Position numbers and translations under genes: made by a program. Shown here one piece after another: positions 1-64,000 of a stretch of 64,000 bases of DNA (position 1 is the first letter of the stretch; each line of letters starts with the position of its first letter). Under the pieces are notes generated by a model. That model ran no database searches, was not told where the DNA came from, and saw nothing but the letters and a program-made list of their open reading frames with translations. This DNA comes from Stappia sp. WLB 29 (GTDB lineage: Bacteria > Pseudomonadota > Alphaproteobacteria > Rhizobiales > Stappiaceae): assembly GCF_023507705.1 (NCBI RefSeq), contig NZ_JALBGD010000007.1, forward strand, positions 186,001 through 250,000. Direction: 5' to 3'.

Positions 1-549
1 GGCATAGTGCACCCGCGGCTCGCGCCAGCGCTTTCGCAGGATCTCGTGCTCGATGCCGTCGAGCGACAGGTCCCGCCCCTCCACGCGCACCAGGGTTTTG
101 CGCCAGGGGCCGCGGGAGAAGAATCCGCCGCCCAGATTGATGTCGCGGATCGAGGCGACCGGATAATGGGCGAGCACCACCTGCAGCGTGACCGCATTGT
201 AGAGATTGACCCAGTAGGCGAAGGCCTCGTCGCGCGGCAGGCGCGAGGCGGCGAGCCCGGCCAGACTTTCGATGTAGCGGTCGAGCGCTGTGCGCCCCTC
301 CTCGCGAAAGCGCGCGTAGCGCACCCGGTTGAGGCCGTCGCCGCCCGCCACCACGTAGCGCTGCAGCAGCTCGGTGAAGGCCTCGTGCGAGGGCGCGGCC
401 GCCTCGGCGCGCCGCGTGCCGGCAAGGGCCGCAGCACCGATTCCGGCGATCACCATGCGGCGCGACAGGGGGCGGCGCGACAGGGGCGTGCCGCCAACAT
501 CGTTGGCAGCGTCCGCCTGCGTCTTCCCGATCCTTCGCCTCCAAGCCAT
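1..549 (-). CDS. DUF547 family protein, C-terminus cut by window edge
   Basis: The reading frame opens at the ATG ending at 549, preceded by a purine-rich GAGGGGAGAG ribosome site, and stays open to base 1 (183 codons). An Arg-rich N-terminus followed by MVIAGIGAAALAGT looks like a twin-arginine-like or ordinary signal peptide. The following segment contains FAYWVNLYNAVTLQVVL, the typical DUF547 core (NLYNA), and SIRDINLGGGFFS. DUF547 proteins are mostly exported and of unknown function. The gene is divergent from rpmH. The C-terminal part lies outside the window. Confidence 0.8.
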   Translation of the reverse strand, partial: MAWRRRIGKTQADAANDVGGTPLSRRPLSRRMVIAGIGAAALAGTRRAEAAAPSHEAFTELLQRYVVAGGDGLNRVRYARFREEGRTALDRYIESLAGLAASRLPRDEAFAYWVNLYNAVTLQVVLAHYPVASIRDINLGGGFFSRGPWRKTLVRVEGRDLSLDGIEHEILRKRWREPRVHYA

Positions 550-951
550 CGCACACTCTCCCCTCGGCCTTGCTGTCGTTCTAACGTCGATATGGGGGCA
601 AGAGGTCGCAGAATCGGTTGCTCTCACCGTGAAGTGAACCTGCGGGCGGGGCGCGTGAGGCCCGCGTGAGCCGTTCATGAGCCGGGCATGAACCCGATTG
701 TGCCGCCGACGAAGCGGAAACTTGCGCAAAGAGGGGAAAACCTGCGCTTCCTGCGCTGTCCAGACGCAGCGCTTGTCGTTGACTTCATCCGGTTCGGCCC
801 GTATAAGCCCGGCAATCGGGTCGTGCTGACTTACGCGGCGCCCACGACGCCTCCGTGCGAACGGTCTTGAGGACCTTGGCCGGCGGGGGTCGACCACCAG
901 AAAAATTCGATAACCAGGGCCGCGCGCCCCTCAGCGCGCGGGAAGAAGACA
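550..951. other. Divergent intergenic region upstream of rpmH
   Basis: About 400 bases without a credible gene. It holds the leader of the DUF547 gene on the minus strand and a sigma70-type promoter for rpmH on the plus strand (779-807), leaving a leader of about 140 bases before rpmH. No tRNA or origin-like repeats are visible, although rpmH is often close to dnaA/oriC in other bacteria. Confidence 0.5.
779..807 (+). promoter_or_regulatory. Sigma70-type promoter of rpmH
   Basis: TTGACT (779-784) and TATAAG (802-807) are separated by exactly 17 bases, close to the housekeeping consensus, and point towards rpmH. This is the best promoter match I found in the window. Confidence 0.6.
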
Positions 952-1086
952 ATGAAGCGCACCTATCAGCCGAGCCGCCTCGTCCGCAAGCGCCGCCACG
1001 GCTTCCGCAGCCGCATGGCCACGAAGAACGGCCGCCAGGTTCTCGCCCGCCGTCGCGCCAAGGGCCGCAAGCGGCTGAGCGCGTAA
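952..1086 (+). CDS. rpmH: 50S ribosomal protein L34
   Basis: 44-residue, strongly basic protein beginning [18 protein letters not shown] and ending in an [10 protein letters not shown] tail, the full-length L34 signature. It binds 23S rRNA in the large subunit. The ATG at 952 follows GGAAGAAG. It is the first gene of the widely conserved rpmH-rnpA-yidC cluster, with rnpA beginning 36 bases downstream. It is shorter than typical automatic ORF cut-offs. Confidence 0.97.
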
Positions 1087-1122
1087 CGCAGGCCTGGGCG
1101 GGCGGGCAAAGGAGTCGTTTCG

Positions 1123-1569
1123 GTGATCCAGCCCCCGCCGCGCACGACATTGCCGACGCTGCAGAAGCGCGCCGAGTTCCTGGCCGTCGCAAAGGGCGGC
1201 CGGAGCTCTCGGCGTGCTTTTGTCATGCAGGCAGCCGCCAGCGAGGACGGCCCGCGCATCGGCTACACGGTCACCAAGAAGACCGGCAACGCGGTGGAGC
1301 GCAATCGCATCCGCCGTCGTTTTCGTGCAGCCGTGCGCGCCGCCGCAGAGCAGGCGCGCGGCGATGTCGACTATGTTCTGGTCGGCCGGCGCGCAGCCTT
1401 GTCCGCCGGGTTCGGCGACCTGGTGCGGGAGATCGGCCAGTGCCTGGCCCGCGCCCCGCTTTCGGGCGGAGACGCGGCCCGGCCGCGCCACCGCAAGCGC
1501 CCCGCCCCGGGACATCCCGAACAGCGCCGTGGCGGTAGCGACCGCCGCGGCGAAACTTCCAGCGAATAA
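1123..1569 (+). CDS. rnpA: Ribonuclease P protein component
   Basis: 148 residues, GTG start after AAAGGAG. The protein subunit of RNase P helps the catalytic RNA remove 5' leaders from tRNA precursors. The family motif is clear: GYTVTKKTGNAVERNRIRRR around residues 49-68, preceded by the aromatic and basic cleft segment. The tail past about residue 115 is a low-complexity Arg/Gly/Pro extension, as seen in some alphaproteobacteria. It lies between rpmH and yidC in the conserved order. Confidence 0.93.
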   Translation: MIQPPPRTTLPTLQKRAEFLAVAKGGRSSRRAFVMQAAASEDGPRIGYTVTKKTGNAVERNRIRRRFRAAVRAAAEQARGDVDYVLVGRRAALSAGFGDLVREIGQCLARAPLSGGDAARPRHRKRPAPGHPEQRRGGSDRRGETSSE

Positions 1570-1587
1570 CGAAGGTGAACGCCGACA

Positions 1588-3453
1588 ATGGCCGAAAACC
1601 GTAACACGATCCTGGCTATCGTCCTGTCGCTGATCGTCCTGCTGGGCTGGCAGTATTTCGTCGCCCAGCCGCAGCTCGACAGGCAGCGCGAGCTTGCCCA
1701 GCAGCAGGCCGCCCAGAGCGAGCAGGCCACGGCCGACGGAACCCCGGCCCCGCAAACCCCGGGCGCGGCTCCCGCCGCCGGCCAGGGCGGCGCGAGCGTT
1801 CCCGGCAGCACCGGCCCGGTCGCCACGGGGTTGACCCGCGAACAGGCGCTGGAGGCCGGTTCGCGCGTTGCCATCGACACTCCGCGCGTCGGCGGCTCGA
1901 TCAATCTGATCGGCGGCCGCATCGACGATATCCGCCTGAAGGACTATCGCGAGACCGTCGATCCCGACAGCCCGACCATCGTGTTGTTCTCGCCCAAGGG
2001 CGCGCCCAATCCCTACTATGCCGACTTCGGCCTTACCGCCGATCCGGGCGCCTCGGTCCGCCTGCCGGATGCCGCCACCGTATGGCAGGCTCCCGAGGGC
2101 GCGAAGCTGACGCCGCAGACCCCGGTGACGCTGACCTTCGACAATGGCGAAGGCCTCGTCTTCGAGCGGGTCATCTCCATCGATGCGGACTACATGTTCA
2201 CCGTCGAACAGCGGGTGCGCAACGAGGGTGACGCGGCGGTGCAGGTCTATCCCTACGGCATGATCGTACGCAACGGCACGCCGCCGACCGCCGGCTTCTA
2301 TATTCTGCACGAGGGACTGATCGGCGTGTTCGGCGATGCCGGCTTGTCGGAGGTCGACTACGACGACCTGCAGGAAAGCGGCCGCATCCGTCCGGCCGCC
2401 GTCAACCAGGGCTGGCTCGGCATCACCGACAAGTACTGGGCGGCCGCGCTCGTTCCCACGGGCGACGGCGATTTCCAGCCGCAATTCTCCTATGCCCAGG
2501 CGACCGACAACTTCCAGGCCGACTATCTGGGCGCGGCCGTGCGCGTCGAGCCGGGCGCGACGGCGGCGGCCACCACGCGCCTGTTCGCCGGCGCCAAGGA
2601 GACGGCGAAGATCGACGCCTACGAGGAGAACCTCGGCATCAAGCAGTTCGAGCTCTTGATCGACTGGGGCTGGTTCTACTTCCTGACCAAGCCGCTGTTC
2701 TTCTTCATCGACTACCTGTTCCGCCTGGTCGGCAACTTCGGCGTGGCGATCCTGCTGGTGACCGTCGTCATCAAGCTGATCTTCTTCCCGCTTGCCAACA
2801 AGTCCTACGTCTCCATGAGCAAGATGAAGCTCGTGCAGCCGCAGATGGTCGAGATCCGCGACCGCTACAAGGACGACAAGCAGAAGCAGCAACAGGCCCT
2901 GATGGAGCTGTACAAGAAGGAGAAGATCAACCCGCTCGCCGGCTGTCTGCCGGTGCTGGTCCAGATCCCGGTCTTCTTCGCGCTCTACAAGGTGCTGTTC
3001 GTCACCATCGAGATGCGGCACGCGCCGTTCTTCGGCTGGATCCAGGACCTGTCGGCTCCCGATCCGACCTCGCTGTTCAACCTGTTCGGCCTGATCCCCT
3101 GGGATCCGCCGCAGATGCTGATGCTCGGCATCTGGCCGCTGATCATGGGCGTCACCATGTTCGTCCAGATGAAGATGAACCCGGCTCCGCCGGACCCGAC
3201 CCAGCAGATGATCTTCACCTGGATGCCGGTCCTGTTCACCTTCATGCTGGCCTCGTTCCCGGCCGGTCTGGTGATCTACTGGGCCTGGAACAACTCCCTG
3301 TCGATCGCCCAGCAGTGGGTCATCATGAGCCGGCAGGGCGTCAAGGTGGAGCTCTGGGACAATTTGCGAGGCTCCTTCAGCCGAAAGAAGGAAGAGCCGG
3401 CGGAAAAGCCCGCCGCAGACAAGGCGAAGGCCGACAAGCCGAAGGCGAAGTAA
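1588..3453 (+). CDS. yidC: Membrane protein insertase YidC
   Basis: 621 residues, the usual length for a proteobacterial YidC/Oxa1 insertase that integrates and folds inner-membrane proteins alone or with SecYEG. Residues about 7-26 form the N-terminal membrane anchor. A Gln/Ala/Pro-rich linker and the large periplasmic beta domain (about 60-360) follow. The conserved C-terminal core has membrane segments starting near [19 protein letters not shown] and the [20 protein letters not shown] signature. The tail is Lys-rich, typical of ribosome contact. It starts 18 bases after rnpA and is followed by a strong terminator. Confidence 0.97.
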
Positions 3454-3485
3454 GCCGCTTTCCCACATCGCGAAAAGCACAGTGT

Positions 3486-3515
3486 GGCCCCGGAGCAACC
3501 CTCCGGGGCCTTTTT
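3486..3515 (+). terminator. Rho-independent terminator after yidC
   Basis: Perfect 10-bp stem GGCCCCGGAG / CTCCGGGGCC around a 5-base loop, followed by TTTTT. It closes the rpmH-rnpA-yidC unit, so the acetyltransferase and engB downstream need their own promoter. Confidence 0.85.
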
Positions 3516-3754
3516 GCATGCCCTCTCCCTCCCGGGGTTGCGGGTGGGCCGAAGGCAACCCATTAAAGCGAGGTCAATTCGGGGAGAGGGCCGATGAACA
3601 GGATCGCCTGAAGATGGCGCGAGCGGTGGCTGCAACGACGGCTGCCCCGCGCCCGGACATTGCCGAGACGCTCCAGCGGGTCCTGATCGTCCAGGACCGG
3701 CGGGACGCGGCGCAGGCGCCAAGCGATACCTGATTTGACCCCGGAGACATTCCC

Positions 3755-4393
3755 ATGCACGGACCCAACCCGCGCACGCGCCATCCCCTGTCCGGGGCGG
3801 CCCACACCGTCTTTCTCAACACGGTGATCACCCGCCCGACCATCCAGGTCGGCGACTACACCTACTATCACGACGAGGACCATGCAGCGGAGTTCGAGAC
3901 CCGCAACGTGCTCTACCACTTCGACTTCATCGGCGACCGGCTGGTGATCGGCCGCTTTTGTGCGCTGGCCACCGGCGCCCGTTTCGTCATGAACGGCGCC
4001 AACCACCCCATGCACGGCTTCTCCACCTATCCCTTCGCGATCTTCGGCGAGGGCTGGTCGGACAGTTTCGACATGGCGGAACTGGGCGTCGGCTATCGCG
4101 GCGACACCATCGTCGGCAACGACGTGTGGATCGGCCGCGAGGCGATGATCCTGCCCGGAGTGACGATCTGCGACGGAGCGGTGATCGGGGCCGGCGCGGT
4201 GGTCGCCTGCGATGTGCCCCCTTACGCCATCGCCGTCGGCAACCCGGCGCGCGTCATCCGCCTGCGTTTTCCCGAGGAGGTGATCGAGCGCCTGCTCGCC
4301 ATCGCTTGGTGGGACTGGCCGGCGGACAAGATCTCCCGGAATCTCGGCGCGATCCGCGGCGCGGACCTCGACAAGCTGGAGCGGGCCGTCTAG
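3755..4393 (+). CDS. CatB/Vat-type (xenobiotic) O-acetyltransferase
   Basis: 212 residues with the left-handed beta-helix hexapeptide pattern. Motifs include [15 protein letters not shown], with the His expected to act as base in this family, then [20 protein letters not shown] and the closing [16 protein letters not shown]. These match the XAT branch (CatB chloramphenicol and Vat streptogramin acetyltransferases and their uncharacterised relatives), which moves acetyl from acetyl-CoA to a hydroxyl. The true substrate cannot be told from sequence; most chromosomal members have no proven drug target. The ATG follows GGAG. It sits between the yidC terminator and engB, inside an otherwise conserved cluster. 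Confidence 0.85.
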
Positions 4394-4399
4394 AGCATC

Positions 4400-4426
4400 G
4401 GACCGGATGGTGCCGCCATCCGGTCC
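4400..4426. repeat. Perfect inverted repeat between acetyltransferase and engB
   Basis: GGACCGGATGG and CCATCCGGTCC form an 11-bp perfect stem with a 5-base loop, 7 bases after the acetyltransferase stop. There is no T-run after it, so it may end or stabilise the upstream mRNA rather than act as a classical terminator. It also argues against an engB start upstream of 4473. Confidence 0.6.
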
Positions 4427-4472
4427 GCGCATCCAGCGCCGCCACCGCACGCAAGCCGAGACAGACGCCGCC

Positions 4473-5141
4473 ATGAGCCAGCCGGACGACCGCTCCGACG
4501 CAGACAGTCCCCACAGCCCGGAGGACATCGAGGCCGGCCGCCTGCTGTTCCGCCGCCCCTGGGCCTTCGTCACCAGCGTCGCGCATCTGGAGCAGCTGCC
4601 ACCGGAGGGCGAGATCGAGGTCGCCTTCGCCGGCCGCTCCAACGTCGGCAAGTCGAGCCTGATCAACGCCATCACCGGCGTCAACGGGCTGGCGCGCACG
4701 TCCAACACGCCCGGCCGCACGCAGATGCTCAACTTCTTCGCCGCGCCGGAAAGCGCGGTGACCCTGGTCGACATGCCCGGCTACGGCTATGCCCAGGCGC
4801 CGAAGTCGCTGGTCGATGCCTGGACGGAGCTCGTCTTCACCTACCTGCAGGGCCGCGCAAGACTGCGCCGCGTCTTCGTGCTGATCGACAGCCGCCACGG
4901 GCTGAAGGCGAACGACCTGGAGGTGATGGGCTTGCTCGACAAGGCGGCCGTGAACTACCAGGTGGTGCTGACCAAGATCGACAAGATCAAGCCGGGCCAG
5001 CTGAAGCGGGTCCTCGACGAAACGGCGGAGAAGATCCGCAAGCGCCCGGCCGCGCATCCGCAGATCCTCGTCACCTCCTCGGAAAAATCGACCGGCCTTG
5101 CCGAAATCCGGGCGGAAATCCTCAAACTTTCCGCCGGCTGA
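4473..5141 (+). CDS. engB: Ribosome biogenesis GTP-binding protein YsxC/EngB
   Basis: 222 residues from the ATG at 4473; an in-frame upstream extension would run through the hairpin at 4400-4426. EngB is an essential GTPase of 50S subunit assembly. G1 is [10 protein letters not shown], the G2 Thr lies in NTPGRTQ, G3 is DMPGYGYA and G4 is LTKIDK. YGYAQAP is typical of the EngB subfamily. In many Rhizobiales engB directly follows yidC and precedes argB; here both junctions carry inserted genes. Confidence 0.96.
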
Positions 5142-5204
5142 GCGGGCACGCCGCAGTCGGCTCTTGCCGACCTGCGAAAAATAGGGATGCTGTTGCGCGG
5201 TCGC

Positions 5205-5245
5205 GGGGATCGGCGTCGACACGAGCGCCGAATCCCCTCATTTTT
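5205..5245 (+). terminator. Probable terminator after engB
   Basis: GGGGATCGGCG pairs with CGCCG-A-ATCCCC (one bulged A) across a 10-base loop, and a run of five T begins three bases later. It separates engB from the GGDEF-EAL gene. Confidence 0.6.
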
Positions 5246-5298
5246 AACGCTGCGTAAAGTCGGATGCGCTATGCCTGCGGAATCGAGGGGACAACCGC

Positions 5299-7566
5299 AT
5301 GCAAGTCGAACGCGGGAATGCCATGGACGGCACGTCCGGGACGGCGATGCGACGGCCTGGCGATGCCCGGCTGCGTGCCGAAATCGCCAGTCTGGAACTT
5401 GTCGGCCATTCTCCCGATCCGGCGCTGGACGGGATCGTCCGCCTCGCCGCCCGCATCACCCGCTGCCGCAAGGCCTTCGTCACCTTCGTGCACGGGCCCG
5501 AGGTCTTGGTGCTGGCCGGCACGGGGAGCGATGCGACGCGGGTTCCGGCCGCCACCTCGGTCTGCGGCGTCGCCTACCGGGCCGACCAGCCGCTTATCGT
5601 CCCCGACCTGACCGCCGACCCGCGCTTCAAGCACTTTCCCTATGTGGAGATGGAGGGCGGCAACCGCTTTTACGCCGGCTGTCCCGTGCGGCTGGAAAAC
5701 GGCTTTCCCATCGGCACGCTCTGCGTCATCGACGACAGAATCCGTCCGCAAGGGCTGAGCGAGGACGAACTGGCGAGCCTCGTCCATCTCACAAACCTCA
5801 CCGTTCGCCTGCTGGAGGGCCGCCGGCGCGATGCGCGCTTCTCCGATTATCTGGAGATCGCCTCTGACTGGATCTGGGAGCAGGACGCGGAATTCCGCTT
5901 CACCTATCTCTCGCCCAGCGCCGACCGGTATCTGCTCCAGATGGAGAGCTTCATCGGCAAGACCCGCTGGGACGCCCCGTCCGGCAATGGCGAGAGCCCG
6001 GAGTTCTGGGCCGAGCACCGACGGATGCTGGAGGCCCATCTGCCGTTCCGCGATGTCCGCTTCCGCTGCTACCGGGAAGGCAAGGAGCGGTTCCACTCGA
6101 TCAGCGGCCGTCCGGTCTTCGGCGCCGACGGAACCTTCCTCGGCTATCGCGGCACGGCCAGCGACATCACCGACATGGAAGTCGCGAACCGGGAGCTGGA
6201 GCATCTTGCGCGCCACGATCCGCTGACGGGACTCGCCAACCGCGCGACCTTCGAGACGCGCGTCACCGACGCCTTCCGCCGCTGGCAGGAGACCGGCGAG
6301 GAAGCGACGCTGTTCCTGCTCGACCTCGACCATTTCAAGCTGGTCAACGACACGTTCGGCCATTCCAGCGGCGACCGGCTGCTGATGGAGACGGCGGAGC
6401 GTCTGCGCGCCCATGCGGGACCGCAGGCGACCGTCGCCCGGCTCGGCGGCGACGAGTTCGCCATTCTCGAGCCCTCGCTCGCCCGCGACGGGGCGATCGC
6501 CGAATATGCCGCCGGCCTTGCCCAGGCCATCTCCGTCCCGGTCGCGGGAACGGACGAGCACGAGGGCGTGGAATGCGGCTGCAGCATGGGCATTGCCGTC
6601 CTGCCGGACCATGGCGGCTCGTTCAGCCAGCTGATGGGCAATGCCGACCTTGCCCTTTACGAGGCCAAGTCCAAGGGCCGCGGGCGCTTCATGGTGTTCG
6701 ATGTGCCCATGCGGCGCGAGGCGGACGAGCGCAACACGCTGGCGCGCGAACTCGTCGAGGCGGTCGAGCGACAGCAGTTCCACCTGCTCTACCAGCCGGT
6801 GGTGCGCATCGCCGACGAGGCCGTCATCGGCGCCGAGGCCCTGATGCGCTGGAACCACCCCACCCGCGGCACGCTGTCGCCCGCCGCTTTCATCGCCGCG
6901 CTCGACGGCACCCGCCAGGCAGCCGATGTCGGCTATTGGGTGCTGGAGGAAGCCTGCCGCACCGCCCGCCCCTGGGCGCTGACCGCGCCGCACGGCTTCC
7001 GCCTGTCGGTCAACCTGTTTTCCGGGCAGCTGCGCGACCCGCGGCTGGTCAACCGGGTCCGCTCGATCCTGGAGCGCACCGGCTTCGACGGGCGCAATCT
7101 CGACCTGGAGGTCACGGAGAACATCCTGCTGGCCCCCGGCGCCGATCTCGCCGAAACGCTGCAGAAGCTGAAGCTGCTCGGCGTTTCCATCGCGCTCGAC
7201 GATTTCGGCACCGGCTACGGCTCTCTGAACCACCTGCTGCAGTTCCCCATCGACCGGATCAAGGTCGACCGGCAGTTCGTGCGCGGGCTCGGCGAGAAGG
7301 TCGACTACAACACCGTCACCCACGCGGTGGTGAAGCTGGCCGTCGATCTCGGACTGAAGGTGACGGCGGAAGGCATCGAGACCGAGGAACAGAAGAACTT
7401 CCTCGCGCTGATCGGCTGCAACGACCTGCAGGGCTTCCATTTCTCCCGCCCCGTCGCCGCCGAGCGCATCGCCGCGTTGATCGGCGCGGCCGAGGCGCCG
7501 GCCTCCGCAATGCAGGCCGCGGCGGTCGCCACCGCATCCTCCCAGCTCAAGGCGAGCGCCGTCTGA
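5299..7566 (+). CDS. GAF-PAS-GGDEF-EAL cyclic-di-GMP signalling protein
   Basis: 755 residues with no membrane segment. A GAF-like domain (about 25-170) is followed by a PAS domain (about 180-295, with [15 protein letters not shown]), a diguanylate cyclase domain with intact GGDEF at residues 383-387, and a phosphodiesterase domain with EAL at 513-515. The EAL domain keeps LEVTEN and [10 protein letters not shown]. Both active sites look intact, so the protein may make and degrade c-di-GMP. No RxxD inhibitory site stands in the usual place five residues before GGDEF. The ATG at 5299 follows GAGGGGA; the ATG at 5323 is an alternative. Ligands for the sensor domains are unknown. Confidence 0.93.
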
Positions 7567-7705
7567 CCGCTTTGCCCCCTCTTTCGCGCTACCCGTCTTT
7601 GCCGGGCCGCAATTGAGCCCATATCCGAAAGCAGCTATAGACCTTCGTCGATGCGCGGATGCTCGTCCGCCCTTCCTCATGTCCAGCCGAGGTGCCACTG
7701 CGTCC

Positions 7706-8593
7706 ATGACCGAAACCGCCCCGATCAATCCCGCCAAGGTCATCTCCACCGCCCTGCCGCACATGCTGCGCTACGACGACCAGGTCGTGGTGGTGAAATA
7801 CGGCGGCCATGCCATGGGCGATCCGGCCCTCGGCAATGCCTTCGCCCGCGACATCACCTTGCTGCGCCTTGCCGGCGTGCTGCCGGTGGTGGTGCATGGC
7901 GGCGGCCCGCAGATCGGCACGATGCTCGACCGGCTCGGCATCAAGAGCGAGTTCCGCAACGGCCTGCGCGTCACCGACAAGGCGACGGTGGAGATCGTCG
8001 AGATGGTTCTCGCCGGCTCGATCAACAAGGAGATCGTCCACCTGATCAATGCCGAGGGCGGCAAGGCGGTCGGCCTGTGCGGCAAGGACGGCAACATGGT
8101 CACGGCCGAGAAGCTGCAGCGGCGGGTACGCGATCCCAATTCGGCGATCGAGCAGATCCTCGACCTCGGCTTCGTCGGCGAGCCGGCGGAGGTCAATCCG
8201 ACCGTGCTGCGCCTGGTCATGAAGGAAGAGCTGATCCCGGTGGTCGCGCCGGTCGCTCCCGGCGTCGACGGCGAGACCTACAACATCAATGCCGACACCT
8301 TCGCCGGCGCCATCGCCGGCGCGCTCGACGCCAAGCGGCTGCTGTTCCTCACGGACGTGCCCGGCGTGCTGGACGCGAGCGGCAAGCTGATCAAGGAACT
8401 CACCGTCTCGCAGGCGCGCGCGCTGATCGAGGACGGCACGATCTCCGGCGGCATGATCCCCAAGGTCGAGACCTGCATCGAGGCGCTGGAGCGCGGCGTC
8501 GAGGGCGTCGTCATCCTCAACGGCAAGGTGCCGCATGCGGTGCTGCTGGAACTGTTCACCGACCAGGGCGCCGGGACCTTGCTGCGCCCATGA
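7706..8593 (+). CDS. argB: Acetylglutamate kinase
   Basis: 295 residues. It phosphorylates N-acetyl-L-glutamate, the second step of arginine synthesis, in the cytoplasm. Visible features are [10 protein letters not shown] at the N-terminus, [11 protein letters not shown], the GLRVTD substrate segment, [15 protein letters not shown] and GGMIPKVE. The ATG at 7706 gives the normal family length. A TTG-initiated extension back to 7613 would add 31 unconserved residues. The stop overlaps the start of the next gene by 4 bases, indicating translational coupling. Confidence 0.96.
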
Positions 8594-9327
8594 GCATCAC
8601 GCCGGTTGAGGGGCCCCACGCGCACGAACAGGACCTGCGGGTCTTCACGGGCGTGGAGGCCTGGGTCTTCGACCTCGACAACACGCTCTATCCGCCGAGC
8701 TCCGACCTGTTCTCGCAGATCGATGCGCGCATCTCGGACTATATCGCCCGCCATCTCGGGCTGGCGGCGGACGAGGCGCGGGCGAAGCAGAAAGCGTTCT
8801 ACCGCGACTACGGCACCACCTTGCGCGGGCTGATGATCGAACACCAGATCGAGCCGGACGCCTTCCTCGAATATGTCCACGACATCGACTATTCGCCGGT
8901 GCAGCCCAATCCGGAGCTGGGGCGGGCGATCGCGCGGCTGCCGGGCAAGAAGTACATCTTCACCAACGGCGACCGCCCGCATGCGGAGCGTACCGCGGCC
9001 CGGCTCGGTATTTCCGAGCATTTCGACGACATCTTCGACATCGTCGCCGCCGGCCTGCTGCCCAAGCCGAACCTGGAGACCTATAATCGGTTCCTGGAAA
9101 AGACCGGCGTGTCGCCGGCGCGCGCCGCCATGTTCGAGGATCTCGCCCGCAACCTGCAGGTGCCGCACAAGCTCGGCATGCGCTCGGTGCTCCTGGTGCC
9201 CGAGGGCACGCGCGGCGTCTTCCGCGAGGAGTGGGAGCTGGAGGGGCAGAACGCGCCCCATGTCGACTTCGTCACCGACGACCTGGCCGGGTTCCTCAAC
9301 GCGGTGCACGGGGCGATGAACGCCTGA
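8590..9327 (+). CDS. Pyrimidine 5'-nucleotidase, HAD superfamily
   Basis: 245 residues; ATG overlaps the argB stop (ATGA). HAD motif I is [15 protein letters not shown], motif II lies in [10 protein letters not shown], and motifs III and IV are [10 protein letters not shown] and [11 protein letters not shown]. This pattern (DxDNTLYP) is that of the SDT1/PYP-like pyrimidine 5'-nucleotidases, which dephosphorylate UMP, CMP and similar nucleotides. Pairing with argB is common in Rhizobiales. The exact substrate is inferred only from family resemblance. Confidence 0.88.
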
Positions 9328-9342
9328 GCGCGGAGACGGGCG

Positions 9343-10227
9343 ATGCGGCTTGACCTCGTGCGCCGGCTCGCGCGGCCGACCAATGCGGCGTCCCGGACGG
9401 AGCGGGCCCTGCACCGGACGCTCCCCTTCGTCTACCGGCGCCTCGGCGGCGGCGTGCTGGCGCGGGCCGGGGTCGAGTTCCTCGCCTTCGGCGTCAAGCA
9501 GGCCTATGCCTGCATCTACGGCGCGCTGCTGCTCGCGCTGATCCTCGCCACCCGCTTCTGGTATCCGGAAGGGGCTGCGCTTGCCCGCTACGACTTTCTC
9601 TTCCTCGCCGCACTGGCGATCCAGGTCTGGCTGCTCGCCGCCCGCTTCGAGACCCTGGACGAGGCCAAGGTCATCCTGATCTTCCACGTCGTCGGCACGG
9701 CGATGGAAGTGTTCAAGACGGCCGCCGGGTCCTGGGTGTACCCAGAGGAGAGTTTCTTCCGCATCCAGGGCGTGCCGCTGTTTTCCGGCTTCATGTATGC
9801 GGCGGTCGGCAGCTATCTCGCGCGCGTGTCGCGGATCTTCGACTTCGCCTATTCCCGCTATCCGCCGCTCTGGACCACCTGGCTCTTCGCGCTGGCGATC
9901 TATGTGAACTTCTTCACCCATCACTACACGATCGACATCCGGCTCGGCCTGTTCGCCGCCCTGTTCCTGCTCTACGGGCGGACCTGGGTGCACTATTCGG
10001 TCTACCGCTATCGGCATCGCATGCCCCTGGTGCTCGGCTTCTTCCTGGTCGCGCTGTTCATCTGGCTGGCGGAGAATATCGGCACCTTCGCCCGCGCCTG
10101 GCGCTATCCCGACCAGGCCGACGGCTGGACGCTGGTCTCCATCGCCAAGCTGAACGCCTGGGTGCTCCTGATGATCATCTCTTTCGTGCTGGTGTCGCTG
10201 GTCAACCGCCCGCGCCGGGAGCCCTGA
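9343..10227 (+). CDS. DUF817 family integral membrane protein
   Basis: 294 residues with about seven to eight hydrophobic segments. The conserved stretches HVVGTAMEVFKTAAGSW, FSGFMYAAVGSY and FFTHHYTIDIR identify DUF817. The acidic and histidine residues inside or near the membrane (EVFKT, THHYT) look functional, but no activity is known. It starts 15 bases after the nucleotidase with GGAGA upstream of the ATG, so it is probably in the argB transcript. Confidence 0.85.
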   Translation: MRLDLVRRLARPTNAASRTERALHRTLPFVYRRLGGGVLARAGVEFLAFGVKQAYACIYGALLLALILATRFWYPEGAALARYDFLFLAALAIQVWLLAARFETLDEAKVILIFHVVGTAMEVFKTAAGSWVYPEESFFRIQGVPLFSGFMYAAVGSYLARVSRIFDFAYSRYPPLWTTWLFALAIYVNFFTHHYTIDIRLGLFAALFLLYGRTWVHYSVYRYRHRMPLVLGFFLVALFIWLAENIGTFARAWRYPDQADGWTLVSIAKLNAWVLLMIISFVLVSLVNRPRREP

Positions 10228-10327
10228 GCCTGGAGAAAATGTCGCTGTTCGTGCGGCTGGACGCGGCGCCGCCGGTGGCCTATGCCACCCGTGACCTTTC
10301 TTCCGTGTTCCGCCGACAGGACATCCC

Positions 10328-10849
10328 ATGACATCTTGTGCCCTTTGCAATGCCGAAGGCGCGTCCGCCTTTGCCGTGTCCCCGCGCGAGGACAGCGTGC
10401 CGCTCTGCCCCGTTTGCCGGGCCGGCGCGGAGGACGGGCCGCAGGAGGGGCCGCACTGGCGGTGTCTCAACGAGGCGATCTGGAGCCCCGAGCCGGCGGT
10501 GCAGGTTCTGGCCTGGCGCCTTCTGAAAGCCCTGCCCGAAGCGCCCTGGGCGCGCGAGGCGCTGGAAATCGCCTGGCTGGAGCCCGAGGTGCTGGCCTGG
10601 GCCGAGGCAGGCGGCGCAGCACACGGCGAGGACGCCATCGTCCATGTCGACTGCAACGGCACGGTGCTTGCGTCCGGCGACACCGTCACATTGATCAAGG
10701 ACCTGCCGGTCAAGGGCGCGGGCTTCACCGCCAAGCGCGGCACGGCGGTGCGCAAGATCGCCCTCGTCCCCGACAATGCCAACCATCTGGAAGGCAAGGT
10801 CGAGGGCCAGCGGATCGTCATCCTCTGCCAGTTCGTGAAGAAAGCCTGA
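10328..10849 (+). CDS. PhnA/YjdM-type zinc-ribbon protein
   Basis: 173 residues. An N-terminal zinc ribbon (CALC, then LCPVC, residues 4-30) is followed by the compact C-terminal PhnA domain: VHVDCNGTVLASGDTVTLIK, GFTAKRGTAVRKI and LEGKVEGQRIVILCQFVKK. Despite the name, this family is not a phosphonoacetate hydrolase in most bacteria and its role is unclear. It is convergent with the EamA gene, 32 bases between stops. Confidence 0.88.
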   Translation: MTSCALCNAEGASAFAVSPREDSVPLCPVCRAGAEDGPQEGPHWRCLNEAIWSPEPAVQVLAWRLLKALPEAPWAREALEIAWLEPEVLAWAEAGGAAHGEDAIVHVDCNGTVLASGDTVTLIKDLPVKGAGFTAKRGTAVRKIALVPDNANHLEGKVEGQRIVILCQFVKKA

Positions 10850-10881
10850 GGCCCGTTCCTGAGCCTCGTTGCTGAGCGCCC

Positions 10882-11799
10882 TCAGGTGCCCAGCAGCAGC
10901 AGCACGATGCCGCCGGCGATCAGCACCGTACCGACGATCTCGCCCGGCAGCAGCTTCTCGCGGAAGAACCACCAGGACGCGATGAAGGTGAAGACCAGCT
11001 CCACCTGCCCGAGCGCGCGCACATAGGCGACCTTTTCCAGCGTCATGGCGGTGAACCAGCCGGCCGAGCCGGCAACGCCGACCAGCCCTACCCAGACCGC
11101 GCCGCGCCAATGGGTCAGGCTGGCGCGCAACTGGCCCGGCTCGCGCAGGGCCATCCAGGCGACCATGGCCAGCGTCTGGAACGCGGTTACGAAGGCCAGG
11201 GTGAAGCCGGCCTGCATCAGGAAGCCGGGACCGCCCAACGCCAGCGAGGCGGCGCGGTAGCACACGGCCGAGATGCCGAACATCGCCGCGGAGGCAAGGC
11301 CGATCTGCGCCGGACGTCCGGTCAGCGCGGACAATAGCGCCCCCGCACCTACCGGCTTTCCGGCCAGCGACACGAAGATCACGCCGACGACGCCGACGGC
11401 GATGGCAACGCCCGCCAGCGGCGTGATCGTCTCGCCCAGCAGCACCAGGCCGAAGATCGCCGCCTGCACCGGCTCGGTCTTCGAATAGGCCGTGCCGGCG
11501 ACGAAGTTGCGCAGCGAGAACAGGTAGACCAGCAGGAAGGTCGCAAGGATCTGCGCGATGCCGCCGATCATGCCGAAGAGCGCGAAGGAGGCGTTCGGCT
11601 CGGGCAGCGGCATACCGCCGAGGAAATGCAGCCCGGCGAGATAGAGCAGCGCGAAGGGAACGCCGTAGCCGAAGCGCACGAAGGTGGCGCCGGTCGTGCC
11701 CAGCCGCGCCGTGAAGTGGCGTTGCAGGGCGGATCGGGCGTTCTGGCAGAAGGCGGCGAAAACCGTGATGGGGATCCACAAGTCCATGAGCTGCCACAT
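10882..11799 (-). CDS. EamA/DMT-superfamily transporter
   Basis: 305 residues with about ten hydrophobic segments arranged as two EamA repeats, the drug/metabolite exporter fold. A Glu in [13 protein letters not shown] and the short loop ALGQVELVF in the second repeat match the family. The substrate is unknown. The ATG at 11799 is used; the ATG at 11787 (MDLWIP) is equally possible because neither has a clear ribosome site. Divergent from dapD. Confidence 0.85.
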
Positions 11800-11951
11800 A
11801 CAGGAAGCGGCCGGTGCGCGACAGGCAAAAATGCGAAGGCACAGGCCGGTCCTGCAGACGGCCCGGCCTTGACTTCGCGCGGGAGCGGCGCTTAGGTCCG
11901 CGCGACGAATTCAGACGTTTTCCCAGGCACATTTTCCGGAGACACGCGCGC

Positions 11952-12812
<861 letters not shown>

Positions 12813-12845
12813 TCGCGCAAAAGCCCTGGCCGTGTCGCCGCGCCG

Positions 12846-13511
12846 TCAGGAGACGGCGTGGCGGACCGCCATCAGCGACTTCGGCAGGCCGATGAAGCGT
12901 TCGGTCACCAGTTCGGAGTCGGGGAAGAGATAGCGCATCTGCCGGCCGTCCAGCAGGCGCGCATCCTCCAGCGACACCATCGCCTCGTCGAGATTGGCCG
13001 CGCGCGGGTAGAAGCCCGTGCGCATCGCCAGGTGGATCCGGTAGACCAGCGGATCGGGCAGCCAGTGCAGCAGCGGAAAGCGCGCATGCGGCTCGATCGG
13101 GAACCAGAAGCTCGGCGTCTGGATCATGTGGCTCGGCGCCAGCCGCCGCGCCTCGCGGGCGAAGGCCGACTTGTTGGCCCAGCTGCCGACATGCTCGATC
13201 ACCGAATTGGAAAAGGCGACGTCGAAGGAGTTGTCGGCATGCTCGGGCAGGTCGCAGGCGCTGCCATGCACCAGCTCGATCGGCAGGCTGCCGTCCGTCT
13301 CCGCCGTGAAGCCGAGATTGATGCAGGTGATGGTGACGCCGTCGAAATTCATCTCGTCGCGCCACACGTGCCAGAATTCCGGCGTGCCGCCGAGATCGAC
13401 GATGCGGCAACGGCCCTTCGCCGCGACATGGTCGGCGACCATCGCCTTGAGGCGCTGGACCCGCCGCTTGCGGAAGACATTGCTGGAGGAGGCGGGCGAA
13501 AGGCTGAACAC
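12846..13511 (-). CDS. Class I SAM-dependent methyltransferase
   Basis: 221 residues from a GTG at 13511 that follows GGGAGAG; longer versions of this frame run into intergenic sequence. Motif I is RIVDLGGTPEFW, with an acidic residue near the end of strand 2, then SFDVAFSNSVIEHVG (motif for strand 4), which is characteristic of the Methyltransf_11 class. The distal half (WFPIEPHARFPLLHW, SLPRAANLDEA-like region) resembles proteins encoded near glycan genes. The acceptor is unknown. Convergent with dapD. Confidence 0.82.
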   Translation of the reverse strand: MFSLSPASSSNVFRKRRVQRLKAMVADHVAAKGRCRIVDLGGTPEFWHVWRDEMNFDGVTITCINLGFTAETDGSLPIELVHGSACDLPEHADNSFDVAFSNSVIEHVGSWANKSAFAREARRLAPSHMIQTPSFWFPIEPHARFPLLHWLPDPLVYRIHLAMRTGFYPRAANLDEAMVSLEDARLLDGRQMRYLFPDSELVTERFIGLPKSLMAVRHAVS

Positions 13512-13717
13512 GGATACTCTCCCGGCGGTTCTGGCGTCGTCGGCGGTGCGGGCGGGCGTCCGACCACGGCCTTTTGCGTAGCAGCATTCCCATAACCGCC
13601 GATTAACGGGCGGGCAAAACGCCGCGCAGGGCGGGACAATCCCGGCAAGCGGCTTGATTGTCGCTCGCCGGCGGCCTACTTCGAAGGCAGCAGACCGTGT
13701 CCCGTCCAGGAAGTTCC

Positions 13718-14146
13718 ATGTCGCAGCCGCAAGCATATCCGGGCCCGCTGGGGCCGTTCTGGCTGTTCTTCAGCCCGATCGGCCGCGTCTCGCGCGAGCC
13801 TTACATGCTGGCGCTCGGCTTCCTGTGGGCGGTCTTCGCGATCCCCGTCAGCCTCTGGGTCCAGACCCTGGAAATTCCCGGCGACCAGACCGCGGTCGTG
13901 TCGATGGAGGATTTCGTCAACTCGCATCCGCTGCTGCCCTACATGCTGTTCGCCAGCCACTGGGTCGTTCTGGCGCTCGCCATCAAGCGGCTGCAGGACC
14001 GCAGCCTCACCGGTTTCCTCGCCGTGCTGATCTTCGTGCCGGTGATCAACTTCTTCTTCGTCATCGGCCTCGGCCTGATGCCCGGCGAGCCGGGGCCGAA
14101 CGCCTATGGCCCGCGCCCGAACAGCCGCTGGGCGAAACCATCCTGA
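13718..14146 (+). CDS. DUF805 family membrane protein
   Basis: 142 residues with three to four hydrophobic segments. FFSPIGRVSREPYM at the N-terminus, IKRLQDRSLTGFLA in the middle and GEPGPNAYGP at the C-terminus are DUF805 hallmarks. Function unknown; members are small inner-membrane proteins. The ATG at 13718 is preferred over an upstream GTG-type start at 13658. It ends 49 bases before dapE, so both may share a transcript. Confidence 0.85.
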   Translation: MSQPQAYPGPLGPFWLFFSPIGRVSREPYMLALGFLWAVFAIPVSLWVQTLEIPGDQTAVVSMEDFVNSHPLLPYMLFASHWVVLALAIKRLQDRSLTGFLAVLIFVPVINFFFVIGLGLMPGEPGPNAYGPRPNSRWAKPS

Positions 14147-14195
14147 CGCCCCGTCCCTTTCCGCTCCCGCCCTTCCATCCGAAAGCCGCCTGCCC

Positions 14196-15368
14196 GTGAC
14201 CGACCGTTCCCTTTCCCTTGCTGCCACCCTTGCCCGCGACCTGCTGCGCTGTCCGTCCGTGACGCCGGCCGAGGGCGGCGCGCTCGCCCTGCTGGAGGAG
14301 CGGCTGACGGCGGCCGGCTTCGCGGTCGAGCGCATGGTGTTCTCGGACCACGGCACGCCGGACGTGGAGAACCTCTTCGCCACCATCGGCACCAGGGGTC
14401 CGAACCTTGCCTTTGCCGGCCATACGGACGTGGTGCCGGCGGGCGATGCGGGCGCCTGGCGGCACGGCCCGTTCGAGGGCACGATTGAGGACGGCATCCT
14501 GCACGGGCGCGGCGCGGTCGACATGAAGGGCGGCATCGCCGCCTTCGCGGCCGCCGCCATCGCCTATGTCGCGGACAAGGGCGAGGCCCTGCCGGGCCGC
14601 ATCTCCTTCCTGATCACCGGCGACGAGGAAGGCCCGGCGGTCAACGGCACGGTCAAGCTGCTGGAATGGGCGGCCGAGCGCGGCCACCGGTTCGACGCCT
14701 TCATCGTCGGTGAGCCGACCAATCCAGACCATCTCGGCGATGCGATCAAGGTCGGCCGGCGCGGCTCGCTGTCGGGCATCGTCACGGTCACCGGCGTGCA
14801 GGGCCATGTCGCCTATCCGCATCTGGCGAAGAACCCGGTCTCCGACATGCTGGCGCTGCTCGCCCGCCTCGACGCGCTTGTGCTCGATGCCGGCAACGAG
14901 CGCTTCCAGCCGTCGAACCTGGAGATCACCACCGTCGATGTCGGCAACACCGCCTTCAACGTCATCCCGCGCAAGGCGGTCGCCAATTTCAACATCCGCT
15001 TCAACGACATCTGGTCGGTGGACAGCCTCAAGGCGCATCTGCGTGCCGAGCTTGCCGCCGTCGAAGGGCTCACCTGCGACTGGCAGCTCGAGTTCACCAG
15101 CGATTCCAGCGACAGCTTCCTCACCCATGACGCCGACCTGATCGACGCGCTGGCCGACGCCGTGGAAGCGGAGACCGGCCGCCGGCCGGAGCTGTCGACG
15201 GGCGGCGGCACCTCGGATGCCCGCTTCATCAAGAACTACTGCCCGGTGGTCGAGTTCGGCCTCGTCGGCCAGACCATGCACCAGGTCGACGAGCGCGTGC
15301 CGCTCACCGAAATCGACGGCCTGACGGCGATCTATCGCCGCTTCCTCGACAGCTATTTCGCCGGCTAA
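14196..15368 (+). CDS. dapE: Succinyl-diaminopimelate desuccinylase
   Basis: 390 residues, GTG start at 14196 giving VTDRSLSLAATLARDLLRC. It is an M20-family dinuclear zinc hydrolase that releases succinate from N-succinyl-LL-DAP, following DapD and the aminotransferase. Metal and catalytic motifs are present: FAGHTDVVP, GRGAVDMKGG, ITGDEEGPAVNGT, and STGGGTSDARF near the C-terminus with MHQVDERV. Full length with no visible defect. Confidence 0.96.
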   Translation: MTDRSLSLAATLARDLLRCPSVTPAEGGALALLEERLTAAGFAVERMVFSDHGTPDVENLFATIGTRGPNLAFAGHTDVVPAGDAGAWRHGPFEGTIEDGILHGRGAVDMKGGIAAFAAAAIAYVADKGEALPGRISFLITGDEEGPAVNGTVKLLEWAAERGHRFDAFIVGEPTNPDHLGDAIKVGRRGSLSGIVTVTGVQGHVAYPHLAKNPVSDMLALLARLDALVLDAGNERFQPSNLEITTVDVGNTAFNVIPRKAVANFNIRFNDIWSVDSLKAHLRAELAAVEGLTCDWQLEFTSDSSDSFLTHDADLIDALADAVEAETGRRPELSTGGGTSDARFIKNYCPVVEFGLVGQTMHQVDERVPLTEIDGLTAIYRRFLDSYFAG

Positions 15369-15508
15369 CCGACGAATCTCTCCCCTCCCCGTCACCCACA
15401 CGGCCAAGCCGCAAGTATCTTTCCGAAGATGACGGGCAGGCGCGTTCTTGGTTGACTAAGACTGCTTGTTGCAGCATCGGGAAACAAGTGCGCCAGGGGA
15501 GGCAGGCA

Positions 15509-16402
15509 ATGACGGGCGATCACGGCGGCGGCACCATCGACGGACAGCCCGCGCGGCGGCCCGATCCGACGCGGGTCAACGCCATCGGCTTCGATGCCAT
15601 CGTCGACGCGCTCGGCGCCGGCATGCGCGACTTCCGGGCGGCGCCGCGCTTCGGCCTGTTCTTCGGCGCCGTCTATGCCCTTGGCGGCATATTGGTGCTG
15701 CTTACCGCCTCCGCCCTGCACATGAGCTATCTCAGCTATCCGCTGGCCATCGGCTTCGGGCTGATCGGCCCGTTCATCGCCGTCGGCCTCTACGAGGTCA
15801 GCCGCCGGCTGGAGACGGGTGCGCCGCTCGAGTGGCCGGGCGTCCTCGGCGTCGTCTGGGCGCAGCGCAAGCGCGAGATCGCCTGGATGGCCTTCGTCGT
15901 GCTCTTCGTCCAGATCATGTGGATGTACCAGGTGCGGCTGCTGCTCGCCCTGTTCCTCGGCTTCAAGTCGTTCGCCTCCTTCGGCGCCTTCGTCGAGGTG
16001 GTGGTGACGACGCCGGAAGGCCTGATGTTCCTGGTCATCGGCAATGCCATCGGCGCGGTCCTGTCGGTCATCCTGTTCTCGCTGACCGTCGTCTCCTTCC
16101 CCATGCTGCTCGACCGGGACGTCGACTTCATCACCGCGATGATCACCAGCGTGCGCGCGGTCGTCACCAGCCCGAAGCCGATGATCGGCTGGGCGCTGGT
16201 CGTCACCGCAACGCTGATCGTGTCGATGCTGCCGCTCTTCGCCGGCCTGCTCGTCGCCCTGCCGGTGCTCGGCCACACCACTTGGCATCTCTATCGCAAG
16301 CTGGTGCCGCCCGCCCCGCAGGAGGACGAGGCCGGCCTTCAGTCGCCGGAGAACGCCTCGTCGGCCTCTTCGCCCGCCGCGGCGACAAGCCCGGCGCGAT
16401 AG
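15509..16402 (+). CDS. DUF2189 family membrane protein
   Basis: 297 residues; ATG at 15509 after GGGGAGG. Five to six hydrophobic segments and the DUF2189 pattern: [33 protein letters not shown] and [12 protein letters not shown], with [17 protein letters not shown] at the end of the last membrane segment. Function unknown. Its last 64 bases overlap the 3' end of truA on the opposite strand. Confidence 0.85.
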
Positions 16403-17172
16403 GCGGCCAGCGAGGCCGCGTCCTCTTCCGCCGGGCGGTAGTCGACCTGCGTCAGGTAGAGCCCATCCGGCGGCGCCACCGGGCCGCAGGCTTCGCGGCT
16501 GCGGGCCGCCAGCGCTTTCGCGACATCCTCCGGCCCCCAGCGCCCCTCGCCGACCAGCCGCAGCGTGCCGACCATCGAGCGGACCTGGTTGTGCAGGAAG
16601 GAGCGCGACGAGCATTCGGCAATGAGGCTCTCTCCCTCGCGGCGCACGCTGAAGGCTTCCAGCGTCTTCCACGGGCTCTTCGCCTGACAGCGCGAATGGC
16701 GGAAGGTGGTGAAGTCGTGATGGCCGACGAAGACCTGCGCCGCCTCGTGCATCGCCTCAGCATCCAGCGGCTTCTTCACGTGCCAGGCCAGCCCCAGGTC
16801 GTGGGTCAGCGGCGCCAGCCGGTTGACGATGCGATAGCGGTAGTGCCGGCGGATCGCGGAAAAGCGGGCATCGAACCCCTCATGCATCTTCTCGCAGGCG
16901 AGGATCGCGACCGGATCGGGCAGGCAGTGGAAGTTGAGCGCGCCGAGCACCGTCGCCGCCGGCCAGTCCTTTGCAAGGTCGAGATGCGCGACCTGCCCGG
17001 TCGCGTGGACGCCGGAATCGGTGCGCCCCGCCCCGCCGATGGTCACCGTCTCGCCGGAAAACGCCTTCACCGCGCGTTCGATCACGCCCTGCACGGACGG
17101 ACCGTTGTCCTGCCGCTGCCAGCCCACGAAAGGGCGGCCGTCATAGTCGACTGTCAGCTTGTAGCGGGGCAT
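16339..17172 (-). CDS. truA: tRNA pseudouridine(38-40) synthase
   Basis: 277 residues from [12 protein letters not shown]. It isomerises uridines 38-40 of the tRNA anticodon stem. The catalytic Asp lies in [20 protein letters not shown]-type motif appears as [11 protein letters not shown]. The C-terminal 15-20 residues ([10 protein letters not shown]) extend slightly beyond the core and are encoded opposite the DUF2189 gene. Last gene of the def-marC-fmt-GNAT-truA series, 34 bases after the GNAT stop. Confidence 0.95.
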
Positions 17173-17206
17173 GGAACGGGATCGGCTCGCCGGTTGTCGC
17201 GCGGGG

Positions 17207-17734
17207 TTACTCGAAGGCCTCGAAGGGCGTGGCGAAGGTGACCTCGATGGGAAGGGCCGCACGGGCGGCCTCGCTCAGCGCCAGCGCCTGGAAGGCAGGT
17301 CCCGCATAGGGGCCGGCGACCTTTTTCGCAAGCTCCGGATCGAAGCCGAAGCGCGGGTAATAGCCGGGATGGCCCAGCACCAGGACGAGATCCTCGCCCT
17401 CCTCGCGCAGGGCTGCGATCCCGGCGCGGATCAGCGCCGAACCGATGCCGCCGCGCTGGCGGTCGGGACTGACGGAAACGGGCGCCAGACAGGAGATGGC
17501 AAGGCGGTGGCCGGCGCCCGACCCGGTCACCCGCGAGAAGGCGATATGGCCGACGACGCGCCCGTCCCGGTCGACCGCCACCCGCTCCAGCACCAGCGCA
17601 CCGCAGGAGCGCAGTTCGTCGACCAGCCGCGCCTCGGCCTCGTCGCCGAAGGCCGTGGCGATGACCATGGAGATATCGGCCTCCTCGGCAGGGGTGGCAG
17701 GGCGGATCTCGGGTTCAAGCGCAGGATGGGTCAT
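17207..17734 (-). CDS. GNAT-family N-acetyltransferase
   Basis: 175 residues. The acetyl-CoA loop is [18 protein letters not shown] (R/Q-x-x-G-x-G/A), followed by [19 protein letters not shown], which marks the YhbS-like branch of GNAT proteins. The substrate is unknown. Lying between fmt and truA in a protein-maturation operon suggests action on a protein or translation component, but this is inference. Confidence 0.88.
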
Positions 17735-17830
17735 CTGAATGGTCCGTTCGGCCTCGCGGCACCTGACAGCGGTCTGGTTCGCCCGGCATCATAGCCTGCC
17801 GGGCGTCCGCTTGGCGATGGATGACCCCGT

Positions 17831-18772
17831 TCACGAAAGCCGGGTGCCGGGGCTGAGCTGCGCCCCGCGCTGGAACTCGGCCGCCGGCATCGGCTTCTTG
17901 CCGGCGCGCTGCAGCTGCACCAACCGCACCGCGCCGCTGCCGCAGGCGACCAGCAGCTCGTCGCCGGTGGAAAGCAGCGTGCCCGGTTCGCCCGAGGCAC
18001 CCTCGTCCAGCGCAGTGCGCAGCACCTTCACCCGCTCGCTGCGACCGGCGATTTCCATCTCGCACCAGGCCCCGGGAAAGGGCGAGAGCCCGCGCACATG
18101 GTCGTGCACCTCGCGCGCCGGCAGGGCCCAGTCGATCCGCGTTTCGGCCTTGTCGATCTTGCGGGCGTAGGTGACGCCCTCCTCGGCCTGGGGCGTCGGC
18201 ACCAGGCCGCCGCGCGGCAGGGCCGCGAGCGCGCGCACCATCAGGTCGGCGCCCAGCACCGACAGGCGGTCGTGCAGCTCGCCGGCCGTCATGTCCTGTC
18301 CGATCGCCAGCTTCTCGGCCATGTAGACCGGCCCGGTGTCGAGCCCGGCTTCCATGCGCATCACCTCGACGCCGGTTTCCAGGTCGCCGGCCATGATCGC
18401 CCGGTTGATCGGCGCCGCACCCCGCCAGCGCGGCAGCAGCGAGGCATGCAGGTTGAGGCAGCCATGCACCGGGATGTCGAGCACCGCCTGCGGCAACAGC
18501 AGGCCGTAGGCGACGACGACGGCCGCGTCCGGCGCCAGCTCGGTAAGGGCGGCGCGCTCCTCCTCGCTTTTCAGCGATTGCGGGCAGCGCACCGGAATGC
18601 CCAGCGTCTCCGCCGCCTGGTGCACCGCCGACTTGCGCTCATCCATGCCCCGGCCGGCCTTGCGCGGCGGCTGGGTGTAGCAGACGACGACATCGTGACC
18701 CTGGCCGACGATCTCCATCAAGGTCGGAACGGAAAACTCCGGCGTTCCCATGAAGACGATGCGCAAGGTCAT
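17831..18772 (-). CDS. fmt: Methionyl-tRNA formyltransferase
   Basis: 313 residues. It formylates initiator Met-tRNA with 10-formyl-tetrahydrofolate. The N-terminus [14 protein letters not shown], the central [20 protein letters not shown] with the catalytic Asn/His/Asp set, and the C-terminal OB-like domain with GLSPFPGAW are all present. Partner of def, whose product removes the formyl group later; marC stands between them here. Confidence 0.96.
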
Positions 18773-18827
18773 GATTTCTCCTTCGAAGGATCGAGCCGCG
18801 GCTCGGCTTTCAGGGTGTCGGGATAAG

Positions 18828-19460
18828 TCATGCGAGACCCGGCAGCAGGACCTTAAGGCTCGCCACCATCATTTCCATGGCGATGGCGGCGAGGATCATA
18901 CCCATTAGCCGGCTCATGATGCTGATCGCGGTTCGGTTCAGAACCCGCGACAGCATCGGCGCGGCAAAGAAGGTGGCCGCGAGCACGGCGACCATGGCCG
19001 TCAGCGCCGCCACCAGGGCGATCTCCTGACCCGTCCCGCTCGCCTGCTCGCGGAAGATGACGATGGTCGAGATCGAGCCGGGGCCGAGCAGCATCGGCAC
19101 GGTCAAGGGGTAGATGCCCGGATTGTCGACGTTCCGGTGGTGCTCTTTCTCTGCGTCCGTGCCGGCCTGTGCGCTGCTTTCCCCGCCATGCAGCATGGAC
19201 AGGGCGATCAGCAGGATCAGCAGCCCGCCGGCAAGGCGGAAGCCGTCGATGCTGATGCCGAACAGCGACAGGATCGCCTCGCCGCCGAAGAAGACGACGA
19301 GCGAGCCGGCGATGAGGCCGAGCGTTGCGGTCAGCGCGACCGCGCGCTTTCCGGCGGCATTCCGGTCGCTGGTCAGCGCCAGGAACACCGGCAGGTTGGC
19401 GACCGGGCTCATGATCGCGAAAAGCGCCGCGAAGACCTTGAGGAAGAAGGCGATGTCCAT
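18828..19460 (-). CDS. MarC family integral membrane protein
   Basis: 210 residues starting [20 protein letters not shown], with about six hydrophobic segments and the MarC features NLPVFLALT and [19 protein letters not shown]. MarC proteins were once linked to multiple antibiotic resistance, but that link has been withdrawn; the function is unknown. The ATG at 19460 gives the family length. It is inserted between def and fmt, 41 and 55 bases from them, in the same direction. Confidence 0.9.
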
Positions 19461-19501
19461 GCGTCCGGCTCCCGGGTCGCAGGTTCGGGCTGCGGCGCGG
19501 C

Positions 19502-20020
19502 TCAGGCCTTTTCGGTCAGCCGGGCCTGCTTCTGGAACTTCTTCACGACGCGGTCGCGCTTCAGCTTGGAAATATGGTCGATGAACAGCACGCCGTTCAG
19601 GTGGTCGATCTCGTGCTGCAGGCAGGTGGCGAGCAGGCCGTCCGCCTCGATCTCGCGCTGCGCGCCCTCGCGGTCGAGGAAGCGCAGGCCGATGCGCTGC
19701 GGCCGCTCCACGTCCTCGTAATATTCCGGGATCGACAGGCAACCCTCCTGATAGACGGAGCGCTCGTCGGATTCCCAGACGATCTCGGGATTGATCACCA
19801 CCATCGGCGCGGGCGTCTCGCCCTCGCGCGCCACATCCAGCACCAGCATGCGCGTCGGCACGCCGATCTGGATCGCGGCCAGCCCGATGCCCGGCGCGTC
19901 GTACATAGTGTCCAGCATGTCGTCGGCCAGCTGGCGCACGGCGTCGTCGACGCTGGCGACCGGCTCGCTGACCAGGCGCAGCTTGGGATCCGGCAGGATG
20001 ATGATGTCGCGTTTCGTCAT
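19502..20020 (-). CDS. def: Peptide deformylase
   Basis: 172 residues. It removes N-formyl from nascent proteins with a metal bound by one Cys and two His. The three motifs are clear: [18 protein letters not shown] and QHEIDHLNG (HExxH-type). Length and spacing are normal. First gene of the minus-strand operon, divergent from rmuC with about 195 bases between start codons. Confidence 0.97.
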
Positions 20021-20214
20021 GGTGCTGAGATATGGGAGAAGGCCGCCCGCGTCAACGCGCGGATGCGCCCGGAACGCACGATTTCCGCGGTTTGCGACCC
20101 CTTCGCCATGGGCTGCCGGCCTCCTCCGCGTCTTCGTCCCCGCATGGTGGCGGCAAGGGGCGCCGCACGCTTGCGCCGTTTCGCGGCAACGACAAATGTT
20201 CTATCTTTGTTTCC

Positions 20215-21471
20215 ATGGAGACGATTCTCTTCACTCTGCTCGGCCGGCCGGTGTCGCTCGGCGAGGCGCTGGTCGGCGCGGCGCTGCTGCTGCTCGCAGC
20301 CGCGGTGCTGACGCTCGTCTCCGTGTCGCGGCAGGCGGGCCGGGCCCGCGATGCCGAATGGCGGGCGGCCGAACACGCGCGCGAGCTCGAGGCGCGGATC
20401 GCCGACCTGCTCAAGGTCCAGTCCGAGATGACCGGCCGGATGCAGACCATGGCCGAGGTCTTCGGTTCGCGGCAGGGCGACCTGATGCGCGCGGTCAACG
20501 AGCGGCTCGACGGCATGAGCCACAAGCTCGGCCAGTCGATGGCCGAAACCACCCGGCGAACCCATGACGGGTTGCGCCACCTGCACGAGCGGCTGGCGGT
20601 CATCGACCGGGCGCAGGCGACGATCCGCGACCTCTCCGGCCAGGTCGGGGCGCTGCAGTCGATCCTCGACAACAAGCAGGCGCGAGGCGCCTTCGGCCAG
20701 GGCCGGATGGAGGCCATCGTCCAGGATGCGCTGGCGCCGGGCGGCTACTCCTTCCAGGCGACCCTGTCGACCCGCGTGCGGCCGGACTGCCTGATCCATC
20801 TGCCGAACGGCGCGCCGCCCCTCGTCATCGACGCCAAGTTTCCGCTCGAGGCCTACAACGAGCTGAAACAGGCGGAGGGGCCGGAGCCGCTCAAGCAGGC
20901 GCGCGCCCGGTTCCGCCGCGACATCGGCAAGCACCTTACGGACATCGCCGAACGCTACCTCATCCCGGGCGAGACCCAGGACACGGCCTTCATGTTCGTT
21001 CCTTCAGAAAGCATCTTCGCCGAGATCCACGAGCAGTTCGCCGATCTCGTCCAGAAGGCGCACCGGGCCCGAGTGGTCATCGTCTCTCCCTCCTTGCTGC
21101 TGCTGTCGATCCAGGTCGTGCAGTCGGTGCTGCGCGACGCAAGGCTGCGCGAGGAGGCGCACCGGATCCAGGCCGAAGTCGCCCATCTCGTCGCCGATGT
21201 CGACCGGCTGGACGAGCGGGTCCGCAAGCTGCAGCAGCATTTCGGCCAGGCCGGCCGCGACATCGAGCAGATCCTGATCTCGACCGACAAGATCGGCAAG
21301 CGCGGCCGCACCATCGGCGATCTCGACCTTGCCCCGCCGCGCGGCGAGCAGGCCGCCGGCACCGGCCTCGGCACAGGCAGCAGCGCGCCGGCCGAACCGC
21401 ACGGCCGCCGGGACGAGCCGGAACGCCCCCTGCCCCTGCCCGGACGTCACGATCCGTACGCCGCCGACTGA
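20215..21471 (+). CDS. rmuC: DNA recombination protein RmuC
   Basis: 418 residues. An N-terminal membrane segment (about residues 15-32) is followed by a long coiled coil (about 35-135) and the RmuC nuclease-like domain: GAFGQGRMEAIVQDAL, VIDAKFPLEAY, FMFVPSESIFAEIHE and VVIVSPSLLLLSIQVV. RmuC limits inversions between short repeats in E. coli. The C-terminal 40 residues are low-complexity. The ATG at 20215 is chosen because upstream in-frame residues are not conserved and run into the def leader. Confidence 0.92.
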   Translation: METILFTLLGRPVSLGEALVGAALLLLAAAVLTLVSVSRQAGRARDAEWRAAEHARELEARIADLLKVQSEMTGRMQTMAEVFGSRQGDLMRAVNERLDGMSHKLGQSMAETTRRTHDGLRHLHERLAVIDRAQATIRDLSGQVGALQSILDNKQARGAFGQGRMEAIVQDALAPGGYSFQATLSTRVRPDCLIHLPNGAPPLVIDAKFPLEAYNELKQAEGPEPLKQARARFRRDIGKHLTDIAERYLIPGETQDTAFMFVPSESIFAEIHEQFADLVQKAHRARVVIVSPSLLLLSIQVVQSVLRDARLREEAHRIQAEVAHLVADVDRLDERVRKLQQHFGQAGRDIEQILISTDKIGKRGRTIGDLDLAPPRGEQAAGTGLGTGSSAPAEPHGRRDEPERPLPLPGRHDPYAAD

Positions 21472-21613
21472 CGCTTTTTCTTGCCGCGCATCATACGTCC
21501 GCTCGCCCCCTGCGGGGATAACGGCGCCTGCCCGCCCCGGACCGGAACGGGCACCTCACCGGGGACAGGGCGGGGATAGAGGCGTGCGGCGCACGGGGAC
21601 AAGCCGGCAGGCG

Positions 21614-21940
21614 TCAGTGCGCCTCGCCGATCTTCGCCATCTCGCTGTCGCTGCCGGAAAACACCCGCACCGTCCTCGCCGCCCCGGCGTAGCTCCGTTC
21701 GATATAGTGGAACTTCATGTCGGTCAGCACCTGCGGACAGGGGCCGGCACCCTCGCGAAGCGTCACCTCGACGAGGTAGACCGGCGGCTCCGACGTCTCG
21801 ATCCCGGCGAACTCGGCCATCACTTCGTGGCAGGGTGTCGGGACGGTCACCGTGCCGGTCACATGCAGGGTCGGCGTGCGACCCGGCCCCGGCATCAGGT
21901 CGACCCAGGCGGCCACCTCCTTGACGTCTCCGACATCCAT
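21614..21940 (-). CDS. Small conserved-looking hypothetical protein
   Basis: 108 residues, not recognised. A strong GGAGGGGATAA sits just before the ATG, and third-position GC is like that of neighbours, so I believe it is real. The sequence alternates short hydrophobic strands (LHVTGTVTV, VYLVEVTL) and has two Cys (TPCHE, GPCPQ), suggesting a small beta-sandwich. No signal peptide or membrane segment. It is divergent from the ghrA-like gene, across an AT-rich region with a palindrome. Confidence 0.6.
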   Translation of the reverse strand: MDVGDVKEVAAWVDLMPGPGRTPTLHVTGTVTVPTPCHEVMAEFAGIETSEPPVYLVEVTLREGAGPCPQVLTDMKFHYIERSYAGAARTVRVFSGSDSEMAKIGEAH

Positions 21941-22004
21941 TTATCCCCTCCCCCGGAAAAGTGCGTTTGAGACAAGAACATCAAATTTGCCCGATTTCAG
22001 CGCG

Positions 22005-22032
22005 GAATTTTGCAAAATTTCTCTCAAAATTC
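22005..22032. promoter_or_regulatory. AT-rich palindrome upstream of ghrA-like gene
   Basis: AATTTTGCAAAATT (22006-22019) is a perfect 14-bp palindrome, and GAATTTTG at 22005 has a further inverted partner CAAAATTC at 22025-22032. It lies between two divergent genes in a locally AT-rich patch, a plausible operator. No regulator is assigned. Confidence 0.35.
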
Positions 22033-22204
22033 GGTTTCGCCCCGGACCGCATCCGTCAAGCGAATTGCGGTTCCGAACGATGCGGACAACCACCCCGCCT
22101 TTGCCGCCAGAGGCTTGGCTTTGCGACGCTTTTTTCGATCCAGGTGCTGCACAGGCCGGCGGAAAATGCTCTAAGGGAGGGAAACACCCCTTTGGAGGAC
22201 CGCC

Positions 22205-23149
22205 ATGAGCCTGCTGATCGCCGTCAAGGGCTGGAACCCCGCCGCCTGGGCCCTGCGCCTTGCCCGGCACCTGCCGGAGCACGAGATCCGGTCCTGGCCG
22301 GATGCGGTCGGCGACCCGGCCGACATCCGCTACGTTCTGGCCTGGAAGGCCCCGGCCGAGGTCCTGGCCTCCTGCCCCAATCTCGAGGTGATCTTTTCGC
22401 TCGGCGCCGGCGTCGACCACCTGCTGGCCCAGCCCGGACTGCCGGACGTTCCGGTGGTCCGCGTCGTCGATCCGGACCTCACCGCGCGCATGGCCGAGTG
22501 GGTGGCGCTTCAGGTCCTGCTGCACCATCGCCAGCATCTCGCCTACGCCGCGCAGCAGCGCGAGGGCGTGTGGCGCGACCTGGAACAGCCGGCCGCGCGG
22601 CATGTGCGGGTCGGCCTTCTGGGCCTCGGCGTGCTCGGCGCGGAAGCAGCCAAGGTATTGGCAAGACTGGGATTTGATGTCGGCGGCTGGGCACGAGGGC
22701 CCAAGCAGATCGACGGTGTCGCCTGCTATGCCGGCGAGGGCGAGCTCGACGCCTTCCTCGCCCGCACCGACATCCTGGTGAACCTGCTGCCCCTGACGCC
22801 TGAGACGCACGGCTTCGTCGATTACGCTCTCGTGTCGCGGCTGGCGCGGGACGGGGCGCTCGGCGGGCCGGTCTTCATCAATGCCGGGCGCGGCGGCAGC
22901 CAGGTCGAGGCGGATCTGGTGCGCGCCCTCACCGACGGCACGCTGAGGGGCGCCAGCCTCGATGTGTTCGAGACCGAACCGCTGCCCTCGCACAGCCCGC
23001 TGTGGAAGCTGGAGAATGTGGTGATCACGCCGCATGTCGCCGCCGACAGCGATCCGGAGGCGATCTCGACCTATGTGGCCGAGCAGATCCTTGCCTTCGA
23101 GGCCGGCGAGGCCTTGCGCAACACCGTCGACCGGGCGACCGGCTACTGA
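22205..23149 (+). CDS. ghrA: GhrA-type glyoxylate/hydroxypyruvate reductase (D-2-hydroxyacid dehydrogenase)
   Basis: 314 residues, ATG after GGAGG. NAD(P)-dependent reduction of glyoxylate or hydroxypyruvate is expected in the cytoplasm. Seen: FSLGAGVDHLL, the Rossmann motif VGLLGLGVLGAEAAKVLA, NLLPLTPETHGF, INAGRGGSQVEADLV with the catalytic Arg region, and LDVFETEPLPSHSPLW with ITPHVAADSDP holding the Glu and His. The WARGPKQIDGV segment after the Rossmann fold fits the GhrA branch. No linked glyoxylate genes. Confidence 0.87.
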   Translation: MSLLIAVKGWNPAAWALRLARHLPEHEIRSWPDAVGDPADIRYVLAWKAPAEVLASCPNLEVIFSLGAGVDHLLAQPGLPDVPVVRVVDPDLTARMAEWVALQVLLHHRQHLAYAAQQREGVWRDLEQPAARHVRVGLLGLGVLGAEAAKVLARLGFDVGGWARGPKQIDGVACYAGEGELDAFLARTDILVNLLPLTPETHGFVDYALVSRLARDGALGGPVFINAGRGGSQVEADLVRALTDGTLRGASLDVFETEPLPSHSPLWKLENVVITPHVAADSDPEAISTYVAEQILAFEAGEALRNTVDRATGY

Positions 23150-23184
23150 GGCCGGATCGCCATAAGGCGCGTTACTTCAACGGA

Positions 23185-23610
23185 TTAGCAGTGAAATCGG
23201 CGGGCGCGCGCGAACCACAGTTCGACGATCTCGCGCGCGATGCGCTTGAGTTCGCGCGGGGTCGCGGGCTTCTCGTGAACGGCGTCGAACCAGTCGCCGT
23301 CGGCAGCGGCAGGCACGGCACCGCGCGTCAGGCCGACCAGCGGCAGCGTCGCGCTGTCGTGGCGCTGGCGTACGCGCCGGGCCAGTTCGCCGGCGCGGCC
23401 GCCGGGCAGGTCCAGCGAGGCGACGACGCAATCGAAGGGCGGGGCGGCGGCATCCGGCGTCGCCAGCAGCTCGAGCGCCGTCTCCACGGACCCGACGCGG
23501 CGGACACGGATGTTTCCGGTTGCGCCTTCGAGCGCCAGACGGAATGCGAGGGCATCGTTCACGTTGTCTTCAACGTGAAGAAAAACCGCATGCGGCAAAA
23601 CATGAAGCAT
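23185..23610 (-). CDS. Receiver-domain protein lacking the phosphoacceptor Asp
   Basis: 141 residues from ATG 23610, a single receiver-like domain. The acidic pair is E14-D15 (FLHVEDNVNDA), the switch Thr is T95 (LVGLTRG) and the Lys is K114 (HEKPATPREL). At the phosphoacceptor position, four residues before the conserved Pro of SLDLPGG, there is S65 instead of Asp. It is probably a phosphorylation-independent pseudo-receiver. No kinase neighbour. A longer N-terminus to 23754 is possible but unlike the family. Convergent with the ghrA-like gene, 35 bases apart. Confidence 0.8.
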   Translation of the reverse strand: MLHVLPHAVFLHVEDNVNDALAFRLALEGATGNIRVRRVGSVETALELLATPDAAAPPFDCVVASLDLPGGRAGELARRVRQRHDSATLPLVGLTRGAVPAAADGDWFDAVHEKPATPRELKRIAREIVELWFARARRFHC

Positions 23611-23975
23611 GGTTGATCGATTGTCCGTAGAAACACGTGCAAAGACGTTCGAACCAACAACCTTCCGGATGTCAGGCGAAACGTCCAACATGATTGATCT
23701 GTGCGGACTTGCGGTTCGGCTTGACCCGTTGGGTGACTTCTCTGTCCGTCTCAATGGCGCGAAAATCCGTCGCGCAACGTCAACGTTGATATAGTTAAGT
23801 CAGCGAGTCGTCACAACTGCATTCCCTGCATAGCTGCTCCGCTAGGGAAATGCTCCGTTTTTCGGATTTTCCTTTTAAGGAAAAGCAAGCAAATTTCCAA
23901 AACAACTTGGAAATCCGAACAACTGAAAAACCTCACTCTTGCAGCGCCAAGCAAAGGCGCCGGCTGCGCGCCCTG
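23611..23975. other. AT-rich, structured intergenic region
   Basis: 365 bases with much lower GC than the surroundings. On the left is the leader of the receiver gene. At 23867-23884 TTTTCCTT and AAGGAAAA form an 8-bp hairpin with a 2-base loop. TTTCCAA / TTGGAAA (about 23895-23914) forms a second, and TTCGGATT near 23861 pairs with AATCCGAA near 23920 to enclose both. This nested structure is just past the stop of the NlpC/P60 gene and could be its transcription end. No protein gene is supported. Confidence 0.4.
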
Positions 23976-24860
23976 TCACAGACGCCGGCAGGCGGTCGGC
24001 GCGCCCCATTCCTTGGCGGAAATGCGCGCAAGCGCTGCCTCCAGCGGCTCGCAGGCGACGCTCATCGTGTGACCGTTGGCATGCAGCAAGGTGGCCGGAT
24101 CGCGCAGGATTCCGACATGGCCCTTCCAGAACAGCAGGTCGCCCCGCGCCAGTTCCGGCAGGCCGCCGGAGATGTCGAGCGCTTCGCCGGCCCCGGACTC
24201 CTGCATATCGCTGTCGCGCGGCAGCACATGGCCGCCTTCCGCCGCCGCCAGCTGCACCAGCGCCGAGCAATCGAGCCCCAGCGACGTCCGACCGCCCCAC
24301 AGATAGGGCGTGCCGAGCAGGCCTTCGGCCACCGCCACCCAGTCGGCCACCGTCTCGCCCAGCGGCATCAAGTGGCGGGCGACCATGGCGCTGCCGTCGT
24401 CCAGCAATGCGTAGTCGAGACCCCGCGTCACTGCTGCGCCGACCACGCGCACGCGCGCGCCGAGCGACAGGAGCGAGAGCGGCGGCCGCTTCAGCTCGGC
24501 CTCCGGATAACGGTAGCTGCGCGGCACGCAGACCCGGTGGGTGGCCGGCAACCCGGCCTCGCCGAGAGATCCGGCCGGCAGGTAGCCGACATAGCCGTCG
24601 CTTGCCAACTGGCCCCAGGCCCAGCCGTCGTCGCGGATCTCGTAGAGATCGAAGGTCTCGCCGTACAGCGCCTCCGTATCGATGGAGCGGGCCGCATCCG
24701 GCGCGGGGCGCAGCGGCGCCGAGGCGGCCGTGATGCGTGTTGCCAGCGGGTCCACGAAACGCTCCGCCGCGACCCTGCCGCGATAGCGGCTTGCAGCCAA
24801 GTCGGCGCGGACGGGGTGGATGCGGCGGTCGAGGGAGGGGGCGGCGGCTTCGCTGGTCAT
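23976..24860 (-). CDS. NlpC/P60 family cysteine peptidase with SH3 domains
   Basis: 294 residues, no signal peptide. The N-terminal half holds bacterial SH3-like repeats (YGETFDLYEIRDDGWAWGQ and a second around LGARVRVVGAAV). The C-terminal NlpC/P60 domain has the catalytic Cys in GLDCSALVQLA, His in GDLLFWKGHVGIL and the third polar residue in LLHANGHTM. Such enzymes cleave gamma-D-Glu-DAP bonds of muropeptides. A cytoplasmic role in muropeptide recycling fits the neighbouring M17 aminopeptidase; this is inference. Confidence 0.9.
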   Translation of the reverse strand: MTSEAAAPSLDRRIHPVRADLAASRYRGRVAAERFVDPLATRITAASAPLRPAPDAARSIDTEALYGETFDLYEIRDDGWAWGQLASDGYVGYLPAGSLGEAGLPATHRVCVPRSYRYPEAELKRPPLSLLSLGARVRVVGAAVTRGLDYALLDDGSAMVARHLMPLGETVADWVAVAEGLLGTPYLWGGRTSLGLDCSALVQLAAAEGGHVLPRDSDMQESGAGEALDISGGLPELARGDLLFWKGHVGILRDPATLLHANGHTMSVACEPLEAALARISAKEWGAPTACRRL

Positions 24861-24920
24861 GCGGCTGTCCAGGCTTTTTAGGCGTTTTCGGACGTCCGGC
24901 CGCCCGCGCGCCGCTTCAGC

Positions 24921-25271
24921 TCAGCGGGACAGCTCGGCGGCGCGGGCAACGATCGTATCGGCAATGTGCTCCAGATAGAGCGCTCCGGCAACCGTGCGGG
25001 TCACCACCACGTTGCGCCGGTCGGCCTCGTCGCGGCGGCGCGACAGCAACTTCATCGCACCCAAAGTGTCGAGCGCGCGGGTGATCACCGGCTTGGTGAC
25101 GTCGAGACGCGCTGCGAGCCCGCGGACCGTGTGCGGGGGCGGCTCCAGATAGACCGTCATCAGGATCGCCATCTGGCGCGATGTGAGGTCCTTGTCGCCG
25201 TCGGTGACCAGCGACATCGTCACATCATGCCAGAGCCGCAGCGCCTGCGACGGCCGCAAGTCGATACCCAT
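24921..25271 (-). CDS. MarR-like winged-helix regulator
   Basis: 116 residues. The winged helix runs through LTSRQMAILMTVYLE, VRGLAARLDVTKPVITRALD (recognition helix) and LLSRRRDEADRRNVVVTRT (wing with the DxRR signature of MarR proteins). Helices at both ends probably dimerise. It lies between the M17 aminopeptidase and NlpC/P60 genes, all minus strand. A dyad at 25328-25359 in its leader is a candidate operator for autoregulation. Confidence 0.88.
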   Translation of the reverse strand: MGIDLRPSQALRLWHDVTMSLVTDGDKDLTSRQMAILMTVYLEPPPHTVRGLAARLDVTKPVITRALDTLGAMKLLSRRRDEADRRNVVVTRTVAGALYLEHIADTIVARAAELSR

Positions 25272-25327
25272 CCCTCACCCATGCCTCATGCGCCGTTGCC
25301 GGCCTTGTCGCATTCTGGCAGGCAATT

Positions 25328-25359
25328 CGTTTCGGTTCCGTTATACAAACGGCGAAACG
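25328..25359. promoter_or_regulatory. Dyad operator upstream of the MarR-like gene
   Basis: Nested inverted repeats: CGTTTCG (25328-25334) with CGAAACG (25353-25359), and CCGTT-ATACA-AACGG (25338-25352) inside. Read on the minus strand the core contains TTGTATAAC, so a TATAAC -10 element overlaps the dyad, the usual layout of MarR autorepression. The site is 57-88 bases before the regulator start. Confidence 0.5.
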
Positions 25360-25379
25360 AGGCAGGAAAGCGTGCGGTC

Positions 25380-26771
25380 TCAGCTTCGCGGGTAGCGGGC
25401 GGCAAGCAGCGAAAACAGAGCGCGCGCGGCCTGCGCCTCGCCGCCGAGCGGCCGTCCCGGACGGTCGGCCGGGTTCCAGCCATAGATGTCGAAATGCGCC
25501 CAGACCCGCGCCTTTTCCACGAAACGCGAGAGAAACAGGGCAGCGGTGATCGAGCCGGCAAAGCCCGCGCCGCTGGTGTTGATGTGGTTGATGTCGGCGA
25601 TCCGGCTTTCCAGATAGCTCTCGTAGGGGCGCCACAGCGGCAGTCGCCACAGCGGATCGCGAACAGCACTCGCGTGGTCGGCAAGCTCGGCCGCAAAGGC
25701 CTCGTCGTCGGTGTAGAAGGGCGGCAGGTCGGGGCCGAGGGCGACGCGCGCGGCGCCGGTCAGCGTCGCCATGTCGATCAGGATCTCCGGCTCCTCCTCG
25801 TCGGCGAGCGCCAGGGCATCGGCCAGAATCAGCCGGCCTTCCGCGTCGGTGTTGCCGATTTCGACGGTGAGGCCCTTGCGGCTCGCCAGCACGTCGCCGG
25901 GGCGGAAGGACGCGCCGGAAATCGCGTTCTCGACCGCCGGGACGATGACGCGCAGGCGCACCGGCAGGCCGGCCGCCATGATCATCGAGGCCAGCGCCAG
26001 CACTGCGGCGGCACCGCCCATGTCCTTCTTCATCAAGGCCATGGCGCTGGACGGCTTGATGTCGAGGCCGCCGGTGTCGAAGACGACGCCCTTACCCACC
26101 AAGGTGACGCGCGGATGCCCCTCCTCGCCCCAGGTCGCATCGAGAAGCCGCGGGGCGCGGGAACTCGCCCGGCCGACCGCATGCACCATCGGAAAGCCTT
26201 CGGCGAGCAGCGCCTCGCCCTCGACCACGCGCACGCGCCCGCCGTGATCGGCGAAGAGGCGCAGGGCTGCATCGCACAACTCGGCCGGGCCGAGATCGCT
26301 CGCCGGCGTGTTGACCAGGTCGCGGGCGAGCGCCATGCCGTCGAGGATCAGGCCGACCCGCTCCAGGTCGACACCCTCCCCCACCATCAGCCGCGGCGCG
26401 GAACGGGTCGACGGCTTGCGATAGCGCTCGAAACGGTAGGAGCCGAGCGCGAAGGCAAGTGCGGCTTCCTCCTGCGCCTCGGCCGCAATCTCCAGGCGGA
26501 AGTCGCCGCCCGGCAGCTTGCGGGCCAGGTCGCCGACGTCAAAGCCGGGCACGGCGGCATTAGCAACGCCGAACAGCACGGCCTCGAGCGCTCCTTCAGC
26601 ACCTGGAACCAGCAGCAACTGGCCGGCCGCGCCGTCGAAGCCGCTCGCCGCGGCGAAGGCCTCGGCCCTTGCACCCAGGCCCTGAAGCGTTGCCGATGTC
26701 CGATCGCGGTCGACGGCATGAACGGGAATGGTCGCAACATCGGCGGAACGGGCGATCAGGGAGGCGCGCAC
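25380..26771 (-). CDS. M17 leucyl aminopeptidase family protein
   Basis: 463 residues, GTG start at 26771 after AAGGA. The C-terminal catalytic domain has the metal and catalytic motifs VGKGVVFDTGGLDIKP, MKKDMGGAAAVLA and NTDAEGRLILADAL (Asn at residue 307), all intact. The N-terminal domain is the short non-catalytic type. It is expected to remove N-terminal residues from peptides in the cytoplasm, with two divalent metals. Next to a MarR regulator and an NlpC/P60 peptidase, it may process cell-wall peptides. Confidence 0.93.
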   Translation of the reverse strand: MRASLIARSADVATIPVHAVDRDRTSATLQGLGARAEAFAAASGFDGAAGQLLLVPGAEGALEAVLFGVANAAVPGFDVGDLARKLPGGDFRLEIAAEAQEEAALAFALGSYRFERYRKPSTRSAPRLMVGEGVDLERVGLILDGMALARDLVNTPASDLGPAELCDAALRLFADHGGRVRVVEGEALLAEGFPMVHAVGRASSRAPRLLDATWGEEGHPRVTLVGKGVVFDTGGLDIKPSSAMALMKKDMGGAAAVLALASMIMAAGLPVRLRVIVPAVENAISGASFRPGDVLASRKGLTVEIGNTDAEGRLILADALALADEEEPEILIDMATLTGAARVALGPDLPPFYTDDEAFAAELADHASAVRDPLWRLPLWRPYESYLESRIADINHINTSGAGFAGSITAALFLSRFVEKARVWAHFDIYGWNPADRPGRPLGGEAQAARALFSLLAARYPRS

Positions 26772-26896
26772 GGGCGAGGTCCTTGTCTGACGGGAGAAGA
26801 TGGTCGGAACCCCGTTTTAAGCACGAAGGGCGGGCAGCGGCAATCGCCCGCCGGGCCCGGCCGGCCGCCGGCTTCGGGCCTGCTCCGGGCCTGCAT

Positions 26897-26928
26897 TTAA
26901 CGAAGCATTAGGGTTAACGACGTATTGA
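26897..26928. promoter_or_regulatory. Two CtrA-like boxes upstream of tadD
   Basis: TTAA-N7-TTAG (26897-26911) and TTAA-N7-TTGA (26914-26928) each match seven of the eight fixed positions of the alphaproteobacterial CtrA site TTAA-N7-TTAA, and start 17 bases apart. They lie 57-88 bases before the tadD ATG. CtrA control of pilus genes is known in Caulobacter; here it is inferred. Confidence 0.45.
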
Positions 26929-26984
26929 TGAGCTTGCGCATTCTGCAAGTTCAACCGTCCGTCCGTGTCCAGGAGCCAGGCACC

Positions 26985-27812
26985 ATGCCATCCACGCGCC
27001 ACGCCCTTCCCCGCCCTGCCGCCGCGCCGCGCCTGATGCTTGCGGCCTCGATGGTGGCCATGGTCGCGCTGACCGGCTGCGCCTCGTCGAAGCGCGCCGT
27101 CGGCACCCATTCGGGCGCACCGCAAGGCTATGCCGCACCCGGATCGAGCGCTGCGCTGCAGGCGGTCGGCTATTGGGGCCAGGCCTACCAGCGCTCGCCG
27201 AAGGACCGGGAAAACATCCTCAACTATGCCGCGGCCCTGCGCCGCAACGGCCAGGTGGATCAGGCCGAGGCGGTGCTGCGCCAGGCGATCATTGCGCATC
27301 AGAGCGACCGCGACATCGCCGCCGCCTATGGCAAGGTGCTGGCGATGAACGGCCGCTTGCCTGAAGCGCTGCAGGTGATCAACGGCGCGCAGACCCCGAC
27401 CCGGCCCGACTGGCGGCTGATGTCGGCAGCAGCCGCGATTCACGACCAGATGGGCAACACCCAGCAGGCGCGCGAACTCTACAACCAGGCGCTCAAGATC
27501 GCTCCCGACGAGCCGAGCCTGCTCAACAATCTCGCCATGTCCTATCTCCTGCAAGGGGAAGCCAAGGAGGCGGAAGGCGTGCTGCGCCGGGCTGCCGCCA
27601 GCCCGAAGGCCGACAGCCGCATCCGCCAGAACCTGGCGCTGGCGATCGGCCTGCAGGGCCGCTTCCAGGAGGCCGAACAGGTCGCCACCGCGGAAATCGA
27701 CCCGGCCCAGGCAACCCAGAACATCGCCTATCTGAAGTCTATGCTGTCGCAGCGCAATTCCTGGGCCGAGATCGCCGCACAGGACAAGAAGAAGAAAAAG
27801 TCCGGCGGCTGA
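26985..27812 (+). CDS. tadD: TadD-like tetratricopeptide lipoprotein
   Basis: 275 residues. A lipoprotein signal (VAMVALTGC, Cys about residue 30) is followed by four to five TPR units, for example RRNGQVDQAEAVLRQAI, GKVLAMNGRLPEALQVIN and ARELYNQALKIAPDEPSLLN, and a Lys-rich end. TadD is needed for Flp/Tad pilus assembly, acting at the outer membrane with the secretin. The ATG at 26985 follows AGGAG. It is convergent with tadC, sharing a terminator region, and encoded apart from the main tad transcript. Confidence 0.9.
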   Translation: MPSTRHALPRPAAAPRLMLAASMVAMVALTGCASSKRAVGTHSGAPQGYAAPGSSAALQAVGYWGQAYQRSPKDRENILNYAAALRRNGQVDQAEAVLRQAIIAHQSDRDIAAAYGKVLAMNGRLPEALQVINGAQTPTRPDWRLMSAAAAIHDQMGNTQQARELYNQALKIAPDEPSLLNNLAMSYLLQGEAKEAEGVLRRAAASPKADSRIRQNLALAIGLQGRFQEAEQVATAEIDPAQATQNIAYLKSMLSQRNSWAEIAAQDKKKKKSGG

Positions 27813-27842
27813 TTCCACGCGCTCGGATCACCGGAAACGGCA

Positions 27843-27867
27843 AAGCCACCCTCACGGGTGGCTTTTT
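27843..27867 (+). terminator. Terminator between tadD and tadC
   Basis: AAGCCACCC / GGGTGGCTT, a perfect 9-bp stem with a 4-base loop, ends in a T-run on the plus strand. It terminates tadD; on the minus strand the T-run is short, so it is weaker for tadC. Confidence 0.8.
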
Positions 27868-27908
27868 GTGGACTTGCTCTGGTTTCTGGCCGTGTCCAGC
27901 CCGGCCCT

Positions 27909-28889
27909 TCAGAAGGTCGCGAGGGCTTGGATGATCGCCGGGCCGATGATGACGGCGAGCAGGACGGGCAGAAAGAACACGATCATCGGAACGGTCAGCT
28001 TAGGCGGCAGGGCAGCCGCCTTCTTTTCCGCCGCTTGCATGCGCTGCATCCGGTTCTCGTCGGCCATGACGCGCAGCGCGGTGGAGACCGGCGTGCCGTA
28101 GCGCTCGGCCTGGATCAGCGCCAGCGAGACGTTCTTGACGCCTTCCAGGCCGGTGCGGTTGGCAAGGTTCTCGTAGGCCATGCGCCGGTCGCCGAGATAG
28201 GAGAGCTCGGCATTGGTCAGCGTCAGTTCCTCGGCCAGCGGGACCGACTGGATGCCGATCTCCTCCGACACCTTACGGAAGGCGACCTCGATCGACATGC
28301 CCGATTCCACGCAGATCAGCATCAGGTCGAGCGCATCCGGCCAGGCGCGGTTGATCGACAGCTGGCGGTTCTGGATCTTGTTCTTCAGGTAAAGGTCGGG
28401 TGCGTAGAAGCCGACGAACGCCACGAGGCAGGAGATGAACACCTTGACCATCGCCGGCTGATCGATCTGGAGCACTACGAACGTATAGAACAGCGCCAGC
28501 ACGAACAGGATCACCGGCATCACGAGGCGCGCGAACAGATAGGTATAAAGCGGACGCACGCCGCGATAGCCGGCACGCATCAGCCGCAGCTTGGTCTGAT
28601 CGTCCGACAGAAGGTTCTTCAGGTTCAGCCGGTCGACAATCCTCTGCATGTTCTTCTTCGGCTTGTTGCGCAGGGAAACCCGCGCATTGGCCTTGTCGTC
28701 CGCCAGGCGGGCTCGCTCACGCGCCCGCATCTGCTCGCGCTCCAGCGCCACGGATTTCATCCGGCTCTTGAGCTTGTCGCCTTCCAGCAGCGGCACGACA
28801 AGCGAAAACAGCGTGCCGGCGATCGCGACCATGGTCAGGATGGCGATCATCGCCTGCTGGGAGAGAAGATTGGAGAAATCCAGTCCCAT
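27909..28889 (-). CDS. tadC: Tad pilus inner-membrane platform protein TadC
   Basis: 326 residues, type II secretion F-domain family. Membrane segments lie near residues 12-35, 120-160 and at the C-terminus (KLTVPMIVFFLPVLLAVIIG). The F domain contains ALDLMLICVESGMSIEVAF and QAERYGTPVSTALRVMADE, both typical of TadC. It pairs with TadB to form the platform on which the TadA ATPase acts. Last gene of the minus-strand tad operon. Confidence 0.94.
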   Translation of the reverse strand: MGLDFSNLLSQQAMIAILTMVAIAGTLFSLVVPLLEGDKLKSRMKSVALEREQMRARERARLADDKANARVSLRNKPKKNMQRIVDRLNLKNLLSDDQTKLRLMRAGYRGVRPLYTYLFARLVMPVILFVLALFYTFVVLQIDQPAMVKVFISCLVAFVGFYAPDLYLKNKIQNRQLSINRAWPDALDLMLICVESGMSIEVAFRKVSEEIGIQSVPLAEELTLTNAELSYLGDRRMAYENLANRTGLEGVKNVSLALIQAERYGTPVSTALRVMADENRMQRMQAAEKKAAALPPKLTVPMIVFFLPVLLAVIIGPAIIQALATF

Positions 28890-28931
28890 GGTCTCTTTCC
28901 GTGTCCGTCGTTCCTGCCCGAAAGCGGCAGA

Positions 28932-29957
28932 TCAGAAGTCGAAGGCGATCATCTTCTTCATGATGAAGATGCCGGTCAGCATCCACAGGCCGCTGCCGAT
29001 GACGATGATGTTGCCGGCGGGATCGGTAAACAGCAGCATCATGTAGGAGGGGCTGAGCACCGACAGCGCCCCGACCACCAGGAAGGGCAACGAGCCGATG
29101 ATCGCGGCGGAGGACTTGGCCTCCTGGCTCATGGCGACGATCTTGCCCTTCATCGCCTTGCGCTCGCGCAGCACCTTGGAGAGGTTGCCCAGCGCCTCGG
29201 ACAGCGAACCGCCCGACTGCGACTGGATCATCACGACGATGGCGAGGAAGTTCGCCTCCGCGACCGGCATGCGGCTCGGCAGCTTGGAGATCGCCTCGGC
29301 CAGAGTGATGCCCATGGTCTGCGCCTCGACGATGCGTCGGAACTCGGTCTTGATCGGTTCGCGCGCCTCGGCGGCGACGATCTGGACGCACTCGCCGAGC
29401 GGCAGGCCGGCCTTGGTGCCGCGCACGATGACGTCGACGGCATTCGGCAACTCGTTCAGGAAGGCGGCGATCCGCTTCTTGCGGCGGCGCCCGAGATAGA
29501 AGCGCGGCACGCCGAAGGCGCCGACGAACATCAGACCCAGGGTGACGATCAGCGAGCCGGAGGCGAGCAGGCCGACGAGGCCGAGCACCAGCCCGCAGAT
29601 CGCCGAAAAGCCGAGGAAGCCGCGCTTCGACCACGACAGGCCGGCTTGGTCGATCCGCTCGTCGAGCGACAGGCGCGCGGCGCGTTGCTGCTTCTTCTTC
29701 TCGCGGGCCTCGAATTCCTTGAGCTGGTCCTGCACCGACTTGCGCCGGCGGTCGCCGTCGCGCACCGCACGGCGGGTGGCATCGATGGCAGCAGTGCTGC
29801 GCGCCGCGACCGACTTCATCCGCTTGTCGCGTGCCGCACGCCCGCTCAGTTGCGGCTCGAACAGGGCGTAGATGATGCCGCCGATGGAAAACGTCGCGAG
29901 CAGGGCGATGGCGATCATCGTCACTTGCGGCGAGAGGAAGGACTGCAGGTCAGCCAT
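28932..29957 (-). CDS. tadB: Tad pilus inner-membrane platform protein TadB
   Basis: 341 residues from MADLQSFLSP. N-terminal membrane segment, then a charged linker rich in Lys/Arg, then the F domain with AVDVIVRGTKAGLPLGECVQ and QSQSGGSLSEALGNLSKVLRE, and a C-terminal pair of membrane segments. The start at 29957 overlaps the end of cpaF/tadA by 8 bases, indicating translational coupling. Confidence 0.94.
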   Translation of the reverse strand: MADLQSFLSPQVTMIAIALLATFSIGGIIYALFEPQLSGRAARDKRMKSVAARSTAAIDATRRAVRDGDRRRKSVQDQLKEFEAREKKKQQRAARLSLDERIDQAGLSWSKRGFLGFSAICGLVLGLVGLLASGSLIVTLGLMFVGAFGVPRFYLGRRRKKRIAAFLNELPNAVDVIVRGTKAGLPLGECVQIVAAEAREPIKTEFRRIVEAQTMGITLAEAISKLPSRMPVAEANFLAIVVMIQSQSGGSLSEALGNLSKVLRERKAMKGKIVAMSQEAKSSAAIIGSLPFLVVGALSVLSPSYMMLLFTDPAGNIIVIGSGLWMLTGIFIMKKMIAFDF

Positions 29958-31452
29958 GTCCGGGCTCCGGGGCTTCGGCGGCGTCGAGGGCGGCGGCAAG
30001 GCGATGTTCCTCGCCGAAATAGCGGGCCTTTTCCCAGAACTTCGGGCGACCGATGCCGGTGGAGCGGTGACGGCCGACCAGCTTGCCGTTCGCGTCCTCG
30101 CCGAGGATGTCGTAGAGGAACACGTCCTGGGTGATGATCACGTCGCCTTCCATGCCCATCACCTCGGAAACGTGGGTGATGCGGCGCGAACCGTCGCGCA
30201 GACGCTGCGCCTGGACGATCACGTCGATGGACGAGACGATCATCTCGCGCAGGGTCTTGGAGGGCAGCGAGAAGCCGCCCATGGTGATCATCGATTCCAG
30301 GCGCGACAGCGCCTCGCGCGGGCTGTTGGCGTGCAGTGTGCCCATGGACCCGTCGTGGCCGGTGTTCATCGCCTGCAGCAGGTCGAAGGCCTCGGGTCCG
30401 CGCACCTCGCCGACGATGATCCGCTCGGGGCGCATGCGCAGACAGTTCTTGACGAGATCGCGCATGGTCACCTCGCCCTCGCCTTCCAGGTTCGGCGGAC
30501 GGGTCTCGAGACGCACCACATGCGGCTGCTGCAGCTGCAACTCGGCCGCGTCCTCGCAGGTGATGATGCGCTCGGTGGAATCGATATAGGCCGTCAGGCA
30601 GTTGAGCAGCGTCGTCTTGCCCGAACCCGTACCGCCGGAGATCAGCACGTTGCAGCGGCTGCGTCCGATGATTTCCAGCACCGTCGCGCCCTCGGGCGAG
30701 ATCGAACCGTACTGGACGAGCTGCTTGAGGGTCAGCTTGTCCTTCTTGAACTTACGAATGGTGAGCGTCGGCCCGTCAATGGCCAGCGGCGGGGCAATCA
30801 CGTTGACGCGCGAGCCGTCGGCAAGGCGGGCGTCGCAGATCGGGCTGGATTCGTCGACGCGGCGGCCGACCTGGCTGACGATCCGCTGGCAGATGTTCAT
30901 CAGCTGCTTGTTGTCGCGGAAGCGCACGCTGGTCTGCTGCATCCGGCCCTGGGTCTCGATGTAGACCGTGTTGGCGCCGTTGACCATGATGTCGGCGATG
31001 TCGTCGCGGGCCAGCAGAGGCTCGAGCGGGCCATAGCCCAGGACGTCGTTGCAGATGTCCTCGAGCATGTCCTCCTGCTCGGAAATCGACATCACCACGT
31101 TCTTCAGCGCGATGATGTCGTTGACGACGTCGCGGATCTCCTCGCGCGCGTCCTCGGCGCTGAGGCGGGTCAGCATCGACAGGTCGATCGCCTCGACCAG
31201 CGCGTTGAAGATCGACGACTTGGTCGCGTAATAGCCTTCCGATCGCTGCGGCGCACGCGGCTCGGCGACCGGCGGCGGAGGCGGCGCCGGCTTGGCGGCA
31301 ACGGCGGGCTGTGCCACGGCAGGGGCACGTGCAGGCTCGGCCGCGACGGGCGGCGGCGGTGCAGCCGGCGCGGCCTGCGGCTCGCCCTGCATGGGCGGTG
31401 CCGCGGGGCGGGACGTCTGGGAACCTGAGGAAGCGCCACGTCGACCGAACAT
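29950..31452 (-). CDS. cpaF: Tad pilus assembly ATPase TadA/CpaF
   Basis: 500 residues. The first about 85 residues are a Pro/Ala-rich linker. The core is a secretion ATPase of the TadA/CpaF type with Walker A GGTGSGKTTLLN (Lys279), an Asp box (RIITCEDAAELQLQQPHVV), Walker B region RMRPERIIVGEVRGPEA and the His box TGHDGSMGTLHANS. It powers assembly, and in Caulobacter also retraction, of the Tad pilus at the cytoplasmic face. Confidence 0.96.
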   Translation of the reverse strand: MFGRRGASSGSQTSRPAAPPMQGEPQAAPAAPPPPVAAEPARAPAVAQPAVAAKPAPPPPPVAEPRAPQRSEGYYATKSSIFNALVEAIDLSMLTRLSAEDAREEIRDVVNDIIALKNVVMSISEQEDMLEDICNDVLGYGPLEPLLARDDIADIMVNGANTVYIETQGRMQQTSVRFRDNKQLMNICQRIVSQVGRRVDESSPICDARLADGSRVNVIAPPLAIDGPTLTIRKFKKDKLTLKQLVQYGSISPEGATVLEIIGRSRCNVLISGGTGSGKTTLLNCLTAYIDSTERIITCEDAAELQLQQPHVVRLETRPPNLEGEGEVTMRDLVKNCLRMRPERIIVGEVRGPEAFDLLQAMNTGHDGSMGTLHANSPREALSRLESMITMGGFSLPSKTLREMIVSSIDVIVQAQRLRDGSRRITHVSEVMGMEGDVIITQDVFLYDILGEDANGKLVGRHRSTGIGRPKFWEKARYFGEEHRLAAALDAAEAPEPGHG

Positions 31453-31498
31453 CGTTACCTGCTTTCAATCGTCTCGAAGAAACCTGCCGGGCCTCCGG

Positions 31499-32821
31499 TC
31501 AGCCGGCGGCCTTGCCCTTCTTCAGGAAGCGGGACACCAGCGAGCCGAGCGCCAGTCCCTTGGGCTTCGCCACTTCGCCGCGACCGGTGACCAGTTGCGA
31601 GATCTGGCTGAAGATTTCCGCCGTCGCATGCTTTTCGTCCTGCTCGCCGATCATCTGGCCGTTGTTGGCGGCGGTGCCGAACAGCATCGGATCGAAGGGC
31701 ACCACCGCAGCGGCTGTGAGCTCGAGCGCGTCGGCGAATTCGGCCGCCTTGATTTCCGGCCGTTTCGGCACGTTGACCCGGTTCAACACCAGGCGCGGCG
31801 GCGCATCGTTGGGGCGCAGCTGCCGCAACGTGTCGATCATGTTCTTGGCGTTGCGCAGGTTGGCGAGGTCCGGCTCGGCAACGATCACCACTTCGTCGAC
31901 GGCTGCCAGCATCCGGCGAACCCAGCCGGACCAAACATGCGGCAGGTCCAGCACGATGGCCGGCGCGCCCTGCTTCATGATGTCGAGCAGACCGTCGAAG
32001 CTGGTCTCGCCATGGTCGTAGGTCCGCTCGAGCGAGGCCGGTGCGGCAAGCAGGCTGAGACGGTCGGCACATTTCGACAGCAAGCGGTCGAGCATGGTCT
32101 CGTCGAGCCGCTCGGGCGAAGAGACCGCCTCGAAGACGCCCTGCAACGGATCCTGGTTGAAGTCGAGACCGGCCGTGCCGAAGGCGAGATCGAGATCGGC
32201 CAGCACCACGTCGCTCTCGTAGACGCGGGCGATCGACCAGGCGACATTGTGCGCCACGGTGGACGAGCCGACGCCGCCCTTGGCGCCGACGAAGGCGATG
32301 GTCCGCCCCAGCGGATCGGCGTCGGGATTGACATAGAGCTCGCCGATGGCGCCTATCAGTTGGAACAGATTGATCGGCGCGACGAGGTAATCGCTGATGC
32401 CGCGGTGGATCAGGTCGCGATAGAGCTTCACGTCGTTGACGTGGCCGATGATCATCACCTTGGTGCCGGCATCGCAGACTTCCGCCAGCTGCTCCAGCCC
32501 CTGGATCAGCCTGGAGGATTCTACGCGGGTCTCCAGCAGGATCAGATTCGGCGTCGGCGCCGAGCCGTAGAAGTCGACGGCGGCGGCGAGCCCGCCCTTG
32601 TGCACCTTCACATGGGCCTTGGCCATGCGTCGGTCCTGGGCCGCGCTCTCGATCATCCGGGCAACGTCTTCGCTTTCGCAAAAAGCCTGGATCGCGATGC
32701 GCGGCACCGCCTTGATGTCCAGCGTATCGGCAGGCGCGGCGATGGCGTGGGGGTCGCCCATCGCAGGCTCATGCGGATACCCGTCCTCGTCGAGCGGACT
32801 GTCGTAAGCGAGGGTGTTCAT
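31499..32821 (-). CDS. cpaE: Pilus assembly protein CpaE/TadZ, MinD-like ATPase
   Basis: 440 residues. An N-terminal receiver-like domain without a clear phosphoacceptor set (about 45-165) precedes a ParA/MinD-type ATPase domain with deviant Walker A FVGAKGGVGSSTVAHN and the segments VLADLDLAFGTAGLDFNQ and LDLPHVWSGWVRRML. CpaE/TadZ places the Tad machine at its cellular site. It lies between cpaD and cpaF in the usual order. Confidence 0.94.
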   Translation of the reverse strand: MNTLAYDSPLDEDGYPHEPAMGDPHAIAAPADTLDIKAVPRIAIQAFCESEDVARMIESAAQDRRMAKAHVKVHKGGLAAAVDFYGSAPTPNLILLETRVESSRLIQGLEQLAEVCDAGTKVMIIGHVNDVKLYRDLIHRGISDYLVAPINLFQLIGAIGELYVNPDADPLGRTIAFVGAKGGVGSSTVAHNVAWSIARVYESDVVLADLDLAFGTAGLDFNQDPLQGVFEAVSSPERLDETMLDRLLSKCADRLSLLAAPASLERTYDHGETSFDGLLDIMKQGAPAIVLDLPHVWSGWVRRMLAAVDEVVIVAEPDLANLRNAKNMIDTLRQLRPNDAPPRLVLNRVNVPKRPEIKAAEFADALELTAAAVVPFDPMLFGTAANNGQMIGEQDEKHATAEIFSQISQLVTGRGEVAKPKGLALGSLVSRFLKKGKAAG

Positions 32822-32839
32822 CCGTCCAGCTCCTCCGGA

Positions 32840-33601
32840 TCAGTTCGTTGCGTCGGAAACGCGCGAACCGTCGCCTTCCTTGTAATCGGCTGCCGTCTGC
32901 TCGCCGGCGCGGTACTTGCCGTAGACCGTGCCGCGACGGAGCTGGTCGGCCGGCGTCGAGGCGCGCGGGTAGAGCAAGTCCGTCGGATTGTCGACCATGG
33001 CGGCAAGGTTTGACTGCGTGGCGCAGCCGAAATTGTAGTACTGCGTGTTGTTCAGGTGCGGGTTGTGGCGCATCCCGTCGCCGCCGCCCGTGATGTTGTC
33101 GGGCCATTGGCCGCAGGGACCGGTCTTGGCCTGCAGCCCCGAATAGGCCAGGCGCACCGGCGCAGAGATACCCGGATCCTGGACCGGATAGCCGCGGGTG
33201 GCGATGCGCTTGGGCGAGACACCGCCCTGCACCAGCGCCTTGCGGATCTGCGGCAGCACCGCATGGACGGCCGCCTCGTTATAGGCGCCCGACGGCACGA
33301 TGATCTCCATCGCGCCGCCGCCGCGCGAGCGGGCCTCGGCGGCAAAGCTGGAAACGACGGCGGACAGCTGCGGCGACAGGCGGCGCATGTCGCTGCCCAC
33401 CGGCAGGTCGAGGGTCTTCACTCCTTCGCTCACAACGATCGGATGACGCAGGCGATAGTCGTTGGTGGCCAGCGCCTCGACCGTCGGCTGCTGGGTCTGG
33501 CAGCCCGCCGCCAGCAGCGCGGCGAGAACGGCAAGGGTCGGCGTGAGCGCGCGGACCCGGATTGCGGAAGCGGCAATGCGCTTTGCGGATGCAGGATGCA
33601 T
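32840..33601 (-). CDS. cpaD: Pilus assembly lipoprotein CpaD
   Basis: 253 residues from the ATG at 33601, with AGGA upstream; a GTG at 33616 overlapping the cpaC stop is an alternative. Signal peptide with lipobox LAALLAAGC. The CpaD family body has the OmpA-like patch AMEIIVPSGAYNEAAVHAVL, then CGQWPDNI and NFGCATQSNLAAMVDNPTDLLYPR, the strongest family signature. It is thought to assist the CpaC secretin at the outer membrane. Confidence 0.92.
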   Translation of the reverse strand: MHPASAKRIAASAIRVRALTPTLAVLAALLAAGCQTQQPTVEALATNDYRLRHPIVVSEGVKTLDLPVGSDMRRLSPQLSAVVSSFAAEARSRGGGAMEIIVPSGAYNEAAVHAVLPQIRKALVQGGVSPKRIATRGYPVQDPGISAPVRLAYSGLQAKTGPCGQWPDNITGGGDGMRHNPHLNNTQYYNFGCATQSNLAAMVDNPTDLLYPRASTPADQLRRGTVYGKYRAGEQTAADYKEGDGSRVSDATN

Positions 33602-33612
33602 GGGACCGGTCC

Positions 33613-35022
33613 TCACTCGTAGATGTAGCCGACCTGACCGTGGTAAGCGCCCTGTCCAGGATCGCCGGATACCCGGTACATGCGGTTGAGACGGTTCAGG
33701 AAAATCGTTTCGCCATCGGTCGCCGGCGCTAGGTTTCGGGTCGGCTCGACAAGCTCCGAGCGGGCCGTCGGGCTGACGGTGTAGGGCGTCACGAAGACGG
33801 CGAGTTCGGTCTCCTGTCGCAGGAAGTCGCGGCTCTTGAACAGGGCACCGAGGATCGGCACCTGCATCAGGCCGGGAACACCGTTGAGGTCCTGCTTGTA
33901 GGACTCCTTCAGCAGGCCTGCCATGACCAGCGTGCCGCCGGAGGGCAGCTCGACGGTGGACTCGGCCCGGCGCACCTTGAGCGCGGGAATGACCAGAGAG
34001 CCGATCGAGACGGCGCCCTCCTGGGTGATCTCGCTGACCTCGGTCTTGATGCGCAGCGAAATACGCCCCCCGCTCAGGACCACCGGCGTGAAGTCGAGGC
34101 CGACGCCGAACTTCTTGAACTGGACCGTGAGCTTGTTGTTGTCCTCGGCGATCGGGATCGGAAACTCGCCGCCGGCCAGGAAGCTGGCATTCTCGCCGGA
34201 AATCGCGGTGAGCGTCGGCTCGGCGAGCGTGCGAATCACGCCGTCGCGCTGCAGCGCCTGCAGGTCCGCATTCAGCCTCGAGCCGCCGGCAAGGAACCCG
34301 CCGCCAACATTCGGGCGACCCACGATGTTGGAGTTGACCGAATAGCCGGGCGAGCTGTTGAAATTGGCGCTGTAGTTGCCGATGCCGATGGTTCCGGACA
34401 GGTTGACGCCGAGCTGCTTGATGATCGAGCGCTCGACCTCGGCCACCGTCACCTTCAGATGGACCTGGTCCTTGCCGCTCACCGAGACCATGTTGAGGAC
34501 CGGCAAGGCGCTGCCTTCGACCTTCGAGAAACGCGCCGCCAGGTCGGCGGCCTGCTGGGCTTCGACGGTGCTGGAGGCGGTGCCGCTCAGGACTATATTG
34601 CCATTGACCGACTCGGCCGTGATGTCGGCGCCCGGAAGGGCGCGGCGGATCATCATGTTGAGGTCGGTCGTGTCGTTCTCTACAGCCAGATCGAAGCTGG
34701 CGATCTGGTTGCCGGCGCGGCCGAACAGGAAGAGACTCGCCTGGCCGGCCTTGTTGCCGAGAATGAAGACCCGGCGCGAGGAGCGCACCACGGCGTCGGC
34801 CACCTCCGGGTTGGAGACGATGACGTCGCTCACTTCCTCGCCGAGGTTGATCACCACGGAGCGGCCGAGCCCGACCTTGAGCAGACGTCCGGCCACCCGC
34901 TCACCGGCCTGGATGGTGACCGCCTTTGGATAGCCGTCGGCACGGGCTGCATCCATCCCGGCCAGACCGATCAGCACAAGGCAGATCGCCGTACCGATGC
35001 GGAAGAAACGTTGAGCCAACAT
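33613..35022 (-). CDS. cpaC: Tad pilus secretin CpaC/RcpA
   Basis: 469 residues from the ATG at 35022, which follows AAGGAG with 8-base spacing; earlier in-frame GTG/ATG at 35046/35043 lack one. Signal peptide ends near ADG. An N-terminal pilus-assembly domain (VSDVIVSNPEVADAVVRSS) is followed by a BON-like part (NIVLSGTASSTVEAQQAADL) and the secretin domain with FLAGGEFPIPI and VELPSGGTLVMAGLLKE. It forms the outer-membrane channel of the Tad pilus. Confidence 0.95.
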   Translation of the reverse strand: MLAQRFFRIGTAICLVLIGLAGMDAARADGYPKAVTIQAGERVAGRLLKVGLGRSVVINLGEEVSDVIVSNPEVADAVVRSSRRVFILGNKAGQASLFLFGRAGNQIASFDLAVENDTTDLNMMIRRALPGADITAESVNGNIVLSGTASSTVEAQQAADLAARFSKVEGSALPVLNMVSVSGKDQVHLKVTVAEVERSIIKQLGVNLSGTIGIGNYSANFNSSPGYSVNSNIVGRPNVGGGFLAGGSRLNADLQALQRDGVIRTLAEPTLTAISGENASFLAGGEFPIPIAEDNNKLTVQFKKFGVGLDFTPVVLSGGRISLRIKTEVSEITQEGAVSIGSLVIPALKVRRAESTVELPSGGTLVMAGLLKESYKQDLNGVPGLMQVPILGALFKSRDFLRQETELAVFVTPYTVSPTARSELVEPTRNLAPATDGETIFLNRLNRMYRVSGDPGQGAYHGQVGYIYE

Positions 35023-35061
35023 CCGAGTACTCCTTGCCGTCATCACCGCGCCCGCTCCCGC

Positions 35062-35838
35062 TTACCGCTGGGTCCGGGCCTGGCTGGCAACGCCGAACTT
35101 CACAAAATTCACACCGCCGCCGACGAGGCCGGGGTCGGCGTCGTCCGCAGAATCCTGGGCCGAGCGCAGGACAAGGGCGATCGTGCCGAGCTGAGAGGCC
35201 TGTGCGACGACCTCGGCCTCGGCCGGCTCAAGCTCGAGCGTGGCGGTCTGCCCCGGGGGCAGGGCCTTCTCGTCCCGCTCGCCGGCCGTGGTGGTGTCGA
35301 TGGCCAAAACCCGTACGTTCTGCAGGATCGTCTCGCTGGTGAAGGAATTGCCGGACCGACCTGACGACTGGCGTGTCAGAATCACGTCGACCTTGTCACC
35401 GGGCAGGATGAAGCCGCCGGCAGCGGTGAGCGCCTCGACCGAGACGGCGATAGCCCGCTTGCCCTTGGGCAGGATGGTCGACATGAAGCCGCGATCGCTG
35501 CTGATCAGGCGCTCCTCGCGCACCGGTTCGCCCTGATAGACGGGCGCCTTGGCAATGCGGCCCGCGATCTCGGTGATGGCATCGGGTCGCTGGGACCGCA
35601 GGACCGCCGTCGCCGGCGCCAGATCGCGCGGCCAGCTCGTCCAGGACAGATCAGCCGCCGAGAGCTGCTCGCCCAGGGCAATGTCCTTGGCAACGGTGAG
35701 GACCTCGTCCTTCTCCACCGTCTCGGTCACCACTGTCGGAGCGGCCGGCGGCTCGGGAGTGTTGCTCATCACCATCCGCGCCACCAGGACACCGGCGGCG
35801 AGTGAAATGCCCAGAATGGCGAAACGTGCGATCTTCAT
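35062..35838 (-). CDS. cpaB: Flp pilus assembly protein CpaB/RcpC
   Basis: 258 residues from MKIARFAILGISLAAGVLVA, which holds the N-terminal membrane segment; in-frame starts at 35892 or 35853 are possible. A SAF domain follows (VLTVAKDIALGEQLSAADLSW, then APVYQGEPVREERLI) and then the RcpC/CpaB region GGFILPGDKVDVILTRQS. Periplasmic partner of the secretin. First gene of the cpaB-C-D-E-F-tadBC run, with a CtrA-like box about 80 bases upstream. Confidence 0.92.
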   Translation of the reverse strand: MKIARFAILGISLAAGVLVARMVMSNTPEPPAAPTVVTETVEKDEVLTVAKDIALGEQLSAADLSWTSWPRDLAPATAVLRSQRPDAITEIAGRIAKAPVYQGEPVREERLISSDRGFMSTILPKGKRAIAVSVEALTAAGGFILPGDKVDVILTRQSSGRSGNSFTSETILQNVRVLAIDTTTAGERDEKALPPGQTATLELEPAEAEVVAQASQLGTIALVLRSAQDSADDADPGLVGGGVNFVKFGVASQARTQR

Positions 35839-35919
35839 TGCCAATACCCGCATGGATCGTAGCGAACCGGACGCGGATGCGCCTTCGGTCATCGTGCGAC
35901 TACTGTGGCGGGAAAATGG

Positions 35920-35934
35920 TCAAGACATGGTTAA
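35920..35934 (-). promoter_or_regulatory. CtrA-like box upstream of cpaB
   Basis: Read on the minus strand this is TTAA-CCATGTC-TTGA, the same TTAA-N7-TTGA form as one of the boxes before tadD. It is about 82 bases before the cpaB start in an AT-rich intergenic stretch. A weaker TTAA-N7-TAAA lies at 36004-36018. Confidence 0.4.
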
Positions 35935-36091
35935 TCAGATGTGATCAATGTTGCTGAACAGACCCTAAATTCTTTGCAAATTAAAATTGAAGATTATGCA
36001 TTATTTATATTTCGTTAACTCATGACATCTACTGCCGAAGAATGGCGACGCCGCAAGGCACGCGCAGAACCTCGAAACTGCAGTGTTTCTG

Positions 36092-36598
36092 CTAGATGAT
36101 TGCCCGGAACCAGACCGATCCGGGGTAGGCCTGCAACGCGGCGACCGCGATGGTGATGCCGTAAGGAATGCCGGTCCTGTTGTCATGCAGGCGAGCGATC
36201 CATTCCACGCGGTAGGCGGCAACCGGCAACAGAACGACTTTCCGGAATCCGAGGATGGCCAGCGTCAGTACCGCGCCGTAGATGCTCGTCAATAGCAGAA
36301 AGTTGCCAAGCGCCGGCGTCAGGCCCAGCCACAGTGCAACGGCAGTCATCAGTTTGGCATCGCCGCCGCCCATCCAGCCAAAAGCGAAGAACGCTAGCCC
36401 GACGGACAACGCGAGACCGGCCGCAATCAGGTGGAAGCCGATTTCGACCGGCGCCATACCGATGGCCGGCGCAAGCATCGCGAAACCGGCGATCAGCAGA
36501 AGGGAGACCCGGTTGGGAATGGTCATCGTGAACAGGTCGGATGCCCCGGCAAAAGCCACGAGACATGGAAAGACGACCAGCAGCGCTGCCTCGATCAT
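36092..36598 (-). CDS. cpaA: Prepilin peptidase CpaA/TadV
   Basis: 168 residues with about five hydrophobic segments. The two catalytic aspartates of this aspartic-type peptidase are in GASDLFTMTIPNR and GWMGGGDAKLM. It cleaves the leader of Flp pilin and TadE-like pseudopilins at the inner membrane. The ATG follows GGGAGGATT. It lies between the pilin gene and cpaB on the same strand, after the pilin hairpins. Confidence 0.94.
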   Translation of the reverse strand: MIEAALLVVFPCLVAFAGASDLFTMTIPNRVSLLLIAGFAMLAPAIGMAPVEIGFHLIAAGLALSVGLAFFAFGWMGGGDAKLMTAVALWLGLTPALGNFLLLTSIYGAVLTLAILGFRKVVLLPVAAYRVEWIARLHDNRTGIPYGITIAVAALQAYPGSVWFRAII

Positions 36599-36735
36599 GC
36601 ACCAATCCTCCCATCGACATCACACCGGTCATCCCCTGGCAGAAACCGGTTCTAAACGGCTTCCCTTAAGGGCCGGTTGACGATGTGCCGGTTGACACCG
36701 CGCCCGGCACAGCCGCCCGGGCCGCAAACGGAAAC

Positions 36736-36753
36736 GGGCGGCTACCGCCGCCC
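36736..36753 (-). terminator. GC-rich hairpin downstream of the pilin gene (second of two)
   Basis: GGGCGGC / GCCGCCC stem of 7 bp with a 4-base loop; on the minus strand it is followed by GTTTCCGTTTG, only a weak U-tract. Together with the hairpin at 36772-36795 it lies between the pilin and cpaA and may attenuate transcription into cpaA. Confidence 0.5.
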
Positions 36754-36771
36754 GCATCAAGCACTCTCGCG

Positions 36772-36795
36772 TATCCCGGCATCACTGCCGGGATA
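36772..36795 (-). repeat. Hairpin directly downstream of the pilin gene
   Basis: TATCCCGGCA / TGCCGGGATA is a perfect 10-bp stem with a TCAC loop (plus-strand reading), starting 24 bases after the pilin stop. With no T-run it more likely protects the 3' end of the abundant pilin mRNA than ends transcription. Confidence 0.55.
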
Positions 36796-36818
36796 ACCCG
36801 TGAAAGCGGCAACCGGCC

Positions 36819-36995
36819 TTAGGAGGCAGGGGCCGTCAGGGTGGCCGCAATACGGTTGAAAAGACCGGTGAGGTTCGTGCCGGTAAGCGTGACCGCAGCG
36901 ATGATGGCGACGCCGATCAGGCCGGCGATCAGGCCGTATTCGATGGCGGTCGCGCCGGACTCATCCTTGGCGAAACGAGCGAGAAACTTCTGCAT
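36819..36995 (-). CDS. Flp family type IVb pilin
   Basis: 58 residues, the major subunit of the Tad pilus (flp/pilA type). The short leader MQKFLARFAKDESGATAIEY holds the Flp motif: G-A-T-A-I-E-Y with cleavage expected after the Gly of DESG, leaving Glu at position 5 of the mature protein. One hydrophobic helix (GLIAGLIGVAIIAAVTL) follows. ATG at 36995 after AGGAG. Only one pilin copy is present here. The gene is divergent from the secretin N-domain gene. Confidence 0.95.
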   Translation of the reverse strand: MQKFLARFAKDESGATAIEYGLIAGLIGVAIIAAVTLTGTNLTGLFNRIAATLTAPAS

Positions 36996-37389
36996 GGTTG
37001 GCTCCTACACTTCACTTGTTTGTCTGCACCACCTCGTCGACCTTGTTGTTATTTCGGTCGCTCGAAGATGTTGCCACTATAGGAACCACACCTTGCCACA
37101 AGGTTAAATTCATCTCCACCGATCGACAAGTTCGCACCGAGCAAGACTATAGTTAATTCTTCAAGAATACATTATTCGGCATTTTAACCAGATATGTCGC
37201 GCCATCCCCCTCGCCCGCTGCCGCAAAGGACGGCAGCCTGCCGAAGACTCCGCGCCCTTCACAGCTGACACCGGAGGGCGCCGGACATGAACGGGGCTCG
37301 CAGAACGCTCCGGAACAGACCGTGCGTTAGCCCTTCCTTCACCAATATCCTTCACTCTCGCATAGGAATTTTCGCCGAGGAGCTTGCCC
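36996..37389. other. Divergent regulatory region between pilin and plus-strand tad genes
   Basis: 394 bases without a credible gene, AT-rich near 37100-37190. CCTTG-CCA-CAAGG (37091-37103) and ATTCTT-C-AAGAAT (37156-37168) are short dyads that may be operators. I see no convincing -35/-10 pair and no good CtrA box here, although pilin promoters are CtrA targets in Caulobacter. Confidence 0.4.
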
Positions 37390-37869
37390 ATGTCGCATTT
37401 TCGCGAGGCTTTTTTTGCGTCGATCACGGCTGTGGCCCTACTGGCCGCCTTTGCCATGGCGGGCGCACATGCCCAGGAGAGCGGCGTCCACGTGATGACC
37501 GACCGGGCCAAGGTCTTCCGCATCGACGCACCCGCCGACACCGTCATCGTCGGCAACCCGGCGATCGCCGACGTCACCATGTACGACCGTCAGACGGTGG
37601 TGGTGACCGGAAAGCTCTACGGTACGACCAACCTCGTCATCCTCGACCGCAACGGCGAACCGATCATAGACGAGGTGATCACGGTTTCCTCCGCCTCCGG
37701 CGACACGGTCACGGTGCAGCGCAAGGGAGAGCGCTACAGCTATTCCTGCGCACCCAATTGCGAGCCTGTGATGCGCGTGGGCGACGGCGATGCCGGTTAC
37801 GAACTGCTGAGCAAACAGTCCAACCAGCGCAACGACATGTCCGAAAAGGCCGCGGGCGTTTCCAACTGA
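37390..37869 (+). CDS. Stand-alone secretin N-domain (pilus assembly N-terminal) protein
   Basis: 159 residues, ATG after GAGGAG. A signal peptide ends near AHAQ. Residues about 33-100 match the N-terminal pilus-assembly domain found at the start of CpaC: TVIVGNPAIADVTMYDRQ and KLYGTTNLVILDRNG align with VIVSNPEVADAVV and KAGQASLFLFGRAG of this locus's CpaC. There is no secretin domain. A C-terminal SCAPNCEP motif (Cys120, Cys124) could form a disulfide or bind metal. Probably a periplasmic helper of the CpaC channel. It heads the TadE-like pair. Confidence 0.85.
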   Translation: MSHFREAFFASITAVALLAAFAMAGAHAQESGVHVMTDRAKVFRIDAPADTVIVGNPAIADVTMYDRQTVVVTGKLYGTTNLVILDRNGEPIIDEVITVSSASGDTVTVQRKGERYSYSCAPNCEPVMRVGDGDAGYELLSKQSNQRNDMSEKAAGVSN

Positions 37870-37903
37870 CTTACGATGACCCGACTGTAGCTGCCTCCCG
37901 ACA

Positions 37904-38491
37904 ATGAGTATTTGCCAGATGCTGAGAGATCGCCTCCTCCCTCGCTTCGCTCGCCTGCGCCCGCTACGCGCAGTGGTGCGGGACCGCGAAGGCACGACGG
38001 CGATCGAATTCGCCTTCGTGGCGATCCCGTTCTTCATGCTTCTGCTCGGGGTGATCGAGATCGGCCTGGCCTTCTTCGCCAACCAGGTGCTCAGCAACGC
38101 AACCATGGACGCAGCGCGGATGATCCGCACCGGCCAGGCCCATGCCCAGGGATTCAATGCCGACAAGTTCAAGGAGGCGATGCTGGAGCGTCTTGCCGGC
38201 TTCCCGATCAACTCGGACCGGCTGACCCTCGACGTCGAACGGATCGACGACTTCTCATCCTTCACGCCGAAACCGCTTATCCAGGACGGCGAACTGGTCG
38301 CCGACACCGGTTACAACCACGGCGAGGCCGGCCAGATCATCGTGGTGCGGGCCCTTTACCGCTGGCCGATGCTGTCGTCGATGATGAAGACCGCCTATGG
38401 CGATCTGAGTTCCGGCGACCGCCTGCTGGTCGCCACCGCGGTGTTCCGCAACGAACCCTTCCCCTGGACCACGCAGCAGGCGAGCAACTGA
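37904..38491 (+). CDS. tadE: TadE-like pseudopilin
   Basis: 195 residues. A basic leader ending in RDREGTTAIEFAFVAIPFFM carries the TadE prepilin motif with Glu after the cleavage site, followed by a hydrophobic helix. The remaining domain is exported. TadE proteins are minor pseudopilins processed by CpaA. It ends two bases before the second TadE-like gene. The ATG at 37904 has only a weak ribosome site. Confidence 0.87.
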   Translation: MSICQMLRDRLLPRFARLRPLRAVVRDREGTTAIEFAFVAIPFFMLLLGVIEIGLAFFANQVLSNATMDAARMIRTGQAHAQGFNADKFKEAMLERLAGFPINSDRLTLDVERIDDFSSFTPKPLIQDGELVADTGYNHGEAGQIIVVRALYRWPMLSSMMKTAYGDLSSGDRLLVATAVFRNEPFPWTTQQASN

Positions 38492-38493
38492 CC

Positions 38494-39108
38494 ATGACCA
38501 GCCCGAAGCGGCAGGAGCGGCAACAGGAACCGCGGCGCATCGTCCGGAAGACCGCCGCGCGGATCGTCGCCGGCCTGATGCGGGACCGACACGGCGTGGC
38601 CGCGGTCGAGTTCGCGCTGGTGCTGCCCTTCATGCTGGTCCTGTTCCTCGGCGTGACCGAACTGAACTCGGCACTTACCCTCGACCGCAAGGTCAGCCAG
38701 GCTGCCAGTTCCGTCGCCGACTTGGTGGCACAGGCCGACAAGCTCAAGTCCTCCGAGGTCAACGACCTGCTGAACCTGTCGCGCGCCGTGCTCGACCCCT
38801 ATCCGGAAGCCCCGTTGAAAGTGGTCGTCGCCAGCGTGTGGATGAAGGAAGTGAACCAGCCGCGCGTCGTGTGGAGCCGGGCGATGAACACCGCCCAGTG
38901 GGGCGCCAACTCCGCCCCTCCGATCGATCTGCCGGAAGAACTGACCCGGCAGAAGGACACCTATCTGGTCGTAGCTCGTGCCGAATACGAGCATCGGCCG
39001 ACCTTCGCGGCAGTGCTCAAGGATGTGTTCAACGCCGCCACGATTACGCTCAGCGACACCTACTACATGCGCCCGCGCGTCAGCACGAGCGTCGAGTGCT
39101 GCAACTGA
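38494..39108 (+). CDS. Second TadE/TadG-like pseudopilin
   Basis: 204 residues. Leader ending RDRHGVAAVEFALVLPFML, again with Glu in the fifth-position context of TadE-like proteins and one hydrophobic helix. The exported part ends SDTYYMRPRVSTSVECC, with a Cys pair close to the end. It occupies the place of TadF/TadG in other loci; it is too short for a full TadG with a VWA domain. Convergent with the PhnD-like gene, 7 bases between stops. Confidence 0.85.
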   Translation: MTSPKRQERQQEPRRIVRKTAARIVAGLMRDRHGVAAVEFALVLPFMLVLFLGVTELNSALTLDRKVSQAASSVADLVAQADKLKSSEVNDLLNLSRAVLDPYPEAPLKVVVASVWMKEVNQPRVVWSRAMNTAQWGANSAPPIDLPEELTRQKDTYLVVARAEYEHRPTFAAVLKDVFNAATITLSDTYYMRPRVSTSVECCN

Positions 39109-39115
39109 ACTCCGT

Positions 39116-40222
39116 CTAGTCGCCGCCGCCGAGCGGCCGGAGACGGCCGCGCGACACGCCAGCCTCCGGCGGAAAGGCGGCCAGCACGGGCGCATAATCC
39201 TGCGCACCCACGGCAACGAAGCCGTCATCCGAAACGGCCTCGGCTGCGCCTTGCCCGGTCATGATCTCCGCGAGCAGGCTGCGGATCTCCCGCGGCACGT
39301 CCTGCCGGACCACATGCGGGGCACCGGCGATGGCCCCGGACGCCCAGACGATCCTCAGCCCGGCAATCTCGATGCCCCTTTCCGCCAGATCCCGCAAGGT
39401 GCCGCGCGAGTAGCCCGCCGCGGCCTCTCCCTGCAGCGACGACCAGACGAAGGCGACATCGGCATCGCCCCGGATGAGCGCAAGTGCGGCCGCCAACGGA
39501 TCGTCATGGGCAGTGAGCGAGGCGGCCTTCTGCTCCAGATCCATGCCCTCGCCCGTGAGCCCGGCAAGCTGGACGAGGCGGCTGCCGACCGCATCGTGCG
39601 GGCCGGTGGCGATGCGGCGTCCCGCCATGTCCGCAGGCGCTTCGATCTCTTCGCCGGCCCGTGCCAACGCGATGGCATGCCACCCTGTCTCACCGTCCGG
39701 CGGGCGTGGGGCGACCAGCGGCTCCAGGCAGCCGCACTCGCCTTGCGCCGCCGCGTAGGCGGAGGCCGACAGCGGCGCGTAGTGGACCTCTCCCCCGACC
39801 AGCGCCCGCTGCAGCTGCGACAGGTTGCGGTAGGCGATCAGCAGGACCGGAACGCGCAGGCCTGCCTCCAGCAGTTCGCGGAACGGGGCCGCCCGGCCGA
39901 AATCGCCGGCCGCCGGGTCCATGGCGATGCCGACGCGAAGCTCCGGCATCAGGGCAAGGCGCTGCGGATCGAAGGCCGCACCGGGCCCGGACTGCCCGGT
40001 ACCGTCGTCGGCAGGACCGAGCTCCTCCTGCCAAGGCAGGAAGGCGGGATCGTCCGGCTGCGGCGGCATATCCTCCTGGGCCAGCAGCCGCGCGCCGGAT
40101 GTGCCGAGCATCAGCCCTGCCAGCAGCAGGACAGCCATCGCGCGCGAAAAGACGCGGGACAGGCGCCTCGCCCCGCCGATTGCCTCTTGCCCCGAACCGG
40201 ATCGCCGCGCCAGTCTCCTCAT
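39116..40222 (-). CDS. Orphan PhnD-like phosphate/phosphonate ABC substrate-binding protein
   Basis: 368 residues from MRRLARRSG. A basic N-terminus, hydrophobic signal or anchor (AMAVLLLAGLMLGTS) and a Pro/Asp-rich linker precede a PhnD-type binding domain: LRVGIAMDPAAGDFGRAAPF, VHYAPLSASAYAAAQ, GRRIATGPHDAVGSRL and GDADVAFVWSSLQG. No ATPase or permease is near, so it may serve another transporter or a sensor. Ligand unknown. Divergent from the HAD gene with 48 bases between. Confidence 0.8.
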   Translation of the reverse strand: MRRLARRSGSGQEAIGGARRLSRVFSRAMAVLLLAGLMLGTSGARLLAQEDMPPQPDDPAFLPWQEELGPADDGTGQSGPGAAFDPQRLALMPELRVGIAMDPAAGDFGRAAPFRELLEAGLRVPVLLIAYRNLSQLQRALVGGEVHYAPLSASAYAAAQGECGCLEPLVAPRPPDGETGWHAIALARAGEEIEAPADMAGRRIATGPHDAVGSRLVQLAGLTGEGMDLEQKAASLTAHDDPLAAALALIRGDADVAFVWSSLQGEAAAGYSRGTLRDLAERGIEIAGLRIVWASGAIAGAPHVVRQDVPREIRSLLAEIMTGQGAAEAVSDDGFVAVGAQDYAPVLAAFPPEAGVSRGRLRPLGGGD

Positions 40223-40270
40223 TCCGCCAGTGTGTGCCAGGGCCGCAGCGCCCGCAATCCGGGAGCTTCG

Positions 40271-40888
40271 ATGACACGCCGTCCCGATACCGTGGTCTTC
40301 GACATCGGCAACGTCCTCATCCAGTGGGATCCGCGCCGTCTTTATCGCAGCATCTTCGAGAACGAGGCCGATGCCGACCGGTTTCTCACCGAGGTGCTGC
40401 CGCCGGAGTGGAACCTGGAGCAGGACCGGGGCCGCAGCTTTGCCGAAGGTATCGCCGAGGCTCTCGCCCGGCGACCCGACCACCGGGAGGAGATACTCGC
40501 CTGGGATACACGCTGGCATGAAATGGTGCCGGGCGAGGTGCCGGGCAGCGTCGCGATCCTCACCGCGCTCAAGACGGCGGGCGTGCCGCTCTATGCGATC
40601 ACCAATTTCTCGTCCGAGAAGTTCGCCGAGTGCGAGCGCCGCTTCCCCTTTCTTGCCGACAGTTTCATCGATGTTGTCGTGTCCGCGCATGAGCGGCTGG
40701 TGAAGCCGGACCCGCGCATCTACCACGTGCTGTTCTCGCGCAACGACCTGGCGCCCGAGACCACCGTGTTCATCGATGACAGCCCGGCCAATGTCGAGGC
40801 GGCCCGGTCCGTGGGCATGCATGCCATCCACTTTACCGATGCCCCTGCACTGAAAGCCTCGCTGATCGACCTCGGTTTCCAGCTCTAG
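40271..40888 (+). CDS. HAD-superfamily hydrolase, YihX-like
   Basis: 205 residues. HAD motif I is VVFDIGNVLIQWDPRRLY, motif II AITNFS, motif III the Lys in LVKPDPRIYHVL and motif IV FIDDSPANVEAA. The DxGNVL start and PPEWNLEQDRG segment match the YihX (alpha-D-glucose-1-phosphate phosphatase) group. The substrate is not proven. Stop is 8 bases from the convergent HDAC-like gene. Confidence 0.87.
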   Translation: MTRRPDTVVFDIGNVLIQWDPRRLYRSIFENEADADRFLTEVLPPEWNLEQDRGRSFAEGIAEALARRPDHREEILAWDTRWHEMVPGEVPGSVAILTALKTAGVPLYAITNFSSEKFAECERRFPFLADSFIDVVVSAHERLVKPDPRIYHVLFSRNDLAPETTVFIDDSPANVEAARSVGMHAIHFTDAPALKASLIDLGFQL

Positions 40889-40896
40889 ATCGGTGG

Positions 40897-41928
40897 TCAG
40901 ACGGCCTCGAAGCCCTCCAGCACGTTAACGCAGTTGGTGCCGAGCGCATCGACCGCATAGCCGCCTTCCATGACGAAGAGGGTCGGAAGGCCGGCCGCGG
41001 CGAGTGCTGCGCCCATTCGCGTGAAGTCCTCGTGGACGAGGCGGAAGCGGGAGATCGGATCCTTCTCGTAGGCATCGAGGCCGAGCGAGACGACCAGCGT
41101 GTCCGGCCGGAAGGCAGCGATGCGCGCGAGCGAGGCGGCAAGCGCCTGCGACCACACATCCCAATCGGCGCCGAGTTCCAGCGGATAGTTGGCGTTGAAC
41201 CCCTCGCCCTTGCCCGCCCCGGTCTCTGCCGCGTGGCCGAGAAAGTAGGGATATTCCTCGCGCGGGTCGGCATGGATCGACAGGAACAGCACGTCGGAGC
41301 GCTCGTAGAAGATCGACTGGGTACCGTTGCCGTGGTGATAGTCGACATCGAGCACCGCGACGCGTTCGGCGCCGGCATCGCGCAGCCACTGCGCAGCGAT
41401 GGCCGCATTGTTGAGGAAGCAGTAGCCACCATAGTAGTCGGCCGCCGCGTGGTGTCCGGGTGGACGGCACAGGGCGAAGGCGGCGCGCTCGCCGCCGGCA
41501 ACTAGGCGGGCGCCGGTCAGCGCGGAATCGGCGCTGGCGCGCGCGGCGGCGAAGGTGTGCTCGCCGAGCGGCGTTCCGGCATCGAAGGAGTAGCGGCCGA
41601 GCAACCCGTCGATGTGATCGGGCACGGGATCGATGTTAAGGCCGCGCACCGGCCAGACGAAGGGGAAGGCCTCGCTGCTGCGCCCAGCGTTGGTCCAGCG
41701 GTCCCAGAAGCTCTCCAGGAACGCGAGGTAGCCGGCATCATGGATGCGGGCGAGAGGCTCCATGCCGAAATCGTCCGGCTCCAGCAGTTCGCCGAGACCG
41801 CGGGCGAGCACGGCCTCGCGAACCATCTCGGCGCGGGAGGGAATCTCCACCGCCGGCTTCAGCATGCCGTCGGAGATTTCCTGCTTGGGGTCGTGGGCCA
41901 GCTGTCCGGCGGAAAACACGGTCTTCAT
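40897..41928 (-). CDS. Histone deacetylase-family / acetylpolyamine amidohydrolase
   Basis: 343 residues. Zinc-dependent deacetylase fold with ALCRPPGHHAAADYYGGYCF (catalytic His pair), VLDVDYHHGNGTQSIFY (zinc Asp/His), SLGLDAYEKDP (zinc Asp) and FVMEGGYAVDALG. The long insertion loop and overall length are those of bacterial acetylpolyamine amidohydrolases. It would release acetate from acetylated polyamines or similar amides. Its start overlaps the galM-like stop by 4 bases, so the two are translationally coupled. Confidence 0.9.
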   Translation of the reverse strand: MKTVFSAGQLAHDPKQEISDGMLKPAVEIPSRAEMVREAVLARGLGELLEPDDFGMEPLARIHDAGYLAFLESFWDRWTNAGRSSEAFPFVWPVRGLNIDPVPDHIDGLLGRYSFDAGTPLGEHTFAAARASADSALTGARLVAGGERAAFALCRPPGHHAAADYYGGYCFLNNAAIAAQWLRDAGAERVAVLDVDYHHGNGTQSIFYERSDVLFLSIHADPREEYPYFLGHAAETGAGKGEGFNANYPLELGADWDVWSQALAASLARIAAFRPDTLVVSLGLDAYEKDPISRFRLVHEDFTRMGAALAAAGLPTLFVMEGGYAVDALGTNCVNVLEGFEAV

Positions 41929-42950
41929 GGCGTCAGGTCCTCATGCCCGATCTGGGAAAAGCGATACTCTGTCACTTGCCGGTAGAGCTCGTCCGGTCGC
42001 AGGACGGCCCCGGCGAAGTGCCGATGATTGGGACTGTCCGGCCAGCGCTGCGGCTCCAGGCAAAGGCCCGCACGCGGCCCGTAGCTGCGCCCGCCCAGCC
42101 CCGGACAGGGTACGTCGAGCTTGTAGCCATCGTAGAACTGGAGACCGGGCTCGCTCGTCAGAACGTCCATGGCAAGGCCGCTCTCCTGTCCGATAACGCG
42201 CGCGACGGGGCGCGGTTCGCAAGTTGGCACGGCTGACAGGCAGAAATTATGGTCATGGGCGACATCGCCCCCATGCGCATCGATCCGGCGCAGGCGGCGG
42301 AAATCGTACGGCGTTCCCGCAACGGGGCGCACCTCGCCGGTCGGAATCGCCTCGCCGTCGACGGGCAGGTAGGCATCCGCCTCGATCTGCAGCAGATGGC
42401 CGCCGATGTCGGGCGATCCGTCGAGGTTGAAATAGCTGTGGGTCGCAAGGTTCACCAGCGTCGGCCGGTCGGTTACCGCTTCCAGCACGATGCGGAGCCG
42501 GTCCCCGGCCCCCGGGATCTCGTAGCACACGCTCGCCTCGACACGGCCCGGATAGCCCGCATCGCCATCCTCGGAGACCAGCGCCAGCACCGCATGGGCG
42601 GGTCCGGCCTCTCGCAGCGACCACAACCGCCGGGCAAAGCCCCTTGCTCCGCCGTGAAGATGGTTGCGACCGCCCTCGTTGCATTCCAGCTGGACGTCGC
42701 TGCCGTCGAGCCGGAACCGACCGCCGGCGATGCGGTTGGCGTGGCGGCCGGCGATCACGCCGAAATAGGGCGAATGGGCGAGATAGGAGGCAAGATCGGC
42801 GAAGCCGAGCACGACGCTGCGCCCGCCGACGCGTAGGTCGGTGATGGCAGCGCCCAGCGCCATGATTCTGGCCGACAGTCCGCCCGCCGCGATGGCAACG
42901 CGCTCGACAGGCGTTCCATCGGCAAGCTGGCCGAATTGACTGACGCTCAT
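41925..42950 (-). CDS. galM: Aldose 1-epimerase
   Basis: 341 residues. It interconverts alpha and beta anomers of sugars. GalM signatures: FGVIAGRHANRIAGGRF, NEGGRNHLHGGARGFARRLW with the catalytic His, NLATHSYFNLDG with the second His, and LTSEPGLQFYDG, plus the C-terminal Glu in GLCLEPQRWPDSPNH. Close to a ribokinase and an SDR gene upstream, so its sugar could be ribose or deoxyribose, but galactose or another aldose is equally possible. Confidence 0.92.
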   Translation of the reverse strand: MSVSQFGQLADGTPVERVAIAAGGLSARIMALGAAITDLRVGGRSVVLGFADLASYLAHSPYFGVIAGRHANRIAGGRFRLDGSDVQLECNEGGRNHLHGGARGFARRLWSLREAGPAHAVLALVSEDGDAGYPGRVEASVCYEIPGAGDRLRIVLEAVTDRPTLVNLATHSYFNLDGSPDIGGHLLQIEADAYLPVDGEAIPTGEVRPVAGTPYDFRRLRRIDAHGGDVAHDHNFCLSAVPTCEPRPVARVIGQESGLAMDVLTSEPGLQFYDGYKLDVPCPGLGGRSYGPRAGLCLEPQRWPDSPNHRHFAGAVLRPDELYRQVTEYRFSQIGHEDLTP

Positions 42951-43043
42951 TTCAGGTGGTTCCCGCGATCCCTGGCAGGCCCGACGCGCGATACGCGGGC
43001 GGGGACACTATAACGGGACGGACAGCGAAATCACCCGGCAGGG

Positions 43044-43556
43044 CTACTGTATCAACCGCATCGTGCCGGAGCGGATGTCGACCTTGGCAAGACGGCCGAG
43101 CACCGACATGCCGATCAGCGGCAGTTCCAGCGCGCCCTCCGGCATGACCAGCGCCTCGACATTTTTGAGGCGGATGCTTCCCAGGCGCAGCTCGCGCAGG
43201 GTAACGGGCGCAGCCAGCGCGATCCCGTTGGCCGTGCGCACCTTGACGACATAGTCCGAGCGGGCCGGACGGACACCGGAAAGGGCCGCAACCTCCGACG
43301 GCAGGGCAAGCGTCGAAGCGCCGGTGTCGATCAGGGAGTGCACCGGACGGCCATTGATGTGAGCGCTGACCTCGTAATGGCCGTTTCGCCCGGCCTTCAG
43401 GACGAGCGTGCGCGGTCCGGACGAGGGCTCGGATGCAGGTGCCTCCTGGCGTACTGCCGCGACGATCGGCGCCCCCTTGAGATAATCGCGCAAAAAATCG
43501 GGCGCCAAGGCCGCGGCCACGACGACGATTACGGCGATCATCAGATAGCGTGCCAT
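43044..43556 (-). CDS. Retropepsin-like aspartic protease, membrane-anchored
   Basis: 170 residues from MARYLMIAVIVVVAAAL, a single N-terminal membrane anchor. The domain has one active-site motif, SLIDTGASTLALP, and the second-half motif LIGMSVLGRLAKVDI, as in TIGR02281-type clan AA proteases of alphaproteobacteria, which work as dimers, probably in the periplasm. ATG at 43556 follows AGGGGGCG. Substrate unknown. Confidence 0.9.
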   Translation of the reverse strand: MARYLMIAVIVVVAAALAPDFLRDYLKGAPIVAAVRQEAPASEPSSGPRTLVLKAGRNGHYEVSAHINGRPVHSLIDTGASTLALPSEVAALSGVRPARSDYVVKVRTANGIALAAPVTLRELRLGSIRLKNVEALVMPEGALELPLIGMSVLGRLAKVDIRSGTMRLIQ

Positions 43557-43704
43557 GGCTTCGCCCCCTGCCCTTAACCAGTCAAGATCAGGCGGGAAAG
43601 ATCTCACGGCAGCGCTTAGCAAGGGGTGAAGCCCAGCGCGGCACGTTCAAACGCGGTTTCCGATCCATTGCCCGGAACGATAAAATTCGACGGATCGGCG
43701 GTGC

Positions 43705-44628
43705 TCAGGCGTCCAGCGTCTCGCAGTCAAGCGTATCCGCAAGCGCTGCGATTGCCTTCGCGCCGGGCGAGGAGGACTGCGCGCCGTTCGCCGTACAGGC
43801 CAGGGCGCCGGCTGCTGTGCCTTCCTGCAGGGCACGTGCGATCTCCGCCCCCCGGTCGAGTGCGGCAGCAAGGGCGCCGACGAAGGCATCGCCCGCACCA
43901 GTGGTATCGACCACGTCGACTTCAGGCGCGGCAACCCGCCAGCGGGTCTTGCCCTTCTGGGCGATCAGCCCGCGCGCGCCCAGGGTGACGACAGCAAGCC
44001 GCTCTTCTCCCGATAGCGCTGCGCAATGCGCCTCCGGCACTGGCGTCTCCCCCGTTCCGAGTGCGGCGGCAAGTTCCGCCGCCTCCACGGAATTGGCGAC
44101 AACGACGTCGACATCCGGCACCAGGCGGGCGAGCTCCGCATCGCCGGATGGCGCGGCGTTCAGCAACACGCGCGCCCCGCACAGCCGCGCGCGGGCGATG
44201 GCATCGGCAATCGGCTCCGGGCTCAACTCGCGCTGGAGCACCAGCAGGTCGCCCCGTGCCAGCCGGCCATCCAGCCAATCCGCAACGACGCGGGCATTGA
44301 CGCCGCTGGCGCACATGATGAGGTTCTCGCCCTTGGCGTCGACGCCGATCATGGCAATGCCGGTGGTCCCGTCGAGATGGCGGACGCCGGAAAGGTTGAC
44401 CCCCGCGCGCTCGAGATTGGCAAGCGCGGCCTCGGCATGAGAGTCGCGGCCGACCGCACCGATCATCCGGACCATCGCCCCAGCACGCGCTGCTGCCAGC
44501 GCCTGGTTGGCGCCCTTGCCGCCGGGAAAGGTCTGGTGGTCGGGGCCGACCACCGTTTCGCCGGGCGCCGGAAGACGCGGCAGGGCGACGACGAGGTCGA
44601 GATTGATGGAGCCGAATACGGTGATCAC
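43705..44628 (-). CDS. rbsK: Ribokinase
   Basis: 307 residues from a GTG at 44628 (VITVFGSINLDLVV). PfkB-family kinase that phosphorylates ribose at O5. Motifs: the first signature FPGGKGANQALAAARAG, the NAAPS segment and the C-terminal VDTTGAGDAFVGALAAAL with the catalytic Asp. Last gene of the nucleoside salvage run, 31 bases after the SDR gene. It would rescue ribose released from nucleosides; deoxyribose is an alternative substrate. Confidence 0.92.
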   Translation of the reverse strand: MITVFGSINLDLVVALPRLPAPGETVVGPDHQTFPGGKGANQALAAARAGAMVRMIGAVGRDSHAEAALANLERAGVNLSGVRHLDGTTGIAMIGVDAKGENLIMCASGVNARVVADWLDGRLARGDLLVLQRELSPEPIADAIARARLCGARVLLNAAPSGDAELARLVPDVDVVVANSVEAAELAAALGTGETPVPEAHCAALSGEERLAVVTLGARGLIAQKGKTRWRVAAPEVDVVDTTGAGDAFVGALAAALDRGAEIARALQEGTAAGALACTANGAQSSSPGAKAIAALADTLDCETLDA

Positions 44629-44659
44629 GGTGCCTGTTCCTGCGGTTCGGCGGACGAGA

Positions 44660-45424
44660 TCAGATCCAGCCGCCGTCGACGATATAGGTCTGGTTGGTGC
44701 ATGCGGCGGCCGCATCCGAGCAGAAGAACAGCACCACGCGGGCGACATCCGCCGGCACCAGCTTCCGCTTGAGGCATTGCCGCTCCATGATCTCGCGCTC
44801 GCCGGCCTCGTCGAGCCACAGGGCGATCTGGCGCTCGGTCATGATCCACCCCGGAGCGATACAGTTGACGCGAATGTTGTCCGGACCAAGGTCGCGGGCG
44901 AGCGAGCGCGTCAGGCCGACGACGGCGGACTTGGCCGCCGTGTAGCCGGCCATGCCGCCCTGCCCGATCATCCAGGAGATCGACCCCATGTTGACAATGG
45001 CACCGCCCCCGAGCGCGCGCATGTCGCCCACCACCGCCTGGGTGCAGAAGAACTGGTGCTTGAGGTTCACCGCCATGCGGCTGTCCCAGTATTCGGGCGT
45101 CACCTCTTCCAGCCGGTGACGCTCGTCATGGGCGGCGTTGTTGACCAGGATCGAAACGGGGCCCAGCACCTCGCGCAAATCGGCGATTGCTGCACGGGTC
45201 GCCTCGATATCCGTGAGATCGGCACGGGCGAAACGGACGGCCGCGCCACCGCTCTCCAATTCCGCAACAAGACGGCGGGAAGGCTCCTCACTAAGGTCGA
45301 TGAAACCGACCAAAGCCCCTTGCGCGGCAAACTGGCGGACGATCTCAGCACCGATTCCGCCACCCCCACCGGTGACCAGGACCGTGCGGCCCTCCAGGTC
45401 CGGATAGATCGCCTGGGCTGTCAT
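44660..45424 (-). CDS. SDR-family dehydrogenase in the nucleoside salvage locus
   Basis: 254 residues from MTAQAIYPDLEG. Classical short-chain dehydrogenase: cofactor motif VTGGGGGIGAE with an Asp (FIDLSEE) at the end of strand 2, which favours NAD, then LVNNAA, the catalytic Ser in NMGSISW, and YTAAK. The closing NQTYIVDGGWI resembles sugar and sugar-acid dehydrogenases. Between upp and rbsK, it may oxidise a (deoxy)ribose product; the substrate is inferred from context only. Confidence 0.88.
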   Translation of the reverse strand: MTAQAIYPDLEGRTVLVTGGGGGIGAEIVRQFAAQGALVGFIDLSEEPSRRLVAELESGGAAVRFARADLTDIEATRAAIADLREVLGPVSILVNNAAHDERHRLEEVTPEYWDSRMAVNLKHQFFCTQAVVGDMRALGGGAIVNMGSISWMIGQGGMAGYTAAKSAVVGLTRSLARDLGPDNIRVNCIAPGWIMTERQIALWLDEAGEREIMERQCLKRKLVPADVARVVLFFCSDAAAACTNQTYIVDGGWI

Positions 45425-45471
45425 GTCGCTCCTCCCGCCCTTCACGCCACCGGCGCCGCAGGGATGCGGCC

Positions 45472-46101
45472 TTACTTCGTGCCGTACATGCGGTCGCCGG
45501 CATCGCCGAGACCGGGCACGATATAGCCCTTCTCGTTCAGCCGCTCGTCGATGGCGGCGGTGAAGATCGGCACATCCGGATGGGCGGCGTTGAATTTGGC
45601 GATGCCTTCGGGCGCGGCTAGAAGGCAGAGGAAACGCAGCTGGGTGGCGCCGCGTTCCTTCAACCGCTGAACGGCGGCAATCGCCGAGTTGGCCGTTGCC
45701 AGCATGGGATCGACGACGATCACGAGGCGCTCGGCGAGATCTTCCGGCGCCTTGAAATAATATTCGACCGGCTGCAGCGTCTTGGGGTCGCGGTACAGGC
45801 CGATATGGGCGACGCGGGCGGCCGGAACCAGCTCCAGCATGCCCTCCAGCAGTCCGTTGCCGGCGCGCAGGACCGAGGCGAAGACCAGCTTCTTGCCCTC
45901 GATGATCGGCGCGGACATGGTCTGCAGCGGGGTTTCGATCTCGACGGTGGTGATCGGCAGGTCGCGGGTCACCTCATAGGTGAGCAGCACGGAAATTTCC
46001 CGCAGGAGCCTGCGGAAACCCTGGGTCGAGGTCTCCTTCATCCGCATGTGCGTCAGCTTGTGCTGCACCATCGGGTGATCGACTACGGTTGCTCCGGTCA
46101 T
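45472..46101 (-). CDS. upp: Uracil phosphoribosyltransferase
   Basis: 209 residues from [20 protein letters not shown]. It makes UMP from uracil and PRPP. The PRPP loop reads [11 protein letters not shown] rather than the commoner DPMLATGGS; the uracil-binding end [17 protein letters not shown] is intact. The ATG at 46101 follows AGGCGAG; 24 upstream in-frame residues are not family-like. A 139-base gap separates it from add, so it may also have its own promoter. Confidence 0.95.
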
Positions 46102-46240
46102 CTCGCGCCTCTCCGCTCGCTCTGTCTGGAGGCCACCGCCTCCTGAAGCCCCAGCCGGCTTCCTTCCTGTCATAGATCAACCGGCGAACAAGCGGAACAG
46201 GTGCAGCGCAGCTCTCGCCCTCCCGTCCACCGACTTCCCC

Positions 46241-47263
46241 TCAGACCTCGCCGCCGCGCAGCGCCGCGTGGTCCGACAGGCGGACGGCGAGCCGGCGCCG
46301 TGTATCCTCGTCGCAGAAGGCGGCGGCGATGGCATTGCGGGTGATCGCCAGAAGCTCGTCTTCCGGCCAGCCGAAGGTCTCGGCACAGCTGCGATATTCA
46401 TGACCGAGCGTCGTGCCGAAGAAAGGCGGATCGTCGGAATTGAGCGTGATGCGGCAGCCGGCGCGGCGCAGCAGGTTCACCGGATGAAAGCGCAGGTTGG
46501 AGTAGAACCCGAGCGCCAGATTGGAGCCGGGGCAGACTTCCAGCACGATGCCTTCTTCCGCGATACGCGCGACCACCGCCCGGTCCTCGATGGCCCGCAC
46601 GCCGTGGCCGATGCGCCGGACGCGCAGGAAGTCGAGCGCGGCCGTGACGCTTTCGGGGCCGCAGACCTCGCCCGCATGGGCGGTCAGGCCGAGCCCCGCC
46701 TCTCCGGCGGCACGGAAGGCTCTCGCGAAGTTCGCCGGATGGCCCTCGCGCTCGTCGCCGGCAAGGCCGAAGCCGGTGACCAGCGGATGCGGAGCGGCGA
46801 TGACCTGCGCCACAACCTGCTCGACCGCACGAGCCCCGAAATGCCGTACGCCGACGGCGATCATGCGCGCTTCGATGCCGGTATCGGCGCGGGCCTGCTC
46901 GATGCCGGCGGCAAGACCGGCGACATAGTCGCGATAGGACAGGCCGGCGCCGGCGGCATGATCGGGCGAGATCGTCAGTTCGGCATAGATCGCCCCTTCC
47001 GCGGCCAGCATGCGCAGGTAGGTGCCGGAAAGCAGCGCGTAGTCCTCGGGCGTCCGGAAGATCCGGCTCGCCCGGTCATAGGCCGCGAGGAATTCGGAGA
47101 AGTCGTTCCAGAGATAGCGGCCGCGTTCGTCGAAGAGGCCTTCGACATCCTGACCTTGGCGCTTGGCAAGGCGCCGCACGAGATCGGCCGGCGCCGCCCC
47201 CTCGACATGCACATGCAGTTCCGCCTTGGGAAGCGTTGCCCGCGTGCTGGCGCTTGCCGGCAT
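46241..47263 (-). CDS. add: Adenosine deaminase
   Basis: 340 residues. Zinc enzyme converting (deoxy)adenosine to (deoxy)inosine. Metal and active-site motifs: KAELHVHVEGA (HxH), LTAHAGEVCGPES, RIGHGVRAIED and TLNSDDPPFFGTTL. An adenine deaminase activity of the related subfamily cannot be ruled out, but the purine nucleoside phosphorylase in the same locus favours the nucleoside. It starts 3 bases after the dioxygenase stop. Confidence 0.92.
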   Translation of the reverse strand: MPASASTRATLPKAELHVHVEGAAPADLVRRLAKRQGQDVEGLFDERGRYLWNDFSEFLAAYDRASRIFRTPEDYALLSGTYLRMLAAEGAIYAELTISPDHAAGAGLSYRDYVAGLAAGIEQARADTGIEARMIAVGVRHFGARAVEQVVAQVIAAPHPLVTGFGLAGDEREGHPANFARAFRAAGEAGLGLTAHAGEVCGPESVTAALDFLRVRRIGHGVRAIEDRAVVARIAEEGIVLEVCPGSNLALGFYSNLRFHPVNLLRRAGCRITLNSDDPPFFGTTLGHEYRSCAETFGWPEDELLAITRNAIAAAFCDEDTRRRLAVRLSDHAALRGGEV

Positions 47264-47266
47264 GCG

Positions 47267-48130
47267 TCAGAACCCGCGCATCGGGTTTTCCGGTGCGCGC
47301 ACCAGCCAGTTGTCCGGCGACCAGCGGGCGGTCCCGTCGACCAGATGCAACGCATAGGCATGGCGCGAGCGCGGCGAGCGGTTCGGCGCCGAGCGATGCG
47401 GCACCAGGCCGTGCAGCACCACCAGAGTTCCCTTGGGTGCGACCAGCGGCACGTCGCCAGACAGCGGCGTGTCGTCCAGCGGCTCCATCACCAGTGCTTC
47501 GCCATCATAGTGGAAGCGCTGGCGCAGCGGCGCCAGATGCCCGCCCGGCCCGCCGAGCAGGCCGCCATTGGTCTCGTCCGCATCTTCCAGTGCAAACCAG
47601 AAGCCGGTGCAGGACAGCGGCTCGGTGTGCAGGAAGGTTGAATCCTGGTGGCAATTGACCTCTCCGCCGATCTCCGGCGGCTTGAAGATATACATGGACT
47701 GGGCCAGCAGCGGTGCGGCGAGGCCAAGGCTCTTCGCCGTGCGCGCCAGCCGGGGGTCGCGCGAGAAGCGCTCGAACACCGGATCGAGATCGTGCAGCGC
47801 GTGGCCGACCTTGTTGAGCGCCATATGCTTGTCGCGCTGCAGCCGGCCGTCCTCGTCGAACGCCTCCTCCTCGAAGAAGAAGCGGATCTTGTCGCCGCTC
47901 TCGCGGAAATAGCGGTCGCGGGCATGGCTCTGGGCGCCGGTCTCGAAGACGGAGGCATGCTCGTCCGGATCGAAGGCGTCGATCAGTTCGGCCATGCGGG
48001 CCTTCAGCGCATCGCAGTCCTCCGCCGGCTTGTAGCCGGTCAACACGAGGAAGCCGTCCTGCGCGTAGGCTTCCTGCATCTCCGGCGTCAGAACGCCGTC
48101 CCTCGGTGCGGAAAACGACCGTGCGGTCAT
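47267..48130 (-). CDS. PHYHD1-like Fe(II)/2-oxoglutarate dioxygenase (phytanoyl-CoA dioxygenase family)
   Basis: 287 residues. The iron facial triad is visible: His161 and Asp163 in NCHQDSTFLHTEPL, and His245 in LHGLVPHRSAPN; Arg256 in SPRSRHAYALH should bind 2-oxoglutarate. The HQDSTFL-TEP block and the HRS-N-S-RSR-AY end resemble animal PHYHD1 as I remember it, an enzyme without an agreed substrate, more than true phytanoyl-CoA hydroxylases. It is sandwiched between deoB (67 bases) and add (3 bases) in a nucleoside salvage operon, suggesting a nucleoside- or deoxyribose-derived substrate. That is inference. Confidence 0.88.
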   Translation of the reverse strand: MTARSFSAPRDGVLTPEMQEAYAQDGFLVLTGYKPAEDCDALKARMAELIDAFDPDEHASVFETGAQSHARDRYFRESGDKIRFFFEEEAFDEDGRLQRDKHMALNKVGHALHDLDPVFERFSRDPRLARTAKSLGLAAPLLAQSMYIFKPPEIGGEVNCHQDSTFLHTEPLSCTGFWFALEDADETNGGLLGGPGGHLAPLRQRFHYDGEALVMEPLDDTPLSGDVPLVAPKGTLVVLHGLVPHRSAPNRSPRSRHAYALHLVDGTARWSPDNWLVRAPENPMRGF

Positions 48131-48197
48131 GCGCGTCTCCAGTTTCGGGCATCGGCGGTGCCGAGTCGGCCGCTCCAGTCTAGCGGGAGGGTGGCCA

Positions 48198-49418
48198 TCA
48201 GAGGAAGGAGGTCCCGTGGTTTCCCGGCGCCAGCCCCAGATGAGCCGCGATGCTCTCGCCGATATCGGCGAACGTGTCGCGAATGCCGATATCCTTCGGA
48301 TCGCTCCCCTTGAGAAGGCCGATCACCGGCACCCGCTCGCGAGTGTGGTCGGTGCCGCGCCAGGTCGGATCGCAGCCGTGGTCGGCCGTCAGGATCAGCA
48401 GGTCGCCCGGCCGCAGCCGATCCAGCAGTTCCGGCAAACGGCGATCCAGCGCCTCGAGGGCGGCTGCATAGCCCGGCACGTCGCGGCGGTGACCATAAAG
48501 GCTGTCGAAGTCGATATAGTTGGCGAAGATCAGATCTCCCTCGCCGGCTTTGTCCATCGCCTCCAGCGTGCGGTCGAACAGCGCGTCGTTGCCGGCCGCC
48601 TTCAGCACCTCCGACACGCCCTGATGGGCGAAGATGTCGGAGATCTTGCCGACGGTCAGCGTCCTGCGCCCTGCGGCAACGGCACGGTCCAGCAAGGTCG
48701 GCTCCGGCGGCAGCACCGAATAGTCGCGCCGGTTGGCGGTGCGCTCGAAGCCGGACGCGGCATCGCCGACGAAGGGCCGCGCGATCACCCGGCCGATATT
48801 GTAGGGATCGACCAGGCGGCGCACGGTCTCGCAGAGCCGGTAGAGCCGCTCAAGGCCGAAATGCTCCTCATGCGCGGCGATCTGGAAGACGGAATCAGCG
48901 CTGGTGTAACAGATCGGCTTGCCGGTCCGCACATGCTCCTCGCCGAGTTCGGCGATGATCACCGTTCCGGAGGCGTGCATGTCGCCGAGGATGCCGGGCA
49001 GGCCCGCCTCGCGGATGATCGCCTGCGTCAGCTCGGCCGGGAAGGTCGGCACCGTGTCCGGAAAATAGCCCCAGTCGAAGGCGACTGGCACACCGGCGAT
49101 CTCCCAGTGGCCGGACGGCGTGTCCTTGCCCCGAGAGGTCTCGCTCGCGGCGCCGAAGATGCCGATCGGTCCGGCGGATCCGTCCATGCCCTCCGGCACC
49201 TTGCCGGTCGCAAGCTGTGCCGCGCGGGCAAGGCCGAGCGCCGTCAAGTTGGGCAGGGCCAGCGGACCGGAGCGCAAGCCCTCGCGGTCGCCCTCGCCCC
49301 GCATGCAGGCGCTCGCGATATGGCCGAGCGTGTCGGAGCCCTCGTCGCTGAAGCGGGCGGCATCCGGCGCTCCGCCAATACCGAAACTGTCCAAGACGCA
49401 CAGGATCGCGCGTGCCAT
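48198..49418 (-). CDS. deoB: Phosphopentomutase
   Basis: 406 residues, alkaline phosphatase superfamily with two manganese ions. Interconverts (deoxy)ribose 1-phosphate and 5-phosphate, linking the phosphorylases to DeoC and the pentose phosphate pathway. Motifs: [12 protein letters not shown] at the N-terminus, the phospho-accepting Thr in [24 protein letters not shown] and [21 protein letters not shown]. Full length. Confidence 0.95.
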
Positions 49419-49502
49419 GAGGTTTCCCCCGTCTCTCGTTGCCGAGCGGTTGTGCCCCGCCCCGTTGCAGTTCCGAAACCCGGTTCCCGATCCGGGCCGC
49501 CG

Positions 49503-50825
<1,323 letters not shown>

Positions 50826-50829
50826 GCGG

Positions 50830-51606
50830 TCAATATCCCTTGGCGGTGGTCGGCGCGCGCCCGTCGAGCGCGGCAAGCAGGGCATCGAGCAGGCCGCTCG
50901 CGCCGAAGCGGAAGTGCGAAGCCGCAACCCAGTTGGCCCCGAGAATGCGGTCGGCAATCGCGAGATAGGCCGCCGCATCCTCCACGGTGCGGATGCCGCC
51001 GGCCGGCTTGAAGCCGATTTCCGGGCCGCCCTCGCGGCGGATCTCCTCGATGACGGCGAGCATGATCTCCGCCGCCTCCAGCGTGGCGTTGACCTTTACC
51101 TTGCCGGTCGAGGTCTTGATGAAGTCGGCACCGGCCGAAATCGCCATCAGCGACGCCGCGTGAATGAGCAGCGGGTCGCCGATCTCGCCGGTCTCCAGGA
51201 TGACCTTCAGCAGCCGGTCGCCGCAGGCCTCGCGCACCTTACGGATCTGGGTCTCGGCAAAACCGCGCCGGCCGTCCAGAAAGGCGCGGTAAGGCATGAC
51301 GAGGTCGATCTCGTCGGCACCGTCGGCAATTGCCTGGCGGGTCTCGGCAATCACGGCCAGCGTATCGTCGCCGCCTTGCGGGAAGTTGACCACGGTCGCA
51401 ATGCGAACGCCGGAGCCGGCGAGCAGGCTTGCGGCCTGGACAATGAAGCGCGGCCAGATGCAGACCGCCGCGACGGGGCCATGGGGCGTGACCGCGCGGG
51501 CGCAGAGCGTATCGATGTCGGCGGTGGTGCAGGTCTCGTCCAGATTGGTCAGGTCGACCAGCGGCAGAGCGCGCTGCGCCACCTCGGCAGGTGTCATGTC
51601 AGGCAT
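50830..51606 (-). CDS. deoC: Deoxyribose-phosphate aldolase
   Basis: 258 residues from [11 protein letters not shown] (ATG 51606; a TTG at 51612 is possible). It splits deoxyribose 5-phosphate into glyceraldehyde 3-phosphate and acetaldehyde. The Schiff-base Lys is in [11 protein letters not shown], the second Lys in [10 protein letters not shown] and the Asp in [10 protein letters not shown]. Its start overlaps the purine phosphorylase stop by 8 bases. No acetaldehyde dehydrogenase is visible in the locus. Confidence 0.95.
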
Positions 51607-52411
51607 TTCCAAGATCCTTGACGAAGCGGCGGATCAGCCGCTTCAGCGCGTCGACGGCCATCAGTGCCGTCGACTTGGTTTCCTCGTGCGACAAGCCGTG
51701 CGCCTGCAGGCCGGCGCCATAGTTGGTGATGGTGGAGATCGCGGCAACGCGCAGGCCGAGATAGCGGGCGAGGATCACTTCCGGCACCGTCGACATGCCG
51801 ACCGCGTCCGCGCCCAAGAGCTTTGCCATGCGGATTTCCGCCGGCGTCTCGAACGAGGGGCCGGAGAACCACATGTAGACGCCTTCGCCGAGCGCGATCT
51901 CCTCTTCCGCTGCGAGCGCCTTGAGACGCGCGCGAAGGTCGGGATCGTAGGCGGCGCTCATGTCGAGAAAGCGGCGGTCGCTTTCCTCGCCGATCAAGGG
52001 ATTGAGGCCGGACCAGTTGATGTGGTCGCTGATCAGCATCGGCGTGCCCGGCGCGAACTCTTCGCGCAGGGACCCAGCCGCATTGGTCAGCAGCAGCGTG
52101 TCGCAGCCGAGCGCCTTCAGCGTCTCCAGCGGCGTGCGCATGACATCGGCGCCGCCGCCCTCATAGTAGTGGGCGCGGCCGGACAGGACGACCACCGGCA
52201 CATCGCCGAGGCGACCGGCGACGAGTTCGCTGCCATGCGAGGAGACCGAGGAGACGGGAAAGCCCGTCAGCTTGGAATAGGGAATGCGCACGGCATCCTC
52301 GACCTCGTCGGCCAGTTGGCCGAGGCCCGAGCCCAGCACCATTCCGACGCGGTAATCGCCGGGTCTTGCGGCGCGGACCATCTCCGCGCATTCCGGCCCG
52401 TAGCCGCTCAT
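51599..52411 (-). CDS. Purine-nucleoside phosphorylase, trimeric class
   Basis: 270 residues (punA/deoD-2 type). Phosphorolysis of inosine and guanosine and their deoxy forms. Motifs: MVLGSGLGQLAD, the phosphate-binding GRAHYYEGG, LTNAAGSL, the purine-site Glu in FSGPSFETPAEIR, VGMSTVPEV, and the Asn in TITNYGAG, which favours 6-oxopurines. The start overlaps the cdd stop by 4 bases and its end overlaps deoC, a tightly coupled unit. Confidence 0.94.
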   Translation of the reverse strand: MSGYGPECAEMVRAARPGDYRVGMVLGSGLGQLADEVEDAVRIPYSKLTGFPVSSVSSHGSELVAGRLGDVPVVVLSGRAHYYEGGGADVMRTPLETLKALGCDTLLLTNAAGSLREEFAPGTPMLISDHINWSGLNPLIGEESDRRFLDMSAAYDPDLRARLKALAAEEEIALGEGVYMWFSGPSFETPAEIRMAKLLGADAVGMSTVPEVILARYLGLRVAAISTITNYGAGLQAHGLSHEETKSTALMAVDALKRLIRRFVKDLGNA

Positions 52412-52818
52412 ATGTCCCTCTCCTCGTCATGGAGAACGAACCGGGCCGGCAGCAGTTCCGTCATGGTCAGCGTGCGGCGCAGGCCGGTGTCGTCGCAGAT
52501 GTGAACCGGCACATCGTCGCCGGCGAATTCGGCAAGTCTCTGGCGGCAACCGCCGCAGGGGGTGCACAGAGCCGCCTTTGCGGTCACCAGTACCTCGACC
52601 ACATCGCCCGGCCGGCCGCCAGCGGACACCATGGCGCCCAGCGCACTGGTCTCGGCACACCAGCCTTCCGGAAAGCTTGCATTTTCAACGTTGCAGCCGG
52701 CGAAGATACGCCCGTCGCGGGTGGCGAGGGCAGCGCCGACGCGAAAGCCTGAGTATTTCGCATGCGCATTCTCGCGGGCCGCACTGGCGGCGGCAAACAA
52801 CTCGTCGAAACGGCTCAT
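52408..52818 (-). CDS. cdd: Cytidine deaminase
   Basis: 136 residues from MSRFDELFAAAS. Zinc enzyme giving uridine or deoxyuridine. YSGFRVGAALATRDG, the catalytic CNVENASFPEGWCAETSA and the zinc pair PCGGCRQRLAEF are intact; homotetrameric short form. It follows the permease by 22 bases. Confidence 0.95.
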   Translation of the reverse strand: MSRFDELFAAASAARENAHAKYSGFRVGAALATRDGRIFAGCNVENASFPEGWCAETSALGAMVSAGGRPGDVVEVLVTAKAALCTPCGGCRQRLAEFAGDDVPVHICDDTGLRRTLTMTELLPARFVLHDEERDI

Positions 52819-52840
52819 GTCGTCCTCGTTGCCGGTGCGC

Positions 52841-53809
52841 TCAGCTGCGTTCCTTGACATAGGCGGTGCCGCCGGCGCGCGGCGGGACCGCCTTGCCGAT
52901 GAACCCGGCAAGCAGCACCACAGTCAGGATATAGGGAAGGGCCTGGATCGCCTGCACCGGAACCTCGCCGATGCCCGGCACCTGTTGGCCCTGCAGGCGG
53001 ATCGCCACCGCATCGAGGAACCCGAAGAGCAGGCAGGCGAACATCACCGGCACCGGCTTCCACTTGGCGAAGATCAGCGCTGCGAGAGCGATGAAGCCCT
53101 TGCCGGCCGTCATGTTGGCGATGAAGCTCGCCGACTGGCCGATGGACAGATAGGTGCCGGCAAAGCCGCACAGGATGCCCGTGCAGATCACCGCGCGATA
53201 GCGCAGCCAGGTAACCGAGATGCCCGCCGTATCGACCGCGCCGGGATTCTCGCCCACAGCGCGCAGGCGCAAGCCGAACCGGGTGCGATACAGCACCCAC
53301 CAGGAAAAGGGCACGGCAAGGAAGGCGGCGTAGACGAGGATGTTGTGGCCGGACAGGAGTTCCGAATAGAGCCCGCCGATCACCGGGACATCACGCAGTT
53401 CCGCGGCGAAGGGCCATGTGACATCGCCGAAGCGGGCGTCTCCCGTTACCGACGGCGTGCGTCCGCCCTGGCCGAACCAGGCCTGACCGAGCAGCGCCGT
53501 CAGGCCCATTGCCAGGAAGTTGATGGCGACGCCGGAGACGATCTGGTTGCCGCGATTGGTGATGCAGGCAAAGCCGTGCACCAGCGCCAGCGCCACCGAG
53601 ACGAGAATCCCGGCGCCAAGTCCGGTCCAGGCAGACCCGCTGAGCGCTGCCGCCGTGCCGGCAGCAAAGGCCGCGCCCAGCATCTTGCCTTCCAGTCCGA
53701 TGTCGAAAATGCCCGAACGCTCGGAATAAAGCCCGGCAAGGGCCGCCAGCAGCAGCGGCGTGGATAGGCGTGCGGTGCTGTCGAGCACGAAGATCAGGGT
53801 TTCGAACAT
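52841..53809 (-). CDS. ABC transporter permease, nucleoside type (second permease)
   Basis: 322 residues from MFETLIFVLD, with eight to nine hydrophobic segments. BPD_transp_2 family: SERSGIFDIGLEGKMLGAA, IVSGVAINFLAMGLTALLG and RFGLRLRAVGENPGAVDTAG (the cytoplasmic loop contacting the ATPase). With the adjacent permease it forms a heterodimer. This arrangement with BMP binding proteins is known for nucleoside importers (Bmp-NupABC type). Confidence 0.92.
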   Translation of the reverse strand: MFETLIFVLDSTARLSTPLLLAALAGLYSERSGIFDIGLEGKMLGAAFAAGTAAALSGSAWTGLGAGILVSVALALVHGFACITNRGNQIVSGVAINFLAMGLTALLGQAWFGQGGRTPSVTGDARFGDVTWPFAAELRDVPVIGGLYSELLSGHNILVYAAFLAVPFSWWVLYRTRFGLRLRAVGENPGAVDTAGISVTWLRYRAVICTGILCGFAGTYLSIGQSASFIANMTAGKGFIALAALIFAKWKPVPVMFACLLFGFLDAVAIRLQGQQVPGIGEVPVQAIQALPYILTVVLLAGFIGKAVPPRAGGTAYVKERS

Positions 53810-53822
53810 CTCTCCCCTCCCC

Positions 53823-54929
53823 TCACGCGGCCGGAGCCGGCCGGGCGGCCAGCACCCCGAAGATTCGCAGCAGCGCCGGGCGGAACATGTGCTCCAGCGC
53901 ACCGGCGAACAGGATCACCAGCCCCTGGATGACGACAATCATGTCACGGGTGATCGTCGGCATCTCGAAGGCCAGTTCCGCACCGCCCTGGTAGAGCATG
54001 CCGAACAGGACTGCGGCGAAGACGATACCGACCGGATGCGCACGCCCCATCAGCGCGACCGCGATGCCGACGAAGCCGTAGCCGGACACGAACTCGATCA
54101 GCAGCCGGTGCTGCGAACCCATGATCTCGTTGATCGCCATCATGCCCGCAAGGCCGCCGGACATCAGCATGGTGACGACCGTGATGCGCAACGGCGAAAT
54201 GCCGGCATAAACGGCGGCGACGGGATTGGCGCCGAAGGTGCGGATCTCGTAACCGAGCCGGGTGCGCCAGACGACGATCCACACCAGAAGGCAGGCGGCG
54301 AGCGCCAGCAGGAAGGAGAAATTCACCGGCGCGGATCCGAAATCGGTGCCGGGCAGCACATCCTGGAGCAGCGGCAGGCGGCCGCCGCTCTCGAAGGTTC
54401 GGGTTTCCGGCTGCATCGACCCGCGCTTCGACAGGAGGTTGACCAGCAGGTAGACCATCAGCGAGGCGGCGATGAAGTTGAACATGATCGTGGTGATCAC
54501 GACGTGGCTGCCGCGCTTGGCCTGCAGGATCGCCGGAATGAAGGCCCAGGCCGCGCCGAAGGCGGCCGCGCCCAGCACCGCGAAGGGCAGCGTCACCCAC
54601 CAGGGCACGTAGCGGTCGAGTGCCAGACAGGCGAGCGCAACGCCGAGACCGCCGAGATACGCCTGCCCCTCGCCGCCGATGTTGAAGAGGCCGGCGTGGA
54701 AGGCGATGGCCACCGCAAGGCCGGTGAAGATGAAGTTGGTCGCGTAGAACAGGGTGAAGCCGATGCCCTCGTTCCTGCCGAGAGAGCCCCAGACCAGGAC
54801 CTTGACCGCCTCGACCGGGTTCTCGCCGATCAGGAGCACCACCAGGCCCGAGACCAGAAAAGCGGCCGCGACATTGAGCGCCGGCATCAGTCCGTAGTCG
54901 ACCCAGCGCGGAAGCTGTCCCGCCGTCAT
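53823..54929 (-). CDS. ABC transporter permease, nucleoside type (first permease)
   Basis: 368 residues with about ten hydrophobic segments. IAFHAGLFNIGGEGQAYLGG, VVITTIMFNFIAASLMVYLL and YEIRTFGANPVAAVYAGI are typical of the larger partner in BMP-linked nucleoside importers. Start overlaps the ATPase stop by 4 bases; the second permease begins 13 bases after its stop. Confidence 0.92.
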   Translation of the reverse strand: MTAGQLPRWVDYGLMPALNVAAAFLVSGLVVLLIGENPVEAVKVLVWGSLGRNEGIGFTLFYATNFIFTGLAVAIAFHAGLFNIGGEGQAYLGGLGVALACLALDRYVPWWVTLPFAVLGAAAFGAAWAFIPAILQAKRGSHVVITTIMFNFIAASLMVYLLVNLLSKRGSMQPETRTFESGGRLPLLQDVLPGTDFGSAPVNFSFLLALAACLLVWIVVWRTRLGYEIRTFGANPVAAVYAGISPLRITVVTMLMSGGLAGMMAINEIMGSQHRLLIEFVSGYGFVGIAVALMGRAHPVGIVFAAVLFGMLYQGGAELAFEMPTITRDMIVVIQGLVILFAGALEHMFRPALLRIFGVLAARPAPAA

Positions 54930-56464
54930 TCTGCCGCCTCCTGTCCGCTGGCGCCCGCCATCAGCAGGCCCAACTCGCTTTCCGCCGTTTCCGGCGCGCG
55001 CTCTCCGACCACCTGGCCGTCGAACATGACGAGCACCCGGTCGGCTAGCGCCCGGATCTCGTCGAGCTCCACCGAGACCAGCAGGACGCCCTTGCCCGCG
55101 TCGCGCAGGGCGACGATACGCTTGTGAATGAACTCGATGGCGCCGATGTCGACACCGCGCGTCGGCTGGCCGACGAGCAGGATGACCGGATCGCGCTCGA
55201 TCTCGCGCGCCAGCACGATCTTCTGCTGGTTGCCGCCGGAGAAATTGGCGGTCTTCAGCATGCAGTCGGCCGGGCGGATGTCGTATTTCTCGATCTCCGT
55301 TTTCGCGGCGTTGCGAATGCGGTCGAAATCGAGGAAGGGGCCGCGCCCATAGGTAGGGTCGCGGTGATAGCCGAGAATGGCGTTCTCGCATTCGGGAAAG
55401 CGCGTCACCAGCCCCATGCGATGGCGATCTTCGGGCACATGCGCGAGCCCGAGCCCGCGCATGGCGGCAGGGTCGGTTCCGGCGCGCGCAAGATCCACCC
55501 GCGTCCCGTCGACCGTGACGATGCCCGACGTCACCGCACGGATGCCGGCGATCGCTTCCAGCAGCTCGGACTGGCCGTTGCCGGAAACGCCGGCAATGCC
55601 GACGATCTCGCCGGCCCGCACCTCCAGCGAGACGTTGCGCACGACATCGACGCCGCGCGTATCGCGCACTGTCAGGTTCTCCACCGTCAGCACCGGACGC
55701 CCGGGCTGGGGCGGTCCCTTCTCGACTTCCAGCAGGACACGGCGGCCGACCATCAGCTCGGCAAGCTCGCCCATCGAGGTCTTGGAAGTCTGGCGGGTGG
55801 CGACGATCTCGCCGCGCCGCATGACGGAGACCTCGTCCGTCACCGCCATGATCTCGCGCAGCTTGTGGGTGATCAGCAGCACTGTCTTTCCCTCGTCGCG
55901 CAGCACGCGAAGGATGCGGAAGAGGTGATCGGCCTCCGCCGGGGTCAGGACGCCGGTCGGCTCGTCCAGGATCAGGATGTCGGCGCTGCGGAACAGCGCC
56001 TTGAGAATTTCCACCCGCTGCTGCAAGCCGACGGGAAGGTCCTCGATCAGCGCGTCTGGGTCGACCTTGAGATCATAGTCAGCAGCAAGGCGCTTCAGCT
56101 CGGCCCGCGCCCTGGACACGCCGCCGGCAAGCAGCGCGCCGCCCTCGGCGCCGAGAATGACATTCTCCAGAACGGTGAAGTTCTCCACCAGCATGAAGTG
56201 CTGGTGGACCATACCGATACCCAGCGCGATTGCCGCCTGGCTGGAGGGAATGGATACAGGCTTGCCGTCGACGCGGATCTCGCCGGAATCCGCATGATAG
56301 AAGCCGTAGAGAATCGACATCAGCGTCGACTTTCCGGCGCCGTTCTCGCCGACGATCCCGTGGATCGAGCCTTTGCGGACCTTCAGATGGATGTCCTTGT
56401 TGGCGTGCACCTGTCCGAAGCGCTTGTCGACGCCAACGAGTTCGATGGCAAGCTGGTCGCTCAC
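54926..56464 (-). CDS. Nucleoside ABC transporter ATP-binding protein (two domains)
   Basis: 512 residues from a GTG at 56464 that overlaps the upstream stop. Two ABC domains in tandem. The first is complete: GENGAGKSTLMS, signature-like LPVGLQQRVEIL, Walker B ILILDEPTGVLTPAE. The second is degenerate: GVSGNGQSEL replaces Walker A and LLVGQPTRGVD replaces Walker B, with signature FSGGNQQKIVLAREI. This asymmetry is usual for RbsA/NupO-type importers. Confidence 0.93.
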   Translation of the reverse strand: MSDQLAIELVGVDKRFGQVHANKDIHLKVRKGSIHGIVGENGAGKSTLMSILYGFYHADSGEIRVDGKPVSIPSSQAAIALGIGMVHQHFMLVENFTVLENVILGAEGGALLAGGVSRARAELKRLAADYDLKVDPDALIEDLPVGLQQRVEILKALFRSADILILDEPTGVLTPAEADHLFRILRVLRDEGKTVLLITHKLREIMAVTDEVSVMRRGEIVATRQTSKTSMGELAELMVGRRVLLEVEKGPPQPGRPVLTVENLTVRDTRGVDVVRNVSLEVRAGEIVGIAGVSGNGQSELLEAIAGIRAVTSGIVTVDGTRVDLARAGTDPAAMRGLGLAHVPEDRHRMGLVTRFPECENAILGYHRDPTYGRGPFLDFDRIRNAAKTEIEKYDIRPADCMLKTANFSGGNQQKIVLAREIERDPVILLVGQPTRGVDIGAIEFIHKRIVALRDAGKGVLLVSVELDEIRALADRVLVMFDGQVVGERAPETAESELGLLMAGASGQEAAE

Positions 56465-57456
56465 AGCGGGCACTCCCCGTCGCTGGCCGCGTCGTGCACG
56501 ATGATCGTGCCGTCGGCGATCCTGGCGGCTGCCTCGCCGGCCGCCGCCTCCATCTGCGCGGTGACGAGCGCGCGGTTGTTGTCGTCGATCACCCAGTCCA
56601 TACCGCCCTCCGCAAGGCCCAGCACCTCGATGCCGGCACTCCACGTGCCCGCCTGCGCATCGGCAAAATTGCGGTAGACGGCGACATCCACGCGCTTGCG
56701 GATCGAGGTGAGGATGCGGCCCGGGTGGAGGCCGTTCTGGTTGCTGTCGGTGCCGATGCCGAGGACGCCGGCATCGGCCACGGCCTGGAGGACCCCGATG
56801 CCGGTGCCCCCGGCCGCCTGAATGATCACATCGGCGCCGCGATTGATCTGGCCGCGCGCAAGCTCAGCGCCGCGGGCTGGATCGGCAAAGGCCGCCGGCG
56901 TATCGCCGGTCATGTTGAACAGGACGCGGGTGCCGGGAGAAACGGATGCCGCCCCCTGCCGGTAGCCGCAGAGAAACCGGCGGATGATCGGGATGTCCAT
57001 GCCGCCGACAAAACCGATGGTCCCGGTTTTCGACGCCATCGCCGCCAGCAGGCCGGCGATATATGAGCCTTCATGCTCGCGGAAGACGACCGAGCGCACA
57101 TTGGGAGCCTCGACCATCATGTCGACGATGGAGAAATTCGTCTGCGGGAAGTCCCTTGCCGCGGCCGCGACGGCAGCAGCCTGATTGTAGCCGATAGCAA
57201 CGACCGGCTCCGCGCCGCGCGCAGCAAAGCCGCGCAACGCCTGCAGGCTGTCGGCATCGCGAGCGATCTCGAAATCCCGATAGGGTTCCCCGGTCTCGGA
57301 AGCGAACCGCTCGGCGCCGCGAAAGGCAGCCTCGTTGAACGAACCGTCGAACTTGCCGCCGACGGAATAGACCAGGGCCGGTTCACCCATGGCGGGTGTC
57401 GCGACAAGGCCTGCCGCAAGGGCGAGAATCGCAACGGTTTTCAGGATAGACGTCAT
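56461..57456 (-). CDS. BMP-family nucleoside-binding protein (second paralogue)
   Basis: 331 residues from ATG 57456 (a GTG lies at 57459). Signal peptide ends near ATPAMG. BMP/PnrA-type periplasmic binding protein: GGKFDGSFNEAAFRGAERF, VFREHEGSYIAGLLAAMAS, IGFVGGMDIPIIRRF and GIGTDSNQNGLHPGRIL. Only two cysteines, Cys163 (FLCGYRQG) and Cys329 near the C-terminus, both shared with its neighbour, so a disulfide is likely. More divergent and less Lys-rich than the first copy. Its stop overlaps the ATPase start. Confidence 0.93.
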   Translation of the reverse strand: MTSILKTVAILALAAGLVATPAMGEPALVYSVGGKFDGSFNEAAFRGAERFASETGEPYRDFEIARDADSLQALRGFAARGAEPVVAIGYNQAAAVAAAARDFPQTNFSIVDMMVEAPNVRSVVFREHEGSYIAGLLAAMASKTGTIGFVGGMDIPIIRRFLCGYRQGAASVSPGTRVLFNMTGDTPAAFADPARGAELARGQINRGADVIIQAAGGTGIGVLQAVADAGVLGIGTDSNQNGLHPGRILTSIRKRVDVAVYRNFADAQAGTWSAGIEVLGLAEGGMDWVIDDNNRALVTAQMEAAAGEAAARIADGTIIVHDAASDGECPL

Positions 57457-57535
57457 CACCGCTGTTCCGCGTCGCTCGCCCCGCCGCGCGAGGCAGCGCG
57501 CGCTGCGGACGAAGCCCGCAGCGCGCCTTCTCCCG

Positions 57536-58534
57536 TCAGAACGGGCAGCTCTCGGTCGCCATGTAGTCGTGGACGGCGATCTTGCCGGAAATGATGTCGG
57601 CCTTGGCCTGGTCGACTGCAGACTTCATCTCCTCGGTGATCAGCGCCTTGTTGTTGTCGTCGAGCGCCCAGTCGACACCGCCCTCGGCAAGGCCGAGCGA
57701 GTAGATGCCCGAGGTCCATTTGCCGTCCTTGGCATCGGTGAAGGCCTTCTCGACCGCAACGTCGACGCGCTTCAGCATCGAGGTCAGCACCTTGCCCGGA
57801 TGCAGGGCGTTCTGGTTGCTGTCGACGCCGATGCCGAGCTTGCCCGCGTCCGCGGCGGCCTGCAGGACGCCGAGGCCGGTGGCACCGGCGGCGTGATAGA
57901 TCACGTCCGCACCGCGGTCGATCTGCGACTTGGCGAGTTCGCCGCCCTTGACCGGATCGTTGAAGGCAGCGCCCGTCGAACCGGTCATGTTCTCGAAGAT
58001 CTCGGCGTCGGCCTTGGTCTCCTTGACGCCCTGCTTGTAGCCGCAGGCGAACTTGCGGATCAGCTGGATGTCCATGCCGCCGACGAAGCCGACCTTGCCG
58101 CTTTCCGAAGCCATCGCGGCCAGCTTGCCGACGATGTAGGAGCCCTCATGCTCCTTGAAGAGGATCGAGCGGACGTTCGGCAGGTCGACCACCATGTCGA
58201 CGATGGCGAAGCTGGTGTCCGGGAACTCCTTGGCGACCTTCTCCAGCGCGTTGGCATGCAGGAAGCCGATGGCAATCACCGGATTGGCGCCGCGGCGGGC
58301 GAAGTTGCGCAGCGCCTGCTCGCGCTGGCTGTCGTTCTGGATCTCGAAATCGCGATAGTCGATGCCGGTCTCGGCCTTGAACTTCTCGGCGCCGATGAAG
58401 GCAGCCTCGTTGAAGGACTTGTCGTTCTTGCCGCCCAGATCATAAACGACCGCCGGCTGGATTTCCTGAGCCAGCGCCGTTCCGGCGAGCAAGACCGCCG
58501 CGGCCGCCCCGAGGATCACGCTTTTCATCACCAT
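57536..58534 (-). CDS. BMP-family nucleoside-binding protein (first paralogue)
   Basis: 332 residues, ATG at 58534 after GGAGGTAAG, the best ribosome site in the operon, fitting high expression of a binding protein. Signal peptide ends near TALAQ. PnrA/BMP motifs: YDLGGKNDKSFNEAAFIGAE, LFKEHEGSYIVGKLAAMAS, VGFVGGMDIQLIRKF and GIGVDSNQNALHPGKVL. Cys164 and Cys330 are its only cysteines. Clear tandem paralogue of the next gene. Confidence 0.94.
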   Translation of the reverse strand: MVMKSVILGAAAAVLLAGTALAQEIQPAVVYDLGGKNDKSFNEAAFIGAEKFKAETGIDYRDFEIQNDSQREQALRNFARRGANPVIAIGFLHANALEKVAKEFPDTSFAIVDMVVDLPNVRSILFKEHEGSYIVGKLAAMASESGKVGFVGGMDIQLIRKFACGYKQGVKETKADAEIFENMTGSTGAAFNDPVKGGELAKSQIDRGADVIYHAAGATGLGVLQAAADAGKLGIGVDSNQNALHPGKVLTSMLKRVDVAVEKAFTDAKDGKWTSGIYSLGLAEGGVDWALDDNNKALITEEMKSAVDQAKADIISGKIAVHDYMATESCPF

Positions 58535-58564
58535 GACTTACCTCCACCTGTTCTGCCGCCGGCG

Positions 58565-59542
58565 TCATGCCGAGCGGGCTTGTCTGGTTCCTTCCGCGAC
58601 GGCCAGGGCCCGGCCCAGGCTTTCGTCGACGATCAGGTCCGTGATCAGCCCCGCGCGCAGCGCCGCGCGCGTGGCCTCAAGCTTGCCGAGCCCGCCGGCG
58701 AGCGCGACGATGCGCGCGCCGCGAACGGCCTCGAAGGGCAGCCCGACCGCCTTGTCGCCGAGCTTGGCCGGCACAAGGCGCCCGTCGCGGCCGATGAAAC
58801 GCCCCATCAAGTCGCAGACCGCGCCGGTCGCGATCAGGTCGCGCTGCTCCTCGCGCAGGATCAGGTCGCGGCTGATCAGGTGCCCGTCATCCTCCACCGA
58901 GCCGATGCCGATGACGAAGAGATCGGAGGCGCGCGCACGCTCCAGCAGCGCCTGGACACTGCGCTGGCCAAGGAACGTGTCGCGCTCGGCGACGCTTTCG
59001 GCGAGATACGGCACGGGCAGATAATAGCCTTCGCCGCCCGTGCGCTCAGCCAGTTGCTGGACCACGTCGAACGGGTTGGCGGAGAGCTTTCGCGTCAGCG
59101 AGCCGGAAATCGAGACGATGCTGAGATCCGGGCGCTGGATGCGCGGCATCATCTCCACCGCCGCCTTGAGCGTGCGCCCCATGCCGACGCCGAGCTGGAC
59201 GAGCGAGGGATTGGAAAGCAGACTAGCGAGATGGGGGCCGGCCACCTCGGCGATGGCCCGGATCGCCGACGCATCGTCGCCTCCGCCGATATCGGGCGCG
59301 ATCAGGCAGGAGGACAGGCCATGGGCATCCACCAACGCCGCCTCAATCTCCAGGCAGTCGGAGGGACGATCGGCGATCTGGAAGCGGACGAGACCGGTCT
59401 TCTGGGCATGGGCGATAAGCCGATGCACGCGGGCCGTCGAGATGCCGAGGCGCGTTGCGATCTCGCCCTGCGTCGCGCCGCCGACGAAGGACATCCACGC
59501 GGCGCGGATCGCCATGTCTGTTGTCCAGTCGCCTGCCTGCAT
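58565..59542 (-). CDS. SorC-family (DeoR-like sugar-binding) transcriptional regulator
   Basis: 325 residues. An N-terminal helix-turn-helix (ATQGEIATRLGISTARVHRL) joins a C-terminal sugar-phosphate sensing domain: QLGVGMGRTLKAAVEMM, SISGSLTRKL, LFVIGIGSVEDDG and ALAGGLGKLEATRAAL. SorC-family DeoR of Bacillus responds to deoxyribose 5-phosphate; the same signal is plausible because deoC, deoB and deoA are in the locus. First gene of the nucleoside locus, behind two operator-like repeats at 59633-59665. Confidence 0.9.
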   Translation of the reverse strand: MQAGDWTTDMAIRAAWMSFVGGATQGEIATRLGISTARVHRLIAHAQKTGLVRFQIADRPSDCLEIEAALVDAHGLSSCLIAPDIGGGDDASAIRAIAEVAGPHLASLLSNPSLVQLGVGMGRTLKAAVEMMPRIQRPDLSIVSISGSLTRKLSANPFDVVQQLAERTGGEGYYLPVPYLAESVAERDTFLGQRSVQALLERARASDLFVIGIGSVEDDGHLISRDLILREEQRDLIATGAVCDLMGRFIGRDGRLVPAKLGDKAVGLPFEAVRGARIVALAGGLGKLEATRAALRAGLITDLIVDESLGRALAVAEGTRQARSA

Positions 59543-59632
59543 GCCCGTGCCCGTCGTCCCGCATCAACAGGGACGGCCTCCCGCGCGGCCGCCTGCCGCG
59601 TCGGAGTAAAATGCCGGACCCCTCGCCTGTTC

Positions 59633-59665
59633 TGAAAATTTCTTCAGCTCTTGAGTTTTCTTTCA
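59633..59665 (-). promoter_or_regulatory. Tandem operators for the SorC-type regulator
   Basis: Two copies of TGA-N7-TTCA, at 59633-59646 and 59652-59665, start 19 bases apart. On the minus strand they read ATTGAAAGAAAACTCAAG and GCTGAAGAAATTTTCAGA, close in layout to the Bacillus DeoR operator as I remember it (ATTGAA-N6-TTCAAT). They lie 91-123 bases before the regulator gene and are the only AT-rich patch there. Confidence 0.5.
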
Positions 59666-59726
59666 ATCAGACTGCATGAGGCCCCAGCCAAGGTCAAGCG
59701 CCTTGGTGGAAGAAGCTGCGGAGCCC

Positions 59727-59760
59727 GGCAAGTTTTGCCGACTGCTCGGCAGGATCTGCC
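59727..59760. repeat. Two GGCA-N5-TGCC elements 21 bp apart
   Basis: GGCA-AGTTT-TGCC (59727-59739) and GGCA-GGATC-TGCC (59748-59760) are identical dyads one after the other with a 21-base period, about two helix turns. The first extends to CGGCAA-GTT-TTGCCG. A mirror-type TGCC-N5-GGCA follows at 59787. Likely protein-binding sites of unknown identity. Confidence 0.4.
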
Positions 59761-60120
59761 CAGGTTTCTTGCAGATTGCCGCGATTTGCCGAAACGGCAG
59801 GCACGCTTCTTCTACGAAAGGCGCGGCGGAAGGCGGTGGGATTCGCCAGTACAGCTCCTTAACCGGCTGATCGCCATGCGTAATCGGCAAGCGCACAGGG
59901 TGCGACTCGTTCTTTGCGGCGCACGAGGCGCCCCTCCCGCAAGATGCGCGTAGTTTCCGTAGCGTCTGGCACGGCTCTTGCTGGTCTCTTCCTGTCGCCA
60001 GAGCGCCGGAAGGAGGCCGCAGGGGATGCGGTCAGGAGAGGGAACGGACGCAAGATAAGGCACGAAACGAGGAGCGTCGGACAAGGCGGGAGCCCTTCAC
60101 CGGTTGAAGGAGTTTCGACC

Positions 60121-60993
60121 ATGTGCGTGCCACGTCTCTCCCTAACGGCAGCGGCCGCCCTGCCGGACCGCATCGCCAGCCCCCGTCTTGCACTCGCCGG
60201 CTGGCTCTTTTCCGCCCTCGTGATTGCGGGACTTTCCGCAATTCCCGCCGGCGCTGCCGGCAACACCCCGCTGCTCGGCTACGGCTACGACCCGGAGCGC
60301 GAGGTCGATGTCGAGCTGGTCCTGGCCGTCGACATTTCCCAGTCGATGGATAGGGAAGAGCAGGAGGTCCAACGCGCCGGCTATGTCGCCGCCCTCACCT
60401 CACCGCAGGTGATTGACGCCATCCGCTACGGCCCGACCGGCCGGATCGCCGTGACCTACATGGAATGGGGCGGCGCGGGTGAGCAGTTCATCGTCGCCGA
60501 CTGGTCGGTGATCACCGACGCCCCTTCCGCGGCAGCCTTCGCTGCAAAGATCGCCGAGGCGCCGCTGCGCCAGCGCCAGCGCACCTCCATCGCCTCGGCC
60601 CTGTCGCAGGCGACCGCCATGGTCGCCGCCAACAGGTTCGAGGGCCTGCGCAAGGTCATCGACATCTCCGGCGACGGACCGAACAACCAGGGCGGTAAGG
60701 TCGCTTTGTTCCGCGACCAGGCCATCGCCGCCGGCATCACCATCAACGGGCTTCCCTTGATGATGAAGTCCGAGCGCGATGCCTGGCAGTCCCTGCTGAA
60801 TGTCGACAACTACTATGAGGACTGCGTGATCGGCGGCCCCGGCCATTTCTTCATTCCGGTTCGCTCTCGCGAGCAGTTTGCCGACGCGATCCGCATGAAG
60901 CTGATCCTGGAAATCGCCGGACTGACGCCCGAAACGCCGCAGGTTTATAGGGCGAGCGGGCGCAAGCCGGTGAATTGCGGGCTGTACGATTGA
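60121..60993 (+). CDS. Secreted DUF1194 von Willebrand A domain protein
   Basis: 290 residues, ATG at 60121 after GGAG. A long signal peptide ends near AGAAG. The VWA/DUF1194 domain follows with an intact MIDAS: VDISQSM (Asp71, Ser73, Ser75), the Thr in RTSIASAL and the Asp in DISGDGPNN. Family members are exported proteins common in alphaproteobacteria without known role; metal-dependent protein binding is expected. Cys pairs (EDCVIGG, VNCGLYD) may form a disulfide. Confidence 0.9.
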   Translation: MCVPRLSLTAAAALPDRIASPRLALAGWLFSALVIAGLSAIPAGAAGNTPLLGYGYDPEREVDVELVLAVDISQSMDREEQEVQRAGYVAALTSPQVIDAIRYGPTGRIAVTYMEWGGAGEQFIVADWSVITDAPSAAAFAAKIAEAPLRQRQRTSIASALSQATAMVAANRFEGLRKVIDISGDGPNNQGGKVALFRDQAIAAGITINGLPLMMKSERDAWQSLLNVDNYYEDCVIGGPGHFFIPVRSREQFADAIRMKLILEIAGLTPETPQVYRASGRKPVNCGLYD

Positions 60994-61134
60994 GTCTTTT
61001 CCTGCCCTGTCGGCGTCGGGAAGCAGGAGAAGTTGGACAAGGACCGGCTTTCAACCTGGCGCGTAAGCGGGTACATCCTAGGCTCAGGACCCGTATCCGC
61101 TTGCCCGCCCAACGCCAGACCACGCAGGATCGCC

Positions 61135-61596
61135 TTGACCGGAACCGCGAGCCCCTTGCCCGACACACATCCCGCCAAACCGGCGCTGGCGCTGGTCGCC
61201 CATGACGCCCGCAAGGAGGAAATGGTCGCCTTTGCCCGGGTGCACGAGGACAAGCTCGGCTCCTTCCGCCTGGTGGCGACCGGAACGACCGGCGGGCGGA
61301 TCCTCGAAGCCTGCCCCGGCCTGACCATCGAGCGGCTGAAGAGCGGCCCGCTCGGCGGCGACCAGCAGATCGGCGCGATGATCGCCGAAGGACGGCTGCA
61401 GGGGCTGATCTTCCTCGTCGACCCGCTGTCGCCCATGCCGCACGATGTCGACGTCAAGGCGTTGATGCGCCTTGCCCTCGTCTACAACATCCCGATGGCG
61501 CTGAACCGGGCGACGGCCGATATCCTGCTGCGCTCGGCCCGTCTTGCCGGGCTGCCCACCACCTCGACCACTCCCGAGATCATACCCCAGGCGTGA
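61135..61596 (+). CDS. mgsA: Methylglyoxal synthase
   Basis: 153 residues from a TTG at 61135 preceded by AGGA; other starts are the TTG at 61156 or 61033, since no ATG precedes the conserved [12 protein letters not shown]. It turns dihydroxyacetone phosphate into methylglyoxal and phosphate. The catalytic segment is [17 protein letters not shown], with VATGTTGG for phosphate, [15 protein letters not shown] and [12 protein letters not shown]. The end is certain; the start is not. Its TGA overlaps the glk start region. Confidence 0.88.
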
Positions 61597-62651
61597 TGAC
61601 CCTTTCCCCGCCCAGTCTCCGCGGTTTTCGCTTTCCCGTGCTGGTCGCCGACATCGGCGGAACCAATGCGCGTTTCGCGGTGGTCACCGACACCCATGCG
61701 GCGACCAGGGTCTACGGCTCGGTGCCGACGGCCGGCTTTCCCGGGCTTGCCGAGGCTGCCATCGCCACGGTGCTGGACCACACCTCGGTGATGCCGCGCA
61801 CTGCCGTGCTCGCCGTGGCGGGCCCGGTCGCCGGCGACCGCATCCCCATGACCAACGCCGACTGGGTGATCGAGCCGCTGGAACTGATCCGCCGGCTCGG
61901 CCTGGAAAGCGTCGTGGTGCTCAACGACTTCGAGGCGCAGGCGCTGGCGCTGCCAGGACTGGAGGGCGAGGACATCCGCCGGATCGGCGGCGGGACGGCA
62001 CAGGCGAACGGCGCCAAGGTGGTTCTCGGCCCCGGCACCGGTCTTGGTGCCGCGGCGATGATCCACACGGCCGGCACCTGGATCCCGATCCCCGGCGAGG
62101 GCGGCCATATGGAACTCGGCCCCGTCTCCGAGACGGACTACCGGGTCTGGCCGCATATCGAGCGGCAGGAGGGCCGCATCGGCGCGGAACGCATCATCAG
62201 TGGGTCCGGCCTGTTGCGGCTGTCGCGGGCCGTGGCGGCTGAGGCAGGGACCGAGCGCGCCTTCGAGCGCCCGCGCGACGTGACCGAGGCCGCCGATGCC
62301 GGCGACGAGATCGCCCTGCGCACGATGGACATCTTCGTGCGGGCGCTCGGCCGGGTGGCCGGCGACTTCGCCCTCACCTTCCTGGCGCGCGGCGGCGTCT
62401 TTCTCGGCGGCGGCATTCCCGGCCGCATCGACACCTACCTGGCCCATCCCGCGTTTCGAGCCTCCTTCGAGGCAAAGGCCCCCCATTCCGCGCTGCTCGC
62501 CACGATCCCGACCTTCCTGATCCGCCATAGCAATCCGGCGCTGGAGGGCCTTGCGAGCTTTGCCCGCACCCCGACGCTCTTTGCGGTGGAGCTTGAGGGC
62601 CGGCACTGGAGCCTCGGCGGCGCAACAGGCCCTGCCGCGACCCCGGAATGA
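61596..62651 (+). CDS. glk: Glucokinase
   Basis: 351 residues, ATG at 61596 (a GTG lies three bases earlier). ROK-unrelated bacterial Glk family: VADIGGTNARFAVV (phosphate 1), LNDFEAQALALPG with the catalytic Asp, GPGTGLGAAAM (phosphate 2), IPGEGGHMELGP and the adenosine motif region VFLGGGIPGRI. It feeds glucose 6-phosphate into glycolysis. Directly follows mgsA and overlaps hrpB by 4 bases. Confidence 0.93.
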   Translation: MTLSPPSLRGFRFPVLVADIGGTNARFAVVTDTHAATRVYGSVPTAGFPGLAEAAIATVLDHTSVMPRTAVLAVAGPVAGDRIPMTNADWVIEPLELIRRLGLESVVVLNDFEAQALALPGLEGEDIRRIGGGTAQANGAKVVLGPGTGLGAAAMIHTAGTWIPIPGEGGHMELGPVSETDYRVWPHIERQEGRIGAERIISGSGLLRLSRAVAAEAGTERAFERPRDVTEAADAGDEIALRTMDIFVRALGRVAGDFALTFLARGGVFLGGGIPGRIDTYLAHPAFRASFEAKAPHSALLATIPTFLIRHSNPALEGLASFARTPTLFAVELEGRHWSLGGATGPAATPE

Positions 62652-64000
62652 GCGAGACTGCCGCAACGCGCCCGCCGCTTCCCATCGATGCGGTGCTGCC
62701 GGACCTGCTCGCCGCGCTCGACGCGCACACCTCCTGCGTGCTTGTGGCCGAACCCGGCGCAGGCAAGACCACGGTTGTGCCGCTGGCCCTGCTTGACGCC
62801 AAATGGCGCGGCGACGGGCGCATCATCGTGCTGGAGCCCCGGCGGCTCGCGGCCCGCGCAGCGGCTGCCCGCATGGCCTCGCTGCTCGGCGAAGAGGTCG
62901 GCGGACGGGTCGGCCTCAGGGTGCGGCTGGAGACGAAGGTCTCGGCCCGCACGCGCATCGAGGTGGTCACCGAGGGCGTCTTCACCCGGATGATCCTCGA
63001 GGACCCCGAACTTTCGGGCATTGCCTGCATTCTCTTCGACGAATTCCACGAGCGATCGCTGGACGGCGATCTCGGCCTTGCCCTGGCGCTCGACGCCCAA
63101 GGGGCCCTGCGCGAGGACCTGCGCATCGTGCCGATGTCCGCGACCATCGATGCGGCAGGCGTTGCCAGCCACCTCGGCGGTGCGCCGGTGATCCATTGCG
63201 AGGGACGCAGCTTTCCGGTCGAGACCCGCTATCTCGGGCGCGACGGCGACCGGGACATCGCAGCTCAAGTGGCGAGTGCGGTGCGCAAGGCGCTGGCGGA
63301 AGAGACCGGCTCGATCCTCGCCTTCCTGCCCGGGCAGGGCGAGATCCGCCGTGCCGCCGACATGCTCGGCCCGCAACTGCCGGCCGATACCGATCTTGCC
63401 CCGCTCTACGGCGCCCTCACCGGGGCCGAGCAGAGTGCCGCCATTCGCCCGGCGGCAAACGGCCGGCGCAAGGTGGTGCTCGCCACCTCCATCGCCCAGA
63501 CCTCGCTGACCATCGAGGGCGTGCGCGTCGTCATCGACAGCGGGCTTGCCCGGGTGCCGGTCCATGAGCCCGCGACCGGGCTCACCAGGCTCGCGACCGT
63601 ACGTGCCTCCCGCGCCGCCGCCGACCAAAGGCGCGGCCGTGCCGGGCGCATGGAGCCGGGCATCTGCTATCGCCTGTGGGACGAGGCGCAGACCGCCTCG
63701 CTGCCGGCAGACGACAGGCCGGAGATCCTGGAGGCCGATCTTTCCAGCCTGGCGCTCGACCTTGCCGCATGGGGCGTGAGCGATCCGGCGGCCCTGCGCT
63801 TTCCCGACCAGCCGCCGGCGGCCGCCTGGAGCGAGGCGGTCGGCCTGTTGCAGCGGTTGGAAGCGCTCGACGGCACGGGACGGCTGACGATGGAGGGCGA
63901 GCGCATGCGCGCCCTGCCCCTTGCGCCTCGGCTTGCGCATATGCTGGTGCGGGCAGGCGAAACGGGGGATGCTCGGCTTGCTTGTGAGATCGCGGCCCTC
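62648..64000 (+). CDS. hrpB: ATP-dependent helicase HrpB, C-terminus cut by window edge
   Basis: 451 codons visible to the window end; HrpB is usually about 820 residues. DExH-box helicase: Walker A AEPGAGKTTVVP, motif Ia VLEPRRLAARAAA, DEFH box LFDEFHERSLD, SAT motif PMSATID and motif VI QRRGRAGR are all in place. The role is unclear in most bacteria; the DEAH helicase fold suggests RNA substrates. The ATG overlaps the glk stop (ATGA). Confidence 0.94.
   Translation, partial: MSETAATRPPLPIDAVLPDLLAALDAHTSCVLVAEPGAGKTTVVPLALLDAKWRGDGRIIVLEPRRLAARAAAARMASLLGEEVGGRVGLRVRLETKVSARTRIEVVTEGVFTRMILEDPELSGIACILFDEFHERSLDGDLGLALALDAQGALREDLRIVPMSATIDAAGVASHLGGAPVIHCEGRSFPVETRYLGRDGDRDIAAQVASAVRKALAEETGSILAFLPGQGEIRRAADMLGPQLPADTDLAPLYGALTGAEQSAAIRPAANGRRKVVLATSIAQTSLTIEGVRVVIDSGLARVPVHEPATGLTRLATVRASRAAADQRRGRAGRMEPGICYRLWDEAQTASLPADDRPEILEADLSSLALDLAAWGVSDPAALRFPDQPPAAAWSEAVGLLQRLEALDGTGRLTMEGERMRALPLAPRLAHMLVRAGETGDARLACEIAAL

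Follow-up and report, generated by a model that had tools for sequence, protein, structure and literature searches.

What does an oxygenase of the PhyH family do in an operon for the uptake and breakdown of nucleosides? The question is raised by a gene on the minus strand (47267..48130) of the window, by which we mean the whole 64,000-nucleotide stretch of DNA analysed here. The source is a Stappia-like marine bacterium, and the nearest named relative is Stappia indica (96% identity). Our answer, reached by sequence comparison, is that the gene very probably encodes a bacterial 2'-O-methylnucleoside demethylase of the PHYHD1 type, which would serve salvage behind a nucleoside importer.

The locus is transcribed from the minus strand throughout. 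At its head stands a regulator with a sugar-binding domain (58565..59542, PF04198), which we take to be of the SorC type. Next come two BMP/PnrA-like substrate-binding proteins (first copy 57536..58534, second copy 56461..57459, both PF02608), an ABC importer ATPase with two ABC domains (listed ORF 54926..56644, start uncertain; two stretches matching PF00005) and two ABC importer permeases, probably for nucleosides (listed ORF 53823..55391, start uncertain, and 52841..53902; both PF02653). The enzymes follow: cytidine deaminase, cdd (52408..52911; TIGR01354, 141.4 bits, cut-off 113.65); purine-nucleoside phosphorylase, pnp (51599..52411; TIGR01698 and NF006054, both above cut-off); deoxyribose-phosphate aldolase, deoC (50830..51612; TIGR00126, 222.9 bits, cut-off 117.3); thymidine phosphorylase, deoA (listed ORF 49503..50978, real start probably further in; TIGR02643, 671.8 bits over residues 52-487, cut-off 570.7); and phosphopentomutase, deoB (48198..49418; NF003766, 541.4 bits, cut-off 256). 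Beyond the oxygenase gene lie add, adenosine deaminase (46241..47263; NF006848, 436.9 bits, cut-off 426), upp, uracil phosphoribosyltransferase (45472..46173; TIGR01091, 269.2 bits, cut-off 208.35), an SDR (44660-45445; 341.7 bits to a D-xylose 1-dehydrogenase model, under the cut-off of 400) and a ribokinase-like PfkB sugar kinase (43705..44748; TIGR02152, 251.3 bits, under the cut-off of 299.65). The salvage enzymes from cdd to upp were named by curated NCBIfam cut-offs, and the importer and regulator by Pfam. These assignments bear out the earlier note, which had described a same-strand locus of nucleoside uptake and breakdown, and its spacing is also correct: deoB ends at 48198, 67 bases from the oxygenase gene, and 3 bases separate the latter from add at 47263. 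The tandem BMP/PnrA-like proteins precede a single ABC importer and may bind different nucleosides. The SDR has no match in three related loci (L005-L007), though its neighbouring genes are kept there.

The oxygenase ORF begins with ATG, preceded by a plausible ribosome-binding site read from the sequence (...CTGGAGACGCGC-ATG), and encodes 287 aa. The protein matches the PhyH family PF05721 over profile positions 1-213 of 213 (E 1.8e-37, 130.2 bits, cut-off 22); against the ectoine hydroxylase model TIGR02408 it scores 19.4 bits, below the NCBIfam cut-off of 336.5. Its Fe(II)/2-oxoglutarate site is complete, exactly as first read, with the His-X-Asp...His iron triad at His161, Asp163 and His245 and the 2-oxoglutarate-binding arginine at Arg256. 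Among 120 PHYHD1-type relatives these residues are kept in 120, 120, 117 and 118 proteins, respectively. A second PhyH-family gene lies elsewhere in the same genome (G000:C32:135577-136194, L002), with a weak SDR match nearby.

We examined the genomic position of the gene in 101 genomes, the window's own among them. A PHYHD1-type gene occurs in 37, and in every one the distance from its alignment end to that of deoB or add is at most 41 bp. Not one of a further 45 PhyH-like hits, found in 18 of the 101 genomes, falls inside 20 kb of either gene, with distance scored to these two genes only, many contigs short and one of the 45 sharing a contig with deoB or add. We therefore reject both chance adjacency (37/37 against 0/45) and a general tendency of PhyH genes to lie in such places. 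The counts used the better add matches; 15 weaker ones (at most 57% identity, short or paralogous) were left out, and inspection by eye placed none of them on a contig of the 45 hits and gave no extra deoB-add neighbour pair. The flanks of four of the other PhyH hits (L193-L196) matched none of our nucleoside enzyme references and gave no more than weak hits to an ABC-ATPase or SDR. The reading in the earlier note was exposed to refutation by missing linkage to nucleoside genes in relatives; linkage was found, and that refutation fails.

The operon does not depend on the oxygenase. deoB and add are neighbours (less than 3 kb apart) in 66 of the 101 genomes, 35 with the oxygenase gene and 31 without it; in genomes without it the gap between deoB and add is -1 to 192 bp, and one (G001, L197) has the operon in the same order minus this gene. 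Since it is missing from 31 of 66 such genomes the gene is dispensable to the operon, and it is an optional cassette at one place in the host's family. An in-frame stop or frameshift disrupts one orthologue (G027:C2:39401-40298), and in that genome add and deoB likewise gave incomplete matches, which may reflect decay or sequencing error. One Stappiaceae genome carries a 335-aa gene between deoB and the oxygenase gene (L199:5346-6353), presumably a member of the proline racemase family.

A wider search of 385 Alphaproteobacteria found orthologues at E 1e-30 or better in 38, the window's own included. Twenty of the 37 others lie beside nucleoside genes, and these represent 11 of 23 families by the family codes of the tool. 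The layouts differ: deoB-gene-add, deoB-gene, deoA-gene-add, deoA-gene, and the gene upstream of bmp. In one locus (L158) the oxygenase gene is divergent from bmp, and in another (L164) gene-add-upp runs towards the deoB end of the remaining operon. Counting matches of at least 33% identity, and add at any identity, the 20 linked loci contain the permeases and ATPase in 19 cases, BMP in 18, cdd in 18, pnp in 17, deoA in 15, deoB in 11, add in nine and deoC in six. The core of these loci is thus import and nucleoside breakdown, with the deoxyribose-specific aldolase outside it; steady import and breakdown partners together with a rare deoC speak for ribonucleosides arriving from outside the cell. 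Adjacency to deoB or add, on which the earlier note had focused, is common in these relatives but is not a universal core. In all seven tabulated loci of the Pelagibius type the next gene encodes a 5'-nucleotidase. An inosine-uridine type nucleoside hydrolase gene (L160:9842-10786) lies 1 bp downstream of one PHYHD1-type gene, and this pair is possibly a two-gene module for 2'-O-methyl nucleosides.

The other 17 orthologues (16 if L160 is counted as linked) lack a nucleoside neighbour within the DNA retrieved; for five of them (L140, L142, L145, L148 and L167) the contig is short or ends close by, for a sixth (L150) one flank is limited to 3.8 kb, and the Pfam scan of neighbours in unlinked loci covered chosen proteins. 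A set of 69 loci collected by exact peptide matches, which leans to close relatives and overlaps with the 37 flanks (L132, for example, is L016), has 21 linked to nucleoside genes; this count omits one locus (L026) in which deoC and cdd lie at least 7.7 kb away on the opposite strand. Our rough gene caller missed the gene in quite a few loci, and neighbours there were identified by tblastn and Pfam. Three loci come from another phylum (Acidimicrobiia). In two of them the gene lies loosely between cdd (6.0 kb away in L033, 2.1 kb in L040) and add (1.2 and 1.5 kb); a MarC gene intervenes in both, and in L040 also an opposite-strand methyltransferase gene before add, while the add of L033 is a 26% tblastn match and the single ORF examined there matched no Pfam family. 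The third (L041) is unlinked. In all 14 Marinomonas loci (L051, L055, L057, L059-L066, L068-L070) the PHYHD1-type gene adjoins a birA-like gene, most also have coaX (type III pantothenate kinase) and a SPOR-domain gene, and an alpha/beta hydrolase is often upstream; these neighbours were named by Pfam in L060 and by clusters in the others, and the nucleoside enzyme references matched nothing in the 14 loci. The Kordiimonas gene mostly adjoins an RmuC gene, and some loci of the Niveispirillum type are near aroC. The orthologues in unlinked loci may be the same enzyme without its operon partners, or may have another use. Two of 72,556 plasmid records were matched, one of them an Azospirillum plasmid (48% identity).

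A quick tree of 97 rows, from which a near-copy among the 16 other PhyH rows (L175) was excluded, places the window protein and human PHYHD1 in one clade apart from other PhyH proteins (SH-aLRT 99; FastTree support for the same split 0.911). The tree warns of long branches, human PHYHD1 (1.77) among them, and the exact position of the human protein inside the clade is unsure. There it grouped with 18 bacterial rows, all without nucleoside linkage, so the characterised human enzyme is not nearest to the operon-linked proteins. The linked state changes eight times on the tree, at least three changes being forced by well-supported branches; gain and loss look alike here, and a single gain plus two losses would be enough for three changes. 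Judged from the differing layouts, the nucleoside link likely arose more than once.

The earlier note had called the substrate of PHYHD1 unsettled. Two published studies, as far as their available text goes, make that out of date. Human PHYHD1 removes the methyl group of free 2'-O-methyl nucleosides in a 2-oxoglutarate-dependent reaction (Stonkus and co-workers, Nucleic Acids Res. 2025, PMC12709175), as do its animal, fungal, plant and viral relatives and bacterial PhyH proteins from a metagenome (FJS), Sphingomonas, Acidisoma and Poribacteria; the products demonstrated for FJS are cytidine and formaldehyde. In the tests described in the available excerpts of that paper, nucleotides and 3'-O-modified nucleosides were not substrates of FJS and human PHYHD1, methylated RNA was not demethylated, and human phytanoyl-CoA hydroxylase was inactive on 2'-O-methyl nucleosides. 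Zebrafish lacking the PHYHD1 gene had raised free 2'-O-methyl nucleosides (PMC12709175), and rare human PHYHD1 variants are associated with higher urinary 2'-O-methylcytidine (P 5.4e-31, PMC7878905), human genetics that agree with the demethylase assignment.

The window protein resembles this enzyme in more than its place in the tree. In the docking of human PHYHD1 the ribose is contacted by K102, H105, Q139 and W277, the base is stacked on F161, and S154 touches purines (PMC12709175, available excerpts). By alignment the equivalents of the first five are K107, H110, Q144, W275 and F166. The four ribose residues are kept in 120, 119, 120 and 118 of the 120 PHYHD1-type relatives (L167, too short, left out), and in one, one, two and five of 16 PhyH proteins outside the clade, taken from related genomes (unaligned rows L002, L178, L182, L188 and L190 dropped). 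Since all 16 have intact iron and 2-oxoglutarate residues, the ribose residues mark the PHYHD1-type clade and not PhyH proteins generally. Phe at the human 161 position is unspecific, ten of the 16 others having it too. Ser154 of the human enzyme is Asn159 in the window protein; the clade has N, V, G, T or S there, so this position looks like a detail of specificity and not a family-defining residue. In the region of the PHYHD1-specific helix (human Q56-L71, near the cavity mouth) the window segment is about four residues shorter, and the predicted model has short helices at 67-71 and 73-76, with pLDDT below 50 at 66-68. The fold is closest to 3OBZ/2OPW (human PHYHD1). Clade, fold and ribose-contact residues together uphold the description of the protein as PHYHD1-like, and the phylogeny places it with human PHYHD1 when set against the other PhyH proteins.

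We propose the following pathway. Nucleosides from RNA decay, 2'-O-methyl ones included, would be imported through the BMP/ABC importer, as its family suggests. With Fe(II), O2 and 2-oxoglutarate the oxygenase would hydroxylate the 2'-O-methyl group, which would be lost as formaldehyde to leave the plain nucleoside; this reaction has been demonstrated for human PHYHD1 and FJS (PMC12709175, available excerpts), and its extension to the window protein draws on clade, fold and pocket residues. Add, Cdd, Pnp and DeoA/Upp would act on the freed nucleoside, and DeoB on the sugar phosphate. Released formaldehyde could go to a class III formaldehyde dehydrogenase encoded elsewhere in the genome (630.7 bits, cut-off 543.95). 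Several observations count against a demethylase: the 17 of 37 unlinked orthologues, Asn159 in place of Ser154, the shortened and poorly predicted helix, the nearness of human PHYHD1 to unlinked rows, and the absence of the gene from 31 of 66 deoB-add genomes. In addition, certain PhyH-family members tested in PMC12709175 were inactive, and one acted on 2'-O-methylguanosine alone, so far as the available excerpts report.

The same chemistry could instead serve to detoxify 2'-O-methyl nucleosides, which might inhibit salvage or, once phosphorylated, disturb RNA synthesis, with no gain of carbon or bases. The optional presence of the gene (absent from 31 of 66 operons) and the orthologues outside any nucleoside locus seen would suit such a role, and interference with salvage enzymes and polymerases is hypothesised in PMC12709175 (available excerpts). 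However, 19 of the 20 linked loci have importer genes beside the oxygenase gene, a sign that the nucleosides are taken up and used, and viable genomes such as that of L197 have the same importer operon without it. We consider detoxification unlikely, and infer feeding as the role of the window oxygenase.

More doubtful still is that the enzyme removes or oxidises some other group on nucleosides, such as an N-methyl on the base or another alkyl ether, with 2'-O-methyl as a side activity. An add gene close to the oxygenase gene in nine of 20 linked loci would suit methylated adenosines, and the characterised enzymes accept many base changes and 2'-O-allyl, yet in the available excerpts of PMC12709175 N6,2'-O-dimethyladenosine loses only its 2'-O-methyl to give N6-methyladenosine and 3'-O-methyluridine is untouched; the ribose contacts conserved in the window protein likewise speak against this. 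We give even less credence to hydroxylation of unmodified deoxynucleosides, in the manner of the Neurospora nucleoside 2'-hydroxylase, or to deoxyribose phosphates as substrate. Although deoA (15 of 20) and deoB (11 of 20) are frequent neighbours, the deoxyribose-specific deoC is present in just six, fewer than pnp or cdd, which weakens this candidate; moreover the tested human member of the clade is a 2'-O-methyl demethylase (PMC12709175, available excerpts), the fungal enzymes being known by description. The substrate suggested in the earlier note accordingly stands in part: a modified nucleoside is likely, while deoxynucleoside, oxidised nucleoside and deoxyribose phosphate are unsupported. 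An acyl hydroxylase of the phytanoyl-CoA type, or some other PhyH hydroxylase of small molecules that landed in the operon by chance, is hardly credible, the Pfam family name being all that favours it.

We also favour, with some reserve, a broader picture: that bacteria have dedicated operons, in several layouts, for salvage of ribose-methylated nucleosides, with a PHYHD1-type demethylase behind a BMP-type importer; that marine Alphaproteobacteria, and perhaps some Acidimicrobiia, feed by this means; and that the animal enzyme may go back to such a bacterial gene, since the tree has human PHYHD1 nested within the bacterial clade, among unlinked rows. The rRNA and tRNA of neighbouring cells, dead or alive, would then supply 2'-O-methyl nucleosides as food for these feeders, a flux of which we found no description in the open-access literature. 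The bacterial gene context is independent evidence for the 2'-O-methyl nucleoside assignment of PHYHD1. It identifies probable steps before the demethylase (importer, 5'-nucleotidase) and after it (Cdd, Pnp, Add, DeoA/DeoB), and it draws attention to bacteria that can be cultured and whose growth on 2'-O-methyl nucleosides would put the pathway to the test. It also gives grounds for replacing the name 'phytanoyl-CoA dioxygenase' throughout a bacterial clade.

The enzyme activity is already known; what is new, as far as we found, is the bacterial gene context and the proposed salvage operon of the PHYHD1 type. The open-access PMC literature (preprints excluded) yielded no description of either, and in the available excerpts of PMC12709175 'operon' refers only to the E. 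coli pyr operon and gene neighbourhood is unmentioned. Among known systems, human phytanoyl-CoA 2-hydroxylase (PHYH) shares the core fold and family PF05721, but its match to the window protein is weak and it is inactive on 2'-O-methyl nucleosides (PMC12709175, available excerpts). A soil metagenome gene pair, the 2'-O-methyluridine hydrolase RK9NH and the aldolase RK9DPA, has been proposed to degrade 2'-O-methylated nucleosides (PMC6278475, available excerpts); RK9NH is a nucleoside hydrolase that cuts the glycosidic bond, whereas the window enzyme would be an oxygenase removing the methyl. The nucleoside hydrolase beside a PHYHD1-type gene in L160 may be compared with that system. FJS and the Sphingomonas, Acidisoma and Poribacteria enzymes are, like the window protein, bacterial PhyH proteins with presumably the same reaction, FJS being likened by its published description. 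The bacterial demethylases have Tyr at the Phe161 position according to the available excerpts of PMC12709175, in which we found no tested animal-type (Phe) demethylase from a bacterium; with Phe166 and all four ribose residues, the window protein looks like the animal type. It resembles human PHYHD1 (isoform A, PDB 2OPW/3OBZ) in this respect, and differs from it in Asn159 for Ser154, in the segment about four residues shorter at human 56-71, and in being a bacterial protein encoded in an operon of nucleoside import and breakdown.
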